Assembly: GCA_947624745.1 (NCBI GenBank) | Contig: CANQLR010000017.1 | Location: 1-51,715, forward strand | From: an uncultured Clostridia bacterium | Lineage (GTDB): Bacteria; Bacillota; Clostridia; Oscillospirales; Ruminococcaceae | Length of the DNA: 51,715 nt | Direction of reading: 5' to 3' | In this document: in pieces, positions 1-51,715 of the stretch | How the letters are laid out: each line of letters starts with the position of its first letter | Numbering within the stretch: the stretch's first letter is position 1 | Notes under the pieces: generated by a model | What the model was told of the DNA's origin: nothing | The model's database searches: none | What the model saw: only the letters and a program-made list of their open reading frames with translations | Position numbers and translations under genes: made by a program

Positions 1-74
1 AGGGATGCTGCTCGCCCCTATTGGATGACCCAGAGCCGAAAGGCGGGCGCTGCCCTCCTTTGGAAACCTCCCGT

Positions 75-138
75 ATTTTCCTCGCCGGTGAGTACCCAAA
101 CTATGATGAGGACAGTTTGAGTATCTGACGAGGAAAAT
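75..138. repeat. Long imperfect hairpin at window edge, unassigned
   Basis: A perfect 10-bp inverted repeat (ATTTTCCTCG at 75-84, CGAGGAAAAT at 129-138) encloses a second imperfect stem (91-102 with 114-124). Neither side is followed by a T-run that would make it a plain terminator. It lies in the lower-G+C DNA left of rlmD and may belong to the end or a regulatory region of an integrated element. Bases 1-74 are open in one frame into the window but I cannot assign a gene. Bases 139-241 are AT-rich and I see nothing further there. Confidence 0.5.
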
Positions 139-241
139 AAAAAACCGCTGTAATTTTCACCAAGTACGCAAATGAATATATAGTGATCTTCCTATAACAG
201 TTGACACACCACATTACACATTCATTTTGTGAATCGCCATA

Positions 242-1945
242 TCATATCTCTAGGGAAAGTGCCGCCTCCCATTCCTCTTTTATCTGCCTGATCGACTGCT
301 GTCTCTCGGTTCGTTCCTCGCTCACTGCTTTCGCGGCAATATCAAAGAGCCGGCTATCAAGCTGCCATTTCTCCCGTGTGCGGTCTCCGTCCCCAAAAAG
401 AGCAAACGCCGTGGCTCCGAGGGTATAGACGTTTGTAATCTCATCAATAGAAGCTCCCAGCTGATATTCCTCCGGCGACTGAAAGCGGGAACTGCCCCAC
501 ATCCGTCCCATATCGTTGATACATGGCTGTCTGCGGAAAAAGTCTATATCGCAGATCGTTGTTTTGCCATTCTCAAAGTCATACAGGATGCTGCCGTCAT
601 AAAAGTCGATAGCAACGTAATTTTGCGAGGCAATATATTCAAAGAAATCCAGTATATCGCTGAACACGCAGAGCTTGTCTCGAGCGGGGAGTTTCATAAA
701 CCGCCGGTGCTGCGCCGGATACATGACTCCCATACAATCTCCGGCGGCCCACCTGAATACCATCGCAAAGCCGCCGCCTAAATCTTTTGCCTCAAGAAAT
801 TCGATCAGATTTCTGTGCTGCAAATCCCGGTAAACCGGCAACGTGGCCTTCAATCTGGCGACTGCGTCCGCAGGATCGCCTCCATATCGTTCAGCAGGGG
901 CACCGGCGAATTTGACAAAATATCGCCGTCCGTCCTTTTCCGTTCCGAAACAGATATTTCCCGAATCCTGATCGTCAAATACTTTGAATACCGTCCCGTA
1001 CTCTTTCAGAAAACCGAAATCAAAAGCGCTTTTCAGCTTGAACGGAACCCCGTCGATCGATTGCAGATAATAACCTTTGAAATACCACGACGGCACCGGA
1101 TCGCGCATATTGTCATACCAGTTCAGAATATCCTTCGCCTGGTTCAGCATGGTATTTACTTCATCCTGTCCGAAGGGGATCGCCCAGTACACGGAAGAAA
1201 GTGTGTTGCTCGCGATATAAAGGGCAAGCAGCTTCCAGAATTCCAGCGGAACATCGCCGTCAAAGTAGCCGTTCACCATGCCGGACGCAAAGAGGGGGGA
1301 TTTCTGGGCACACCATACAATACGGTTAAATTCCTCCCACGGATCGCCGAAATCATACCGGTCAAAATCAATGATTTGCAATTTTCCGTCCCGGTCGATC
1401 ATCATATTTCCGATGTGATAGTCGCCGTGCTGGAACACCTGCGGCCTGCCTTTCAGCAAATGACGGTTTTCTCGAATGTAGTCGATAAACGCTTGTCCGT
1501 TTTCATAATGAATCGGACACTCCATATATTTCTGGATTTTGTTGTCCATCTTCCGATTGAAACGGCTTTCCCAGTCCTCCTGCGTTCCCGGAGCCGGTAT
1601 CGAATGGATTTTCCTCAAAATACGTCCGGCTTCCAACCCATATATATACTGCTCGGTATCCGCCAAGAAAGGGATCACACTCTCTGCGTCATCCCCGTCG
1701 ATCCATGTTTGAACAGTATATACGCCATCCTCACAGGCGCCGAACTCAACGGGTTTACACATGGGCACATCAAGAGCCGCAACCTCCTGCTGCATACGAA
1801 ACATATCCGCCCGACTTGCGCTTTTCTCTTTGGGCGTAATCCGTAAAAGATATTTTGTACCATCAGAGGTCGTTGCGCAGTATTTCCGATCACATGACCA
1901 GCCTTTATTGATTGGTTCCTTGCTTACAAATGTCATTTGAATCAT
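242..1945 (-). CDS. Double-kinase fusion: APH-type phosphotransferase plus protein-kinase-like domain
   Basis: The 567-residue protein joins two kinase folds. The N-terminal half is an aminoglycoside/choline-type phosphotransferase (APH): HGDYHIGN at 173-180 gives the Brenner motif and IDFD at 192-195 the metal-binding Asp. The C-terminal half (about 310-560) resembles a Ser/Thr kinase: a VKF lysine near 345, Asp447 at the HRD-loop position with Ser452 in place of the usual Asn, IDFF with Asp468 at the DFG position, and SPEE at 490-493 like an APE motif. Both domains may phosphorylate, or the second may be a degenerate regulator; the substrate is unknown. The ATG at 1945 has GGAGAG just upstream. 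It lies 28 bp downstream of rlmD in the same orientation, in DNA of clearly lower G+C, so it is probably cargo of an integrated element. Confidence 0.75.
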   Translation of the reverse strand: MIQMTFVSKEPINKGWSCDRKYCATTSDGTKYLLRITPKEKSASRADMFRMQQEVAALDVPMCKPVEFGACEDGVYTVQTWIDGDDAESVIPFLADTEQYIYGLEAGRILRKIHSIPAPGTQEDWESRFNRKMDNKIQKYMECPIHYENGQAFIDYIRENRHLLKGRPQVFQHGDYHIGNMMIDRDGKLQIIDFDRYDFGDPWEEFNRIVWCAQKSPLFASGMVNGYFDGDVPLEFWKLLALYIASNTLSSVYWAIPFGQDEVNTMLNQAKDILNWYDNMRDPVPSWYFKGYYLQSIDGVPFKLKSAFDFGFLKEYGTVFKVFDDQDSGNICFGTEKDGRRYFVKFAGAPAERYGGDPADAVARLKATLPVYRDLQHRNLIEFLEAKDLGGGFAMVFRWAAGDCMGVMYPAQHRRFMKLPARDKLCVFSDILDFFEYIASQNYVAIDFYDGSILYDFENGKTTICDIDFFRRQPCINDMGRMWGSSRFQSPEEYQLGASIDEITNVYTLGATAFALFGDGDRTREKWQLDSRLFDIAAKAVSEERTERQQSIRQIKEEWEAALSLEI

Positions 1946-1973
1946 AAATCTCTCCTATGCTATGTGTGTACGG

Positions 1974-3593
1974 TTATATCATTTTGAAATATTCAAGCGC
2001 CGCCCGTATCGCCGCCTCTTTCTCCGGCGGACATTGGGGTTGCTTAGAATCTTCCGACTTCGGCTTGTTATAGTTCTCCCGTTCAATAATCCCGCACTTC
2101 CGCTTCACTTGCGCGATATACAAATGGCTGACTTTCATTCCGAATTTCTCCAGCACATACCCTTTGATTTCCTCATAGCTGGCTTTCTTCTCGGCGGCGG
2201 TCAAATCCATCTCGTCCATGGTGAGTTCAACTTCAATATGATGCTCGACATTGAGTTTGGACAATAAGCATACCGTCTCCACGTGGCTCGTTCGCGGGAA
2301 CATATCGACCGGGGCGTAGGCGGCGGGGGTGTAAAAATCGCTAAGGTACTTAACATCTCGGGCGGCGGTGGCGGGGTTGCAGGAGATCATCACGACCCGC
2401 GAGGGGGACATTTTCGCGACCGCGTCGAGCGTTTTTCGGTCGCAGCCGCGGCGGGGCGGGTCAAGGATGATGACATCCGGCCGAAGCCCCGATTTTTCAA
2501 GCTTTTCGGCGATGTCGCCCGCGTCGCCGAGGAAAAATTCCGCGTTTTTGATTCCGTTTGCCCGGGCGTTTTCGCGCGCGTTTTCGACCGCCTCGGGCAC
2601 GATCTCGACCCCGATAATGCAGCCCGCCCTCCCTGCCATCGTGAGGCCGATGGTGCCCGCGCCGCAGTAAAGATCAAGCACCGTCTCGCGGCCGGAAAGC
2701 CCGGCGTACTCGGCCGCCTTTTGATACAAAAGCTCCGCAGCCGGGGCGTTTATCTGGTAAAAACTGTGAGGGCTGAGCCGCACTTTGACCCCCAAAAGCT
2801 CGTCGCGAATGCTGCCGTCGCCCGAAAGAACGACGTTTTCCGCGCCCAAAATCACGTTCGTGCGGGCGGAGTTGACGTTCAAGACGACCGTCGAAATTTC
2901 GGGGAATTTTTCCGCGCAGATCTCCGCGAGACGGTCGTAAACGTCGGTTTTTCGGCTCACGACGAGGCAAAGCATGATCTCGCCGGAGCGCTGCCCGCGG
3001 CGGAGGTAGATATGCCGCAGAAGCCCCTCCCCCGTCGTTTCGTCGTAGCAGAAGAGGCGGTTTCGGCGCTGATATTCGATAATTATATCAATTATTTCGT
3101 TAAATATTTTCGGGTGGAGCTTGCAGTCCCGCGCCTCGATAAGGCGGTGGGAGCGCTCGGAGAAAAAGCCGCAGACAGGCCCGTTTTCGCCCTCCCGAAC
3201 AGGCAGCTGCGCCTTGTTGCGGTAGCCCTCGGTCACGCCGGTCGAGATGATCGGCTCGCCCGGAATGTCGAGCCCGCCGAGTCTTCTGAACGCGTCGGCG
3301 ACAAAGCTCTGTTTCGCAGAAAGCTCCTCTTGGTAGCTGATGTGGCGGAAGTCGCAGCCTCCGCAAAGGCCGAAGGAATGGCAATCGCAGGAGATCCGGC
3401 ATGGCGAAGGCTTAATCAGCTTAGCCATTTTAGCGTAGGCGTAACTTTTAAGCACTTTAACAATAATGCACTCGCAGACGTCGCCGGGAGCCGTGAGCGG
3501 GACGAAGACCGCCATGCCCTCGTGGCGCGCGACTCCCAAGCCTTCATTAGTTAAGCTAATTATTTCAAGGGTGACGGTATCGTTTTTCTTCAA
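1974..3593 (-). CDS. rlmD: 23S rRNA (uracil-C5)-methyltransferase RlmD with foreign C-terminal tail
   Basis: This SAM-dependent enzyme makes 5-methyluridine in 23S rRNA. An N-terminal TRAM domain (about 1-60) is followed by iron-sulfur cysteines (C71, C77, C80 and a downstream CKLH Cys157), the SAM loop VLDLYCGAGTIGL (305-317), LDPPRRG (378-384) and the catalytic Cys405 in SCNPA. The HVETV motif (437-441) normally sits near the end of a protein of about 450 residues. Here 91 more residues (449-539, encoded by 1974-2249) follow, in DNA of about half G+C against about two-thirds in the body. The start is TTG at 3593, with GGAGG seven bases upstream, overlapping the hemZ stop (TTGA). It is last in the recJ operon. 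Several Firmicutes mobile elements use the 3' end of rum genes as an integration site, which fits a hybrid end here. Confidence 0.9.
   Translation of the reverse strand: MKKNDTVTLEIISLTNEGLGVARHEGMAVFVPLTAPGDVCECIIVKVLKSYAYAKMAKLIKPSPCRISCDCHSFGLCGGCDFRHISYQEELSAKQSFVADAFRRLGGLDIPGEPIISTGVTEGYRNKAQLPVREGENGPVCGFFSERSHRLIEARDCKLHPKIFNEIIDIIIEYQRRNRLFCYDETTGEGLLRHIYLRRGQRSGEIMLCLVVSRKTDVYDRLAEICAEKFPEISTVVLNVNSARTNVILGAENVVLSGDGSIRDELLGVKVRLSPHSFYQINAPAAELLYQKAAEYAGLSGRETVLDLYCGAGTIGLTMAGRAGCIIGVEIVPEAVENARENARANGIKNAEFFLGDAGDIAEKLEKSGLRPDVIILDPPRRGCDRKTLDAVAKMSPSRVVMISCNPATAARDVKYLSDFYTPAAYAPVDMFPRTSHVETVCLLSKLNVEHHIEVELTMDEMDLTAAEKKASYEEIKGYVLEKFGMKVSHLYIAQVKRKCGIIERENYNKPKSEDSKQPQCPPEKEAAIRAALEYFKMI
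2259..2285. other. Candidate integration junction (att-like) in rlmD codons 437-445
   Basis: These bases encode the conserved HVETVCLLS stretch of RlmD. To the right (codons 1-436) the DNA is G+C-rich and typical of the chromosome; to the left the base composition drops and the protein continues into a tail not part of the usual RlmD family. Elements such as phi-m46.1 of Streptococcus are known to insert in rum-type genes. That this exact stretch is the crossover core is inference; the other end of the element would lie left of the window. Confidence 0.4.
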
Positions 3594-5059
3594 GATATTT
3601 CCTCCATGAGCAGTTTTTCGGCCGCATGCTTCCGATTTATCACCGTTTCGTTAAACTTGTTTAAGTATTCGAGCGGGTATTTCGGGTTGTAGAACCGCTC
3701 GATCCGCCCCTCGCGGCGCAGAATTTTCGTCGCGCCGCCCGCGCCGACCGCCCATACCGACTGCGTCTCCTCCATCATCGCGATGTTGTAGACCCCCGCC
3801 GTGCCGTCGCGCTCCCAGCCGACGTTTTCGAGGTTTTTGAGCTGGTTTTTCTGGCGGTAGAGGTAGTAGGGCCGGTAGCCCGCCTCGGTGAGCCGCCGGG
3901 AGCCGTACTCGACGCACTCCTCGGCGCAGTCGGAGCCCGCGATCGCGGCATGGCCGTAGTCGGCGGCGCGCTTGATCGAAAGGGTGTGAAGTGTGATATT
4001 TTCGGGCGCGAGCTCGATAATCTTGTTAATTGTTTCGCAGGATCCGTCAAAGGTGTCTTTGGGGAGTCCCGCGATCAGGTCGACGTTGATCGCCTTGAAT
4101 CCGACCTTTTTCGCGAGATCATACGCCTCAAAAAACTGCTCGACGGTATGCCTGCGGCCGATGGCTTCAAGCACTTCCGGGCGCAATGTCTGCGGGTTCA
4201 CGCTGATGCGATCTGCTCCGAGACTTTTAATCACATTAAGCTTTTCCTCGGTGATGGTGTCGGGCCGCCCGGCCTCGACGGTATACTCGCGAAGTGAGGA
4301 TAAGTTAAACCCGACTTTTATCGCCGACATGATTTTTTCGAGGTCCGAGGCGCACAGGGAGGTCGGCGTGCCTCCCCCGAAATAGACGGAGTCGAGCGTG
4401 AGGCCGAGCCTTCCGATAGCCTCGGCGCTTATGGAAATTTCGTCGCAGAGACGCTCGACGTAGGCCGGAATCAGGCGCTTTGCGGCCTCGACCGAGCTCG
4501 AAACGAAGCTGCAATAGGCGCAGCGGCTCGGGCAGAACGGGATCGAGACGTAGAGGCTGATGGAATTTTTCGGCGTGTTTTCAAGTATCTGCCTCTGATT
4601 TTTCGCGACCCGCAGCGAAAGCGCGGTCTTTTCGGGGTCGACGAAGAGCTCGCGGCGCATGTATTCGGCGAGGTTTTCCTCCCCGAGGCGCGCGGCGAGC
4701 CTGCTCACGAGCTTTACCGGGCGAACGCCGGTCAGAATGCCCCATTTCGGGGTGATCCCGGTGAGGCGGGTCATCAGCCTGAACATCTCACGGCAGAGGG
4801 CGAGCTCGCAGGCGTGCTCGTAGCCGTCCGAGGCGAGGGGCACGCGCTCCCCCGCCGACGTGAGCGTTCGGCCGTTTACGCGGCACTGCGCGGTCAGGAT
4901 CGCTTCGCCGCCCGAAATTTCACGATTTAAAAGGCAGTAGTCCCCCTCGGGCGGGGGCGGGCAGTCTGCCAAAAAATTGAAGCTTTCGGCGGGGATAAAA
5001 AGCTTCATCACCGCCTCGGCCTCGTATTTGAAGTTATGTCCCGTGAAGATCAGAGTCAT
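3590..5059 (-). CDS. hemZ: Coproporphyrinogen dehydrogenase HemZ-type radical SAM protein
   Basis: A 489-residue radical SAM protein of the HemN/HemZ group, named for anaerobic oxidative decarboxylation of coproporphyrinogen III. The [4Fe-4S] motif is C176xxxC180xxC183 in CPSRCAYCSF, followed by the GGGTP motif at about 227-231. The long N-terminal region before the radical SAM core (1-165) is the typical HemZ layout, unlike HemN/HemW. The ATG at 5059 overlaps the upstream MBL stop (ATGA) and has GGAGG seven bases away. It is the fourth gene in the recJ operon, a common clostridial arrangement. Because no other heme genes are visible here, the true substrate in this organism is uncertain. Confidence 0.88.
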   Translation of the reverse strand: MTLIFTGHNFKYEAEAVMKLFIPAESFNFLADCPPPPEGDYCLLNREISGGEAILTAQCRVNGRTLTSAGERVPLASDGYEHACELALCREMFRLMTRLTGITPKWGILTGVRPVKLVSRLAARLGEENLAEYMRRELFVDPEKTALSLRVAKNQRQILENTPKNSISLYVSIPFCPSRCAYCSFVSSSVEAAKRLIPAYVERLCDEISISAEAIGRLGLTLDSVYFGGGTPTSLCASDLEKIMSAIKVGFNLSSLREYTVEAGRPDTITEEKLNVIKSLGADRISVNPQTLRPEVLEAIGRRHTVEQFFEAYDLAKKVGFKAINVDLIAGLPKDTFDGSCETINKIIELAPENITLHTLSIKRAADYGHAAIAGSDCAEECVEYGSRRLTEAGYRPYYLYRQKNQLKNLENVGWERDGTAGVYNIAMMEETQSVWAVGAGGATKILRREGRIERFYNPKYPLEYLNKFNETVINRKHAAEKLLMEEIS

Positions 5060-5691
5060 GAAAAGTCCTCCAAGTCCCTTAAATAGGGGTTATACAGCCT
5101 CTCCGCCTCGGTGTCGGTCGGCATTCCGTGGCCCGGGAACACTCGCATTCTGCCGCACTTTTTAATTAAGCGGCTTATTGATCTTATGAGCTGCGCGTAA
5201 TCCCCGTCGCCAAGGTCGGTCCTGCCGACGGTGCCCTCGAAGAGCGTGTCGCCGGTAAAAACCTCGTCGGGCGTGATGTATGAGACCGAGCCGAGGGTGT
5301 GCCCGGGGGTGAAAAGCACCTCGAGACGAAGGCCGCCTTGGGTGATGATATCGCCGTCCTTGATCTCGCAAACGCCGTATTTAAAGGACTCGAACGGGGT
5401 GCCGAAGTAGGACGCCATCGAGGCTTTTGGGTCGTAGAGCATGTCCTTATCGGCGGGGTGGATATACACCTCGCAGTCATATTTTTCCTTAAGACCGTTA
5501 AGCGCTTCGATGTGGTCGCAGTGGCCGTGAGTGAGAAGAATCTTTTTGAGGGTGAGGCCGATACGTTCAAGCTCTTTAATTATTATTTCGGCGGAATAGG
5601 GCGCGTCGATGAGGACTGCCTCGCCGTTATCCCCCAAAATATAGCAATTTGTGCCGAAATCTCCCAGATCGCGCAGGGCTGAAAAGATCAT
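5056..5691 (-). CDS. Metallo-beta-lactamase-fold hydrolase (glyoxalase II-like)
   Basis: The 211-residue protein has the complete MBL metal-binding set: T-H55-G-H57-C-D59-H60, H131 in PGHT, D148 in FTGDTL and H188 in FPGHG. The PGHTxGS and GDTLF motifs match the glyoxalase II/YcbL branch, so thioester hydrolysis (hydroxyacylglutathione-like) is the family prediction; the actual thiol in a clostridium is unlikely to be glutathione. It overlaps relA by four bases (ATGA) and hemZ by four bases, so it is translationally coupled to both. Neighbours relA and hemZ match a conserved Firmicutes cluster in which this MBL protein regularly occurs. Confidence 0.87.
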   Translation of the reverse strand: MIFSALRDLGDFGTNCYILGDNGEAVLIDAPYSAEIIIKELERIGLTLKKILLTHGHCDHIEALNGLKEKYDCEVYIHPADKDMLYDPKASMASYFGTPFESFKYGVCEIKDGDIITQGGLRLEVLFTPGHTLGSVSYITPDEVFTGDTLFEGTVGRTDLGDGDYAQLIRSISRLIKKCGRMRVFPGHGMPTDTEAERLYNPYLRDLEDFS

Positions 5692-7877
5692 TTTGCCCTC
5701 CTTTCGACCGAGAGGACCCCCGAAATTTTCTTCATTCGCGAGATGACCCCCTCGAGCTCGGCGGTGCCGGCGACCGAGATCGTCACCGAGCCCATGAAAT
5801 TGCCGTTTTTAAGCACTCTCGCGGCGGCCTCGTGGGTCGAGATTCGCGCCTCGCTGAGGCTGTTCATAACGTCCGAAAAAATTCCTATTCTGTTATATCC
5901 TATGACATCGAGCCCGACCTTGTAGTGCCCCTGGGTCTTGCCGCCCGCCCAGCGCACAGCCACCCAGCGCTCAGGCTCGGCGTCCTTCTGCGAGAGGTAG
6001 TTCACGCAGTCCTTTTTGTGCACCGAAACGCCGTGACCGCGGGTGATGAAGCCGATTATGTCGTCCCCCGGGAGCGGCGAGCAGCACTGCGAGAGCTTGA
6101 CGACGCAGTTTTCGAGGCCGTCGACTATCACCCCGGTACCGGAGCGGTCGGCCGTCGGGGTAAACTCGAAGCTGTCCTGCGGCTCCTTCTGGGGCTCGAC
6201 GAATTTTTTCTGGTAGTCCTCCTTTAAGCGCGGGAGAATTTTAGAAAGGCTCACCCCGCCGTAGCCTATCGCGGCGTAAAAGTCGTCGATCGTCTCGCAG
6301 CCGTGGTGCTTCATGTCGACGGCGACGAGCTCCGGCAGGTCCTCCTCCGAGATGTGGATAAGGTTGCGGCGAAGTTCCCTCCAAAGGGCTTCCTTGCCCT
6401 CGGTGATGTTCTCCTCGCGGCGCTCTTTTTTGAACCACGCCCGTATCTTGGCCTTCGCCTCGTTCGTCTGGGCGATGTTCAGCCAGTCGCGGTTGGGACC
6501 GTGGGCGGGGTCCTTCGAGGTGATTATCTCGATTATCTCGCCGGTCTTGATGACATAGTCAAACGGGACGAGCTTTTTATCGACCTTTGCGCCGGTCATC
6601 CTGTGGCCGACCTGCGTGTGTATCGCGTAGGCGAAGTCTATGACGGTCGCGCCCTGCGGGAGGGTCTTTACGTCGCCCTTCGGGGTCATCGCGAACACGT
6701 CCTCTGGGGCAAGGTCGTTTTTGATGGCGCGGACAATGTCCTCGGCGTCGTCGGTCTCCTTCTGGGTGTCGAGAATGCGGCGGACCCAGTTTAAGCGCTC
6801 GTCGAATTTATACCTGCCCCGCCTGCCCTCCTTGTATTTCCAGTGGGCGGCGATGCCGAATTCGGCGGTGTGGTGCATCTCCCATGTGCGTATCTGCACC
6901 TCGAACGGTATGCCCTCCCTGCCCATGACGGTGGTGTGGAGGGACTGGTACATATTCGCCTTCGGGGTCGAGATATAGTCCTTGAAGCGGTTCGGTATCG
7001 GCTGGAACATATCGTGCATGATGCCGAGGACATTGTAGCAGTCGGTAACGGTGTTGACAATCACCCGGACGGCGTATTTATCGTATATTTCGTCGAAGGT
7101 CTTGCCCTGCTCGTAGACCTTTTTGTAGATTCCGTAGGCGCTTTTCACCCTGCCCTCGACGGTGGGGACGGGGTCGAAATCCTTGGCGAGGCGGGCCTTT
7201 ATGCGGGATTTTATCGACTCGATGAATTCCTCGCGGTCGTGCTTCGACTTTTCGAGGAGCTGCTCTATCTCGGCGTAGGCGAACGGGTCGAGGTAGGAAA
7301 AGGATATGTCCTCGAGCTCCTCCTTGAGCTGGCGTATTCCGAGGCGGTTCGCGAGCGGCACGAATATCGACATGGTCTCGAGCGAGACGTCGCGGCGCTT
7401 TATCCCGCTTCTGAAGCCGAGGGTGCGCATGTTGTGGAGTCTGTCGGCGAGCTTTATTATGATGACCCTGATGTCCTTTGACATCGAGAGGAAAATTTTT
7501 CTGATGTTTTCGGCCTGCTGCTCCTCCTTCGAGGCGAGTTTGATCTTATCAAGCTTTGTGACTCCGTCGACGAGGTTCGCGACGTCCGCACCGAATTTTT
7601 GCCGCACGTCGTCATAGGTCGCGGGGGTGTCCTCCACAACGTCGTGCAGAAGCGCCGCGCAGATGGCGTCGGTGTCCATGCCGAGGTCGACAAGTATCGT
7701 CGCGACGGCGAGCGGGTGGGTGATATAGGGCTCGCCCGACTCGCGAAGCTGTCCCTCGTGCATCTCGCGGGCATAGGCGTAGGCCTCGCGAAGCTTCGGG
7801 ATATTATAGTGCCTGTCCATCTCGACAAGGCGGTTTATAAGCTTTTCAAAGGTTTCGTTGCAGTTGTCAATGGTCAT
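5688..7877 (-). CDS. relA: Bifunctional (p)ppGpp synthetase/hydrolase Rel
   Basis: The 729-residue protein is a full-length long RSH enzyme that makes and degrades the stringent-response alarmone. The N-terminal hydrolase HD motif is intact (H54, H78-D79 in LLHDVVEDT). The synthetase domain (about 240-350) has the RFKD motif at 298-301, the RxKD form typical of bifunctional Rel/SpoT, and EVQIRT at 326-331. TGS (about 395-455), a zinc-finger-like CCSPLPGD segment and a C-terminal ACT domain (about 655-729) follow. The ATG at 7877 overlaps the recJ stop by four bases, with AAGGAG upstream. In many Firmicutes apt sits between recJ and relA and dtd follows relA; both are absent here. Confidence 0.95.
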   Translation of the reverse strand: MTIDNCNETFEKLINRLVEMDRHYNIPKLREAYAYAREMHEGQLRESGEPYITHPLAVATILVDLGMDTDAICAALLHDVVEDTPATYDDVRQKFGADVANLVDGVTKLDKIKLASKEEQQAENIRKIFLSMSKDIRVIIIKLADRLHNMRTLGFRSGIKRRDVSLETMSIFVPLANRLGIRQLKEELEDISFSYLDPFAYAEIEQLLEKSKHDREEFIESIKSRIKARLAKDFDPVPTVEGRVKSAYGIYKKVYEQGKTFDEIYDKYAVRVIVNTVTDCYNVLGIMHDMFQPIPNRFKDYISTPKANMYQSLHTTVMGREGIPFEVQIRTWEMHHTAEFGIAAHWKYKEGRRGRYKFDERLNWVRRILDTQKETDDAEDIVRAIKNDLAPEDVFAMTPKGDVKTLPQGATVIDFAYAIHTQVGHRMTGAKVDKKLVPFDYVIKTGEIIEIITSKDPAHGPNRDWLNIAQTNEAKAKIRAWFKKERREENITEGKEALWRELRRNLIHISEEDLPELVAVDMKHHGCETIDDFYAAIGYGGVSLSKILPRLKEDYQKKFVEPQKEPQDSFEFTPTADRSGTGVIVDGLENCVVKLSQCCSPLPGDDIIGFITRGHGVSVHKKDCVNYLSQKDAEPERWVAVRWAGGKTQGHYKVGLDVIGYNRIGIFSDVMNSLSEARISTHEAAARVLKNGNFMGSVTISVAGTAELEGVISRMKKISGVLSVERRAK

Positions 7878-9940
7878 AAGGCGCTCCTTGCGGGGGCTTT
7901 CTCCTCCGCTGACAAATTGAGCCCGGCGGCTTTTTTGAGTTCAAGTATCGTCCTTGCGGACATTATGTCGACCTTTTCCTTCGGCGGCTTAAGCTTTATC
8001 TTCCCGCCCGAGAGCCTGCCGAGTCCGGTATCCTCGAACGCGTCGGCGATTATATGGAGCTTCAGGGCGTTTATCCCCCTCGGGAAAAGCAGCGCCCAGA
8101 TATTTTCAAAGCCTGCCTCCCCTCCCCTTGCACCGACCTCGCGGTAAACAAGGGCCATTTCGTCGCGGGTGGGGATCCCGAGACTGAGAAGCTTTTTGTC
8201 GGCGCTCTCTCCCCGGCGAAATTTAAGGTAGACCTCCTCGGCGGCGAAGAATTTGTCCTGACCCGAGAAGTGTGGGCGGATATCCGCGCCGATGAGGGTG
8301 ACCCTTTTATTACCGTTATATTCCTCGGCCTGCATATTTGCCATAAGATCTATCCTGTCCCCCGGCCTGAACGGAAGCTCGGAGGTCTTTCTTCGGAACA
8401 GAAGGACCTGCGCCGAAGCGCCGTCGTAGCTTATCCCGAGGCGGGTATGCTCTCCCCCGGAAAGCGGGGTCAGCGAGGTGATGTAAGCGCCGGAGAGCGC
8501 GAACAGCGGCTCGGGGTTGCCGGCGCCGCAGGGCTGTATTCTCGTAAGCGAGAGGGCGTTTTCATAGGTTATGTCCGCACCGCGAAGAAGCTTGTCGGCG
8601 GTGAGGGTGATCCTCGGCATTTCGGGGCAAACGGAGGCGGCGTAGGCCTCTATCGCTTTTTTCAGCGCGGGGATATTCTCCTCCGAAACCGTAAGACCGC
8701 CCGCGAGCTCGTGCCCGCCGTGCTTGATAAGAAGCTCGCCCACGGCCTCGAAGCACTCAAAAACATTAAATCCTTTAACCGATCTTGCCGAGCCGGAGGC
8801 AATGCCGTCGTCGCCTATCGAAATGACGAGCGCGGGCTTTTCGTATATCTCGACGAGCCTCGCCGCAATGATCCCGATGATCCCCCTGTGCCAGCCTCGC
8901 CCCGAAACTGTCAGCACCCGCGACCGGCGAAGGTCGGGGTCGGCCTCGACGGCCTCGGTTATCTCCGTCATGATGCCGCTTTCGACGCTTCGGCGCTTCG
9001 AGTTGAGCGACACGAGCTCGTCGGCGAAGCGCTCGGCCTCGTCGGTCTCGCTCAAAAGCATGTCGAGGGCGGTCTGCGCGCTCCCGAAGCGGCTCGCGGC
9101 ATTGATCCTCGGCGCCAAGGCGAACGCCAGCGACTGCGAGGTCAGCCGGCCGCTGATCCCGCATTTTTCCAAAAGCGCGCGAAGGCCGATGTTTTCGGTG
9201 TTTTTGAGGAGCCGCAGCCCCTCGCGGACGATGACGCGATTCTCGCCGGTGAGCGGCACGACGTCGGCGACGGTAGCTATCGCGGCGAGGGCCATGTACT
9301 GCTCGCCCACAGCGGAATAGTCGCCCCCGTCGAGCGCCGCGCAGAGCTTTAATGCGACCGCCGCCCCGCAGAGGTCCTTGCAGGGGGAAAGGTCGCCCTC
9401 GCGGTAGGCGTCGACCACTGCCTCAGCCCGAGGCAGGTTTTTCGAGGGTCGGTGGTGGTCTGTGACGACGAGCTCCATGCCGAGCTCGTATATTTTTTCG
9501 GCCTCCTCCTCCGCCGTAACGCCGTTGTCGACGGTGATGATCAGAGAGGCCCCGTTTTGATGTATTCTCTCAACGGCTGAAATGTTGAGACCGTAGCCGT
9601 CCTCACGCTCCGGCAAAACGGCGAAGACGTCCGCGCCCATGTTAAGAAGATAGTCGTAGAGTATCGCGGTCGCGCAAACGCCGTCGCAGTCGTAATCTCC
9701 GTAAACGGCAATGCGCTCGCCGGCATCTAAGGAAGCGGTTACCGTCTCGGCCGCGGCGTCCATATCGAGCATCAAAGACGGGTCGGAAAGCTCCTCGCCG
9801 TTGAAGAAGGAAATTAACTTATTCTCATCATCAATGCCCCGGGCGGCCATCACCGACGAGAGCAGCGGCCCGAGGTCGCTCATGCGCTCAATCCTCTCGG
9901 CGCGGCCGGCCTCGGCTCTTGAAATCAGCCATTTTTTCAT
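7874..9940 (-). CDS. recJ: Single-stranded-DNA-specific exonuclease RecJ
   Basis: A DHH-family 5'-3' exonuclease for recombination and mismatch repair. The DHH domain shows GDYDCDG (81-87), ITVDNG (135-140) and the name-giving DHH (161-163). A DHHA1 domain with GGHELAGG and a nucleic-acid-binding OB-like region follow, then a C-terminal extension of about 130 residues (roughly 560-688) like that of many clostridial RecJ proteins, longer than the roughly 580-residue E. coli enzyme. The ATG at 9940 has GGAG nine bases upstream. It is the first gene of the five-gene minus operon, driven by the promoter at 9970-9998, and its stop overlaps the relA start (ATGA). Confidence 0.93.
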   Translation of the reverse strand: MKKWLISRAEAGRAERIERMSDLGPLLSSVMAARGIDDENKLISFFNGEELSDPSLMLDMDAAAETVTASLDAGERIAVYGDYDCDGVCATAILYDYLLNMGADVFAVLPEREDGYGLNISAVERIHQNGASLIITVDNGVTAEEEAEKIYELGMELVVTDHHRPSKNLPRAEAVVDAYREGDLSPCKDLCGAAVALKLCAALDGGDYSAVGEQYMALAAIATVADVVPLTGENRVIVREGLRLLKNTENIGLRALLEKCGISGRLTSQSLAFALAPRINAASRFGSAQTALDMLLSETDEAERFADELVSLNSKRRSVESGIMTEITEAVEADPDLRRSRVLTVSGRGWHRGIIGIIAARLVEIYEKPALVISIGDDGIASGSARSVKGFNVFECFEAVGELLIKHGGHELAGGLTVSEENIPALKKAIEAYAASVCPEMPRITLTADKLLRGADITYENALSLTRIQPCGAGNPEPLFALSGAYITSLTPLSGGEHTRLGISYDGASAQVLLFRRKTSELPFRPGDRIDLMANMQAEEYNGNKRVTLIGADIRPHFSGQDKFFAAEEVYLKFRRGESADKKLLSLGIPTRDEMALVYREVGARGGEAGFENIWALLFPRGINALKLHIIADAFEDTGLGRLSGGKIKLKPPKEKVDIMSARTILELKKAAGLNLSAEEKAPARSAL

Positions 9941-9969
9941 AGTGTTCTCCGAAAATTAAAATTAGTAAT

Positions 9970-9998
9970 ATTATAGCACAATTTTGCGGGGTTGTAAA
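9970..9998 (-). promoter_or_regulatory. Promoter of the recJ-relA-MBL-hemZ-rlmD operon
   Basis: On the minus strand, a -35 box TTTACA (9993-9998) is separated by 17 bp from TATAAT (9970-9975), which is preceded by TGC (extended -10). It lies 30 bp before the recJ start. Confidence 0.8.
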
Positions 9999-10124
9999 TA
10001 GGTTTGAGGAAATTTTGGGGGATGTTGAACCCTTTTTGCCACATTAAATTGCCCCATCATGCCCCTCCCTACACCAACTCCCTTGTAATTCCCCCCTCCC
10101 CCTCCCAAAATTTCCTCCCCCCTC

Positions 10125-10153
10125 TTGACAAATCGCCCCGAAGCGGCTATAAT
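10125..10153 (+). promoter_or_regulatory. Promoter of alaS T-box leader
   Basis: Perfect consensus TTGACA (10125-10130), 17-bp spacer, TATAAT (10148-10153). It starts the long alaS leader. Confidence 0.88.
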
Positions 10154-10159
10154 CTTCTT

Positions 10160-10370
10160 AGATAAGGCGTTGACGGGAATGACCGCAATGCGCGTCCTTA
10201 AGAGAGCGGGGACAGGTGCGAGCCCGCGGACGGCGCTTTCGGGTGCTCCCCCCGAGCCCTGCGGGAAACCGCGGCGGCAAGCCCCCGTTACGGGCTCAAA
10301 GGCGGAATTTCCGCGAATTTGGGTGGTACCGCGGCCAGCTCGCCCCATGTATATGGGACGGGTGTTTTTT
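10160..10370 (+). promoter_or_regulatory. T-box riboswitch (tRNA-Ala sensing) of alaS
   Basis: The leader between the promoter and alaS contains the T-box hallmark GGGTGGTACCGCG (10321-10333). CCGCG (10311-10315) can pair with CGCGG (10330-10334) to form the antiterminator. The UGGU in the T-box bulge complements the ACCA end of tRNA-Ala. A Stem I-like region with AGAGAG and GAGCC elements lies at about 10200-10260. A terminator follows at 10339-10370. Uncharged tRNA-Ala would stabilise the antiterminator and allow transcription. The specifier is presumed an Ala codon (a GCU lies in the Stem I region), but I could not fix the specifier loop by eye. Confidence 0.9.
10339..10370 (+). terminator. 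T-box regulated intrinsic terminator before alaS
   Basis: CTCG (10339-10342) pairs with CGGG (10359-10362) and CCCAT with ATGGG inside, giving a stem with a GTAT loop, followed by a run of T at 10365-10370. It overlaps no part of the alaS reading frame. Confidence 0.85.
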
Positions 10371-10429
10371 ATTTCGGGATCTCCCGCGCTTCCCCGAAAC
10401 GCCAAAAAAAACCGAAAGGAACTGATAAA

Positions 10430-13075
10430 ATGAAATGGACCGGACTTAACGAACTCCGCGAGAGCTTTTTAACGTTTATGGAGTCGAAGGGGTGCCTGAG
10501 GCACAAAAGCTACCCCCTCGTTCCGCAGAACGACAAGAGCGCGCTTCTCACAATCGCGGGAATGGCGCCCTTAAAGCCCTATTTTACGGGTCAGGAGGTG
10601 CCGCCGCGCACCCGCATGACCACCTGCCAGAAGTGCATAAGGACTAACGACATCGAAAACGTCGGAAAGACTGCCCGCCACGGCACGTTTTTCGAGATGC
10701 TGGGGAATTTTTCCTTCGGAGACTACTTCAAAAAAGAGGCTATTCCGTGGGCTTGGGAGTATTTCACGAAGGTTTTGGAGATCCCCGAGGAAAAGCTCTA
10801 TGTGACCGTCTATGAGGACGACGACGAGGCCGAGAGGATCTGGCACGAGGACGTGGGTCTGCCGATGGAGAAAATTTTCCGCTTCGGCAAGGATGACAAC
10901 TTCTGGGAGGCCGGTATCGACGGTCCCTGCGGACCCTGCTCCGAAATTTATTACGACCGCGGGCCGGAATACGGCTGCGGCAAGCCCGACTGCGCCGTCG
11001 GCTGCGACTGCGACAGGTATATGGAGGTCTGGAACCTCGTTTTCACGCAGTTCGAGCGCCACGAGGACGGCACCTACACCGAGCTCAAACAGAAAAACAT
11101 CGACACCGGAATGGGGCTTGAGCGCCTCGCGACGGTGATGCAGGGGGTCGACTCGATATTTGACGTCGACACCGTCAAGGCGATTAGGGATCACGTCTGC
11201 AAGATCGCCGGCTGCGAATACGGAAAAGAGCACAAAAAGGACGTGTCTATCCGCGTCATCACCGACCACATCAGGGCGGTGACCTTCCTCGCTTCCGACG
11301 GCGTTCTTCCCTCCAACGAGGGCAGGGGATACGTCATGAGAAGGCTTTTAAGACGCGCCGTCCGCCACGGAAAGCTCCTCGGGATAAACGGGCTGTTCCT
11401 TAAGGACCTCGTCAGGACGGTCGTCGACTGCTCAAAGGGCGAATACAGCGAGCTTGAGGAAAAATACGACTACATCGTAAAGCTTCTAACGAACGAGGAA
11501 AAGAACTTCAACGAAACGATAGACCGCGGCATGAACATGCTCGCCGGCTATATCGACGAGATGACCGCGAACGGCGAGAAGGTGCTGGACGGTAAGAAGT
11601 GCTTCTTCCTGTCGGACACCTACGGCTTCCCGATAGACCTCACCCGCGAGATACTCGAGGAAAAGGGTCTTTCCTGCGACGAGGAGGGCTACCGCGAGGC
11701 GCTTACGGTCCAGAAGGAGACCGCGAGAGCTGCCCGCGGCGACTCGAAATACATGGGCGCAGACGAGACGGTCTTCCACAAAATCGACAAAAACTATACC
11801 ACCGAATTTTCCGGCTACGAGACGATGGAGGACGAGAGCGTGATCGACTTCATCGCCAACGACGACGAGCTTATAAACGCCGCCGGCGCTGGGGACGAGG
11901 TCTATATCATCACGAAAAAGACCCCGTTCTATGCCGAATCGGGCGGACAGGTCGGCGACAAAGGCGTTATCAAGACGGTCACCGGCAAATGCGATGTCGT
12001 CGACACCATCAAGGCGGTCGGCGGAAAGAGCGTTCACAAGGTAAAGATCACAGAGGGCGCGATGGAGGTCGGCCAAGCGGCGAAGCTTTGCGTCGATAAG
12101 GAGACCCGCCTCGCCACCATGCGGAACCACTCCTGCGCGCACCTTCTGCAGGCGGCGCTTCGCAGCGTTCTGGGAGACCACGTCCACCAGGCGGGGCAGC
12201 TCGTCGACGGCGAGCGCTTGAGGTTCGACTTCAGCCACTTCTCCGCGATGACCCTCGACGAGATACAGCGGGTCGAGATGCTCGTGAACAGCTTCATTCT
12301 CTCGGCGCTCGAAATTAAAACGCAGGTCCTGCCGATAGACGAGGCGAAAAAGCTCGGCGCGATGGCGCTTTTCGGCGAGAAGTACGGCGACACCGTCCGG
12401 GTCGTGTCGATGGGCAGCGCTTCGATGGAGTTCTGCGGCGGCACGCATATGGATAACACCTCGAAAATAGGGCTTTTCAAGATTATTTCGGAGAGCTCTG
12501 TTGCCTCCGGCGTGCGGCGCATCGAGGCCGTCACAGGAAAGGGAGTCCTTGACGCAATGGGCAGGCAGATAGCCACCCTGAACGAAGCCTCGGGGCTTTT
12601 GAAGCTCACCAACCAGTCGGAGCTTGTGAACCGAGTAAAGGGGCTCATGGAGGAGATAAGGTCCTTGGAGCGCGAGAAGACCGAGCTTTCCTCCGCCATC
12701 GCGGAAATGCGCTCCAAGGGGCTCTTGGAGCACACCGTCGACGTCAAGGGGGTAAAGCTGATCACCGCGATGTTCAACCCGATGAAGCCGGACGAGATAA
12801 GGCTTTTGGGCGAGAAGATCCGCGATACTCACCCCGAGATAGTCTGCGTTATCGCGGGCGTGAACGGGAAGACGGCGAACCTCTGCGTGACGGCGGGCAA
12901 GGAAGCGGTCGCGAAGGGCGTGCACTCGGGCAAGGCGGTAGGAAAGATCGCCGCGATAACCGGCGGACGGGGCGGCGGACGTCCCGAGGAGGCGATGGCC
13001 GGCGTCGGGGACATCTTTAAGATAGACGAGGCTCTTGCGGGAGCGGAAGAAATCATCGGCGAGCTGATAAAATAA
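10430..13075 (+). CDS. alaS: Alanyl-tRNA synthetase
   Basis: The 881-residue enzyme charges tRNA-Ala (E. coli enzyme 876). It has the class II catalytic domain at the N-terminus, the editing domain with zinc ligands H567xxxH571 and C669GGTH673 that clears mischarged Ser/Gly, and a C-terminal DHHA1-type C-Ala domain with the GGRGGGRP glycine motif near the end. The ATG at 10430 is preferred over the upstream in-frame ATG inside the T-box terminator because it has a GAAAGGA ribosome binding site and begins MKWTGLNELRESF, the normal AlaS start. Expression is under the T-box leader. The HIT gene follows 11 bp later, probably co-transcribed. Confidence 0.97.
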   Translation: MKWTGLNELRESFLTFMESKGCLRHKSYPLVPQNDKSALLTIAGMAPLKPYFTGQEVPPRTRMTTCQKCIRTNDIENVGKTARHGTFFEMLGNFSFGDYFKKEAIPWAWEYFTKVLEIPEEKLYVTVYEDDDEAERIWHEDVGLPMEKIFRFGKDDNFWEAGIDGPCGPCSEIYYDRGPEYGCGKPDCAVGCDCDRYMEVWNLVFTQFERHEDGTYTELKQKNIDTGMGLERLATVMQGVDSIFDVDTVKAIRDHVCKIAGCEYGKEHKKDVSIRVITDHIRAVTFLASDGVLPSNEGRGYVMRRLLRRAVRHGKLLGINGLFLKDLVRTVVDCSKGEYSELEEKYDYIVKLLTNEEKNFNETIDRGMNMLAGYIDEMTANGEKVLDGKKCFFLSDTYGFPIDLTREILEEKGLSCDEEGYREALTVQKETARAARGDSKYMGADETVFHKIDKNYTTEFSGYETMEDESVIDFIANDDELINAAGAGDEVYIITKKTPFYAESGGQVGDKGVIKTVTGKCDVVDTIKAVGGKSVHKVKITEGAMEVGQAAKLCVDKETRLATMRNHSCAHLLQAALRSVLGDHVHQAGQLVDGERLRFDFSHFSAMTLDEIQRVEMLVNSFILSALEIKTQVLPIDEAKKLGAMALFGEKYGDTVRVVSMGSASMEFCGGTHMDNTSKIGLFKIISESSVASGVRRIEAVTGKGVLDAMGRQIATLNEASGLLKLTNQSELVNRVKGLMEEIRSLEREKTELSSAIAEMRSKGLLEHTVDVKGVKLITAMFNPMKPDEIRLLGEKIRDTHPEIVCVIAGVNGKTANLCVTAGKEAVAKGVHSGKAVGKIAAITGGRGGGRPEEAMAGVGDIFKIDEALAGAEEIIGELIK

Positions 13076-13086
13076 GGAGGATAACT

Positions 13087-13431
13087 ATGGATTGCCTGTT
13101 TTGCAAGATAATCGCGGGGGAGATACCCTCGAAAAAGGTATACGAGGACGAGTACTGCTATGCGTTCGAGGACATCGCGCCGGTAGCGCCGGTGCACATT
13201 CTCTTCGTGCCGAAAAAGCACATCAAGGGCGCGTGCGACATCACCCCCGAAAATTCGGAGGTCGTCGGGAAGATCTACGAGGCGATAGCTCGGGTCGCGA
13301 AGGAAAAGAGGCTCGAAAACGGCTGGCGGGTCGTGTCGAACAACGGGCCGGACGCGGGGCAGACCGTCTTTCATCTGCACTTCCACCTCATCGGCGGCAG
13401 GCCGCTGGGGATAATGGTCAGCGAGGGCTGA
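13087..13431 (+). CDS. HIT family nucleotide-binding hydrolase (HINT type)
   Basis: A 114-residue histidine-triad protein with the full motif H96-L-H98-F-H100-L near the C-terminus and an N-terminal CLFCKI zinc-type pair (C3, C6). HINT proteins hydrolyse adenosine phosphoramidates. Length and layout match the family. The ATG has a strong AGGAGG site and lies 11 bp after alaS, so it is probably in the alaS operon. A large cloverleaf palindrome (13447-13544) begins 15 bp after its stop and could stop transcription or protect the mRNA end. Confidence 0.93.
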   Translation: MDCLFCKIIAGEIPSKKVYEDEYCYAFEDIAPVAPVHILFVPKKHIKGACDITPENSEVVGKIYEAIARVAKEKRLENGWRVVSNNGPDAGQTVFHLHFHLIGGRPLGIMVSEG

Positions 13432-13446
13432 GCGCAGTGCGCGGGA

Positions 13447-13544
13447 GGCCGGAGGGGCGGGCGGCGGCTCCGCCGCCGCCCGGCTGCCGCGCGGAGCGCG
13501 GCAGCCGCTTCGGACCCGCAGGGTCCGAAGCGGCCCCTCCGGCC
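13447..13544. repeat. Cloverleaf palindrome, copy 1
   Basis: The outer stem 13447-13458 pairs perfectly with 13533-13544 (12 bp). Inside are three perfect hairpins: 13459-13468/13472-13481 (10 bp, loop TCC), 13482-13492/13496-13506 (11 bp, loop GGA) and 13507-13517/13521-13531 (11 bp, loop GCA). Almost no base is left unpaired at the junction. It lies between the HIT gene and the TmrB-like gene. The stem sequences differ from the other three copies but the architecture is the same. Confidence 0.9.
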
Positions 13545-13625
13545 CGTTCCCCCGGCCCGCAGCAAGCCCGTGTGGGCGCACCCTGCCGCCCAAGTTGTGT
13601 ATAGCAGCAAAGGAGTGACAGAAGC

Positions 13626-14138
13626 ATGATAGTTTGGATAAGCGGCGCATACGGTGTCGGCAAGTCGACCCTCGCGGAGGCTCTTTCCCCGAAAATGAGC
13701 GGCGCGATCATATTCGACGCCGAGGAGGTCGGCAACGCCGTCCGCGGCAATTACCCCGGCGAGCCGTTCGGCGCGGTCTTTGAGGACTACCCGATGTGGG
13801 GGAAGTTCTGCGCCGCGCTGATTGCGGATATCCATAAAATGTATAATAAGGATATTTTGGTGCCGATGACCCTCGTGAGAAAAAGCTCGCAGAGCATCAT
13901 CGACGCCCTCAACGCCGAGGGCATAGACGCCCGGCTCGTGATCCTCACCGCCTCCCGCCAAAGCATTCACGACAGAATTTTGGCTCGTGGCGAGGACGAG
14001 GACTGCTGGTGCATGGAAAACTTAGACATGGCGATCGAGGGCTCGGAGGCTCTTTCGGGCCTGAAAATTTCCACCGACGGGAGATCCCCGGAGGAAATCG
14101 CCGAGGAAGTCCTATACAAATTGAAATATAAACAGTAA
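13626..14138 (+). CDS. P-loop ATP-binding protein, TmrB-like
   Basis: A 170-residue P-loop protein whose N-terminus MIVWISGAYGVGKST carries Walker A (G7-T15). The start and overall layout resemble TmrB, the Bacillus tunicamycin-resistance ATP-binding protein, and small AAA/kinase-like relatives. It has no signal peptide or membrane segment. AGGAGTG sits before the ATG. It follows the cloverleaf palindrome and precedes the phosphoribosyltransferase by 23 bp, likely in one transcript. The substrate is not known; a nucleotide- or nucleoside-kinase-like role is possible. Confidence 0.75.
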   Translation: MIVWISGAYGVGKSTLAEALSPKMSGAIIFDAEEVGNAVRGNYPGEPFGAVFEDYPMWGKFCAALIADIHKMYNKDILVPMTLVRKSSQSIIDALNAEGIDARLVILTASRQSIHDRILARGEDEDCWCMENLDMAIEGSEALSGLKISTDGRSPEEIAEEVLYKLKYKQ

Positions 14139-14161
14139 ATTATACCGAAAGGAGTTATATT

Positions 14162-14707
14162 ATGTCAGAATATTACACTTTAAAGGTCGCGGGCCTCGAA
14201 AGAAAGCTTCCGATATGCGAGGTGAACGAGCACCTCGACATCGCCGGGTTCGTCATGTTCTCGGACGTCGAGCTGACCGTCGCCTGCGCCGAGGCGCTCC
14301 TGAAAAAAGTCCCGAAATTCGACGTCATCGTCACCGCCGAGTCTAAGGGCATACCCCTTGCTTATGAAATGTCGCGGCAGGTCGGCGGGGGAATGCGCTA
14401 CATCGTCGCGAGGAAAATGCCGAAGCTTTATATGCGCGACCCGATCTCGGTCGACGTGCGCTCCATCACCACCGCGGCCGACCAGAAGCTCTGGCTCGAC
14501 AGAAACGAGGCCGACTACCTCAAGGGCAAGCGAATCCTCGTCGTCGACGACGTGATCTCAACCGGCGAGAGCCTCGAAGCGCTCGATAAGCTCGTCGCCT
14601 ACGCCGAGGGCAACATCGTCGCGCAGGCCGCCGTCCTCGCCGAAGGCGACGCCGCCAAAAGAACCGACATAGTTTTCCTCGAGGAGCTCCCCCTGTTTTT
14701 CAAATAA
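14162..14707 (+). CDS. Phosphoribosyltransferase, adenine-phosphoribosyltransferase-like
   Basis: The 181-residue protein has the type I PRTase PRPP loop ILVVDDVISTGES (125-137) and the upstream TAESKGIPLAY segment like adenine PRTases. It probably salvages a purine base using PRPP, but it is divergent from canonical Apt and the base is uncertain. The apt gene normally found between recJ and relA in related bacteria is missing there, so this gene could fill that role. GAAAGGAG precedes the ATG and a strong terminator follows 13 bp after the stop. Confidence 0.82.
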   Translation: MSEYYTLKVAGLERKLPICEVNEHLDIAGFVMFSDVELTVACAEALLKKVPKFDVIVTAESKGIPLAYEMSRQVGGGMRYIVARKMPKLYMRDPISVDVRSITTAADQKLWLDRNEADYLKGKRILVVDDVISTGESLEALDKLVAYAEGNIVAQAAVLAEGDAAKRTDIVFLEELPLFFK

Positions 14708-14720
14708 AAACCGCAAAAAT

Positions 14721-14750
14721 CCCCCGCCCGAGGTTCGGACGGGGGTTCTT
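14721..14750. terminator. Bidirectional terminator between PRTase and SGNH genes
   Basis: CCCCCG-C-CCGA and TCGG-A-CGGGGG (14721-14745) form a stem with a GGT loop. T-rich tracts lie on both sides (TTCTTT on plus, ATTTTTG on minus), so it can serve the convergent genes on each side. Confidence 0.85.
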
Positions 14751-14773
14751 TATGCCTTTTTGGGGGTCAAAGC

Positions 14774-16003
14774 TTACTGCTCTCCCCAGAACTCCACCAG
14801 CTTCTGATACGCGAATTCGCCCATCTTCTTATACCCCGCGATGCTCGGGTGGAGGTTATCGTTCGAGTATTCGGGGAGGAGCGTGTCGGGCTTGTCGGGG
14901 TCTCTTAAGAGCTCGTCGAAGTCGATGAGCCCGTCTACGTTCGACTTTTTCGAGCGGAACCAATCGTTAAGCGTGTTTCTTATCTCGTCGTGCTGCTCGG
15001 TGTAATAGCCGTTGTCGCCGACGGGGGTGATGGTGCCCGCATAGACGCGAATGCCGTTTTCGTGGCACTTGTCGATCATGATTTTATACTGCTCGATCAT
15101 GCTGTCCGAGATGTCCTCGCCCGCATAGCCGATGTCGTTGATGCCGATGAGGAGGACAACGTAGCGAACGCCGGGGATATTTATGACGTCGCGGTCGAAG
15201 CGGTCCTTCGCGGCTGTGCCGAGCCCGCCGAACACCGAGTTTCCGCCGATGCCCTCGTTGATGACGGTGATGTTACTGTAATTCGGGTCGGCCTGGAAGA
15301 GCCTCGTCATCTCGTCGCTCCAGCGCTCGAACTGGTTCGGGGTGGTGCCGTAGCCGTCGGTGATCGAATCGCCGAACAAAACCACCGCCTTGGTGCCCGC
15401 AGAGGCCCATGTGTCGAGCTCGCTGATGAAGTACCAGCTGGTCATGGTCTCAGTCGCGGTAAAGCTCTCGTCCGCGACGTGGTCTCCCTCGATTATCCAC
15501 GTCGAGCAGCGCGCGCCGGTGTGGCTCGTGACGGAGGAGCCGGCGTATCTGCCGAATTTAATTGTTATCGCAAGATCGTCCAAGGCGTCGAAGCTGAAAT
15601 CTATCTCGTCCGATACCGCCTTCTGCCCCGGCTCGATGTCGAAGCTCTCGGCGCCGCCGAAGGTGACGACGGTGTCGGTGGCGGGGTCGATGGCGTTTTC
15701 GCCCGCGTTAAGAAGGTGGGCGATGTGCACCGACTCGAACATTGCGGGAAGCTCGCCGTACTCGTTCGAGAGGGTGAGCTTTATCTTGTCGCCGCCGATG
15801 TTGACCCTAATCTGCTGGCGGCAGGTGTTTTCCTTGAGCGGGGGGCTCATCGGGGTCTCGTTCGAGCCGGCCTGAAGCTGCGCCGAGGCCCATGTCGCGA
15901 CCCAGCCGTCCTCGTCCGGCTTTTCGACTATCCCCCCGCCGCAGCCGACAAGGGAAAGTGCCATGATCAGCGCGAAAATAAGCGCGGAAATTCTCTTAAG
16001 CAT
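14774..16003 (-). CDS. SGNH/GDSL esterase lipoprotein
   Basis: A 409-residue secreted lipoprotein. Its signal peptide ends in the lipobox LVGC21, anchoring it to the outer face of the membrane. A jelly-roll-like region (about 35-190) precedes the SGNH hydrolase core: nucleophile Ser213 in FGDSITDG, Asn-Asp in GINDIG (287-292) and the D382-x-x-H385 pair in NDNLHPS. The layout resembles carbohydrate esterases that remove acetyl groups from plant polysaccharides; specificity is inferred. GGAGGA precedes the ATG. The start is three bases from the stop of the related upstream gene, so both form one operon read from 17501-17529. Confidence 0.85.
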   Translation of the reverse strand: MLKRISALIFALIMALSLVGCGGGIVEKPDEDGWVATWASAQLQAGSNETPMSPPLKENTCRQQIRVNIGGDKIKLTLSNEYGELPAMFESVHIAHLLNAGENAIDPATDTVVTFGGAESFDIEPGQKAVSDEIDFSFDALDDLAITIKFGRYAGSSVTSHTGARCSTWIIEGDHVADESFTATETMTSWYFISELDTWASAGTKAVVLFGDSITDGYGTTPNQFERWSDEMTRLFQADPNYSNITVINEGIGGNSVFGGLGTAAKDRFDRDVINIPGVRYVVLLIGINDIGYAGEDISDSMIEQYKIMIDKCHENGIRVYAGTITPVGDNGYYTEQHDEIRNTLNDWFRSKKSNVDGLIDFDELLRDPDKPDTLLPEYSNDNLHPSIAGYKKMGEFAYQKLVEFWGEQ

Positions 16004-16006
16004 TTT

Positions 16007-17476
16007 TTATTCCTCCGTGTTCTCTATGAAGTCTTTAAGGTGCGAATATACCGTCTCGCCGATGTGCTTGTAGCCCCCGTCGTTGAAGTGGAGCCAGTCG
16101 TTCCAGACCGAAACGTACTCGCGCTTCATCTTTTCGGGGTCATTCGGGTCCGCCATTTCGGCAGCAAGGTCTATCACGCCGTCGAAGCCGGAGTCCTCGG
16201 AAAGAACGAATTCGTTCACCGCTTTGCGTATTTTTTCGTGGAGCTCGCTGTAATATGAGTTCCCCTTGAACGGGGTCAGGGTGCAGCCGTAGAGCTTTAT
16301 CCCGTTTTCGTGGCAGCGCTCGATGAGCGATTTATACTCGTTGATGATGTTCTGCGAGATGTCGCTTTGCGCCGCGCCGATGTCGTTCACGCCCATTAGG
16401 AGCACGCAGTATTTCACCCCCGGCACCTTTAAAACGTCGCGGTTTGCGCGGTTTGTGCCGGCGATCTCTCCGCCGTAGATGTAAAGCGCCGTCGCGCCGA
16501 TGCCCATGTTTATGACCGAGAGGCTGTCAAGGCTCCCGTCCGCCTGCACCTGCCGCGCAAGCTCCTGCGGATAGGTCGAGAAGCCGTTTGTCGTGACGCT
16601 CGCGCCGTCGGTCAGCGAATCGCCGAGGCAGATCACAACTCCCGAATCGGCAGGGGCGAGGGTGTCAAGCTCCGCCAAAAAGTACCAAGCGGTCATCTCC
16701 TGAAACTTCGTATAGTCATTGTCCGAGACGTGGTCCCCCTCGGTCACCCAAGCCGAGCACCTCGACGCGGTGTGGCAGGAAATGACCTTCGGCGCGCTGC
16801 CGAGCTTCATCGTGACCGCGATGTCGGTGAACGCCTCGAACGGGAGATCAACTGGGTCGGTCGTGACCCTCTCGCCCGCGGGGATAGTGAAGCTCTCCTC
16901 GCCGCCGAGGGTGATCTTCACCTCGGTCTCAAGGTCGACCTCCGGCTTTTTGGGGTCGCGAATGAGCGCCGCCGCGATCTTTTCGATCTCGAGAGGCGAG
17001 TCGCCGTATTCGTTCGACAGAACGAGGGCGAAGCCGTCGCCGCCGAAGGAGGTTCGGACCTGCTGGCGGACCGTGCTGCCCGAAAGCCCCGGCGAGGTCG
17101 GTATCTGCTCGGCCCCCGCCGTCAGAATTGCCGTCCCCCACGCGGCTATGGTCTTTGCCGGCTCAAGAGTGAGATCAGTTTCTTTCATGTAAAAATCACC
17201 GTCCGTAAGTTTGATTTTGTATAGGCCGCCGTCGGGCCCCGCCGCGTCGACCGCCTCCCCCAAGGGAAGAGTTCCGGCGGAAGAAGTCAGCTCCGGGTCC
17301 AAGTAATACTCGGCGCCCTCCCCGGCGTAAAGCGTCGCCCAATTTTCGGCAGGCGGCGTACCGGCGGAAGCCTCCCCGGATGAAAGCGAAGCCGGGCCCG
17401 AAGCCTCGCCCCCGCACCCCGCGAGCATAACAGCACCGAAAATCGCCGCAATAATTACCAGAAATATCCTTTTCAT
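16007..17476 (-). CDS. SGNH/GDSL esterase lipoprotein with N-terminal SH3-like domain
   Basis: A 489-residue paralogue of the gene downstream. The start at 17476 (MKRIFLVII) is chosen because AAAGGAG lies six bases upstream and a typical lipoprotein signal follows, with lipobox LAGC21. A Ser/Gly/Ala-rich linker leads to a short SH3-like domain (about 45-105), then the jelly-roll-like region (110-270) and the SGNH core with Ser287 in LGDSLTDG, GVNDIG and a C-terminal W-x-x-W-L-H-F catalytic-His region. The extra SH3-like domain, absent from its neighbour, suggests cell-wall or substrate binding. Probably a carbohydrate esterase; substrate not shown. Confidence 0.83.
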   Translation of the reverse strand: MKRIFLVIIAAIFGAVMLAGCGGEASGPASLSSGEASAGTPPAENWATLYAGEGAEYYLDPELTSSAGTLPLGEAVDAAGPDGGLYKIKLTDGDFYMKETDLTLEPAKTIAAWGTAILTAGAEQIPTSPGLSGSTVRQQVRTSFGGDGFALVLSNEYGDSPLEIEKIAAALIRDPKKPEVDLETEVKITLGGEESFTIPAGERVTTDPVDLPFEAFTDIAVTMKLGSAPKVISCHTASRCSAWVTEGDHVSDNDYTKFQEMTAWYFLAELDTLAPADSGVVICLGDSLTDGASVTTNGFSTYPQELARQVQADGSLDSLSVINMGIGATALYIYGGEIAGTNRANRDVLKVPGVKYCVLLMGVNDIGAAQSDISQNIINEYKSLIERCHENGIKLYGCTLTPFKGNSYYSELHEKIRKAVNEFVLSEDSGFDGVIDLAAEMADPNDPEKMKREYVSVWNDWLHFNDGGYKHIGETVYSHLKDFIENTEE

Positions 17477-17500
17477 ATGTTCTCCTTTGCAGTTTTTTAT

Positions 17501-17529
17501 AGTATAGCACGTTTTGGGGGAAATGTAAA
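17501..17529 (-). promoter_or_regulatory. Promoter of the tandem SGNH esterase operon
   Basis: Minus strand: TTTACA (17524-17529), 17 bp, TATACT (17501-17506) preceded by TGC. It resembles the recJ promoter. Confidence 0.8.
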
Positions 17530-17617
17530 GGGGGAGGTGTGGGATTAGCGACTTAAAGCGGTGAAGTGATGGAAGATCCCCACAAGCACAATATCCCCCA
17601 AAATTTCTCCCTCCCCC

Positions 17618-17646
17618 TTGACAAATCCCCATTTTTCATTTATTAT
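17618..17646 (+). promoter_or_regulatory. Promoter of the GH26-like hydrolase gene
   Basis: TTGACA (17618-17623), 17-bp spacer, TATTAT (17641-17646). It leaves an untranslated leader of about 270 nt. Confidence 0.75.
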
Positions 17647-17653
17647 CATTATG

Positions 17654-17861
17654 ACAGTACAAATTGTCGGCTTTACGCTGCCTCTGGCATTTCGCATTCT
17701 TATGTAATCCGTGAAAATTTTTCAATTTCCGATAAATTTTGACGAATTTTCGATATTACAGCACAATTTATCGGCTTTATGCTTCCGCAATTATTTCACC
17801 TTTTAAAGCAAATCTTGAAAATTCTTGCAATTGCTGACGGCTTTTGTTGCTTTTGATGGCT
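17654..17861 (+). repeat. Diverged 104-nt tandem duplication in 5' leader
   Basis: Unit 1 begins at 17654 and unit 2 at 17758. Their first 26 bases differ at only four positions (both contain TCGGCTTTA), and a second conserved block (GAAAATT..T..CAATT) recurs at the same offset. The rest has diverged. The DNA is AT-rich compared with its surroundings. The units lie between the promoter and start codon of the GH26-like gene, so they are transcribed. Confidence 0.65.
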
Positions 17862-17924
17862 ATTGATGATCTTTGACAAACATTGTCACCCTTTAATAAC
17901 TTTATATTTTTCGGAGGCGAGGAT

Positions 17925-19373
17925 ATGGACGTTTTTGACACTTTGCAGGGGCTCAAGGCCTACGCCGTTCACATGGGCGAGGCGAAATGCTCGGTCGACC
18001 TCGGGGACGGCAGCGAGCGCGGAGAATACGTCGACCAGGACTACATTCTCTCCAAAATGGGCAGGCCGCACCGCGGGATCAACCTGATGTACTGCTACTA
18101 CCCGCTCGACGAGGGCTGGCCGGAGCGAGCCTCGGTGGCGTTTCCGTCGACCGATTCGACCAACGCCTGGGGATACCCCTACGACGACTATTTCCCCTAT
18201 CGCGGGGGGCTTTTGGGAGACAAGAGCGCCGCTGTTTTTGAGCAGATGCGGGACATTCGCCGCCACGGGCAGGACATCGTTTTCACGCTGACCGTCGACC
18301 CGCACGTCTCGGACGAGCACCTCATCGCCATCGCCGAGGACATGAGGCCGTTCGGGCGGGTGATGATGCGGATCAACCACGAGTGCACAGGCAGCTGGTT
18401 CAGCTTCAACAAGAGGTGCAGCTATAAGGAGGTCGCCGATTTCTTCGCGAGATTTTCTAAAATTATCCACGAGCACGCGCCGAACGTAAAGACTATCCTC
18501 TGCGCGGGTGCGTACTCGAAAAAAGACGGAAAGATCGAGATGGAGGACCTGTTTTTGGAGTCCGCGAAGGACGCCGATATCTGGTCGATAGACCAGTATT
18601 TCACGCTGCATTTCGGCTATCCGAACGACGTTGCGGAAAAGGGCGGCCGCAGCCACACCTATAACGGCAACCTGCCGGTGTGGGAGTCGGTGAAAAACAC
18701 CCTCGAGCGCTACAGAGTCATCACCGGGCAGGACAAACCGATGGTGATGAGCGAGCTGAACACCGACGGCGACGTGACCGGGCCCTACGATCAGGCGAAG
18801 ATGGTCGGGGCGTTCCTCAATAAGATCGCCGACGAAAAGGCCGACTGGCTCTCGGCGTTTACGTTCTACCAGTTCCGCGACCAAGGCCGCCTCGGGCTGG
18901 AATATGAGGACCCGAACAACAAGTCGGTCGGTATCGAATGGCCGATACTTAAGGAATATAAGGAGATCATAAACCGCGACTGGTTCAAGCCCGAAATGAA
19001 GCAGGGCGGCGAGATCTCGCTCCCCGCAAAGCTCAGATGGGGCGGCTCGGAGGACGCGGAGGGCGTCGACGTGCCGATAGAGTTCGAGGGCGACCCGGTA
19101 TTTTGCGAGATGTATTTCGAGAGCGACGACAACCTCATGATCGAGCTTAACGGCCGCTGGTTCTATAAGGCACCCGGCACGAAGTTTATCGACCTCATGC
19201 CCGCGTTCTTTGAAAACCGACTTAACGGAAAGACGACTCTGACCGCGAGGTTCTTCGCTCCTCCCTCGTCGGGCGAGAACGACATTCCCGGAAGCGTCGA
19301 CGTCTACGGTCAGATGAGCGAGCTCCCGAAGATAAGGATAAGATACGAGCCGGTCGTGCCGTTTACCTACTGA
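17925..19373 (+). CDS. Clan GH-A glycoside hydrolase, GH26-like
   Basis: A 482-residue protein without signal peptide. A (beta/alpha)8-type core carries a candidate acid/base Glu153 in RINHECTGSWF, where His-Glu before an aromatic patch is the GH26 (beta-mannanase) pattern, and a candidate nucleophile Glu277 in VMSELNTDG. A C-terminal beta-rich domain (about 350-482) could bind carbohydrate. The start ATG at 17925 has GGAGG eight bases upstream; an earlier in-frame TTG has no such site. Mannan or a related hemicellulose oligosaccharide is the likely substrate, but the family call is tentative. Lack of a signal suggests intracellular hydrolysis of imported oligosaccharides. Confidence 0.65.
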   Translation: MDVFDTLQGLKAYAVHMGEAKCSVDLGDGSERGEYVDQDYILSKMGRPHRGINLMYCYYPLDEGWPERASVAFPSTDSTNAWGYPYDDYFPYRGGLLGDKSAAVFEQMRDIRRHGQDIVFTLTVDPHVSDEHLIAIAEDMRPFGRVMMRINHECTGSWFSFNKRCSYKEVADFFARFSKIIHEHAPNVKTILCAGAYSKKDGKIEMEDLFLESAKDADIWSIDQYFTLHFGYPNDVAEKGGRSHTYNGNLPVWESVKNTLERYRVITGQDKPMVMSELNTDGDVTGPYDQAKMVGAFLNKIADEKADWLSAFTFYQFRDQGRLGLEYEDPNNKSVGIEWPILKEYKEIINRDWFKPEMKQGGEISLPAKLRWGGSEDAEGVDVPIEFEGDPVFCEMYFESDDNLMIELNGRWFYKAPGTKFIDLMPAFFENRLNGKTTLTARFFAPPSSGENDIPGSVDVYGQMSELPKIRIRYEPVVPFTY

Positions 19374-19428
19374 CAGAATATCTTCCGGCGCGGTCATGAA
19401 AAGTGGGTGAAAAATAGCCGCTTTCCTC

Positions 19429-19457
19429 TTGACATCGGCCTCAAAAAAATATATAAT
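19429..19457 (+). promoter_or_regulatory. Rubrerythrin promoter
   Basis: TTGACA (19429-19434), 17 bp, TATAAT (19452-19457): full consensus. Confidence 0.88.
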
Positions 19458-19517
19458 AAGGTTTGAAAAGCGGGGCCGGGAAGCCGGCGGCCGCGATACA
19501 TAAAGGAGGTAATTATT

Positions 19518-20051
19518 ATGGAATTAAAGGGTTCAAAGACCGAAAAGAATTTACAAACCGCGTTTGCGGGCGAGTCTCAGGCGAGAAACAAGTACACCTA
19601 TTTCGCCTCCGTCGCGAAAAAAGAGGGCTATGAGCAGATCGCCGAGATCTTCTTGAAGACCGCCGACAACGAAAAGGAGCACGCAAAGCTCTGGCTTAAG
19701 GAGCTTAACGGCATCGGCACCACCGCCGAGAACCTCAAGGCTGCGGCCGAGGGCGAAAACTACGAGTGGACCGATATGTACGACACCTTCGCCAAGGAGG
19801 CCGAGGAGGAGGGCTTCACCGCTCTGGCCTACAGATTCAGAGCCGTCGCCGCCATCGAGAAGGCCCACGAGGAGAGATACCGCGCGCTTCTGAGCAACGT
19901 CGAGATGCAGAAGGTGTTCGAGAAATCGGAGGAGACCATGTGGGAGTGCCGCAACTGCGGACACCTCGTCATCGGCAAGAAGGCCCCGGCCGTCTGCCCC
20001 GTCTGCGCGCATAAGCAGAGCTTCTTCGAGGTCAGAAAAGAAAATTACTGA
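19518..20051 (+). CDS. rbr: Rubrerythrin
   Basis: A 177-residue cytoplasmic peroxide-scavenging protein of anaerobes. The N-terminal ferritin-like diiron domain has the expected Glu and ExxH ligands (E19, E53-x-x-H56, and further Glu residues around 86-90 and 119-122). A C-terminal rubredoxin-like domain binds iron through CRNC and CPVC. Length is normal. AAAGGAGG precedes the ATG. It is transcribed alone between a consensus promoter (19429-19457) and a terminator (20068-20099), consistent with strong expression. Confidence 0.96.
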
Positions 20052-20067
20052 TCAAAGTAAAAAAACA

Positions 20068-20099
20068 CCCCCGTTCACGAGAGTGAGCGGGGGATTTTT
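20068..20099. terminator. Terminator between rubrerythrin and phosphoglucomutase
   Basis: CCCCCGTTCAC (20068-20078), loop, GTGAGCGGGGG (20083-20093), then TTTTT (20095-20099) for the plus gene. An A-rich tract upstream makes it usable in reverse for the convergent pgm gene. Confidence 0.9.
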
Positions 20100-20106
20100 A
20101 TTACCG

Positions 20107-21831
20107 TCAGAACCCTAATTTTGTCTTGAAATCCGCGGCGATCTTATCGCTTAAGGCGACGGCTTCGTCGTGGGTCGGGGCGATGGTGGTGTAATAGGCC
20201 TTGACCTTCGGCTCGGTGCCGGAGGGGCGGATTATCACCGACGCGCCGTTTTCGAGCCTGAACTGGATAACGTCCGATTTCGGGAGGTCTATCGGCTTGA
20301 CGGTGCCGGTCGCAAGGTCGGTATCCGTCTTTTTCATGTAATCGGCAAGGCCGACGACCTTGAAGCCCGCGATCTCCTTAAACGGCTCGGCGTGAAGCCG
20401 TTGCATGAGCGCCGCCATCTCGGCCATGCCCGCAGCGCCCTCGCAGACGAAGTTCGCGATCCCGTGGTAATAATTTCCGTACTTCTTATACATCGCCTCG
20501 CGCGCATCAAGGAGCGAAATGCCCTTGGAGCGGTAGAACGCCGCCATCTCGCAGATCATCATCGAGCCGACGACAGCGTCCTTGTCACGGACGTAGGAGC
20601 CGGCAAGGTAGCCGTAGCTCTCCTCAAAGCCGAATATGTAGCGGTTTTCCTCGCCCGCGGCCTCAAGATAACCTATCTGCTCGCCGATGAATTTGAAGCC
20701 GGTGAGAACGTTTCTCAGCTCGACCCCGTATTCCTCTGCGATCGCGGAGGCGATGGCGGTCGAGACGATGGACTTGACCGCGACGGGGTTTTTCGGCATG
20801 GTGCCGAGGGCTATCCTCTCGCGGCAGATGTACTCAAGAAGCAGCGCGCCGACCTCGTTTCCGGTAAAGAGGACATAGTCGCCCTTGCCGTCCGGAACGG
20901 CGATACCTACGCGGTCGCAGTCGGGGTCGGTCGCCAAAAGAAGATCGGGCTGAACGGTCTTGCAGAGCTCCAGACCCTTCTGGAGAGCCTCTTTAATTTC
21001 GGGGTTCGGGAAGGGGCAGGTCGGGAAGTTTCCGTCGGGATATTCCTGCTCGGGAACGACGGTGACGTCCTTGACGCCGACCTTTTTCAGAATCGCGCGG
21101 ACGGGCTTGTTGCCGGTGCCGTTGAGCGGGGTATAAACCACTTTCAGCCCGCTCTTCGGGGTGATCTCGGGGTGAATCTGCTGTTCGGCGACCTTATCGA
21201 GATAGCTGTCGATGGTCTCTTGGCCGATATATTCGATCATGCCGGACTTTAAGCCCTCGTCGAAGCCGACGAGCTTTGCTCCGCCGAACATCGGGACCTT
21301 TTCGATGGCGGCCAAAACGATGTCCGCGGCCTCGATGGTCATCTGGCAGCCGTCCGCGCCGTAGGCCTTGTAGCCGTTATATTTCGAGGGGTTGTGGGAG
21401 GCGGTGCAGACGATACCCGCCTTGCATTTAAGGTGCCTTACCGCCCAGGAGAGCATCGGGGTGGGCATGAGCTCGGGATAGATATAGGCCTTTATGCCGT
21501 TTCCCGCAAGGACACGGGCGGCCTCTTTCGCGAAAACGTCGGATTTTATACGCGAGTCGTAGGCGATGGCGACTGCCTTATCCTCGCCCTTGAAAGCGCC
21601 GTTGACATAGTCGGCAAGGCCTTGGGTGGCGCGGCGGATCGTGTATATATTCAGGCGGTAGCTTCCCGCGCCGATGACCCCGCGAAGTCCTCCGGTGCCG
21701 AATTCAAGGTCGCGGTAGAAGCGGTCCTTAATGGCCTCCTCGTCGCCCTCGATGGATTTAAGCTCCGCGATGAGGTCGGGATCCTCGGTGGCGTTTTCGA
21801 GCCAAAGCTTGTAAAGTTCAAGTTCTTTCAT
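20107..21831 (-). CDS. Phosphoglucomutase/phosphomannomutase family sugar mutase
   Basis: A 574-residue alpha-D-phosphohexomutase interconverting hexose 1- and 6-phosphates. The phosphoserine loop is TASHNP with Ser145; the metal loop is DPDCDR (302-307); GFEESYGY gives the sugar-binding loop; a C-terminal RPSGTEPK phosphate-binding loop is present. Length matches the Firmicutes PgcA group. The start at 21831 is chosen because AAAGGAG lies upstream and the protein begins as in homologues; an in-frame extension upstream is hydrophobic and unlike the family. A promoter sits at 21869-21897. It would feed sugar released by the neighbouring hydrolases into glycolysis or surface-polysaccharide precursors. 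Confidence 0.94.
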   Translation of the reverse strand: MKELELYKLWLENATEDPDLIAELKSIEGDEEAIKDRFYRDLEFGTGGLRGVIGAGSYRLNIYTIRRATQGLADYVNGAFKGEDKAVAIAYDSRIKSDVFAKEAARVLAGNGIKAYIYPELMPTPMLSWAVRHLKCKAGIVCTASHNPSKYNGYKAYGADGCQMTIEAADIVLAAIEKVPMFGGAKLVGFDEGLKSGMIEYIGQETIDSYLDKVAEQQIHPEITPKSGLKVVYTPLNGTGNKPVRAILKKVGVKDVTVVPEQEYPDGNFPTCPFPNPEIKEALQKGLELCKTVQPDLLLATDPDCDRVGIAVPDGKGDYVLFTGNEVGALLLEYICRERIALGTMPKNPVAVKSIVSTAIASAIAEEYGVELRNVLTGFKFIGEQIGYLEAAGEENRYIFGFEESYGYLAGSYVRDKDAVVGSMMICEMAAFYRSKGISLLDAREAMYKKYGNYYHGIANFVCEGAAGMAEMAALMQRLHAEPFKEIAGFKVVGLADYMKKTDTDLATGTVKPIDLPKSDVIQFRLENGASVIIRPSGTEPKVKAYYTTIAPTHDEAVALSDKIAADFKTKLGF

Positions 21832-21868
21832 GAAAAAATGCTCCTTTCGTATATCATTATGCAGGATA

Positions 21869-21897
21869 ATTATACTACTTGCCGCCGCGATTTTCAA
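21869..21897 (-). promoter_or_regulatory. Phosphoglucomutase promoter
   Basis: Minus strand: TTGAAA (21892-21897), 17 bp, TATAAT (21869-21874). Confidence 0.8.
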
Positions 21898-21950
21898 TAG
21901 AAAAAACGGAAAAATATTTTATAGGATTTTGGGCAATATAGACAGCAAAA

Positions 21951-21975
21951 GAAAACCCCTCCCGCCAGGGAGGGG
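21951..21975 (-). terminator. Terminator of the GH115 gene
   Basis: CCCCTCCC and GGGAGGGG (21956-21975) with a 4-base loop, followed on the minus strand by TTTTCTTTT. Similar GAGGGG hairpins recur at 32497-32519 and 32663-32682. Confidence 0.85.
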
Positions 21976-21983
21976 CCTTCTAT

Positions 21984-24900
21984 TTAATCGTTCACAATCA
22001 GCCACGCCGGCTCCTTTTGCTGCGGGGCGGGCATGGAGGTGTTATAGGTCTGCTTCGGGCCGATGAGGGAGGCTTTTATGCTCTCCTCCGCCCTAATTAT
22101 CACAAACTTCTGAAGCACGAGGTTCTGGTCCATTCCCCAAACGCGCAGGGTGTGCTCGCCCTTTTTGAGAGAAATCGGAAGCTCCGCCGTTCTGCCGCCC
22201 TGCTCGATGGTCGCGTACCAGCCGCCGCTCACGAACGACACATAGCCCTCGCCCTGAATGTTAAGGACGTTAATGTCGTCTGAGTCTACCTGGAACCCGG
22301 CGTTCAGGTGGGTGCCGTTGTCGAAGGAGACGTTGTTTCCCTGCCCGGCGTAGACGACGAGCTTATAATCGCCGTCCTCGGGGACATAGAAGTTATAGTC
22401 GAGCCACGGGCCGCGGCCCTTCTTGAAGTCATCCGAATAGCTTTCGAGCATTTTTACCGACGTTTTCTGCTTGCCGTAGCCCTCAAGTACCGTCCAGCTT
22501 ATGCCGCCCTCCGAGCTCTTGTCGGCGTATTGGTCGGCGTACATCGAGATGATCCCGTTCGAGGGATAGTGCGTTTTCGGGAGCTTCGCGTCGGTCTTTA
22601 TCACCTTTGCGTTGACGGTTATGCTGACCGTTCTGTCGCCGCCTGTGACAGTCACGGTGCCGGTGGTATCGGCAGTTATCTTATCCCAATCGAGCGAGAC
22701 CGCGAAGCTTTTGCTGACAAGATACTCGCCGCTCGTTTCGCCCTCGATATTTATGAAATCGCCGTCGCAGGTGATTTGGTAGCTCACCGGCTTGTCGCCG
22801 CCGTTTGTGAGGTTCACGACATACGCCTGCTTCTCGGTCGACTCGAAGTCGGGGAGGACCGCCGTGCCGGCCTTATAGCCGCGCCTCTCGCCGGGAATGT
22901 CAACTATCATCAGCGCGCCGTCGTCCGGCTCTATTCTCTGCGAGGTTATCTTCGCCGCGGATTCGCCGTTCCAGCTCGAATAGTTCATGTGCGCCTGCGC
23001 GGTGACGTTTCCAAGGACGGGGTCGCTGTATTTCTTGCAGTAGTCGGGCGAGGTTATCATCATTCCGTACCACTTGTTGAGGCCGTTTAAGTCCTCGCCG
23101 AGCGAAGAATAGGTCTCGGTGAGCTCCTCATCATACGCCAGATATTTGTCGACAAGGTCGGCGTAGGTGTTCGTGAGGGTCGCCTGCCGCGCCGCGTATA
23201 TGGTGTTCAGGCCTTCCATTATCTGTATCCTTGCGACGTTCGCCGAGGCGACTGCGGGATAGTATACCAGCTGATAGTAGGGCACATAGCAGTCCGAGCC
23301 CTCGCCTATCTTGTCCTTAAGGCTGTCGGCGCGCTCGATAACGCTGTCAATAAGCTCAAGCATTCCGGCGGCTTCGTTGTAGTGCAAAATGCTGTAGCTC
23401 GTGTCGCCGGCGCTCTTTAGGGTCTCGGGCTTGCAATTGCCGTTTATCCAGGTGTAGTCGTAGAGCAGGTCTGCGATGGTCTTGATGTCCTCGTCGGTGA
23501 GACTGTCCTCGGCCGCAAACTGCTCGCTCGCCCATTTCACAAGGTAATCGTCGCAGTTGTTGGGGTTCGAGGTGCCGTACTTCTCAAAATCGTAGGCGAG
23601 GTCCATGAAGTAGCTTATCGGGAGCTCCATCGGCCGAAGGTCCCCGACGTTCACTATCCACGCGTCGTCCACGCCGTACTCATACGCGGTCGTGAGGTTC
23701 TCCCACGTCCTCTGAAGCGGCATCGTGTTTATCCACATCGAGGTCTTGGGGCTTCCGACATAGTCGAAGTGATAGTAGAGCCCCCAGTTGTATTTGTCCT
23801 TTTCATCGAGCTCGGGGAGCGTGCGCAGATACCCGTTATTGTCCTCGCAGAGCATGACTATGCGGTTGGCGTCGGCGCCGAGAAGCTCCTTCACGTCCGG
23901 GTCGTCCCGAAGCCCCTTGCCGAGGGCGGCCTTGGGATTATCCCGCGAACCGCCGTACCAGCAGTTTTCGACCTCTTTATATATCGCGATGAGAGCGGGG
24001 GTGTCCCCGAGGCCGTGCTCCTCCAAAATCTTGCTTTGCGCCCTTAAAACGCCCTTCAGAAGCTCGATGTTCTCCTCGGTCGTGAGGGTTCTTCCCGAGG
24101 CGTCGACGAGCGCCGAGTCGTTCTCACCGCGCATACCGATGGTAAAGAGGTTGTCAAAGCTGCCGTTGCGATATATTGCGTCGCTCCAGAACTCCTCAAG
24201 GTTGTTCGGGTTTAAAAGATAGTTCCAGACCTTCTGGTCGGAGTCGGAGGAAAGCGAGGAGTCCCTGTAGGTTATCGGCGTGCCCCAGTACCCCTGGAGG
24301 CCGCCCCATTCTCCGCCGCTTCGCGCCATGGGCTCGTGGTGAGACGCTCCGACGACAACGCCGTATCTGTCCGCCAAAACGGCGTTCGCAAGGCTCATCG
24401 GATACTCCCCGGGGCCTAAAACAAGGGAATGATCGGCGCTTATGTTGGTCGCGGGGACGTTGTTCCCGGCGTTTTCGTTTCCGGGCTGATCGACATACAT
24501 CACCCCGCCGAGCTTGTGGTGATACTCCTTTTCAAGCTCCGCGAATTTGCCGCTCACGCCCTCCATGCCGTCGTTCGAGAAGTTGTTCGACCACATCGCC
24601 GGCCACATATAGTTGCCCTTGAGGCGGAGTATCAGCTCGAAGATCTCGTCGTAGAACATATAGTTCAGGCCGCCGAAGTGGCTGTCCGCAAAGCCGTTCA
24701 GGCAGGGGTTCTCGTCGTTCATGAATATTCCGCGGAAGTTGACCGACGGCCTTATCGAGACGGTCTCGAGCTGCGCGGCGGTTGCGCTTAAGGTATCGAG
24801 ATGCGCGGGCTTCACGTCGCCCCACCATATCCACGGGCTGACCCCGAAGATGTCCTGGGTGATGTGGAAAAGGCCGTAGATAGCGCCTCTTTTGTCCGCG

Positions 24901-25811
24901 CCCGCGACGACGACCTTCGTCTTTGCGCCGTCATTGACTACCTTTATCTGGTATCTCTCCCAATCGGGCGACTTGAAGCTGCCGCCGCTCGGCGAGATGT
25001 CCCAATCGAGCCCGAGGGATGCTATAGTCTCATCGTCCACAAGCCCCGCCATTATGTATACGCCGTCCGCGGGCTCGGAATCGACCACCTCAGGCCGCGA
25101 GCCGCAGAGCGCCTCGAAGTCGTCGGCCACCGCCTCGGCGATGAGTGATAGCCCGTCGTAGGCCGCCCCGTTTTTGTCGATATATATGGGCGCGGCTGTC
25201 TGCTCGGTCGCAAGAAGTATCTCGGGTGAGCTGTCCACAGGTTTCATAAATGTTGCCTCCGCTTTAAAAATAATTTCCTGTCCGTCTATATTAACGGCGC
25301 AGCTGCGCTCGGCCGTGATGCTTTCCTCCGCAAAAGCCCTAAGCGACGGCGCTAAAGAGGTCAGAAGAACCGCAAGGCACACGGCGGCCGCCGCGGCTTT
25401 CTTCCCCTTTTTCCCGACCTTGATCGCGACAGCGGCGATCACGATGACCCCGACGATCGCCGTCGTGACGATGATTATCGGCCACGAGGCAAGCGATTTT
25501 GAGTATACCGCTTTCAGGGAGGTCCTTCCGCCCGCAGAAAGATCGAGAGTTTCACTCCCGTCGCTATCTTTTGAGAGCTTATAGCCCTTGGGCAGGTCGT
25601 CCGGGGCGACATGCCGGAGCGTAAGCCCCTTTATATCCATATAGCCGGTGTTTTCGGCGGTCAGGGTCAGAACTATGTCCTCCCCGGCGGAATAGTCCGT
25701 CTTGTCGGGGGAGAGGGTCAGCTCAAGCCCGTCGTATTCCTCGGCGAACGCCGGCAGCATGAGAGCAAGAAGCATGAGCGCCGCCGTCAGCGCGCAAAAC
25801 AGCTTTTTCAT
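21984..25811 (-). CDS. GH115 alpha-glucuronidase, membrane-anchored
   Basis: A 1275-residue enzyme of the GH115 family, which removes (4-O-methyl-)glucuronic acid side chains from xylan. The family core is recognised from FRGIFMNDENPCLNGFAD and the following YMWPAMWSN region (about residues 375-440), and the C-terminal beta-sandwich is present. The N-terminus is unusual: a signal peptide (1-23), a CARDB-like domain (about 25-105), a transmembrane segment (about 109-131), a Lys-rich loop (131-138) and a second hydrophobic segment ending AFA-EE (139-162) before the catalytic part. This predicts a membrane hairpin with both domains outside. The start at 25811 has GGAGG upstream; a promoter lies at 25845-25873 and a terminator at 21951-21975. 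Confidence 0.88.
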   Translation of the reverse strand: MKKLFCALTAALMLLALMLPAFAEEYDGLELTLSPDKTDYSAGEDIVLTLTAENTGYMDIKGLTLRHVAPDDLPKGYKLSKDSDGSETLDLSAGGRTSLKAVYSKSLASWPIIIVTTAIVGVIVIAAVAIKVGKKGKKAAAAAVCLAVLLTSLAPSLRAFAEESITAERSCAVNIDGQEIIFKAEATFMKPVDSSPEILLATEQTAAPIYIDKNGAAYDGLSLIAEAVADDFEALCGSRPEVVDSEPADGVYIMAGLVDDETIASLGLDWDISPSGGSFKSPDWERYQIKVVNDGAKTKVVVAGADKRGAIYGLFHITQDIFGVSPWIWWGDVKPAHLDTLSATAAQLETVSIRPSVNFRGIFMNDENPCLNGFADSHFGGLNYMFYDEIFELILRLKGNYMWPAMWSNNFSNDGMEGVSGKFAELEKEYHHKLGGVMYVDQPGNENAGNNVPATNISADHSLVLGPGEYPMSLANAVLADRYGVVVGASHHEPMARSGGEWGGLQGYWGTPITYRDSSLSSDSDQKVWNYLLNPNNLEEFWSDAIYRNGSFDNLFTIGMRGENDSALVDASGRTLTTEENIELLKGVLRAQSKILEEHGLGDTPALIAIYKEVENCWYGGSRDNPKAALGKGLRDDPDVKELLGADANRIVMLCEDNNGYLRTLPELDEKDKYNWGLYYHFDYVGSPKTSMWINTMPLQRTWENLTTAYEYGVDDAWIVNVGDLRPMELPISYFMDLAYDFEKYGTSNPNNCDDYLVKWASEQFAAEDSLTDEDIKTIADLLYDYTWINGNCKPETLKSAGDTSYSILHYNEAAGMLELIDSVIERADSLKDKIGEGSDCYVPYYQLVYYPAVASANVARIQIMEGLNTIYAARQATLTNTYADLVDKYLAYDEELTETYSSLGEDLNGLNKWYGMMITSPDYCKKYSDPVLGNVTAQAHMNYSSWNGESAAKITSQRIEPDDGALMIVDIPGERRGYKAGTAVLPDFESTEKQAYVVNLTNGGDKPVSYQITCDGDFINIEGETSGEYLVSKSFAVSLDWDKITADTTGTVTVTGGDRTVSITVNAKVIKTDAKLPKTHYPSNGIISMYADQYADKSSEGGISWTVLEGYGKQKTSVKMLESYSDDFKKGRGPWLDYNFYVPEDGDYKLVVYAGQGNNVSFDNGTHLNAGFQVDSDDINVLNIQGEGYVSFVSGGWYATIEQGGRTAELPISLKKGEHTLRVWGMDQNLVLQKFVIIRAEESIKASLIGPKQTYNTSMPAPQQKEPAWLIVND

Positions 25812-25844
25812 AACAATCCTCCTTAAAAATTCCAAGTCGGGTCT

Positions 25845-25873
25845 ATTATACACGAACTCCGCCCGCTTTGCAA
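25845..25873 (-). promoter_or_regulatory. GH115 promoter
   Basis: Minus strand: TTGCAA (25868-25873), 17 bp, TATAAT (25845-25850). Confidence 0.75.
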
Positions 25874-25926
25874 GAATTTCGGTCCAAACTTCCGCCGTCG
25901 CGCCATGATACTGCGCCGTCGCGCAA

Positions 25927-25957
25927 GAAAAAACGCGGGGGGAGCTTATCCCCCGCG
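25927..25957 (-). terminator. Terminator of the acyltransferase/GT8/protease operon
   Basis: CGCGGGG (25934-25940) pairs with CCCCGCG (25951-25957). On the minus strand the stem is followed by TTTTTTCTTG. Confidence 0.88.
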
Positions 25958-25973
25958 CTTGGTGCCGGTTATT

Positions 25974-26729
25974 TCAAAAGAGGTACAGCGCGCCGCCCTT
26001 AAGGTCGACAAGAGACGGCTGCTTTGAAAGTATCTGGCTGCCTATCAGGCCGTCGACGCCCTCCGTCTTGCCGCGGATCCTTGAAATGTCGCTGAAAACC
26101 GCGGTCACGTCCCGATATTCATGCGAGCCGACCGTGATCCTCGGGATCGTATATATCCCCTGCTCGTCGGCGGGGACGGCCTCCGTCTCGTCCAAAAGCT
26201 CCGCCGAAATAAGGCAGGTGTTCGCGCCGGTGTCGAAGACGAATCGGCGGGACTTCCCGGAAATTTCGACCTCGATCACCGTGAACGCCCCTCGGCAAAG
26301 CGGGATTCTGTCCGCGCGGGAAACGTCGATGTTCGGCTCGACGGTAATTTCCGAGCTTTCATAGTCGATAAGAAACGGCCTTTCGCCGAACGAATCGACC
26401 CCCACCGAGCCGTAGAAGCAGATCTCGGGCTCAACCGCACGAAGACTCTTTTCGACGTATGTCATATCGGTCAGGATCACCGGCAGATCGTTTAGCGTGC
26501 GCCCTCCGACGGTAAACTCCCGTATTGTGACCGAGGAGGCCTTTGCGACCGACATGCCGCTGTCAAAAACCGCGACCTCGGCAGCGCTCCCCTCTATATC
26601 CGGGAAATAGACCCTGTTGAGCGAGGTCTGCATCGCCCCGGTGTCGAGCGCGAACCACCCGTCTACCCCGTCCGCACGCGCGGGAATAAGCATTATCCCG
26701 GCAACGTTTTTAAATTTTATCCTTTCCAT
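25974..26729 (-). CDS. Duplicated retropepsin-like aspartic protease-fold protein
   Basis: A 251-residue protein with two copies of the clan AA aspartic protease unit in one chain: WFALDTGAMQTSL (Asp29-Thr-Gly31) and RFVFDTGANTCLI (Asp166-Thr-Gly168). Each half also has a glycine-rich hydrophobic motif (GSVGVDS near 107; GLIGSQIL near 230). Bacterial retropepsin-like proteins usually carry one unit and dimerise; here both active-site halves are on one polypeptide. No signal peptide is visible. The start overlaps the preceding GT8-acyltransferase gene by 20 bp, with GGAG upstream, so it is translated from the same mRNA. Its substrate is unknown; processing or binding a partner of the operon is possible. 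Confidence 0.7.
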   Translation of the reverse strand: MERIKFKNVAGIMLIPARADGVDGWFALDTGAMQTSLNRVYFPDIEGSAAEVAVFDSGMSVAKASSVTIREFTVGGRTLNDLPVILTDMTYVEKSLRAVEPEICFYGSVGVDSFGERPFLIDYESSEITVEPNIDVSRADRIPLCRGAFTVIEVEISGKSRRFVFDTGANTCLISAELLDETEAVPADEQGIYTIPRITVGSHEYRDVTAVFSDISRIRGKTEGVDGLIGSQILSKQPSLVDLKGGALYLF

Positions 26730-28500
26730 CGCTTTTCTCCTTCTCCGTCTCGTAGCTGAGCGGGATATGGTACTCGCTCTCGTAAATTTCCTTCCAGACG
26801 CGGGAGTTTTCGTCCATCATCTTCCTGATCTTCTCGTTTTTGCCGAGGGAGTTGTCGGGGTAAATCGGCTCGGAAATATGTATCGTATATTCCTGAACGA
26901 AGAAGCCGTCGTCGCCCATGATGTGCGAGTCCTTCATCGTGATGAAGCAGGGCAGCACCGGGACGTTGTTTTTCGCCGCGAACATATACGCGCCGGTCTT
27001 TAAGGGCTTCGGCTTGCGGTAGTTCCACCACATGCTCTGCTCGGGATATACAAGGACGAAGTTTCCCTCCTGCAGAAGTTTATCGGTCGCGTCCATGAAT
27101 TTTTTCATGGTCCGAAGATTCGACGACAGCGGCAGAGTGTTGCAGTGGCGCATCAGAAAGCCGTAGAACCCGGGGAAGGAGGTGTAATTTCCCTCCCTGA
27201 TGACCCGGTAGAACGTCCTCTCGGGCTGCTCGGCGGCCTCGTAGGCAAGCTGTATCGCAAAGCTGTCGTAGGGGTTGAAATGGTTGCAGGTTATCACCGC
27301 GCCGCTGTTTAAATTCCTGAAATTCTCTATCCCGCGCATCTCCTTGATGATGAGCTGCTTTTCGTCGATAAGATTGTTTACGAAGCGGCGGGCTATCATA
27401 AACGCGAACCTTGTTTTGAGCCTGTCGCGAATGCTCTTGTGGATATAGTCTATGTCGTCCGGCATGAGCGTCTTTCCCGGAGGATCCTCCTCGACGTCGA
27501 CGTCGAATTTTCCCTCCCGCTCGTACTGCTCGATCTTCTTTAAGACCTCGACCCTATCCTTTGCGCGCTTGAAGCGGTTCATTCGGTTGAGGAAATTGTC
27601 CTCGCGGTTGGTCTCGTCTATAGCCGTCTGCATCAGCCTTTCGCAGGATACGCGGTCCCTCTCCCGCTCCTCATCGGTATAGGCTTTGAGCTCCGAGAGT
27701 ATCATATCATACACCGAGGTCTCTTTGGCATAGCTCCAGAAGATGTCGGCATAGGGGCAGTCGTCATAGTGCCACGGCTTGTTGGTCATGATGTAGTGGA
27801 TTATCTTTGCCTGATCTATCGGGTATTGGAGCTCGCCGAAAATTTCGGTGTTCCAGCGCTGGTCGAGCCAGTAGACGTGGTCCTTGCAGATGAGGTTGAG
27901 ATAGTCCTCGTCCTGAGTGACGACGAAGTTATACATATTTAAGTATTCGATGAACTTGTCGAGCACGAAGCGAATCCTGAAGCGGTCGCAGTTTATGACG
28001 AGCATTCCCGCGTTGAAGAAGTTATATCTCGGAACTCCGACAACCTTTTCGACATACGTCCCGTAAACGTCCTCCTGAAGCATCGCCTGCTCGTGGCACG
28101 CCCCGACGTAGGCGTCGTCGATATTTATCCTGTAGAGCTCGCTGATGTCCCCCTGAACGACGGTGTCGCTGTCGATATATATCGCCTTGTCGTATTCGGG
28201 ATACATCTCCGCAATAAAGAGCCGGTAATAGGTGGTTTTCGAGTAGTAGTCCCGCAGCGGCAGTTTGTCCGAGATGGAGGTGAGATAGTCGGTGACGTCG
28301 TCGAAGGTGATCTCGAAGCAGTCGTTTTTCATCTCAAGGACGGCTTTTTTCATCTCCTCCGAGATGTCGGTGTGGAGTATATGCACATGGTACTTATACT
28401 CCTTCGACGCGTTTTTTTGCATCGAGTGCAGCGAGACAATGGTGTATTTCACGAAATTGTCGTCGCAGGCGTAAAAGATCTGGATAGGCTGTTCATTCAT
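26710..28500 (-). CDS. Fusion: GT8 glycosyltransferase plus PlsC-like acyltransferase
   Basis: A 596-residue two-domain protein. Residues 1-265 are a GT8 retaining glycosyltransferase with the metal-binding D110-S-D112 in YIDSDTVV and the FNAGMLVIN motif (162-170). A charged linker (about 270-365) leads to a 1-acyl-glycerol-phosphate acyltransferase-like domain with the HX4D motif H407FNPYD412 and VYPEQ (484-488) in place of the EGTR block. It could transfer a sugar and then acylate, or make a glycolipid. Its start overlaps the upstream GT8 gene by eight bases and its stop overlaps the protease start. There is no signal peptide or clear transmembrane helix, so it is probably a cytosolic face enzyme. 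Confidence 0.8.
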   Translation of the reverse strand: MNEQPIQIFYACDDNFVKYTIVSLHSMQKNASKEYKYHVHILHTDISEEMKKAVLEMKNDCFEITFDDVTDYLTSISDKLPLRDYYSKTTYYRLFIAEMYPEYDKAIYIDSDTVVQGDISELYRINIDDAYVGACHEQAMLQEDVYGTYVEKVVGVPRYNFFNAGMLVINCDRFRIRFVLDKFIEYLNMYNFVVTQDEDYLNLICKDHVYWLDQRWNTEIFGELQYPIDQAKIIHYIMTNKPWHYDDCPYADIFWSYAKETSVYDMILSELKAYTDEERERDRVSCERLMQTAIDETNREDNFLNRMNRFKRAKDRVEVLKKIEQYEREGKFDVDVEEDPPGKTLMPDDIDYIHKSIRDRLKTRFAFMIARRFVNNLIDEKQLIIKEMRGIENFRNLNSGAVITCNHFNPYDSFAIQLAYEAAEQPERTFYRVIREGNYTSFPGFYGFLMRHCNTLPLSSNLRTMKKFMDATDKLLQEGNFVLVYPEQSMWWNYRKPKPLKTGAYMFAAKNNVPVLPCFITMKDSHIMGDDGFFVQEYTIHISEPIYPDNSLGKNEKIRKMMDENSRVWKEIYESEYHIPLSYETEKEKSDGKDKI

Positions 28501-29335
28501 TTTCCTGATTTCCTCTCTTATATTTTTCTATGAGATAGATATATTCGTAAAGTATATCGTCGAAGCAGTAGTAGCGAAAGACCTTATGCACCCGGCTGAC
28601 CTGCCACTGCTTGATGTTGTCGGTGTGGGGATACGGCAGCCAGAAGAGCCGCTTTGAAAAATGCCTCACCACCGTGTGCTTATGAAGGAATTTCTGGTCG
28701 TTGAAGCGCTGGGGCAGGAGCTTCTTTTTCGTCGTCGAGCGTATTATCGCGCTCTGGTCGGCAAACATGAGCTTTTTGGTCTTTATGAGCTCCCGTGCCT
28801 TGGTCAGAAGCCCCGTCTCCCGCATTTTAGCCATGTCGAAAAGCAGCACCCCGGCGTTAATGTATCGCGGGTTGATGAGGTATTTCCCGTAGTGGTCGTT
28901 CGCGGCGGCATACTCGCAGCCCTCAAGGTCGATGTCGTACAAAAGATGTATGTCGCGGTTGAAAAGTATGTCCACGTCAAGATACAAAAGCCTGTCCGGC
29001 ATGCCCTCGATCTCGTCGGCAAAAAGGCGGATAAGGGTATATGGCGAGCAGTACGCCCCCTCGTTCGGGCAGCCCGAAAATTCGGCCATGTAAAGCCCCG
29101 TCACGTCGATGAGCCGCGAGCGGTTTTCGGGGTCATACTCCTTTATCACGCCGTCGAAAAAGCTCATCTGCCGCTCGGTTATCGGCGTATAGCCCTCGCC
29201 GAGGTGGGAAACGTCCATCGTGAATATATAAAAGCAAAACGGCTCGCGCGAGGCAGTCCGCTTCATCATCGAAAGCGCGCAGGTGAGCATTCCGTCGAAC
29301 ACGCCGTAGTTTCCGCAAAATAAAATATTAACCAT
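28493..29335 (-). CDS. GT8 family glycosyltransferase
   Basis: A 280-residue GT8 enzyme with the Asp-x-Asp motif D120-V-D122 in YLDVDILF and the INAGVLLFDM motif near 158-167. It lacks the acyltransferase domain of its neighbour. GT8 members move sugars from UDP-sugars with retention, often in lipopolysaccharide-type or glycan assembly. The start (ATG 29335) overlaps the acyltransferase stop by eight bases and its end overlaps the next gene by eight, indicating coupled translation. The acceptor is unknown; a shared glycolipid or surface glycan with the other operon products is an inference. Confidence 0.85.
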   Translation of the reverse strand: MVNILFCGNYGVFDGMLTCALSMMKRTASREPFCFYIFTMDVSHLGEGYTPITERQMSFFDGVIKEYDPENRSRLIDVTGLYMAEFSGCPNEGAYCSPYTLIRLFADEIEGMPDRLLYLDVDILFNRDIHLLYDIDLEGCEYAAANDHYGKYLINPRYINAGVLLFDMAKMRETGLLTKARELIKTKKLMFADQSAIIRSTTKKKLLPQRFNDQKFLHKHTVVRHFSKRLFWLPYPHTDNIKQWQVSRVHKVFRYYCFDDILYEYIYLIEKYKRGNQENE

Positions 29336-30113
29336 CTTTATCTTCTGCCTTTATGTATTTAATGACCTCGACGGTCGAGCTTTTCGCCCGCTCGCACATT
29401 TTATTATAGACTATGTCCCGAAGCGCCGCCTTCTGCTCGCGCGGTGTAAGCGTTTCGTCCGCAAAAAACGGCCCGTCGACGTAGGTGACAATCCTCGGCT
29501 TTTTCCCGAACCGCCGCCTTTGGTAGGTGTTCGTGAAGCAAAATACCGGGGTTTTGAGCTTCACGGGGTATGAAAACGAAACGTCCTTAAACGGGCGGAT
29601 CCCCGTGTAGTACGGCCAGATGTGCGCCTCGGGGTATACCGTTACCGCGCAGCCCTGCGATACCCGGGTCTCTATCGCGGCCAAAAAGCTGCGGTAAGCC
29701 TCCTTGCCGTCGGGCAGAGGAAGCGCTCCCAGCGACGGGGTGATCCTCCCCAAAATCGGCATTGAGACGTTATTCGGGTGGACGATGACGTAGACGCTCT
29801 TTCGGATATTTAACATACTCGGGATAAACGCGTCGGCGATGTCCTGCGTGTGGTTGCCGTAGATGAAATACGCCTTTTTGCGGTATTTTCTGAGGACTTC
29901 TGCGCCGACGATCTTGTGGTGAAAGGCGAGCTTTGTGTATAAAAGCCCTATCGGCTTCGCGACAATATCGTACCAAAAAACGCGGGTGAATTTTTTGAAA
30001 GCCGAGCCGTAGACGTAGACGTATCCGCCGTCGATCTTTTGCGGCGTTATCTGCGCGAGCGAAAACTCGTCGTTCAGCTCGTCGTTATAATAGATTACTT
30101 TTCGCTTGTCCAT
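29328..30113 (-). CDS. PlsC-like lipid acyltransferase
   Basis: A 261-residue protein related to the 1-acyl-glycerol-3-phosphate acyltransferase fold. It has a catalytic-type YGNHTQDIAD block (His followed by Asp residues, spaced slightly differently from strict HX4D) and VYPEAHIWPY, similar to the VYPEQ motif of the fused protein downstream. The start at 30113 (MDKRKVIYYNDE) is chosen because GAGGGA lies upstream; a longer in-frame extension reads through the promoter. It is the first gene of the four-gene minus operon. Acyl chain and acceptor are not known. Confidence 0.75.
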   Translation of the reverse strand: MDKRKVIYYNDELNDEFSLAQITPQKIDGGYVYVYGSAFKKFTRVFWYDIVAKPIGLLYTKLAFHHKIVGAEVLRKYRKKAYFIYGNHTQDIADAFIPSMLNIRKSVYVIVHPNNVSMPILGRITPSLGALPLPDGKEAYRSFLAAIETRVSQGCAVTVYPEAHIWPYYTGIRPFKDVSFSYPVKLKTPVFCFTNTYQRRRFGKKPRIVTYVDGPFFADETLTPREQKAALRDIVYNKMCERAKSSTVEVIKYIKAEDKDG

Positions 30114-30143
30114 CTTCCCTCGCCCCGGCACAGTATTATTTAT

Positions 30144-30172
30144 ATTGTAACACATATTTCCTCGATTTGCAA
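30144..30172 (-). promoter_or_regulatory. Promoter of the acyltransferase/GT8/protease operon
   Basis: Minus strand: TTGCAA (30167-30172), 17 bp, TACAAT (30144-30149), 30 bp before the first start codon. Confidence 0.65.
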
Positions 30173-30267
30173 TATTTTTGGGGAATAATTTTTTAAAGCG
30201 AAAAAGGGGCGAACTCACCCGAAAAACGGGGAAAAAGAAAATTTGTGAAAAAATATCCCCTCCCCTC

Positions 30268-30296
30268 TTGACAAAGTCAATACTTCGTGATATGAT
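30268..30296 (+). promoter_or_regulatory. Promoter of the PadR operon
   Basis: TTGACA (30268-30273), 17 bp, TATGAT (30291-30296). Confidence 0.85.
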
Positions 30297-30307
30297 GTAT
30301 TACACGA
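30285..30307. promoter_or_regulatory. Possible PadR operator overlapping the -10 box
   Basis: TCGTG (30285-30289) and CACGA (30303-30307) form a dyad centred on the -10 region, the place where a PadR repressor would block its own promoter. The dyad arms are short, so this is a weak call. Confidence 0.35.
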
Positions 30308-30320
30308 GGGGAGGTATCAT

Positions 30321-30638
30321 ATGGACATTCAGTTGAAGCGCGGGCTTTTGGACGTCTGCGTGCTGGCGGCGATAAAGGACAAGGACTCCTACGGCTACCA
30401 AATTATCAAGGACATGAAGCCGTATCTTTCGCTGTCCGAATCGACGCTGTATACCATTTTAAAGCGGCTCGAAACGGCGGGAATGCTTACCGTCCGCAGC
30501 GCCGAGCACGACGGGCGGCTGCGGAAATACTACCGCATAACCGGCGTGGGGATAGCGCGCATCGAGGAATTCAAGGAGGATTGGAAGGAGATCCTTTCCA
30601 TCTACCGATTTGTTGTCAAGGAGGAAGAAAATGACTAA
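30321..30638 (+). CDS. PadR family transcriptional regulator
   Basis: A 105-residue winged-helix regulator of the short PadR-s1 type: LLDVCVLAAIKDKDSYGYQIIKDM at the start, the recognition helix in SESTLYTILKRLE and the wing RKYYRITGVG. These proteins are usually autorepressors released by a ligand or stress. The start is ATG 30321 with GGGGAGG upstream. Its stop overlaps the DUF1700 start (ATGACTAA), so the three-gene PadR-DUF1700-DUF4097 module, common in Firmicutes, is one operon. Confidence 0.93.
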   Translation: MDIQLKRGLLDVCVLAAIKDKDSYGYQIIKDMKPYLSLSESTLYTILKRLETAGMLTVRSAEHDGRLRKYYRITGVGIARIEEFKEDWKEILSIYRFVVKEEEND

Positions 30639-31230
30639 ACAGGAATTTTTGGAGAGGCTTCGGCGGGGGCTTCAGGGCCTGCCGCAGGAGGACATCGAGG
30701 AGCGGCTGACCTTTTACAGCGAGATGATCGACGACCGAATGGAGGAGGGGCTTTCCGAAGAAGAGGCGGTCGCCGAGATCGGAAACGTCTGGGAGATAAT
30801 TTCGCAGATACTGGCGGACACGCCCCTGACAAAGCTCGTCAAAGAGAAAATCAGGCCGAAAAGCCCGGTAAAGCCGTGGGTGATAGTGCTTCTGATACTC
30901 GGGTTCCCGCTTTGGTTCCCGCTTCTTGTCGCCATCGTCGCGATCGTTTTGTCGGTGTATGTCGCCGTTTTGGCGGTGATGATCACGCTCTGGGCGGCAG
31001 TCGTCGTGACGGCGGCAAGCGCGCTTTGGGGGATAATTTCTGCGGCGTATTTTCTGACGATAGGCAAGGGGCTTTCGGCTTTGTCAACGCTCGCGGTGGG
31101 ATTTTTGTGCGCGGGACTGGCGATATTTATGTTCTTTGCCTGCCTCGCCGCGACCAAGGGCATATTTTGGCTCACAAAAAAAGCCGCTGTCGGGCTTAAG
31201 CATATGTTTGTCGGAAAGGAGAAGGAATGA
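30631..31230 (+). CDS. DUF1700 (HAAS-domain) membrane protein
   Basis: A 199-residue protein. The N-terminal HAAS helical domain (1-70: a FLERLRRGLQGLPQEDIEERLTFY-like stretch and a second EEAVAEIG helix) is followed by at least three hydrophobic segments (about 82-125, 126-142 and 152-176) and a basic tail. The start at 30631 is chosen because GGAGG lies seven bases upstream and the PadR stop overlaps it. HAAS proteins are thought to work with a PadR regulator and a DUF4097 partner, as here, probably as membrane sensors of envelope stress. Confidence 0.88.
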   Translation: MTKQEFLERLRRGLQGLPQEDIEERLTFYSEMIDDRMEEGLSEEEAVAEIGNVWEIISQILADTPLTKLVKEKIRPKSPVKPWVIVLLILGFPLWFPLLVAIVAIVLSVYVAVLAVMITLWAAVVVTAASALWGIISAAYFLTIGKGLSALSTLAVGFLCAGLAIFMFFACLAATKGIFWLTKKAAVGLKHMFVGKEKE

Positions 31231-32252
31231 TGAGTAAAACTGTAAGAAATTGGCTGATCGCCGCGGCAGCGTTCATATTTGCGGGGGCGGTGATCTTGGC
31301 GGCCGCTTTGGCGCTCTGCGGAGGGGATATAACCAAGCTTGGGACGGTGGATTATGTCGAAACGACATATGAGCCGAGCGGGGATTTTGAAAACATCACA
31401 ATAAACGTGTTCACGGCCGACCTTAAATTTTTGCCCTCGGAGGACGGAAAATGCAGGATCGACTGCTATGAGGACGAGAAGGTAAGCCACACCGCCGAGA
31501 TCAAAGACGGGACGCTTTTCATCGACACCAAGGACACGCGCAGATGGATGGGCTTTATCTCGATGTCCTTCACAAGCCCGACGATGACGGTGTATCTGCC
31601 GAAAAACGAGTACGAATTTTTGGACATTAGCACCGACACCGGCGCGGTTGAGCTCCCGAAAAACTTTACATTTGAGGGCATAAAGATCTTCGGCCACACC
31701 GGCGCGGTGAGCTGCTCGGCAAGCGCTGCGGGAGAGGTCGATATCGAGCTTGACACCGGCGCGATGAGCTTAAGCGGCGTTTCCGCCGGGAGCATGAAGC
31801 TCAAGACCGACACAGGCGTCATAAAACTGAGCGACGGCGGGATCGCGAGAAATATCGAGGTCGAGACGGCGACGGGGTATTTGAGCCTCGAAAACATCAC
31901 CTGCGCCGACATTCGCGCCGAGGCCGACACGGGAGGGGTAAAGCTTAAAAACGTCGGCTGCTGCGGGATTCACGCAGAGACCGACACCGGGAGCATCAAG
32001 CTTGAAAACGTCGTCGGAAGCGGAAAATTCGAGCTTATAAGCGACACCGGGTCTATCGGCCTCGACGGCTGCGACGCCGCGGAGCTTTACATCGAGACCG
32101 ACACCGGCAGCATCAGCGGCGAGCTCCTGACCGAGAAAATTTTCTTCGCCGAGTCGGACACCGGGCGGGTGAGCGTGCCGAGGTCGACTACAGGCGGCGT
32201 CTGCGAGGTAAAGACGGATACGGGGGATGTGGAGATGACGGTGGGGGGGTAG
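31227..32252 (+). CDS. DUF4097 membrane-anchored beta-helix protein
   Basis: A 341-residue protein with an N-terminal membrane anchor (about 8-32) and an extracellular part with about ten repeats of roughly 20 residues, each carrying an (S/T)DTG motif, a right-handed beta-helix pattern typical of DUF4097 adhesin-like proteins. Its start overlaps the DUF1700 stop (ATGA; a second ATG follows directly). The operon partners suggest a surface sensor or envelope-stress role. Function is otherwise unknown. Confidence 0.88.
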   Translation: MMSKTVRNWLIAAAAFIFAGAVILAAALALCGGDITKLGTVDYVETTYEPSGDFENITINVFTADLKFLPSEDGKCRIDCYEDEKVSHTAEIKDGTLFIDTKDTRRWMGFISMSFTSPTMTVYLPKNEYEFLDISTDTGAVELPKNFTFEGIKIFGHTGAVSCSASAAGEVDIELDTGAMSLSGVSAGSMKLKTDTGVIKLSDGGIARNIEVETATGYLSLENITCADIRAEADTGGVKLKNVGCCGIHAETDTGSIKLENVVGSGKFELISDTGSIGLDGCDAAELYIETDTGSISGELLTEKIFFAESDTGRVSVPRSTTGGVCEVKTDTGDVEMTVGG

Positions 32253-32452
32253 GGGGAAGACCCAGCACCCGTGAAGCGGGCGTTGTCCGCCGTCGGGGAG
32301 GATATCGGTTACTTTTTTAAAGGCAGGAAATTTGGCATTTTACATAAACTTTGTAATTTCTGCTACGGCGGGAAGCACGCGGTAGCGTGCTTAGGGCTTC
32401 GCCCCTACTCCCTGCGCCTTATTCAACCTCTATATTGCCCAACCCTGCGCAT

Positions 32453-32519
32453 AAGGTATTCGCTTCGCTCATGCTATTTTAAGCCCCCTCCCCTGCCCCT
32501 CCCCGGTGGGGAGGGGGCG
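32453..32519 (+). repeat. Composite intergenic repeat, unit 1
   Basis: Begins AAGGTATTCGCT, continues with a TTCG-centred hairpin and CTCATGCTATTTTAAG, and ends in the hairpin CCCCTCCCC-GGT-GGGGAGGGG (32497-32519). Matches the unit at 32578-32682. Confidence 0.6.
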
Positions 32520-32577
32520 CTCGTCGGACTTTGCTGAAAAATCGGTAAGTTTGAGCAGACCTCGGGCGAGCCGCAAC

Positions 32578-32682
32578 AAGGTATTCGCTCGCAAGCTCGC
32601 TCATGCTATCTCAAGAGCCCTCCCTCTCCAAAGTCTGTGCAGACTTACAGCCATGCAGCAGTCCCCTCCCGCCGGGAGGGGG
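32578..32682 (+). repeat. Composite intergenic repeat, unit 2
   Basis: Begins AAGGTATTCGCT, shares CTCATGCTAT and TCAAG with unit 1, and ends in CCCCTCCC-GCC-GGGAGGGG (32663-32682). A longer insert separates the two parts compared with unit 1. Confidence 0.6.
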
Positions 32683-32703
32683 CCTATCTTTGCACAAAAC
32701 CGT

Positions 32704-32799
32704 GGGCGAAGCCCCGAGGCGGCAGCTTCGCTGCCGCCTCACCCGCCGTGCTCCGCTCGGCGGATGGCACGCACTCCGTGCGCGCCCGGGGCTTCGCCC
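32704..32799. repeat. Cloverleaf palindrome, copy 2
   Basis: Outer stem GGGCGAAGCCCCG (32704-32716) pairs with 32787-32799 (13 bp). Inside are 32718-32726/32730-32738 (9 bp, loop TTC), 32743-32751/32755-32763 (9 bp with one mismatch, loop TCC) and 32766-32774/32778-32786 (9 bp with one mismatch, loop TCC). Confidence 0.9.
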
Positions 32800-32802
32800 C
32801 CC

Positions 32803-32831
32803 TTGCATTTCCCCCACATCCGTGCTATACT
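32803..32831 (+). promoter_or_regulatory. Promoter of the CapA-like lipoprotein gene
   Basis: TTGCAT (32803-32808), 17 bp, TATACT (32826-32831) preceded by TGC (extended -10). It abuts the cloverleaf copy. Confidence 0.7.
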
Positions 32832-32872
32832 ATAAGAAAAAGAAAAATAAATTCCTGCAAAGAAGTGATCCC

Positions 32873-34144
32873 ATGCCCAAAAAACTAATCCCCGCCACCC
32901 TCGCCGCGCTTCTCATCCTGACCCTCCTCTCCTCCTGCGGGAGGATCATCGTCGGCCGCGGGAGCGAGCTCACCGACGGCGCCCCGCAGACCTCACCCGA
33001 AGCCTCCGCAGCCCCCGCATCGTCCGCGCCTCCCTCGACCACCCCCGAGCCCACCACCGCGCCCCCAACGACCACGCCTCCGCCGACCACGACCGAGCCT
33101 CCCGAGCCGGAGATCTACACCGTGAAGATCCTCTGTGCGGGTGACAACCTCGTCCACTCGTCGATCTACAACCAGGCGGCGCGTCGGGCGGCCTCAAACG
33201 GCGTTTCGGGATACGATTTTTCCTATCCCTACCAAAAAATTGAAAGATTTGTGGCCGAAGCCGACCTTGCGATTTTAAATCAGGAGACCATCGTGACCGA
33301 CCGGCTCGAGCCCTCCGACTACCCGCGGTTCTGCTCCCCGGCGGCGCTCGGCGAGCACATGATCGACATCGGCTTCGACGCCTTTTCGATGTCGAACAAC
33401 CACGTTTTGGACCGCGGCGAGGAGGGTCTGATCGACTGTCTCGATTTTTGGGATTCCCACCCCGAGGTACTGCGCTACGGGGCCTACCGAAACGCCGAGG
33501 ACATGGAAAATATCCGCCTGAAAACGGTTAATAACATTACCTTTGCGTTCTTGGGATACATGGAGCATACCAACGGCCTGAGCCTCCCCGAGGGCTCCGA
33601 GTGCAAAGTCACATATCTAAGGGAGCTCGACGTCATCGAGAGCCAGATTAAGCGCGCCAAGGAGCTCGCCGACGTCGTCATCGTGTCGCCTCATTTCGGG
33701 GTCGAGGTCACGAACGAGATCACTCAGAGCCAGCGCGATCTCGCCAAAAAATTCGCCGATTGGGGAGCCGACATCATCATCGGCACCCAGCCTCACACCG
33801 TCCAGTCGATGGAGTTCATCGAGCGCGCCGACGGTACCCGGGCGTTCTGCTTCTACTGCCTCGGGAACCTGATTTCGTCGATGGATAAGCCGCTCGCGAT
33901 GGTCGGGATGCTCGGCAAGATAACGGTGCAAAAAAACGCCGAAACGGGCGAAATAACCCTCGGCGAGGTAAAGGCGGTCCCGATAATCGACCAGTACGGC
34001 CGGAGCTATTATCAGGTCCACGTCGTGCCGTATTCCGAGTACACCCCGGAGGACCTCGCCGCGCACGGCTGTAAGGGCTTCACGCAGGAGATCATCGACA
34101 GCGTCATCTCAAATATTCCCGACGAATTCTTGTCGATAGAGTAG
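32873..34144 (+). CDS. CapA-like (PGA_cap) phosphoesterase-fold lipoprotein
   Basis: A 423-residue lipoprotein. The signal peptide ends in a lipobox (LLSSC22), followed by a Pro/Thr/Ser-rich linker (about 35-80) and the PGA_cap domain with metal-site-like motifs GDNLVH (90-95), NQET, NNHVLDRG, VSPHFG and GTQPHTVQ. This calcineurin-like fold is found in CapA, involved in poly-gamma-glutamate capsule export, but no capB/capC genes are near, so the role is open. The start at 32873 is chosen for its signal peptide; the ribosome binding site (AAGAAG) is weak and the extended -10 promoter lies just upstream. Confidence 0.85.
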   Translation: MPKKLIPATLAALLILTLLSSCGRIIVGRGSELTDGAPQTSPEASAAPASSAPPSTTPEPTTAPPTTTPPPTTTEPPEPEIYTVKILCAGDNLVHSSIYNQAARRAASNGVSGYDFSYPYQKIERFVAEADLAILNQETIVTDRLEPSDYPRFCSPAALGEHMIDIGFDAFSMSNNHVLDRGEEGLIDCLDFWDSHPEVLRYGAYRNAEDMENIRLKTVNNITFAFLGYMEHTNGLSLPEGSECKVTYLRELDVIESQIKRAKELADVVIVSPHFGVEVTNEITQSQRDLAKKFADWGADIIIGTQPHTVQSMEFIERADGTRAFCFYCLGNLISSMDKPLAMVGMLGKITVQKNAETGEITLGEVKAVPIIDQYGRSYYQVHVVPYSEYTPEDLAAHGCKGFTQEIIDSVISNIPDEFLSIE

Positions 34145-34201
34145 CCGCTTCGGGGGATCAAAGCCCCTCCCCGGCTTCGGGAATCGGCGTTTGCGAGGTG
34201 C

Positions 34202-35665
34202 ATGATGAAAAATCCGAAAAAGCTGTTTTTAACGTCGCTCTTTGTCGGCTTTGTTTTTGTGATGTATCTCGGAGCGGCCCCGATAAAAGCTCATGCCTAC
34301 TCCGGCGGCGATGCGTTTGAGAGGATCGACTCCTACCTCACGGACGCGACGGCCAAAGCGCATTTTCCGTCGATGTCAATAACGGTCGTAGATAAGGAAA
34401 ACGTACTGTTTTCCAAAGCTTACGGAAATTGCAAAAGCGCGGATACCCCGTATCTGCTCGGCTCGGTGAGCAAATCCTTTACCGCTCTTTGTATTATGCA
34501 GCTTTCGGAGCAGGGCAAAATTGATTTAGACGCGAATATAGAAGAATATCTGCCGAATTCGGCGGACGGGAACAAAATAACGGTCAGGCAGCTTTTGAAT
34601 CATACCGGCGGTCTCGGCGAGCATCAGAACCTTGAAAACTACGGTATATCTGGCGAGCAGGGCGTTCATACATACGCGAATGTAAATTATTCCCTGCTCG
34701 GCAAAATAATCGAAGCGGTAAGCAATAAAAGTTATGAAAGTTATATAACCGAAAATGTGTTTGAGCCGTTAGGCATGTCAGATTCGGCCGCTTCGCTTGA
34801 AAAAAGCCTGGAAAACGGCTTAAACCCGGGTTATGAAAATTGGTTTGGCTTCAATATAAAAACAAACCCCCGCTATCCGAAAACAGACAGCGATTGGATC
34901 ACCGTTCCCGCGGGCTATCTCTCGGCCTCGACAAACGACCTCGGCAGGTATCTTCAGATGTATCTGAACGGCGGGCGGGGGATTATATCGGGCGAGAGCA
35001 TAAATAAAATGTTCTATGAAAACGTGAGCGTGAACGCCTCTGTCCCGTATAGCTACGGCATGGGCTGGACGCTAATCAACGAGCCGTTAAAAGAGCCCGC
35101 GCTTCGCCACAGCGGCCTTGTCGAAACGGGAATGTCGACCGTCTATATTTTGCCCGAAAGCGAGATAGGCGTCGCCGTCGCGGTAAACACCAACGACTAT
35201 CTTGTCGGCAAGGACTTTATGGACAGAATTGATTGGGGCGTTGCCCTGCTTCTCATGGGCGACGGGCCGAATCTGATCGGCAAACATGAATATGTACTGC
35301 GGCATTTGCTTTACGACCTTATCTGTCTTGCGGTTTTTGCCGTATCCGTCTTGCAGCTCTGTCTGCTCGGCATATATAAAAAGAGAGCAAAAACGGGCGG
35401 CCTTGCGTTGAAAATAACCTCGCTTGCCGCGCTGCATTTGCTTCTGCCGATAATTTTATTGCTTTTATCGCGAATGATCTGGGCTGCCCCGCTTTGGGCC
35501 GTGCGCGCCTTCGCCCCCGATATATTCACCGCAATAACCGTCTCGTCGGCGCTGCTCTTTGTCGGCGGGATCGCAAAAGCAATACTTTTAGCGTCCGAAC
35601 GCAAGAAAGCGCAGCACTCCCCCAAAAAACTTTCCAAAATTAACAGGAGGCCCCCATGTGCCTGA
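34202..35665 (+). CDS. Class C beta-lactamase/DD-peptidase-like serine hydrolase, membrane-bound
   Basis: A 487-residue protein of the beta-lactamase-related (class C, AmpH/FmtA-like) family. A signal peptide (1-32) is followed by the active site SxxK (Ser88-V-S-Lys91), Y158-A-N160 and a later HSG box. Three membrane segments (about 371-391, 401-422 and 438-462) anchor the C-terminus. It could be a peptidoglycan DD-peptidase or an esterase; a true beta-lactamase is less likely given the membrane tail. The gene is less G+C-rich than its neighbours, suggesting a different origin. Two ATGs at 34202 and 34205 are possible; GAGG lies close upstream. Its stop overlaps the next HIT gene by 10 bp. 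Confidence 0.82.
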   Translation: MMKNPKKLFLTSLFVGFVFVMYLGAAPIKAHAYSGGDAFERIDSYLTDATAKAHFPSMSITVVDKENVLFSKAYGNCKSADTPYLLGSVSKSFTALCIMQLSEQGKIDLDANIEEYLPNSADGNKITVRQLLNHTGGLGEHQNLENYGISGEQGVHTYANVNYSLLGKIIEAVSNKSYESYITENVFEPLGMSDSAASLEKSLENGLNPGYENWFGFNIKTNPRYPKTDSDWITVPAGYLSASTNDLGRYLQMYLNGGRGIISGESINKMFYENVSVNASVPYSYGMGWTLINEPLKEPALRHSGLVETGMSTVYILPESEIGVAVAVNTNDYLVGKDFMDRIDWGVALLLMGDGPNLIGKHEYVLRHLLYDLICLAVFAVSVLQLCLLGIYKKRAKTGGLALKITSLAALHLLLPIILLLLSRMIWAAPLWAVRAFAPDIFTAITVSSALLFVGGIAKAILLASERKKAQHSPKKLSKINRRPPCA

Positions 35666-36081
35666 TATGCGACCGAATCGAAATGATCAAAAGAGGCGAA
35701 AACCCATATTTTGTAAAAGAGCTCGAGACGGGCTACGTCGTGCTGGGCGATAATCAGCACTTTCGCGGCTACACGCTGTTTCTCTACAAGCACCACGGCG
35801 AAAAAACCGAGCTTTTTCATCTCGACCCTCCCGAGCGGGCGAGGTTTCTTTGGGAGATGACAACGGTCGCCGAAGCCGTATCAAGGGCCTTTGGCGCGGA
35901 AAAGATGAACTGCGAGCTGCTCGGCATGGGCGACGCTCATCTTCACTGGCATCTGTTTCCAAGAACTGCCGGAGACCTCGAAAACTACGGAAACAACGGC
36001 CGCGGCCCCGTCTGGTGGTATCCTATGGAAAAATGTATTCCGTTTACAGCAGACCCGACGGCGAGCAGCTCGCGGCCATGA
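35656..36081 (+). CDS. HIT domain protein, C-terminus frameshifted
   Basis: A 141-residue HIT-like protein with CLICDR at the start and the triad HLHWHLFPR (about 95-103) near the middle. At the five-A run 36029-36033 the reading frame leaves the expected path: the frame ends in CIPFTADPTASSSRP, whereas the -1 frame continues MYSVYSRPDGEQLAAMKQ and stops at 36119, an ending much more like this family. Either one A is missing (mutation or sequence error) or a -1 slip at the A-run makes the longer form. AGGAGG precedes the start, which overlaps the serine hydrolase gene by 10 bp. Confidence 0.8.
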   Translation: MCLICDRIEMIKRGENPYFVKELETGYVVLGDNQHFRGYTLFLYKHHGEKTELFHLDPPERARFLWEMTTVAEAVSRAFGAEKMNCELLGMGDAHLHWHLFPRTAGDLENYGNNGRGPVWWYPMEKCIPFTADPTASSSRP

Positions 36082-36119
36082 AGCAAAAGCTGCTTGACGA
36101 GCTGAAAAAGCTGCTTTAG
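36034..36119 (+). other. Out-of-frame 3' end of the HIT gene
   Basis: After the A-run at 36029-36033 the -1 frame encodes a plausible C-terminal helix (Y-S-R-P-D then an L/K-rich stretch) to a TAG at 36119. It has no start site of its own and reads as the lost end of the HIT protein. Confidence 0.6.
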
Positions 36120-36164
36120 CTTCTCCCCCAAGCTCGCAAAAATACATATATTGGAAGGCTCAAA

Positions 36165-36470
36165 ATGAACACTTTTGACAGAATTTATGAGGTCGTGCGC
36201 CGAATCCCGCGCGGCTTTGTCGCGAGCTACGGTCAGGTCGCGGCGCTCGCCGGGAACCCCCGGTGGTCGCGTGTGGTCGGCTACGCGCTCCATGTAAACC
36301 CCGATCCCAAGGGCATTCCCTGCTATCGCGTCGTCACGAAGGACGGCCGCCTGTCCGAGGCGTTCGCGTTCGGAGGGGTGAACGTCCAGCGCGAGCTCCT
36401 CCTCCGCGACGGCGTCGGATTCACCCCCGACGGCAGGGTGATAATGGAAAAATATAGGTGGAGGCCGTGA
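36165..36470 (+). CDS. MGMT-domain (methylated-DNA cysteine methyltransferase/ATL-like) protein
   Basis: A 101-residue protein consisting of the C-terminal DNA-binding/active-site domain of O6-alkylguanine-DNA alkyltransferases. The acceptor Cys53 is kept in IPCYRVV, but the catalytic His of the usual PCHRV is Tyr54. The SYGQVAALAG (21-30) helix-turn-helix is intact. Retaining Cys separates it from strict ATL proteins, which lack it; whether it transfers alkyl groups with Tyr in place of His is uncertain. TTGGAAGG lies upstream. It ends three bases from the convergent ABC permease. Confidence 0.88.
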   Translation: MNTFDRIYEVVRRIPRGFVASYGQVAALAGNPRWSRVVGYALHVNPDPKGIPCYRVVTKDGRLSEAFAFGGVNVQRELLLRDGVGFTPDGRVIMEKYRWRP

Positions 36471-36473
36471 GCG

Positions 36474-38561
36474 CTACCCCATCATTTCCCAATTCCCGCT
36501 GACCCGCCAGCAAAGCCACTGCATGAAGTCCGCGCCCGCGAGGTAGATGACGATCGGAAGGGCGAAAGCCGCGAGATTGATGACCGTCGCGGTCGTCGGG
36601 CTCTTGCATTTGTGCGAGATGAAAAGCGTCAGCTCCGCGAAAACCGTTAATGAGATTACACGATATACCGTTAGCAAGATTAAATATCCGAGCACCGGCA
36701 GGGCGCCTAATTTTGCATATGCCGAAATCGCGGAAACCGGTTCAAAAAGCCCCTGCGAGCCGTATGTCATGATCATCTCGACATAGTGCGGAATGTATAC
36801 CGCGAGGCAGATCATCAGCGTAAAAATCGCGGCAACGGCGGCGTTATGCTCGAAATAAGTGCGCTTGCCCGCCTTGGTCGTGTAGAGCAAAAAGCCGATT
36901 CGCGCGCGGTTGTCATAGGCTATAAGCGGCGAAATTGCGAGGCTAATCCCCAAAATCGCGACCAACCCGAGCCGGTAGTCGGTTTTGAACCCGTTTATCC
37001 CGAACATCTCCTCCCAGCCGGTCGTGTAATACATATAATTCTGAACGTCTTTGCCGCCCGAGACCTTGAACGCGTTGTTATACTGATTAACGAGTTTTTC
37101 AAATCCGCTGCGCTTAGACCAGTATTCGTTGTCGGTCAAACCGCCTGACATCGCGGCCTTATATCCCTCGGCAAGCTCGTCGGCGGCCGTGCTCATGTAA
37201 TTGTAGACCTCGGCGGGGCTCGTCTTTGAGTACGCCTCGGCGGCGTAGGCGCGGTAGTGGTTGTCGCTCTGGCTGTACGGGCGGACATAGTTGTACTCGC
37301 TGTAAAGCGAGAAAGCGAGCACGGCGATAAGAATTAAAAGTCCCTTGTGCAGAATGAATAATTTGTGCATAGAATATGCAAAAAGCCGTTTCGGTGGCCT
37401 TATTTTTATGAGCTTTCTGCGAGCCTTTTTGATCTCTGAAATTGATATATTCTCATACAGCCTCGCCGTCACAAAAATTAACGAAATTATCAGTATTGCG
37501 AGCGTCGCCGTCGTCGTCCCGAGCAGATTTATCGGGAACCCGAACAGATTTATATTGGCGTATGTCTTGAACAGGTGCGCCGAGTTCACGAACGCGGCGA
37601 GGTTTATTTGCTTGATCGGCGAGAGCACCGACGTCTCGCTGATGAGAAGATACAGCGCGGTCTCGACCCCTCCCGCAATCAGCAGCACGAAGTACGCGGT
37701 CGTGTTTTTGAGCCTTATAAACAGGCTTTGCGCGATGAGTGCACAGATAAACATCGCTAAAATTTTGTAAACAAATATAAGTATCATCAGCTGCCGGACG
37801 CTTATTCTGAGGTTGCAGCCAAGGAACCCTTTCAGCGATTGCGCAGGCCTCGACAGATCCCCCAAACCGAAGCGGGCCTCGCCTATCCACAGATTCAGAA
37901 GAAACAAACCGCCCCCGCAGACAAGGCAGACCGTAAGCACCGCCGCAGTTTTCGACAGTGCGAGCCTCGCCCTGCCGTATCGCAGAGGTTTGACTAATCC
38001 TACTATGCCGCTCTCGCGGTCTTTATAAAAAATGACCGTCACTGCAGTGAATATTATGAATAATAAAAGTATATCCGCCGGCGTGTTTTCGACCGCCAAA
38101 AGCACGCCGTTTGACGGCGCAAAGACAGGCTGAACGCTCCGAACGCTGTCATAAGCGGCCGGAGTTTTGACGATATTTCGATAGGCGAAGCTCTCGGGGT
38201 CTGCAAAAATCGAGACCGCCGTCATCGTCGCCGCGGCGTCGTCGATCGACTGCAGATACTGCCGGTAGGTCCCGACGGCCTTAAGCTGCTCGATCTCGCG
38301 GTTCATCATCTGCCGGACCTCCCACTTGCCGGCCTCCCACCCGCCGAACATGTTGTCCCGCCGCGCGACCGAGTAGTCGTAGGCCTCCGCGAAGGTCTTC
38401 CCCTCGGCGAGGGCGTAGTACTCCTTGTACTCCCGCGCCGGGCAGTACATCCCGAAATCCTGCGAGCAGGAAATGTAAATGTTCAGCAAAACCGCGCAAA
38501 CAGCCACTATAACGAACATTTTTTGGTGCAGAAGCTTGTAAAGCTCGTTGCGAAAGATCAT
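36474..38561 (-). CDS. Large ABC-2-type permease-like membrane protein, orphan
   Basis: A 695-residue polytopic membrane protein with two similar halves: MIFRNELYKLLHQKMFVI near the N-terminus and MHKLFILHKGLLI around residue 400, each starting a transmembrane segment followed by a long extracytoplasmic loop and then a cluster of hydrophobic helices. This resembles bacitracin-type or lantibiotic-immunity ABC permeases. No ATPase gene is adjacent, so the partner must lie elsewhere or be lost. The start at 38561 has a weak GGAAGTGG site. It is transcribed toward, and ends three bases from, the MGMT gene, with no visible terminator between. Confidence 0.75.
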   Translation of the reverse strand: MIFRNELYKLLHQKMFVIVAVCAVLLNIYISCSQDFGMYCPAREYKEYYALAEGKTFAEAYDYSVARRDNMFGGWEAGKWEVRQMMNREIEQLKAVGTYRQYLQSIDDAAATMTAVSIFADPESFAYRNIVKTPAAYDSVRSVQPVFAPSNGVLLAVENTPADILLLFIIFTAVTVIFYKDRESGIVGLVKPLRYGRARLALSKTAAVLTVCLVCGGGLFLLNLWIGEARFGLGDLSRPAQSLKGFLGCNLRISVRQLMILIFVYKILAMFICALIAQSLFIRLKNTTAYFVLLIAGGVETALYLLISETSVLSPIKQINLAAFVNSAHLFKTYANINLFGFPINLLGTTTATLAILIISLIFVTARLYENISISEIKKARRKLIKIRPPKRLFAYSMHKLFILHKGLLILIAVLAFSLYSEYNYVRPYSQSDNHYRAYAAEAYSKTSPAEVYNYMSTAADELAEGYKAAMSGGLTDNEYWSKRSGFEKLVNQYNNAFKVSGGKDVQNYMYYTTGWEEMFGINGFKTDYRLGLVAILGISLAISPLIAYDNRARIGFLLYTTKAGKRTYFEHNAAVAAIFTLMICLAVYIPHYVEMIMTYGSQGLFEPVSAISAYAKLGALPVLGYLILLTVYRVISLTVFAELTLFISHKCKSPTTATVINLAAFALPIVIYLAGADFMQWLCWRVSGNWEMMG

Positions 38562-38603
38562 ATAACCACTTCCACTTCAAAGGCGCCGAGCGCCGTATAT
38601 AAA

Positions 38604-38637
38604 GCAAATTCCCCGCAAAGCCAAGCGCTTTGTGGGG
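38604..38637 (-). terminator. Terminator of tRNA-Val(GAC)
   Basis: On the minus strand CCCCaCAAAGC pairs with GCTTTGcGGGG (38611-38637, one mismatch), followed by ATTTGCTTT. It starts three bases after the tRNA 3' end. Confidence 0.7.
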
Positions 38638-38639
38638 AA

Positions 38640-38715
38640 TGGTGAGGATAATAGGACTCGAACCTATGACCCCCTGCACGTCAAGCAGGTGCTCTACCAG
38701 CTGAGCTATACCCTC
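38640..38715 (-). tRNA. tRNA-Val (anticodon GAC)
   Basis: The reverse complement folds as a 76-nt cloverleaf: acceptor GAGGGTA/TATCCTC, D-arm with AGCTCAGCTGGTAGAGC, anticodon stem CCTGC/GCAGG with loop TTGACGT (anticodon GAC, codon GUC), T-arm with GGTTCGAGTCC, and an encoded ACCA end. A full-consensus promoter lies just upstream. Confidence 0.97.
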
Positions 38716-38729
38716 ATGTCAACATTGCG

Positions 38730-38758
38730 ATTATACCAGATCGCGCGGCGTTTGTCAA
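38730..38758 (-). promoter_or_regulatory. tRNA-Val(GAC) promoter
   Basis: Minus strand: TTGACA (38753-38758), 17 bp, TATAAT (38730-38735). Confidence 0.9.
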
Positions 38759-38980
38759 GCCCTTTTTCAAAATTTTTTTGCGAGGCCCTCCGCCATACCT
38801 TATATAAATCAAAAAGATCCCCCGAAAATGCAAAATCCGGTTCCGGATAGTTCCTTTGGATTTTCGTCCTTTAAATTGACCGTTTTTTATACCAAAATTG
38901 GCAAAATGTCATTTTCAAGCGCATTATTTTGACATTGTGCACAAAGATTTTCGGAAAAATTGAAACTTCGGGAATTATTC

Positions 38981-39009
38981 TTGACAATTCGGCCAAACCG
39001 TGTTATAAT
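38981..39009 (+). promoter_or_regulatory. Promoter of the oligosaccharide/peptide ABC importer operon
   Basis: TTGACA (38981-38986), 17 bp, TATAAT (39004-39009). The stretch 38760-38980 is AT-rich and holds no gene. Confidence 0.9.
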
Positions 39010-39106
39010 TTTCTTGTGTTTCGGGTTAGCGAGGTTTTGCGTCAAAAACCGACCCGGATCAAACTTGGTCGGCCTTTGGGGCCGGCATGAATTGGAGGAA
39101 TTTTTT

Positions 39107-40990
39107 ATGAAAAGGTTAATTGCTTTGCTGCTCGCCTTTGTCATGATGTTCGCTCTCGTCGCTTGCGGCGACGGCGCTAACGAAGGCAACGGCGGCAACG
39201 GAGGAAACGCCGGCGGCAACGCGGGCAACGCGGGCAACGCGGACAACGGCGGCAACGTCGAAGCTCCCGCCAACGGCGAGGACGTCGTCCTGCCGAGAGA
39301 GGAAACCCTCTACTTTGCGGGACAGCAGTGGGGCGCCGTGAACTCATGGAACCCCATCGGCACCAACCAGAACAACGCCATGGCGATCGCCACAGGTGTG
39401 GGTTGGAGAGAGACCATGTTCGAGACCCTTTATATGTGGAACGCTCTCGACGGTAAGCTCTACGGCCTTCTTGCCAACGACGACTACGCCTGGAACGACG
39501 ACATGACCCAGCTCACCTGCACCATCAAGGACGCTGCCAAGTGGTCCGACGGCACCGCCGTCACCGCCGCCGACGTCAAGAGGACCTTTGATGTCGGTAT
39601 CGAGATCGGCAACGGCACCTCGGGCACCTACGGCGCTTATATCGACAGCATCGAGGCGGACGGCAACAAGGTCATCATCAACGCCAAGCTCAACGACGCC
39701 GGTCAGCCGGTCAACCCGCTCAAGATCCTCGACTTCCTGGTACTTCAGTCCATCGCCCAGGAGAACTGGATCAACACCTGCGTTGAAAGAAACAACGGCG
39801 ACGCGACCGCCATACTCAACGACGCCGGCGACGACGTTGTCTGGTCCGGCCCGTACACCAAGTACTACTCTGACGATCAGAAGGTAGTTCTCGTCCGCGA
39901 CGACAACTACTGGGGCCAGGATTCTTCGATGTGGGGCAAGCTCCCTATTCCGAAGTATCTCGCTCATAACATCTACGCCGATAACGCCGCGGGCGAAGTT
40001 GCCCTTAAGGCCGGCGAGGTCGACGTCTGCCAGCAGTTCATCGGCAACGTCCAGAACCTCTGGCTCGAGGACGGTCTTCCGATCTCGACCTACTATGACG
40101 AGGCTCCTTACGGCATCTGCCTGACCATGCCTACCGCTTGGTTCAACATGAACATCCCCGTTATCGCCGATAACGCCGCTCTGAGAAGAGCTATCGCCAT
40201 GGCCGTCGACTATGACTCGATCATCGCCAACGCCATGACCAACCAGTCTCCTTCCTTCTCCGACGTCCCGCGTTCTCTGATGAACCCGACCGAAGGCGAG
40301 CAGTCCCTCTATAACCAGTCCGAGGTCGCGGATCTCCAGTTTGCCGGCAACGACATCGACGGCGCGAACGCCCTTCTTGACGAGGCGGGCCTTGTCGATA
40401 CCGACGGCGACGGCTGGCGTGAGTACAACGGCGAGAAGATCTCTCTTAACGCCGTCTGCCCGAACGGCTGGTCCGACTGGCAGGCTTCTATGGAAATAGT
40501 CGCCGCTGCCGGCGAGAAGATCGGCGTCGAGATCACCACTCTCTACCCCGAATACGACATTTACCAGACCGTTTTCGTCGATCCTAACCAGACCGAGTAC
40601 TCCATCTTCATGTGGTCGCCCGACGCCTCCACTCCGTCCAATCCTTGGACCCGTGTAAACCAGTTCATGGGTATGGACTATATCGGTATCCAGAACAACT
40701 GGTCCGGCAACTGGGGTCAGTACAAGAACGAAGAGGCTGACGCTCTTATCAAGCAGATCCCTCTGACCACCGACGAGACCGAGCTTAGGAGACTTTACAC
40801 CGAGCTCACTAAGATCTACCTCACCGAGGTACCTTCCTTCTCGCTCATGTACCGTCCTTCGATGTTCCACACCGTCAACGAGACTGTATGGACCAACTTC
40901 CCTGCCGACGACGGCCGCAACATTCCTCCTGCCGACTGCACTGACGGCTACGGAATCGCTGCTCTTTACGATCTTAAGTTGGTCGGCTGA
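39107..40990 (+). CDS. ABC transporter substrate-binding lipoprotein, family 5 (Opp/Dpp type)
   Basis: A 627-residue lipoprotein. The signal ends in lipobox LVAC20, followed by a Gly/Asn-rich low-complexity linker (about 22-58) and the SBP_bac_5 fold, seen in the YAWNDDMTQLTCTIKDAAKWSDG start and the GPYTKYY.DDQKVVLVRDDNYWG block. This family binds peptides or oligosaccharides. The start at 39107 is chosen for GGAGG upstream and the signal peptide. Codon use is more biased than its neighbours, suggesting high expression. A stem-loop (41003-41032) separates it from the permeases, allowing more binding protein than channel. Confidence 0.93.
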   Translation: MKRLIALLLAFVMMFALVACGDGANEGNGGNGGNAGGNAGNAGNADNGGNVEAPANGEDVVLPREETLYFAGQQWGAVNSWNPIGTNQNNAMAIATGVGWRETMFETLYMWNALDGKLYGLLANDDYAWNDDMTQLTCTIKDAAKWSDGTAVTAADVKRTFDVGIEIGNGTSGTYGAYIDSIEADGNKVIINAKLNDAGQPVNPLKILDFLVLQSIAQENWINTCVERNNGDATAILNDAGDDVVWSGPYTKYYSDDQKVVLVRDDNYWGQDSSMWGKLPIPKYLAHNIYADNAAGEVALKAGEVDVCQQFIGNVQNLWLEDGLPISTYYDEAPYGICLTMPTAWFNMNIPVIADNAALRRAIAMAVDYDSIIANAMTNQSPSFSDVPRSLMNPTEGEQSLYNQSEVADLQFAGNDIDGANALLDEAGLVDTDGDGWREYNGEKISLNAVCPNGWSDWQASMEIVAAAGEKIGVEITTLYPEYDIYQTVFVDPNQTEYSIFMWSPDASTPSNPWTRVNQFMGMDYIGIQNNWSGNWGQYKNEEADALIKQIPLTTDETELRRLYTELTKIYLTEVPSFSLMYRPSMFHTVNETVWTNFPADDGRNIPPADCTDGYGIAALYDLKLVG

Positions 40991-41002
40991 TCTTAAACCC
41001 TT

Positions 41003-41032
41003 AAACGGCCATGCTGAACGGCATGGCCGTTT
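41003..41032 (+). terminator. Stem-loop (attenuator) between binding protein and permease genes
   Basis: AAACGGCCATGC (41003-41014) pairs with GCATGGCCGTTT (41021-41032), a 12-bp perfect stem with weak T-rich tail. It probably sets the ratio of binding protein to transporter. Confidence 0.7.
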
Positions 41033-41071
41033 ATCTTAAACAGCAAAATCTACTATAAAGGAGCGCGAGAT

Positions 41072-42079
41072 ATGAAAGGCTATCGAAAATATTTCGGCAA
41101 GAAGATCCTGTGGTTCGTCATCACGCTTATCGTCGCCGTGGTGCTCAACTTCCTGCTGCCGAGGCTTATGCCGGTCGACCCCGTTGCGGCCATCACCGGT
41201 AAGCTTGCGGGCCAGGGCGCCACGGACGCTTCCGCCGTACAAAGGATATATGAGCATTATATGCAGGAGTTCGGACTTGACAAACCCACCTATGTCCAGT
41301 TCTGGCTGTTCGTCAAAAACGCCGTCAGGGGCAACTTCGGAATTTCATTCTCGCAGTATCCCCGCCCCGTCAGCGACATAATCGGCTCGGCCATCGTCTG
41401 GACGGTCGCTTTGCAGCTTCCCGCGATACTGGTCGGCTGGATACTCGGGAACCTCCTCGGCGCCCTCGCGGCGTACATAAAAAAGGGGTTCGATAAGGTG
41501 CTTCTGCCGGTATCCCTGTTTCTCTCAAACGTCCCCGCGTTCGGCATGGCAGTGGTCATGCTCGTCATATTCGGCGTAACGCTTAAGATAGCGCCGATTG
41601 CGGGAGGTTACGCTTACGACATGATACCCCACCTCAGCTGGGACTTCATAAAATCTGTCATAAGCCACTATCAGCTGCCGTTCTGGTCGATAGTTTTGGT
41701 ATCTATCGGCGGGCAGGCGGTCGGTATGCGCTCGATGTCTATATACGAGCTCAACGCCGACTATGTAAAATACGCAAGATTTTTGGGGATCAAGGACTCG
41801 AAGATCGTCGGCTACGTCTTCAGAAACGCCATGCTCCCGCAGGTGACCGGCCTCGCGCTCTCGATAGGAACGATGATAGGCGGCGCCCTCGTCGCGGAGA
41901 TAATCTTCAGCTACCCCGGCCTCGGCTCGACGATGTATTCCGCCGTAACCGCCGCCGACTATCCCCTTATTTCGGCGACAACGCTCATAATCACCATCAT
42001 GGTGCTTTTGGCGACCTTTATTCTTGACATCATCTACGGCTTCATCGACCCGCGCGTCAAGGCCGCTCAGTTCGAGTAA
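41072..42079 (+). CDS. ABC importer permease, DppB/OppB type
   Basis: A 335-residue inner-membrane permease with the N-terminal [20 protein letters not shown] helix, six transmembrane segments and an EAA-like loop ([34 protein letters not shown]) near the C-terminus that contacts the ATPases. It pairs with the DppC-like protein downstream. GGAG precedes the ATG. Together with the GH3 enzyme at the operon end, the system probably imports short glycans, as known for Opp-type transporters of several glycan-degrading bacteria. Confidence 0.92.
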
Positions 42080-42091
42080 GGAGGGAATGAA

Positions 42092-43339
42092 ATGAAAAAC
42101 ACAATAAGACAGGTTTTCCATTCCCCCAAGTTTGTGGCAGGGTTTGCGATATTTGTAGCGATACTTCTCGTCATGTTCATCTACCCGCTCATAAACCCGG
42201 GGAACCCCTTGGAGCAGATCGGCGTGGGCACGTTTGCCAAGCCGGGAACATATATATCCCTCTATGACGCCGCGAAGACGAATACCCAGACCCTTCGGCT
42301 TCCCGAAGCCGCCGACAACCGCATCGCCGCGCGGCTCTCGATGGACGACCGGGTCGAAATGATAAACTGGTTCGGAACGATGAACATAAGCGTCGAGGGG
42401 CTCGACATCAACGACACCGACGCGCTGATCGAGCTTTGGAACCAAAATTACGACCCCTCCGCCCGCCCCGAGGGAATGACCTCGGCTAAGATAAACTATT
42501 ATAAGAGGTTAAATAACTCCATAGCCGAGCTTTCGGCCTCGGACACCATCTCCATCGCCGATTACGACGAGGAGGGGAATCTCGCCGTCACCAAGACCAT
42601 ATCCGACACCGACTATGTGAACACAAAAGACGTAGCCAACGTAAAAACGCTCCCGCTCGGCACAGATAACTTCGGCCGCGACGTTCTGAAGGAGCTTGTA
42701 AGCGCGACCGGGACGTCTATAAGGATAGGTCTCATCGCGGGCATAGTCGCAACGCTCATCGGCCTTACCTTCGGGCTTTTGGCGGGCTATCTCGGCGGAG
42801 TTGTGGACGACATAATCATGTTCGTCACGAATATATTCACCGTTATACCGAGCTTCGTTTTACTTATCCTCATTACCTATTCGCTGGGGCAGGAGCAGCG
42901 CGGCGCCGCCATCGTCGCGATAGTCATCGGCCTTACGAGCTGGACATGGACGGCGAGGTCGGTGCGCTCGCAGGTAATATCCTTAAGAAACCGCGACCAC
43001 GTCAACCTCTCGAAGCTCTCGGGACACAGCCTTATTCGGATAGTCGTCATGGACATCCTCCCGTATATCGCCTCTTACGTTGTTATGGCGTTTATTTTAC
43101 AGGTCTCGTCGGGCATTCTGGCCGAGGCGCAGCTGTCGCTTCTGGGGCTCGGTCCCAAGACCACGCAGGTGCCGACTTTAGGACTTATGATGAACTGGGC
43201 GATGCTCTATTCGGCGCACACCAACGGCTCGTGGTGGGCATACTTCCCGGTCATTTTGGTCATCACCCTGATCTCGTTCTCGCTGAACCTCATGAATACC
43301 GGGCTGGATCAGGTGTTCAACCCGACGTTAAGAGACTAA
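42092..43339 (+). CDS. ABC importer permease, DppC/OppC type, with large insertion
   Basis: A 415-residue permease; typical members have about 300. After the first transmembrane helix (about 15-34) comes an extracytoplasmic insertion of about 120 residues before the family motif [15 protein letters not shown] (188-202). From there the normal five helices and the EAA loop ([16 protein letters not shown] region) follow. AAGGAGG lies upstream and it starts 12 bp after dppB. The insert has no family I recognise and could touch the binding protein or substrate. Confidence 0.9.
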
Positions 43340-43351
43340 GGAGGCAGTGCT

Positions 43352-44359
43352 ATGGGAAAAGTTATGCTTGAGGTAAGAAACCTCAAAACAAAATATGTGA
43401 CCCGCTTCCACGAGGACGTTTACGCCGTCGACGGCGTGAGCTTCACCATCGAGGAGGGGAAGAGCCTCGGCATCGCCGGGGAGTCGGGCTGCGGAAAATC
43501 GACCCTTGCGCTCTCGATGATGGGATACTACTTCCCGCCGCTGCACTATATGAGCGGGGACATCATCATCGACGGCAGGAACATCTCGGGCCTCGACCCC
43601 GACGTCGTGAGAAAGTCGATCCTCGGCTCGGAGATAGCCTATATCCCGCAGGCGGCGATGAACGCCCTGAACCCGACCCAGAAGATAATCAAGTTCATCA
43701 CCGACGTTTTGAGGGCGCACGACCCGAAAAAGGACAAAAAGGAGATCCGCGACATGGCGGAGGCGAGGTTTGCCGAGCTCGGCCTGCCGAAGGAGACCCT
43801 TGAAAAGCACGCGGTCGAGCTTTCGGGAGGCATGAAGCAAAGGACGGTCATCGCCGTGTCGACGATACTTAACCCGAAGGTCCTCATCGCCGACGAGCCC
43901 TCCTCCGCGCTCGACGTCACCAGCCAGAAAATGGTAATCAAGATGATGCGCGAGCTTATGGAAAAGGGCTATATCAAGTCGATGCTCTTTATCACCCACG
44001 AGCTGCCGCTTCTTTACAACGTAACCGACGACATCATGGTCATGTACGCCGGGCAGATAGTCGAAAAGGGCACCGCGAAGGAAATGGTCTTCGACCCCGT
44101 TCACCCATACTCCCACGGGCTAATGGGCTCGATACTCGTGCCCGAGGAGGGAACGAGGGGCCAGAAGCTCGGGGCGATACCCGGGGCTCCCCCGAACCTT
44201 AAAAAGCCGCCGGACGGCTGCCGCTTCGCCGAAAGGTGCAAATATGCCTGCCCCGAGTGCCGGTATGCCTCGATCCCCGAAAAGCCCTTCGGCGAGGGAA
44301 GGATGTATCGCTGCCTCAAGGGCGTAGACGAGCTGAAGGAGGTGTATTCCGGTGAGTGA
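43352..44359 (+). CDS. ABC importer ATPase, DppD/OppD type
   Basis: A 335-residue ATPase. Walker A is GESGCGKST (about 43-51), Q-loop [10 protein letters not shown], signature LSGGMKQR, and Walker [13 protein letters not shown] with an H-loop TH. The C-terminal oligopeptide-transporter domain has the CRFAERC...C...C four-Cys pattern (about 290-310) that can hold an iron-sulfur cluster. AAGGAGG precedes the start, 12 bp after the permease. It overlaps the next ATPase gene by eight bases. Confidence 0.94.
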
Positions 44360-45215
44360 GATGGAAAAGGCGCGCCGCAGCGTTGATTTTGCGGATAAGC
44401 CGCTCTGCCTTTCGGGCAGGGGCGTTACAAAGGTCTTCGGAATAGGCGACAAAAAGACCGTAGCCGTGGATCATGTCGATTTTGACTTTCATGAGGGGGA
44501 GTTCGTCTCAATAGTCGGCGAGTCCGGCTCGGGAAAGACCACCCTGTCGAAGATGCTTTTAGGGCTTCTCGGTCAGAGCGAGGGGCAGATACTGTTTCAG
44601 GGAAAGCCCCGCGACATTTCGAGCGGGAGAAAGAAAAAGGAATACTGGAAGGGGATCCAAGCCATTTTCCAGGACCCGTTCTCGTCCTTCAACACCTTCC
44701 AGAAGGTCGACGCGGTGCTTTTGGACTGCATCAATATGCGCGGCGGAAAGGGACTTTCCAAGCAGGATAAGTACGACATGATGACCGAGGCCTGCAACTT
44801 CGTGAACCTTAAGTTTGCCGAGCTTACGAACAAGTACCCGTTCGAGCTTTCGGGCGGACAGATGCAGAGGCTGATGATCGCGAGGATATTCCTTCTGAAG
44901 CCCAAGATCCTGCTTGCCGACGAGCCGACTTCCATGGTCGACGCGTGTTCGAGGGCGACGATCCTCGATATGCTCCTCAACTTGAGAGACGAGACGGGTA
45001 TGACCGTTATCTTCATCACCCACGACATCGGGCTTGCCTATTATATTTCCGACACCGTTTATATAATGGAGCACGGGAAGTTCGTCGAATACGGAAAGGC
45101 CGACGAGGTCATTCTGCAGCCGAAGGCGCCCTATACCAAGCGGCTCATTTCGGACGTGCCGAAGATACATGAGGAGTGGGACCTTTCCACCGTAGACCTT
45201 TTGAAGACCGAATAA
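44352..45215 (+). CDS. ABC importer ATPase, DppF/OppF type
   Basis: A 287-residue ATPase with Walker [10 protein letters not shown], signature LSGGQMQR and Walker [13 protein letters not shown]. It lacks the longer C-terminal Cys region of its partner. Start is either GTG at 44352 (GGAGG about nine bases upstream) or ATG at 44361; the GTG is better placed. It overlaps the upstream ATPase gene by eight bases. Confidence 0.93.
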
Positions 45216-45226
45216 GGAGAAAAGCT

Positions 45227-47503
45227 ATGCAAAAAAGCGAAATAAAGGCGCTTATCGCCAAAATGACCCTTGAGGAAAAGGCGGGGCTGTGCTCGGGAGG
45301 AGACTTCTGGCACACAAAAGCGGTCGAGCGCCTCGGGATACCCGCGGTGATGGTATCGGACGGGCCTCATGGCCTAAGAAAGCAGGACCTTAAGGCGGAC
45401 CACCTCGGCGTGAACGACAGCATTAAGGCGGTCTGTATGCCCGCGGCCTGCGCTACGGCGGCTTCGTTTGACCGCGATTTGATCGGTAAAATGGGGCGCA
45501 GTATCGGTTCGAGCTGTCAGCACGAGCAGCTCAGCGTGGTGCTCGGGCCCGCCGTAAACATCAAGCGCTCGCCCCTTTGCGGCAGAAACTTCGAGTATCT
45601 CTCGGAGGACCCGTATCTTGCGGGGGAGATGGCCGCGGCGTACATAAACGGCGTGCAGTCGCAGGGGGTCGGCACCTCTATCAAGCACTTCGCCGCAAAC
45701 AGTCAGGAGCACCGCAGGATGAGCTCGTCGTCGAACGCCGACGAGAGAACTCTCCGCGAGATATACTTCCCCGCGTTCGAGACGGCGGTGAAAAAGGCGC
45801 AGCCGTGGACGGTAATGTGCTCGTATAACCGCATCAACGGCACCTACGCGAGCGAGAACAAGTGGCTTCTGACCGACGTTTTGCGCGGCGAGTGGGGGTT
45901 TGAGGGATTTGTAGTCAGCGACTGGGGAGCCGTTTCGGACCGAGTCAAGGGCGTTGAGGCGGGGCTTGACCTCGAAATGCCCTCGTCGGGAGGATATAAC
46001 GACAAAAGGATAGTCGAGGCTGTCCGCTCGGGCAGGCTCGATGAGAAATACGTCGACCTTGCGGTCGAGAGAATACTTAACATAGTTTACCGCTATGTCG
46101 AAAACGCCAAGCCCGAGACCCCTTGGGACAAGGAGGCGGATCACCTTCTTTCGGCGAAGATCGCCGAGGAGTGCATGGTGCTTCTTAAAAATAATGGCGC
46201 GCTCCCGATAAAATCGGGCGAAAAGGCCGCGTTTATCGGCGAATTTGCCGAGAGGCCGAGGTTCCAGGGCGGCGGGTCGAGCCATATAAACAGCTTTAAG
46301 GTGACCTCCGCAGTCGACGCCGCGAAGGCCGAGGGGCGCGACTTCACCTATGTAAAGGGCTACGACGTGAGCTCCGATACCGCAACTGATGAGATGATAG
46401 CCGAGGCGGTGAAGGCCGCGAAGGAGGCCGACGTCGCGGTCGTGTTCGCGGGGCTCCCCGATTCGTACGAGTCGGAGGGGTACGACAGGAGCCATATGCG
46501 CCTGCCGGAGTGCCAGAACAGGCTCATCGAGGCGGTCGCGGAGGCGAACCCGAACACCGTGGTGGTGCTTCACAACGGCTCGCCGGTGGAAATGCCGTGG
46601 ATAGATAAGGTCAACGCGGTGCTGGAGGCTTACCTCGGCGGGCAGGCCGTGGGCATCGCGGAGGTAGATTTGCTGTTCGGCAAGGCCAACCCCTGCGGGC
46701 ACCTTGCGGAAAGCTTCCCGATAAAGCTCTCGGATAACCCGTCGTACCTCTACTACGGCGGCGAGGGCAACGAGGCCGACTACCGCGAGGGAGTTTTCGT
46801 CGGGTACCGCTATTACGACAAGAAGGAGATGGCGGTGCTGTTCCCGTTCGGGCACGGGCTTAGCTATACGAGGTTTGAATATTCGGATCTTGAAATATCG
46901 AAGCCGGAGATCGCGGACAACGAGGAGCTGCGGGTGCGCTTAAAGGTTAAAAACGTCGGCGAGATGGCCGGAAAGACCGCCGTGCAGCTTTACGTCGGCG
47001 ACAAAAAGAGCACGGTGATGCGGCCGGTCCGCGAGCTCAAGGGGTTCGAGAAAATTCACCTTGAACCGGGCGAGGAAAAAACGGTAGAATTTGTCCTTGA
47101 CAAACGCGCCTTCGCGTATTATAATGTCGGTATCCACGACTGGCACGTCGAGACGGGCGAGTTTACTATAGAAATAGGCGAGTCCTCGCGGGATATAAGG
47201 CTGAGCGGGACCGTTAAGGTCAATTCGACCGTGAAGATAAAGCCGCGCTATACCGCAGATTCGATATTCATGGACATTATGTCGGATCCCGACGCGGTCA
47301 GAAAGATCGAGCCGTTCATCAAAAAGATGAGGGGAGATCAGTCAGCCGCTTCCGAGACTTCGGAGGCCGCCGCGGAAGCCGTCACCGACGATATGGGGAA
47401 CGCGATGTTCAACTATATGCCGCTGCGCGGGCTCGTGATGTTCAGCGGGGGAGGCGTTCCGGGAGACCTTATCGACAAGGTCGTGGAGACGCTCAATTCC
47501 TGA
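45227..47503 (+). CDS. GH3 beta-glucosidase-type glycoside hydrolase
   Basis: A 758-residue GH3 enzyme. The N-terminal TIM-barrel domain has KHFAANSQE and the nucleophile Asp232 in VVSDWGAV; the second alpha/beta domain follows (about 310-540) and a fibronectin-III-like domain (about 585-655) with GKTAVQLYVGD. The C-terminus adds about 90 residues beyond a typical GH3 end, ending FSGGGVPGDLIDKVVETL. The start at 45227 has AAGGAG upstream, 11 bp after the ABC ATPase gene. No signal peptide, so it probably splits imported beta-glucosides or xylosides in the cytosol. Confidence 0.93.
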   Translation: MQKSEIKALIAKMTLEEKAGLCSGGDFWHTKAVERLGIPAVMVSDGPHGLRKQDLKADHLGVNDSIKAVCMPAACATAASFDRDLIGKMGRSIGSSCQHEQLSVVLGPAVNIKRSPLCGRNFEYLSEDPYLAGEMAAAYINGVQSQGVGTSIKHFAANSQEHRRMSSSSNADERTLREIYFPAFETAVKKAQPWTVMCSYNRINGTYASENKWLLTDVLRGEWGFEGFVVSDWGAVSDRVKGVEAGLDLEMPSSGGYNDKRIVEAVRSGRLDEKYVDLAVERILNIVYRYVENAKPETPWDKEADHLLSAKIAEECMVLLKNNGALPIKSGEKAAFIGEFAERPRFQGGGSSHINSFKVTSAVDAAKAEGRDFTYVKGYDVSSDTATDEMIAEAVKAAKEADVAVVFAGLPDSYESEGYDRSHMRLPECQNRLIEAVAEANPNTVVVLHNGSPVEMPWIDKVNAVLEAYLGGQAVGIAEVDLLFGKANPCGHLAESFPIKLSDNPSYLYYGGEGNEADYREGVFVGYRYYDKKEMAVLFPFGHGLSYTRFEYSDLEISKPEIADNEELRVRLKVKNVGEMAGKTAVQLYVGDKKSTVMRPVRELKGFEKIHLEPGEEKTVEFVLDKRAFAYYNVGIHDWHVETGEFTIEIGESSRDIRLSGTVKVNSTVKIKPRYTADSIFMDIMSDPDAVRKIEPFIKKMRGDQSAASETSEAAAEAVTDDMGNAMFNYMPLRGLVMFSGGGVPGDLIDKVVETLNS

Positions 47504-47564
47504 AAAAAAGAAAAATAATTTTTGGCAGGAGGCTTTCGGGTCTCCTGCTTATTCGGAGGACAAA

Positions 47565-48920
47565 ATGCAGACCCGACAAAACCGAAGCGACTTTACAAAA
47601 AAGCTCACCGTACTTATCCTTCCCATAGCGTTTCAGATGTTCATGCAGGCGCTGGTGTCGGCGTCCGACGCGTTTATGCTCGGGGCGCTGACGCAGGACG
47701 CGCTTTCCGCCGTGTCGCTTGCTTCGCAGGTGCCGTTTGTCCTGAACATGCTTCTGATGGCGATGACGACCGGGCTGTCGCTTTTTGCGGCGCAGTATTG
47801 GGGCAAGGGCGACGTCGACTCGGTCGAGAGATACTTCGGCTATGCCATGCGGGTGTCATTCGGGGTGGGGCTTTTGTTCGCGGCGGCGGCGTTTCTGACC
47901 CCGAATTTAGTCATGCGGATCTTTACCGACGAGGAGACGCTCATAAAAATGGGCGCGGTGTATCTTCGGGTGGTCGCGGTTTCGTTTCTTCTGACCTCGG
48001 TTTCGCAGACATACCTCTGCGCCCTGAAAAACAGCGGCCGAGCGGGGATCTCGAGCATAATCGGCTCGTCGGCCGTCGTCATAAACATAGTTCTGAACGC
48101 GGTGTTCATCTTCGGCCTTTTTAATTTCCCGAAGCTTGAAATAGCGGGCGCCGCCCTCGCGACGGATATCGCCAGAATAATTGAACTTTTGTGGTGCGTT
48201 TTCGAGACTGCCAAAAAGGACAGGGTGAAGCTTCGGGCGAAGAACCTGTTCGGCAGGGTGGGGGAGCTGCGCAGAAAATTCTGGAAATATACCGCGCCGT
48301 CGCTCGGCAATCAGATAGTCTGGGCGATAGGGTTTTCGATGTACTCGGTCATCATGGGGCACCTCGGAAACGACGCGGTCGCGGCAAATTCGGTCGCGAA
48401 TATCGTCAAGAACCTGCTGTCATGCGTGGTGTTCGGCCTCGGCAGCGCGGGAGGGATAATGGTCGGGAACGAGCTCGGCGCGGGGCGGCTCGACATCGCC
48501 AAGGAATACGGCGCGAGGCTCATTAAGCTTGCGGTCATCTGCGGCGCGGTCTCGGGGCTTCTGATGCCGCTCACCGAACCTATTATCCTCGCCGTGAACG
48601 ATTTGAGCGACACGGCCGCGGGGTATCTGCACGCGATGCTCTGGATGTGCACCTACAACATGGTCGGGCAGGCCATCAACGTCATGACCATAAACGGCGT
48701 GTTTTCGGCCGGCGGGGACACGAAGTTCGGGTTCATCTGCGACACTGTGACGATGTGGGTCTACTCGATCCCGTTCGGGCTTCTGGCGGCGTTTGTCCTT
48801 AGGCTCCCCGTCGAGGCGGTGTTTTTCGTCATCACCCTCGACGAGATCGTCAAGCTCCCGGCGGTGTATAGGAATTATAAGAAGTATAGGTGGCTGAAGG
48901 ACCTGACGACGGGGGAGTAG
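47565..48920 (+). CDS. MATE family efflux transporter
   Basis: A 451-residue polytopic membrane protein with about twelve helices in two similar halves. The LPIAFQMFMQALVSASDAFMLG start and GLGSAGGIMVGNELGAG region (about 290-306) are typical of MATE exporters, which move drugs or metabolites out with Na+ or H+. CGGAGG lies upstream. It follows the GH3 gene by 61 bp, probably read through the same transcript. Substrate not predictable. Confidence 0.92.
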   Translation: MQTRQNRSDFTKKLTVLILPIAFQMFMQALVSASDAFMLGALTQDALSAVSLASQVPFVLNMLLMAMTTGLSLFAAQYWGKGDVDSVERYFGYAMRVSFGVGLLFAAAAFLTPNLVMRIFTDEETLIKMGAVYLRVVAVSFLLTSVSQTYLCALKNSGRAGISSIIGSSAVVINIVLNAVFIFGLFNFPKLEIAGAALATDIARIIELLWCVFETAKKDRVKLRAKNLFGRVGELRRKFWKYTAPSLGNQIVWAIGFSMYSVIMGHLGNDAVAANSVANIVKNLLSCVVFGLGSAGGIMVGNELGAGRLDIAKEYGARLIKLAVICGAVSGLLMPLTEPIILAVNDLSDTAAGYLHAMLWMCTYNMVGQAINVMTINGVFSAGGDTKFGFICDTVTMWVYSIPFGLLAAFVLRLPVEAVFFVITLDEIVKLPAVYRNYKKYRWLKDLTTGE

Positions 48921-48950
48921 GGAAGAGGGCGGGGGACAGAAGTCAGAGAA

Positions 48951-49267
48951 CAGATTATCAAGGTTGCGCCTGCGGCGCGGTCAGAGGGCAGAAGTAAGAG
49001 GACAGAGGGCAGATTTTTAAGGGGGCGACGGGGCGGCATTTTTTGCTGCGAAGGGGGAAAAGAGGGGATGCTGAAGGGTTGACTGCGGCAGATTAAAGGG
49101 CAGGGGGGACTATCAGACAACAGTTTTTTTAAGGTTGCGCCTGCGGCGCGGTTTTAAGGCTGGCGGCAAGGACGCGGGCGGAGGGAAGATTTTTAAGGTG
49201 GGGCCTACGGCCCGATCAGAAAGCAGAGAACAGATTTTTAAGGTGTCGCCGGGGGCGGCGTTTTTTC
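48951..49267 (+). repeat. Five copies of a 35-bp AAGGT-hairpin motif
   Basis: Copies at 48951-48985, 49010-49043, 49121-49155, 49186-49220 and 49231-49267. Each has CAGA-type start, T-run, TAAGG, then a small G+C-rich hairpin (for example GCGCC-TGC-GGCGC or GGGCC-TAC-GGCCC) and usually a T-run or TCAGA. The hairpin bases vary while pairing is kept. Spacing is uneven (about 45-110 bp), so it is not a CRISPR array. Confidence 0.75.
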
Positions 49268-49766
49268 ATCGCGATGAAATGTCCTCCCATATATACCGAA
49301 AAAACGGGGAAAAGTTGCATACAAACGTGCAACATTTTGAAAAATTTTTTAAAAAAGCCCCTCGGAGTCCAAATGTACGGACTGTTAAGGGGGTTAAGGG
49401 ACAAAAATTCGGGGCGGATTTTGTGCAGAGTGACGAAAGGGAGTAAGCCGAAAAGGTTTCGCCGGCCTTTCCTCAAAAGGCCGCAGGATTCAAATGCAAG
49501 CTGGTTTTGTTACTGCTCGACTGCCCTCGGCAAAAAGTACCGCCTCGGTTGTCTTGCAGACAAAACCCCGCGTGCATCGGGCAGAGCCCTTTGGTCGCGA
49601 CCGCAGTCGCGAAACTCCCTTACGCGCCAGCGAGCGCAGGACGGGGAGAAAAAATCTGTCCGTCCCCGGGCGAAGCCGCCGCTTCCGGCGGGTTCGCTGC
49701 GCAACGGGCACTAAGGTACGATTCAGCAGTCGACAAGGCGTTGCGTTCTCGTAAGGGGTCTCCCCG

Positions 49767-49876
49767 TTTGCCGAGCGACGAGCGAGGTAAAGAGAAGGTC
49801 GGGCAACATCAAGGTCAAACGGTTGGGCTCAAGGTAGGGGTTACAATCCCGATTTGCCGAGCGATGAGCGAGGCAA
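49767..49876 (+). repeat. Direct repeat pair TTTGCCGAGCGA-n-GAGCGAGG
   Basis: Units at 49767-49790 and 49853-49876 differ at two positions. Each can fold on itself (TTTGCC with GGTAA or GGCAA). Confidence 0.65.
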
Positions 49877-50043
49877 GCGCTGCACTAAGGTGGAGCTATA
49901 ATAGCTTGGGGTGGGAGCTGCGCTATGGGTGGGGGCGAAGCCCTTTGCGCGTTTTCAACGCGCTACTCGCCGCGAGATAAATTTTATACTTTGCAAAATG
50001 TAGAATTTAGTGCCTTTTAAAAGGTTATCACAAAACTTGACGC

Positions 50044-50098
50044 GCGGCGGACAACATTCGCTTCGCAAATGTGGGGGCTTCGCCCTGGTCACCGCCGC
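50044..50098. repeat. Two-hairpin palindrome with outer stem
   Basis: GCGGCGG (50044-50050) pairs with CCGCCGC (50092-50098) around ACATTcGC-TTC-GCaAATGT and GGGC-TTC-GCCC. Resembles the cloverleaf family with one arm fewer. Confidence 0.6.
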
Positions 50099-50190
50099 TA
50101 CACCCTTTTTGTAGCGTGCTCCCGCTTTCCTGCCCCTACCTATTCTCGCCCGGCCTTCCTGCCTCCCCGCAGCAAAACGCAGTCCCCATG

Positions 50191-50281
50191 TGGCGAAGCC
50201 CGAGGCGGCAGCGGAGCTGCCGCCGTGTCCGACCCGCTTGCGGGTCGGACGTGAGCCGAAGGCTCACACGGGGCTTCGCCA
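50191..50281. repeat. Cloverleaf palindrome, copy 3
   Basis: Outer stem TGGCGAAGCCC (50191-50201) pairs with 50271-50281 (11 bp). Hairpins: 50204-50212/50216-50224 (9 bp, loop GGA), 50227-50237/50240-50250 (11 bp, loop TT), 50251-50257/50261-50267 (7 bp, loop GAA). All perfect. Confidence 0.92.
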
Positions 50282-50322
50282 TGCGGGGGCTGCACTTTGG
50301 TGCGGGAGGCGCGTGGGTGCGG

Positions 50323-50416
50323 GGGCGAAGCCCCGGGTGCGCGCGGAGCGCGCACCCGCCCGCCGTGCTCCGCACGGCGGGTAAGCGGCAGCGAAGCTGC
50401 CGCAGGGGCTTCGCCC
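50323..50416. repeat. Cloverleaf palindrome, copy 4 (opposite orientation)
   Basis: Outer stem GGGCGAAGCCCC (50323-50334) pairs with 50405-50416 (12 bp). Hairpins: 50335-50344/50348-50357 (10 bp, loop GGA), 50359-50368/50372-50381 (10 bp, loop TCC), 50385-50392/50396-50403 (8 bp, loop GAA). It reads as roughly the reverse complement of copy 2 in arm order and sequence. Confidence 0.92.
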
Positions 50417-50605
50417 ACAGGCAAGGTGCGACCCCACCCCCACCACACCCCCAACGAGCCTTATTCGGTCAATTGCCCTAAGCTCGTTGTTGATTTCCCG
50501 CCATAAATCGGGCCATATATCCCGCAAAGTCTTATTCGCGCATACACGCAGTGGCGCAAAAGCAGGGCTTTGCCTCTCCTTTTTTTACCTTACCCCCTTT
50601 TTACC

Positions 50606-51457
50606 TCACTCCCCCTCCACCGCCTCTTTCACCCCCTCGAAGACGGTCAGCGCCTCCTCGAAATTCTCCCTCATCTGCTCCTCCGAGGTCGACAGCAGCT
50701 TCGCGGGCTCGCGCACCCCGAGATAGACCCCCTCCGGCATCGCCTGCCACTTGAGCCTGTCCCGCGTGAGCTCGCAGTTGATCAAAAGCCCAAACTCGTT
50801 GATGTTTTCGTCGTCGGGATAATCCTCCCGGAAATCGTGAAGAATAAAATCGGTCGGCTGATCGCTCAGAAGCAGGACGTTTTCGCCGCTCTGGAGCTGG
50901 CTCATAAGCTGCGCCTGCGACGCCGTGACGGTGTTCGGGTCGGAATAATCGGTCGAGATGTTGTAGACCATCACCGCGACCTCGCCGTCGCCGTTTTTGT
51001 CGGGAGTATAGCTCTCAAAGAACTCCTCGATCTCCTCGGTGCGGTAGTAAAACCCCGGGTCTGCCGAGACGACAAGGACGGTAAGATCCGGCTTTTCGGC
51101 AGTCACCATGTCGTAGGTGATGTAGCCGACGATAAGCACCATCGCGATGACAAAGAGTATCAGCCACTTTGAGCGGTACCACGCGCCCTCGGCCTTCTGT
51201 AAAAGGGTGAGCTTCGGCTGCTCCTCGTGGATCTCCTTCACGGTGTCCGAGTTCTCGATGACCCCCTGTTTAAGCTTCATGAGCTCAATTTTCCGCTCCT
51301 GAAGCCCCTTTTCGTACTCGGCGCGTTCCTTTTCCTCGCGTTCCTGCCTTTCCTTTTCGAGAGCCTCGCGCTCGCGCTGCTGCGCCTGTTCCTGTTCTCG
51401 CAGCTGCCTCTCGAATTCTATATCCTCCTTCGGGATAAACCCGTCGCGTTTCTCCAT
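50606..51457 (-). CDS. Coiled-coil membrane protein of unknown function
   Basis: A 283-residue protein I do not recognise. A Glu/Arg/Gln-rich N-terminal coiled coil (about 12-62) lies on the cytosolic side, then one transmembrane helix (about 98-114), then an extracytoplasmic domain of about 165 residues with Asp/Asn-rich turns (YTPDKNGDGEVAVMVYNIS). The layout fits a sensor or envelope scaffold. The start is ATG 51457 rather than the GTG at 51466, because that GTG is part of the GAGGTG ribosome binding site. A promoter is at 51481-51509; no clear terminator follows. Confidence 0.8.
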   Translation of the reverse strand: MEKRDGFIPKEDIEFERQLREQEQAQQREREALEKERQEREEKERAEYEKGLQERKIELMKLKQGVIENSDTVKEIHEEQPKLTLLQKAEGAWYRSKWLILFVIAMVLIVGYITYDMVTAEKPDLTVLVVSADPGFYYRTEEIEEFFESYTPDKNGDGEVAVMVYNISTDYSDPNTVTASQAQLMSQLQSGENVLLLSDQPTDFILHDFREDYPDDENINEFGLLINCELTRDRLKWQAMPEGVYLGVREPAKLLSTSEEQMRENFEEALTVFEGVKEAVEGE

Positions 51458-51480
51458 AAAAAACACCTCGCTTTTAATTT

Positions 51481-51509
51481 ATTATAGCACTGTTTCAAAA
51501 GAAATACAA
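51481..51509 (-). promoter_or_regulatory. Promoter of the coiled-coil membrane protein gene
   Basis: Minus strand: TTGTAT (51504-51509), 17 bp, TATAAT (51481-51486) preceded by TGC (extended -10). Confidence 0.7.
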
Positions 51510-51579
51510 TGCTTTTTCGGGATATTTCCGTCGGGGGAGGCAGCGCTCAAAAAAATTAAAAAAATTTTTCAAAAACCCC

Positions 51580-51608
51580 TTGACAAGCGCACGAATATGA
51601 GTTATAAT
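51580..51608 (+). promoter_or_regulatory. tRNA-Val(UAC) promoter
   Basis: TTGACA (51580-51585), 17 bp, TATAAT (51603-51608). Confidence 0.9.
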
Positions 51609-51638
51609 ATCCAAGTCGCCTCGAATAAGAGGCACTTA

Positions 51639-51714
51639 GGAAGCATAGCTCAGCTGGGAGAGCACTTGCCTTACAAGCAAGGGGTCATAGGTTCGAGCCC
51701 TATTGTTTCCACCA
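51639..51714 (+). tRNA. tRNA-Val (anticodon UAC)
   Basis: A 76-nt cloverleaf: acceptor GGAAGCA/TGTTTCC, D-arm AGCTCAGCTGGGAGAGC, anticodon stem CTTGC/GCAAG with loop CTTACAA (anticodon UAC, codon GUA), T-arm with GGTTCGAGCCC, encoded ACCA. It is one base from the window end. It decodes the same amino acid as the tRNA at 38640-38715. Confidence 0.96.
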
Positions 51715-51715
51715 T

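Follow-up and report, generated by a model that had tools for sequence, protein, structure and literature searches.

Analysis of a 51,715-nucleotide stretch of DNA from an uncultured Clostridia bacterium, hereafter the window, revealed more than had been reported earlier: four cloverleaf-like palindromic units together with two longer relatives (Table 1).

Table 1. Cloverleaf units and related forms in the window.
Feature	Position	Strand	Description
Cloverleaf unit 1	50191-50281	+	Arms GGCGAAGCC (50192-50200) and GGCTTCGCC (50272-50280); three hairpins
Spacer between units 1 and 2	50282-50322	+	41 bp; resembles the tail motif GCGCGGGGTCTGCACTTTGCTGCGGTGAGGCAG by eye
Cloverleaf unit 2	50323-50416	.	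Hairpin order opposite to unit 1
Cloverleaf copy	32704-32799	.	83% identity to the reverse complement of unit 2
Cloverleaf with different arms	13447-13544	.	Arms GGCCGGAGGGGC and GCCCCTCCGGCC
Decayed long form	~32255-32403	.	Right arm GGCTTCGCC intact; left arm degenerate, GGAAGACCC
Long form	~49934-50084	.	Arms GGCGAAGCC and GGCTTCGCC; two outer hairpins; middle hairpin with AT-rich body

The four cloverleaves of the original prediction were borne out, each with an outer stem of 12-13 bp enclosing three hairpins. All four gave z values of -8.2 to -10.4 against dinucleotide shuffles, and none of 200 shuffles was equally stable. Loops of 2-3 nt had been predicted and were found overall, except in one hairpin of unit 1 with a loop of 4 nt; the apices of this unit on the + strand are GGA, CTTG and GAA. 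The best alignment of the units at 50192 and 50324 is inverted, consistent with the two oppositely oriented copies described earlier, and the predicted likeness of unit 2 to the reverse complement of the copy at 32704 was recovered as an 83% match to the other strand of 32704-32801. The unit at 13447 had no second copy at E 1e-6 within the 445 kb sampled. The decayed long form was detected because it is homologous to other long forms. With a strict three-hairpin scan, five shuffled windows had no match; the scan is insensitive, finding the 50191/50323 pair in the real window and missing the units at 32704 and 13447. The first local-fold scan was far too permissive (146-164 matches in shuffled windows) and was discarded.

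Other dispersed repeats lie beside these units. The region between the decayed long form and the 32704 unit (32404-32705) is represented by 111 BLAST pieces in the sample, and much of a 560-bp composite here recurs in the own genome. Another repeat, at 49441-49670, is represented by 27 BLAST pieces, and a 44-base part of it occurs at up to 98% identity in the relative G007.

A total of 154 exact arm-pair matches were found in the own genome (reversed control, 0), and the 226-bp pair at 50191-50416 gave 98 BLAST matches there. The covariance model proposed earlier, built from 55 copies, returned at least 148 matches, some of them both strands of one place, a count covering 150 scored of 2568 candidates. 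Detailed analysis used 71 stretches of this genome, most of them picked because they hold matches, amounting to 445,083 bases including the window (about 17% of the 2.57-Mb assembly). Among 265 arm pairs folded in this sample (up to two mismatches per arm), 214 were three-branched, 27 two-branched, 22 without branches and two four-branched. The exact arms GGCGAAGCC/GGCTTCGCC folded with exactly three hairpins in 130 of 130 cases and pairs with one mismatch in 43 of 45, while pairs with three or four mismatches were mostly not three-branched. Filtering for three branches, an outer stem of at least 7 bp, an energy not weaker than -50 kcal/mol and no overlap with a better unit left 194 units; the same filter left none in one shuffled copy of the sample, and shuffling of the interior retained three branches in only 14 of the 194. 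Exact arm words fell within cloverleaf, half or long forms in 466 of 513 occurrences. An arm-agnostic scan found the arm word in 93 of 106 three-hairpin matches; judged by eye, the other 13 have this arm too, their stem being shorter. Terminal inverted repeats, a MITE trait, are therefore present, the 13447 unit being the exception in its arms. A few reduced forms were seen, such as a single-hairpin form at L015:2105.

Units are about 85-98 bp long and long forms about 150 bp. The latter (65 of 135-165 bp) share arms and outer hairpins with the shorter units; their middle hairpin has an AT-rich body. Among 582 apices, 391 were GNA/TNC triloops, 93 were CTTG/CAAG and 98 were other. GNA/TNC made up 332 of 386 triloop hairpins within units against 105 of 242 outside, a background that is not clean since it contains long forms and remnants. 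Loops of one unit lay on the same strand in 304 cases against 99, an agreement to which shared descent could add. The tail motif was detected next to 75 of the 194 units; of the 66 that have it on one side and also have a GNA strand, 59 carry it 3' of that strand, and no tail was detected in 107 of 175 units with a GNA strand. According to an extract of PMC4686876, GNA loops closed by at least two G-C pairs form extra-stable, nuclease-resistant DNA mini-hairpins; the example it gives, GCGAAGC, occurs in the arm. In G010 units with a different middle arm base (GGCGNAGCC), that base was paired in all seven listed. GNA apices are not universal, occurring in none of six loops in the Ruminococcaceae MAG RUG14213. 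Energy models barely separated the strands (112 of 175 under DNA parameters, with a like result for RNA), and no association of the GNA strand with GC skew or gene strand was seen, so replication-strand polarity was rejected.

Twenty-two motif matches in the sample belong to a second repeat, which is at least about 100 bp long and ends in GCTTGCGACGACG; an arm word lies no more than about 45 bp from 12 of them. This repeat often looks lodged in a cloverleaf hairpin apex, as if targeting hairpin tips (for example at L034 382, L192 3886, L210 4686, L227 2021 and L228 1592).

Covariation of the stems with pairing kept, as claimed earlier from four copies, was confirmed. Across 22 aligned units 97.9% of cells pair and both sides change at 15 pairs, giving 51 double-change cells against 10.2 in shuffles, a value reached in none of 500; a slid-partner control gave 0-9. 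Further pair types alone were not above shuffles (71 of 500 reach the observed value), and the outer stem hardly varies in this alignment. Comparison of nearest relatives revealed that doubles rise with the distance between units: at 97% identity or more there were 24 one-sided changes against a single double, and at 88-93% there were 77-78 doubles and 57-58 newly broken pairs. Their loops were the same in 345 cases, flipped in 24 and otherwise changed in 154. The compensated changes and loop flips could be explained without a function if mutation and repair, rather than transposition or selection, kept the shape, template switching inside the palindrome copying changes between arms and gene conversion homogenising copies. 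We consider this doubtful. The predominance of one-sided changes among the closest units speaks against it, and it leaves unexplained the three-hairpin rule, the conserved arms and the spread to new sites, though it would agree with the common flanks that many near-identical copies may have.

Near-identical copies do occur in different flanks. Of 114 unit pairs at least 93% identical, both flanks fell below 0.55 identity in six, one flank did so in 46 and neither in 62 (unrelated flanks average 0.50, with a 95th percentile of 0.63); the last group may reflect copying of larger segments. In G007 the two genes that border the 13447 unit have no such unit between them, and in the other relatives read at this locus the next gene differs. 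No unit was found at 16 loci of relatives matching the genes beside 50191. The search for empty sites suggested earlier gave 43 spanning matches of joined flanks, many confounded by adjacent repeats, and none of nine loci viewed was clean; the best candidate retains one arm, as a deletion would also leave it. Adjacent repeats of at least 3 bp flanked four of 192 units, about the chance level for a target-site duplication. Five genomes retain one unit (L204:1779-1866; G000:C1:24778-24865) at a common site upstream of a response-regulator gene, which indicates that some copies are old; this unit may have acquired a use. By eye, it also lies upstream of promoter-like sequence.

Presence of the family is lineage-specific within the genus. 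The arm pattern was present in 16 of 30 same-genus relatives and absent in 14; three-hairpin units with different stem letters were found in 14 of the 30. Matches in G002 and G008 were judged by eye not to be cloverleaves. Exact arm-pair counts ranged from 0 to 154 in the genus (137 in G018, 73 in G020 and 25 in G010). The pattern was found in none of five relatives from other genera of the family; four of 24 at the order level had one match each, by eye not cloverleaves; and with longer arms the own genome alone matched out of 391 sampled from the class. Folding covered 80 of the 102 pattern loci and two further loci; three branches were seen in 89 of 90 arm pairs from Clostridia, one of these 89 (in CANQXS) looking like chance, against two of 20 from other phyla. 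Roseomonas and other-phylum matches were accordingly ruled out as family members; one Kiritimatiellae unit is also three-branched. Named carriers among the matches listed were mostly 'Lapin' Clostridia MAGs, whose name suggests rabbit gut, one Oscillospiraceae MAG and RUG14213, whose copies have AT-rich stems.

The RAYT/IS200 link put forward in the original prediction was not supported. The transposase search took in one family, Y1_Tnp (PF01797), which was present in eight of 31 genus genomes, with only broken remnants in the own genome and no match in G003, G005, G010 and G020, which carry 15-73 copies. Broken Y1 transposase remnants lie at G000:C14:2928-3259. Such a transposase may have been lost in the past from repeat-bearing genomes. 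No three-branched unit lay beside the RAYT gene in the four loci read (L243-L246) of 19 PF01797 matches. Candidate autonomous forms in the fetched stretches comprised seven arm pairs 283-3974 bp apart; ORFs were searched for two of these, of which one encodes a nucleotidyl transferase and the other matched no family. No form carrying its own gene was recognised in these stretches. Only two tRNAs in the whole window exceeded the Rfam 15 gathering score, and the one Rfam 15 match at 50100-50500 reached 17.4 bits against a gathering score of 80. The 226-bp pair had no blastn match in plasmids or phages, and viral contigs gave a single, two-branched arm-pair match. As the original prediction supposed, no described family of this form was found in the open-access PMC literature. 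None of the outcomes named earlier as speaking against the family (only four copies, a match to a known family, no compensatory changes) occurred.

The units could also be read as a conventional MITE, in which a double-strand-cutting (DDE) transposase would have the arms as its terminal inverted repeats and the inner hairpins would be incidental. Arms common to short and long forms and the different flanks around near-identical copies agree with this. Nevertheless we regard it as quite improbable: a free interior would not retain three covarying hairpins, target duplication is not above chance, and no gene-carrying form was recognised in the fetched stretches.

Analysis of gene context found the units to be mostly intergenic, 17 of 194 overlapping ORFs predicted by a hexamer-scored gene call; at least one of these overlaps (32705) is an ORF start placed too far upstream. 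This call replaced a first one with spurious ORFs across GC-rich repeats (155 of 194 overlaps). Units lay between tandem genes in 70 cases, convergent genes in 54, divergent genes in 34 and at a contig or stretch edge in 19. An RNA element, whose folded transcript would end, process or stabilise mRNAs, would suit the intergenic position, the very stable RNA folds, the slight enrichment between convergent genes (54 of 158 units, compared with 34 of 131 long gaps) and the copy kept in five genomes upstream of promoter-like sequence and the response-regulator gene. However, the GNA strand in tandem contexts was coding in 34 cases and template in 37, so the terminator or stability role suggested earlier gained little support; the units between divergent genes and a copy number that varies so widely within one genus also argue against it, and we find this explanation improbable.

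Overall, the original prediction gained support for a structured family that has many copies, covaries and is probably mobile; the RAYT/IS200 partner was not supported, and the RNA terminator role found little support. We favour, with a probability of about 0.55, the reading that each unit is a copy of a mobile but non-autonomous repeat, moved as folded DNA by a putative trans-acting enzyme. The inverted arms GGCGAAGCC/GGCTTCGCC would bound a unit with three hairpins inside, which would be moved as DNA while folded, either as a folded single strand or as an extruded four-way-junction cruciform. The enzyme whose existence we infer would act in trans and read the arms and the shape, not the inner letters. 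Copying would continue only for copies still able to fold, and through this selective step the inner stems would drift by compensated changes. The arm-pair counts, the three-hairpin rule, the covariation, the near-identical copies with unrelated flanks and the absence of the 13447 unit in G007 were counted in favour of this reading; the GNA/TNC apices, loop strand agreement, tail polarity and the paired GGCGNAGCC base were counted for folding as DNA. Against the reading we counted target duplication at chance, the want of an identified autonomous form or a clean empty site, similar flanks in 62 of the 114 pairs, the recurring 560-bp composite and the units with undetected tail (107 of 175), as well as the absence of GNA in RUG14213, the slight energy difference between strands and the missing link to GC skew or gene strand. 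More tentatively, the family may be a shape-encoded mobile element, in which a four-way DNA junction with C(GNA)G mini-hairpin apices would be recognised by a putative structure-specific enzyme; arms and fold would then be preserved from species to species, and the inner sequence could vary freely.

The family supplies natural copies by the hundred whose letters drift while the four-way fold and apex type persist. With them one can test whether DNA shape can be the cue by which repeats in bacteria are recognised and moved, and search a gut clade that has received little study for a mobilising enzyme specific to structure. Comparison with known systems revealed partial likeness to each. The AAV-type inverted terminal repeat also has an outer stem around small inner palindromes; unlike the cloverleaf, it has two of these and lies at the ends of a linear viral genome. 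REP/REPIN sequences with RAYT (TnpA-REP) are likewise many short dispersed palindromes, and extracts of PMC8266576 and PMC3733652 present them as possible non-autonomous elements that are processed in the form of folded single strands of DNA; however, REP/REPIN is a single palindrome where the cloverleaf has three hairpins inside an outer stem, and no intact Y1 transposase was found in the own genome. The bacterial MITEs Correia/NEMIS, ERIC and RUP, as presented in part of PMC2229807, resemble the family in length (about 100-200 bp), inverted ends and repetition between genes; they are listed there as long stem-loops with target duplications, whereas the cloverleaf is a four-way junction in which target duplication was not found. 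Caulobacter CIR repeats, described in the same part of PMC2229807, share the presence of more than one arm but have two arms and a linker with a GANTC motif, without a closing outer stem. The organelle palindromic repeats (LIMP) treated in an extract of PMC4524435 are likewise dispersed palindromes, for which cruciform or RNA roles have been proposed; in contrast to the cloverleaves, they are single palindromes of an algal mitochondrion.
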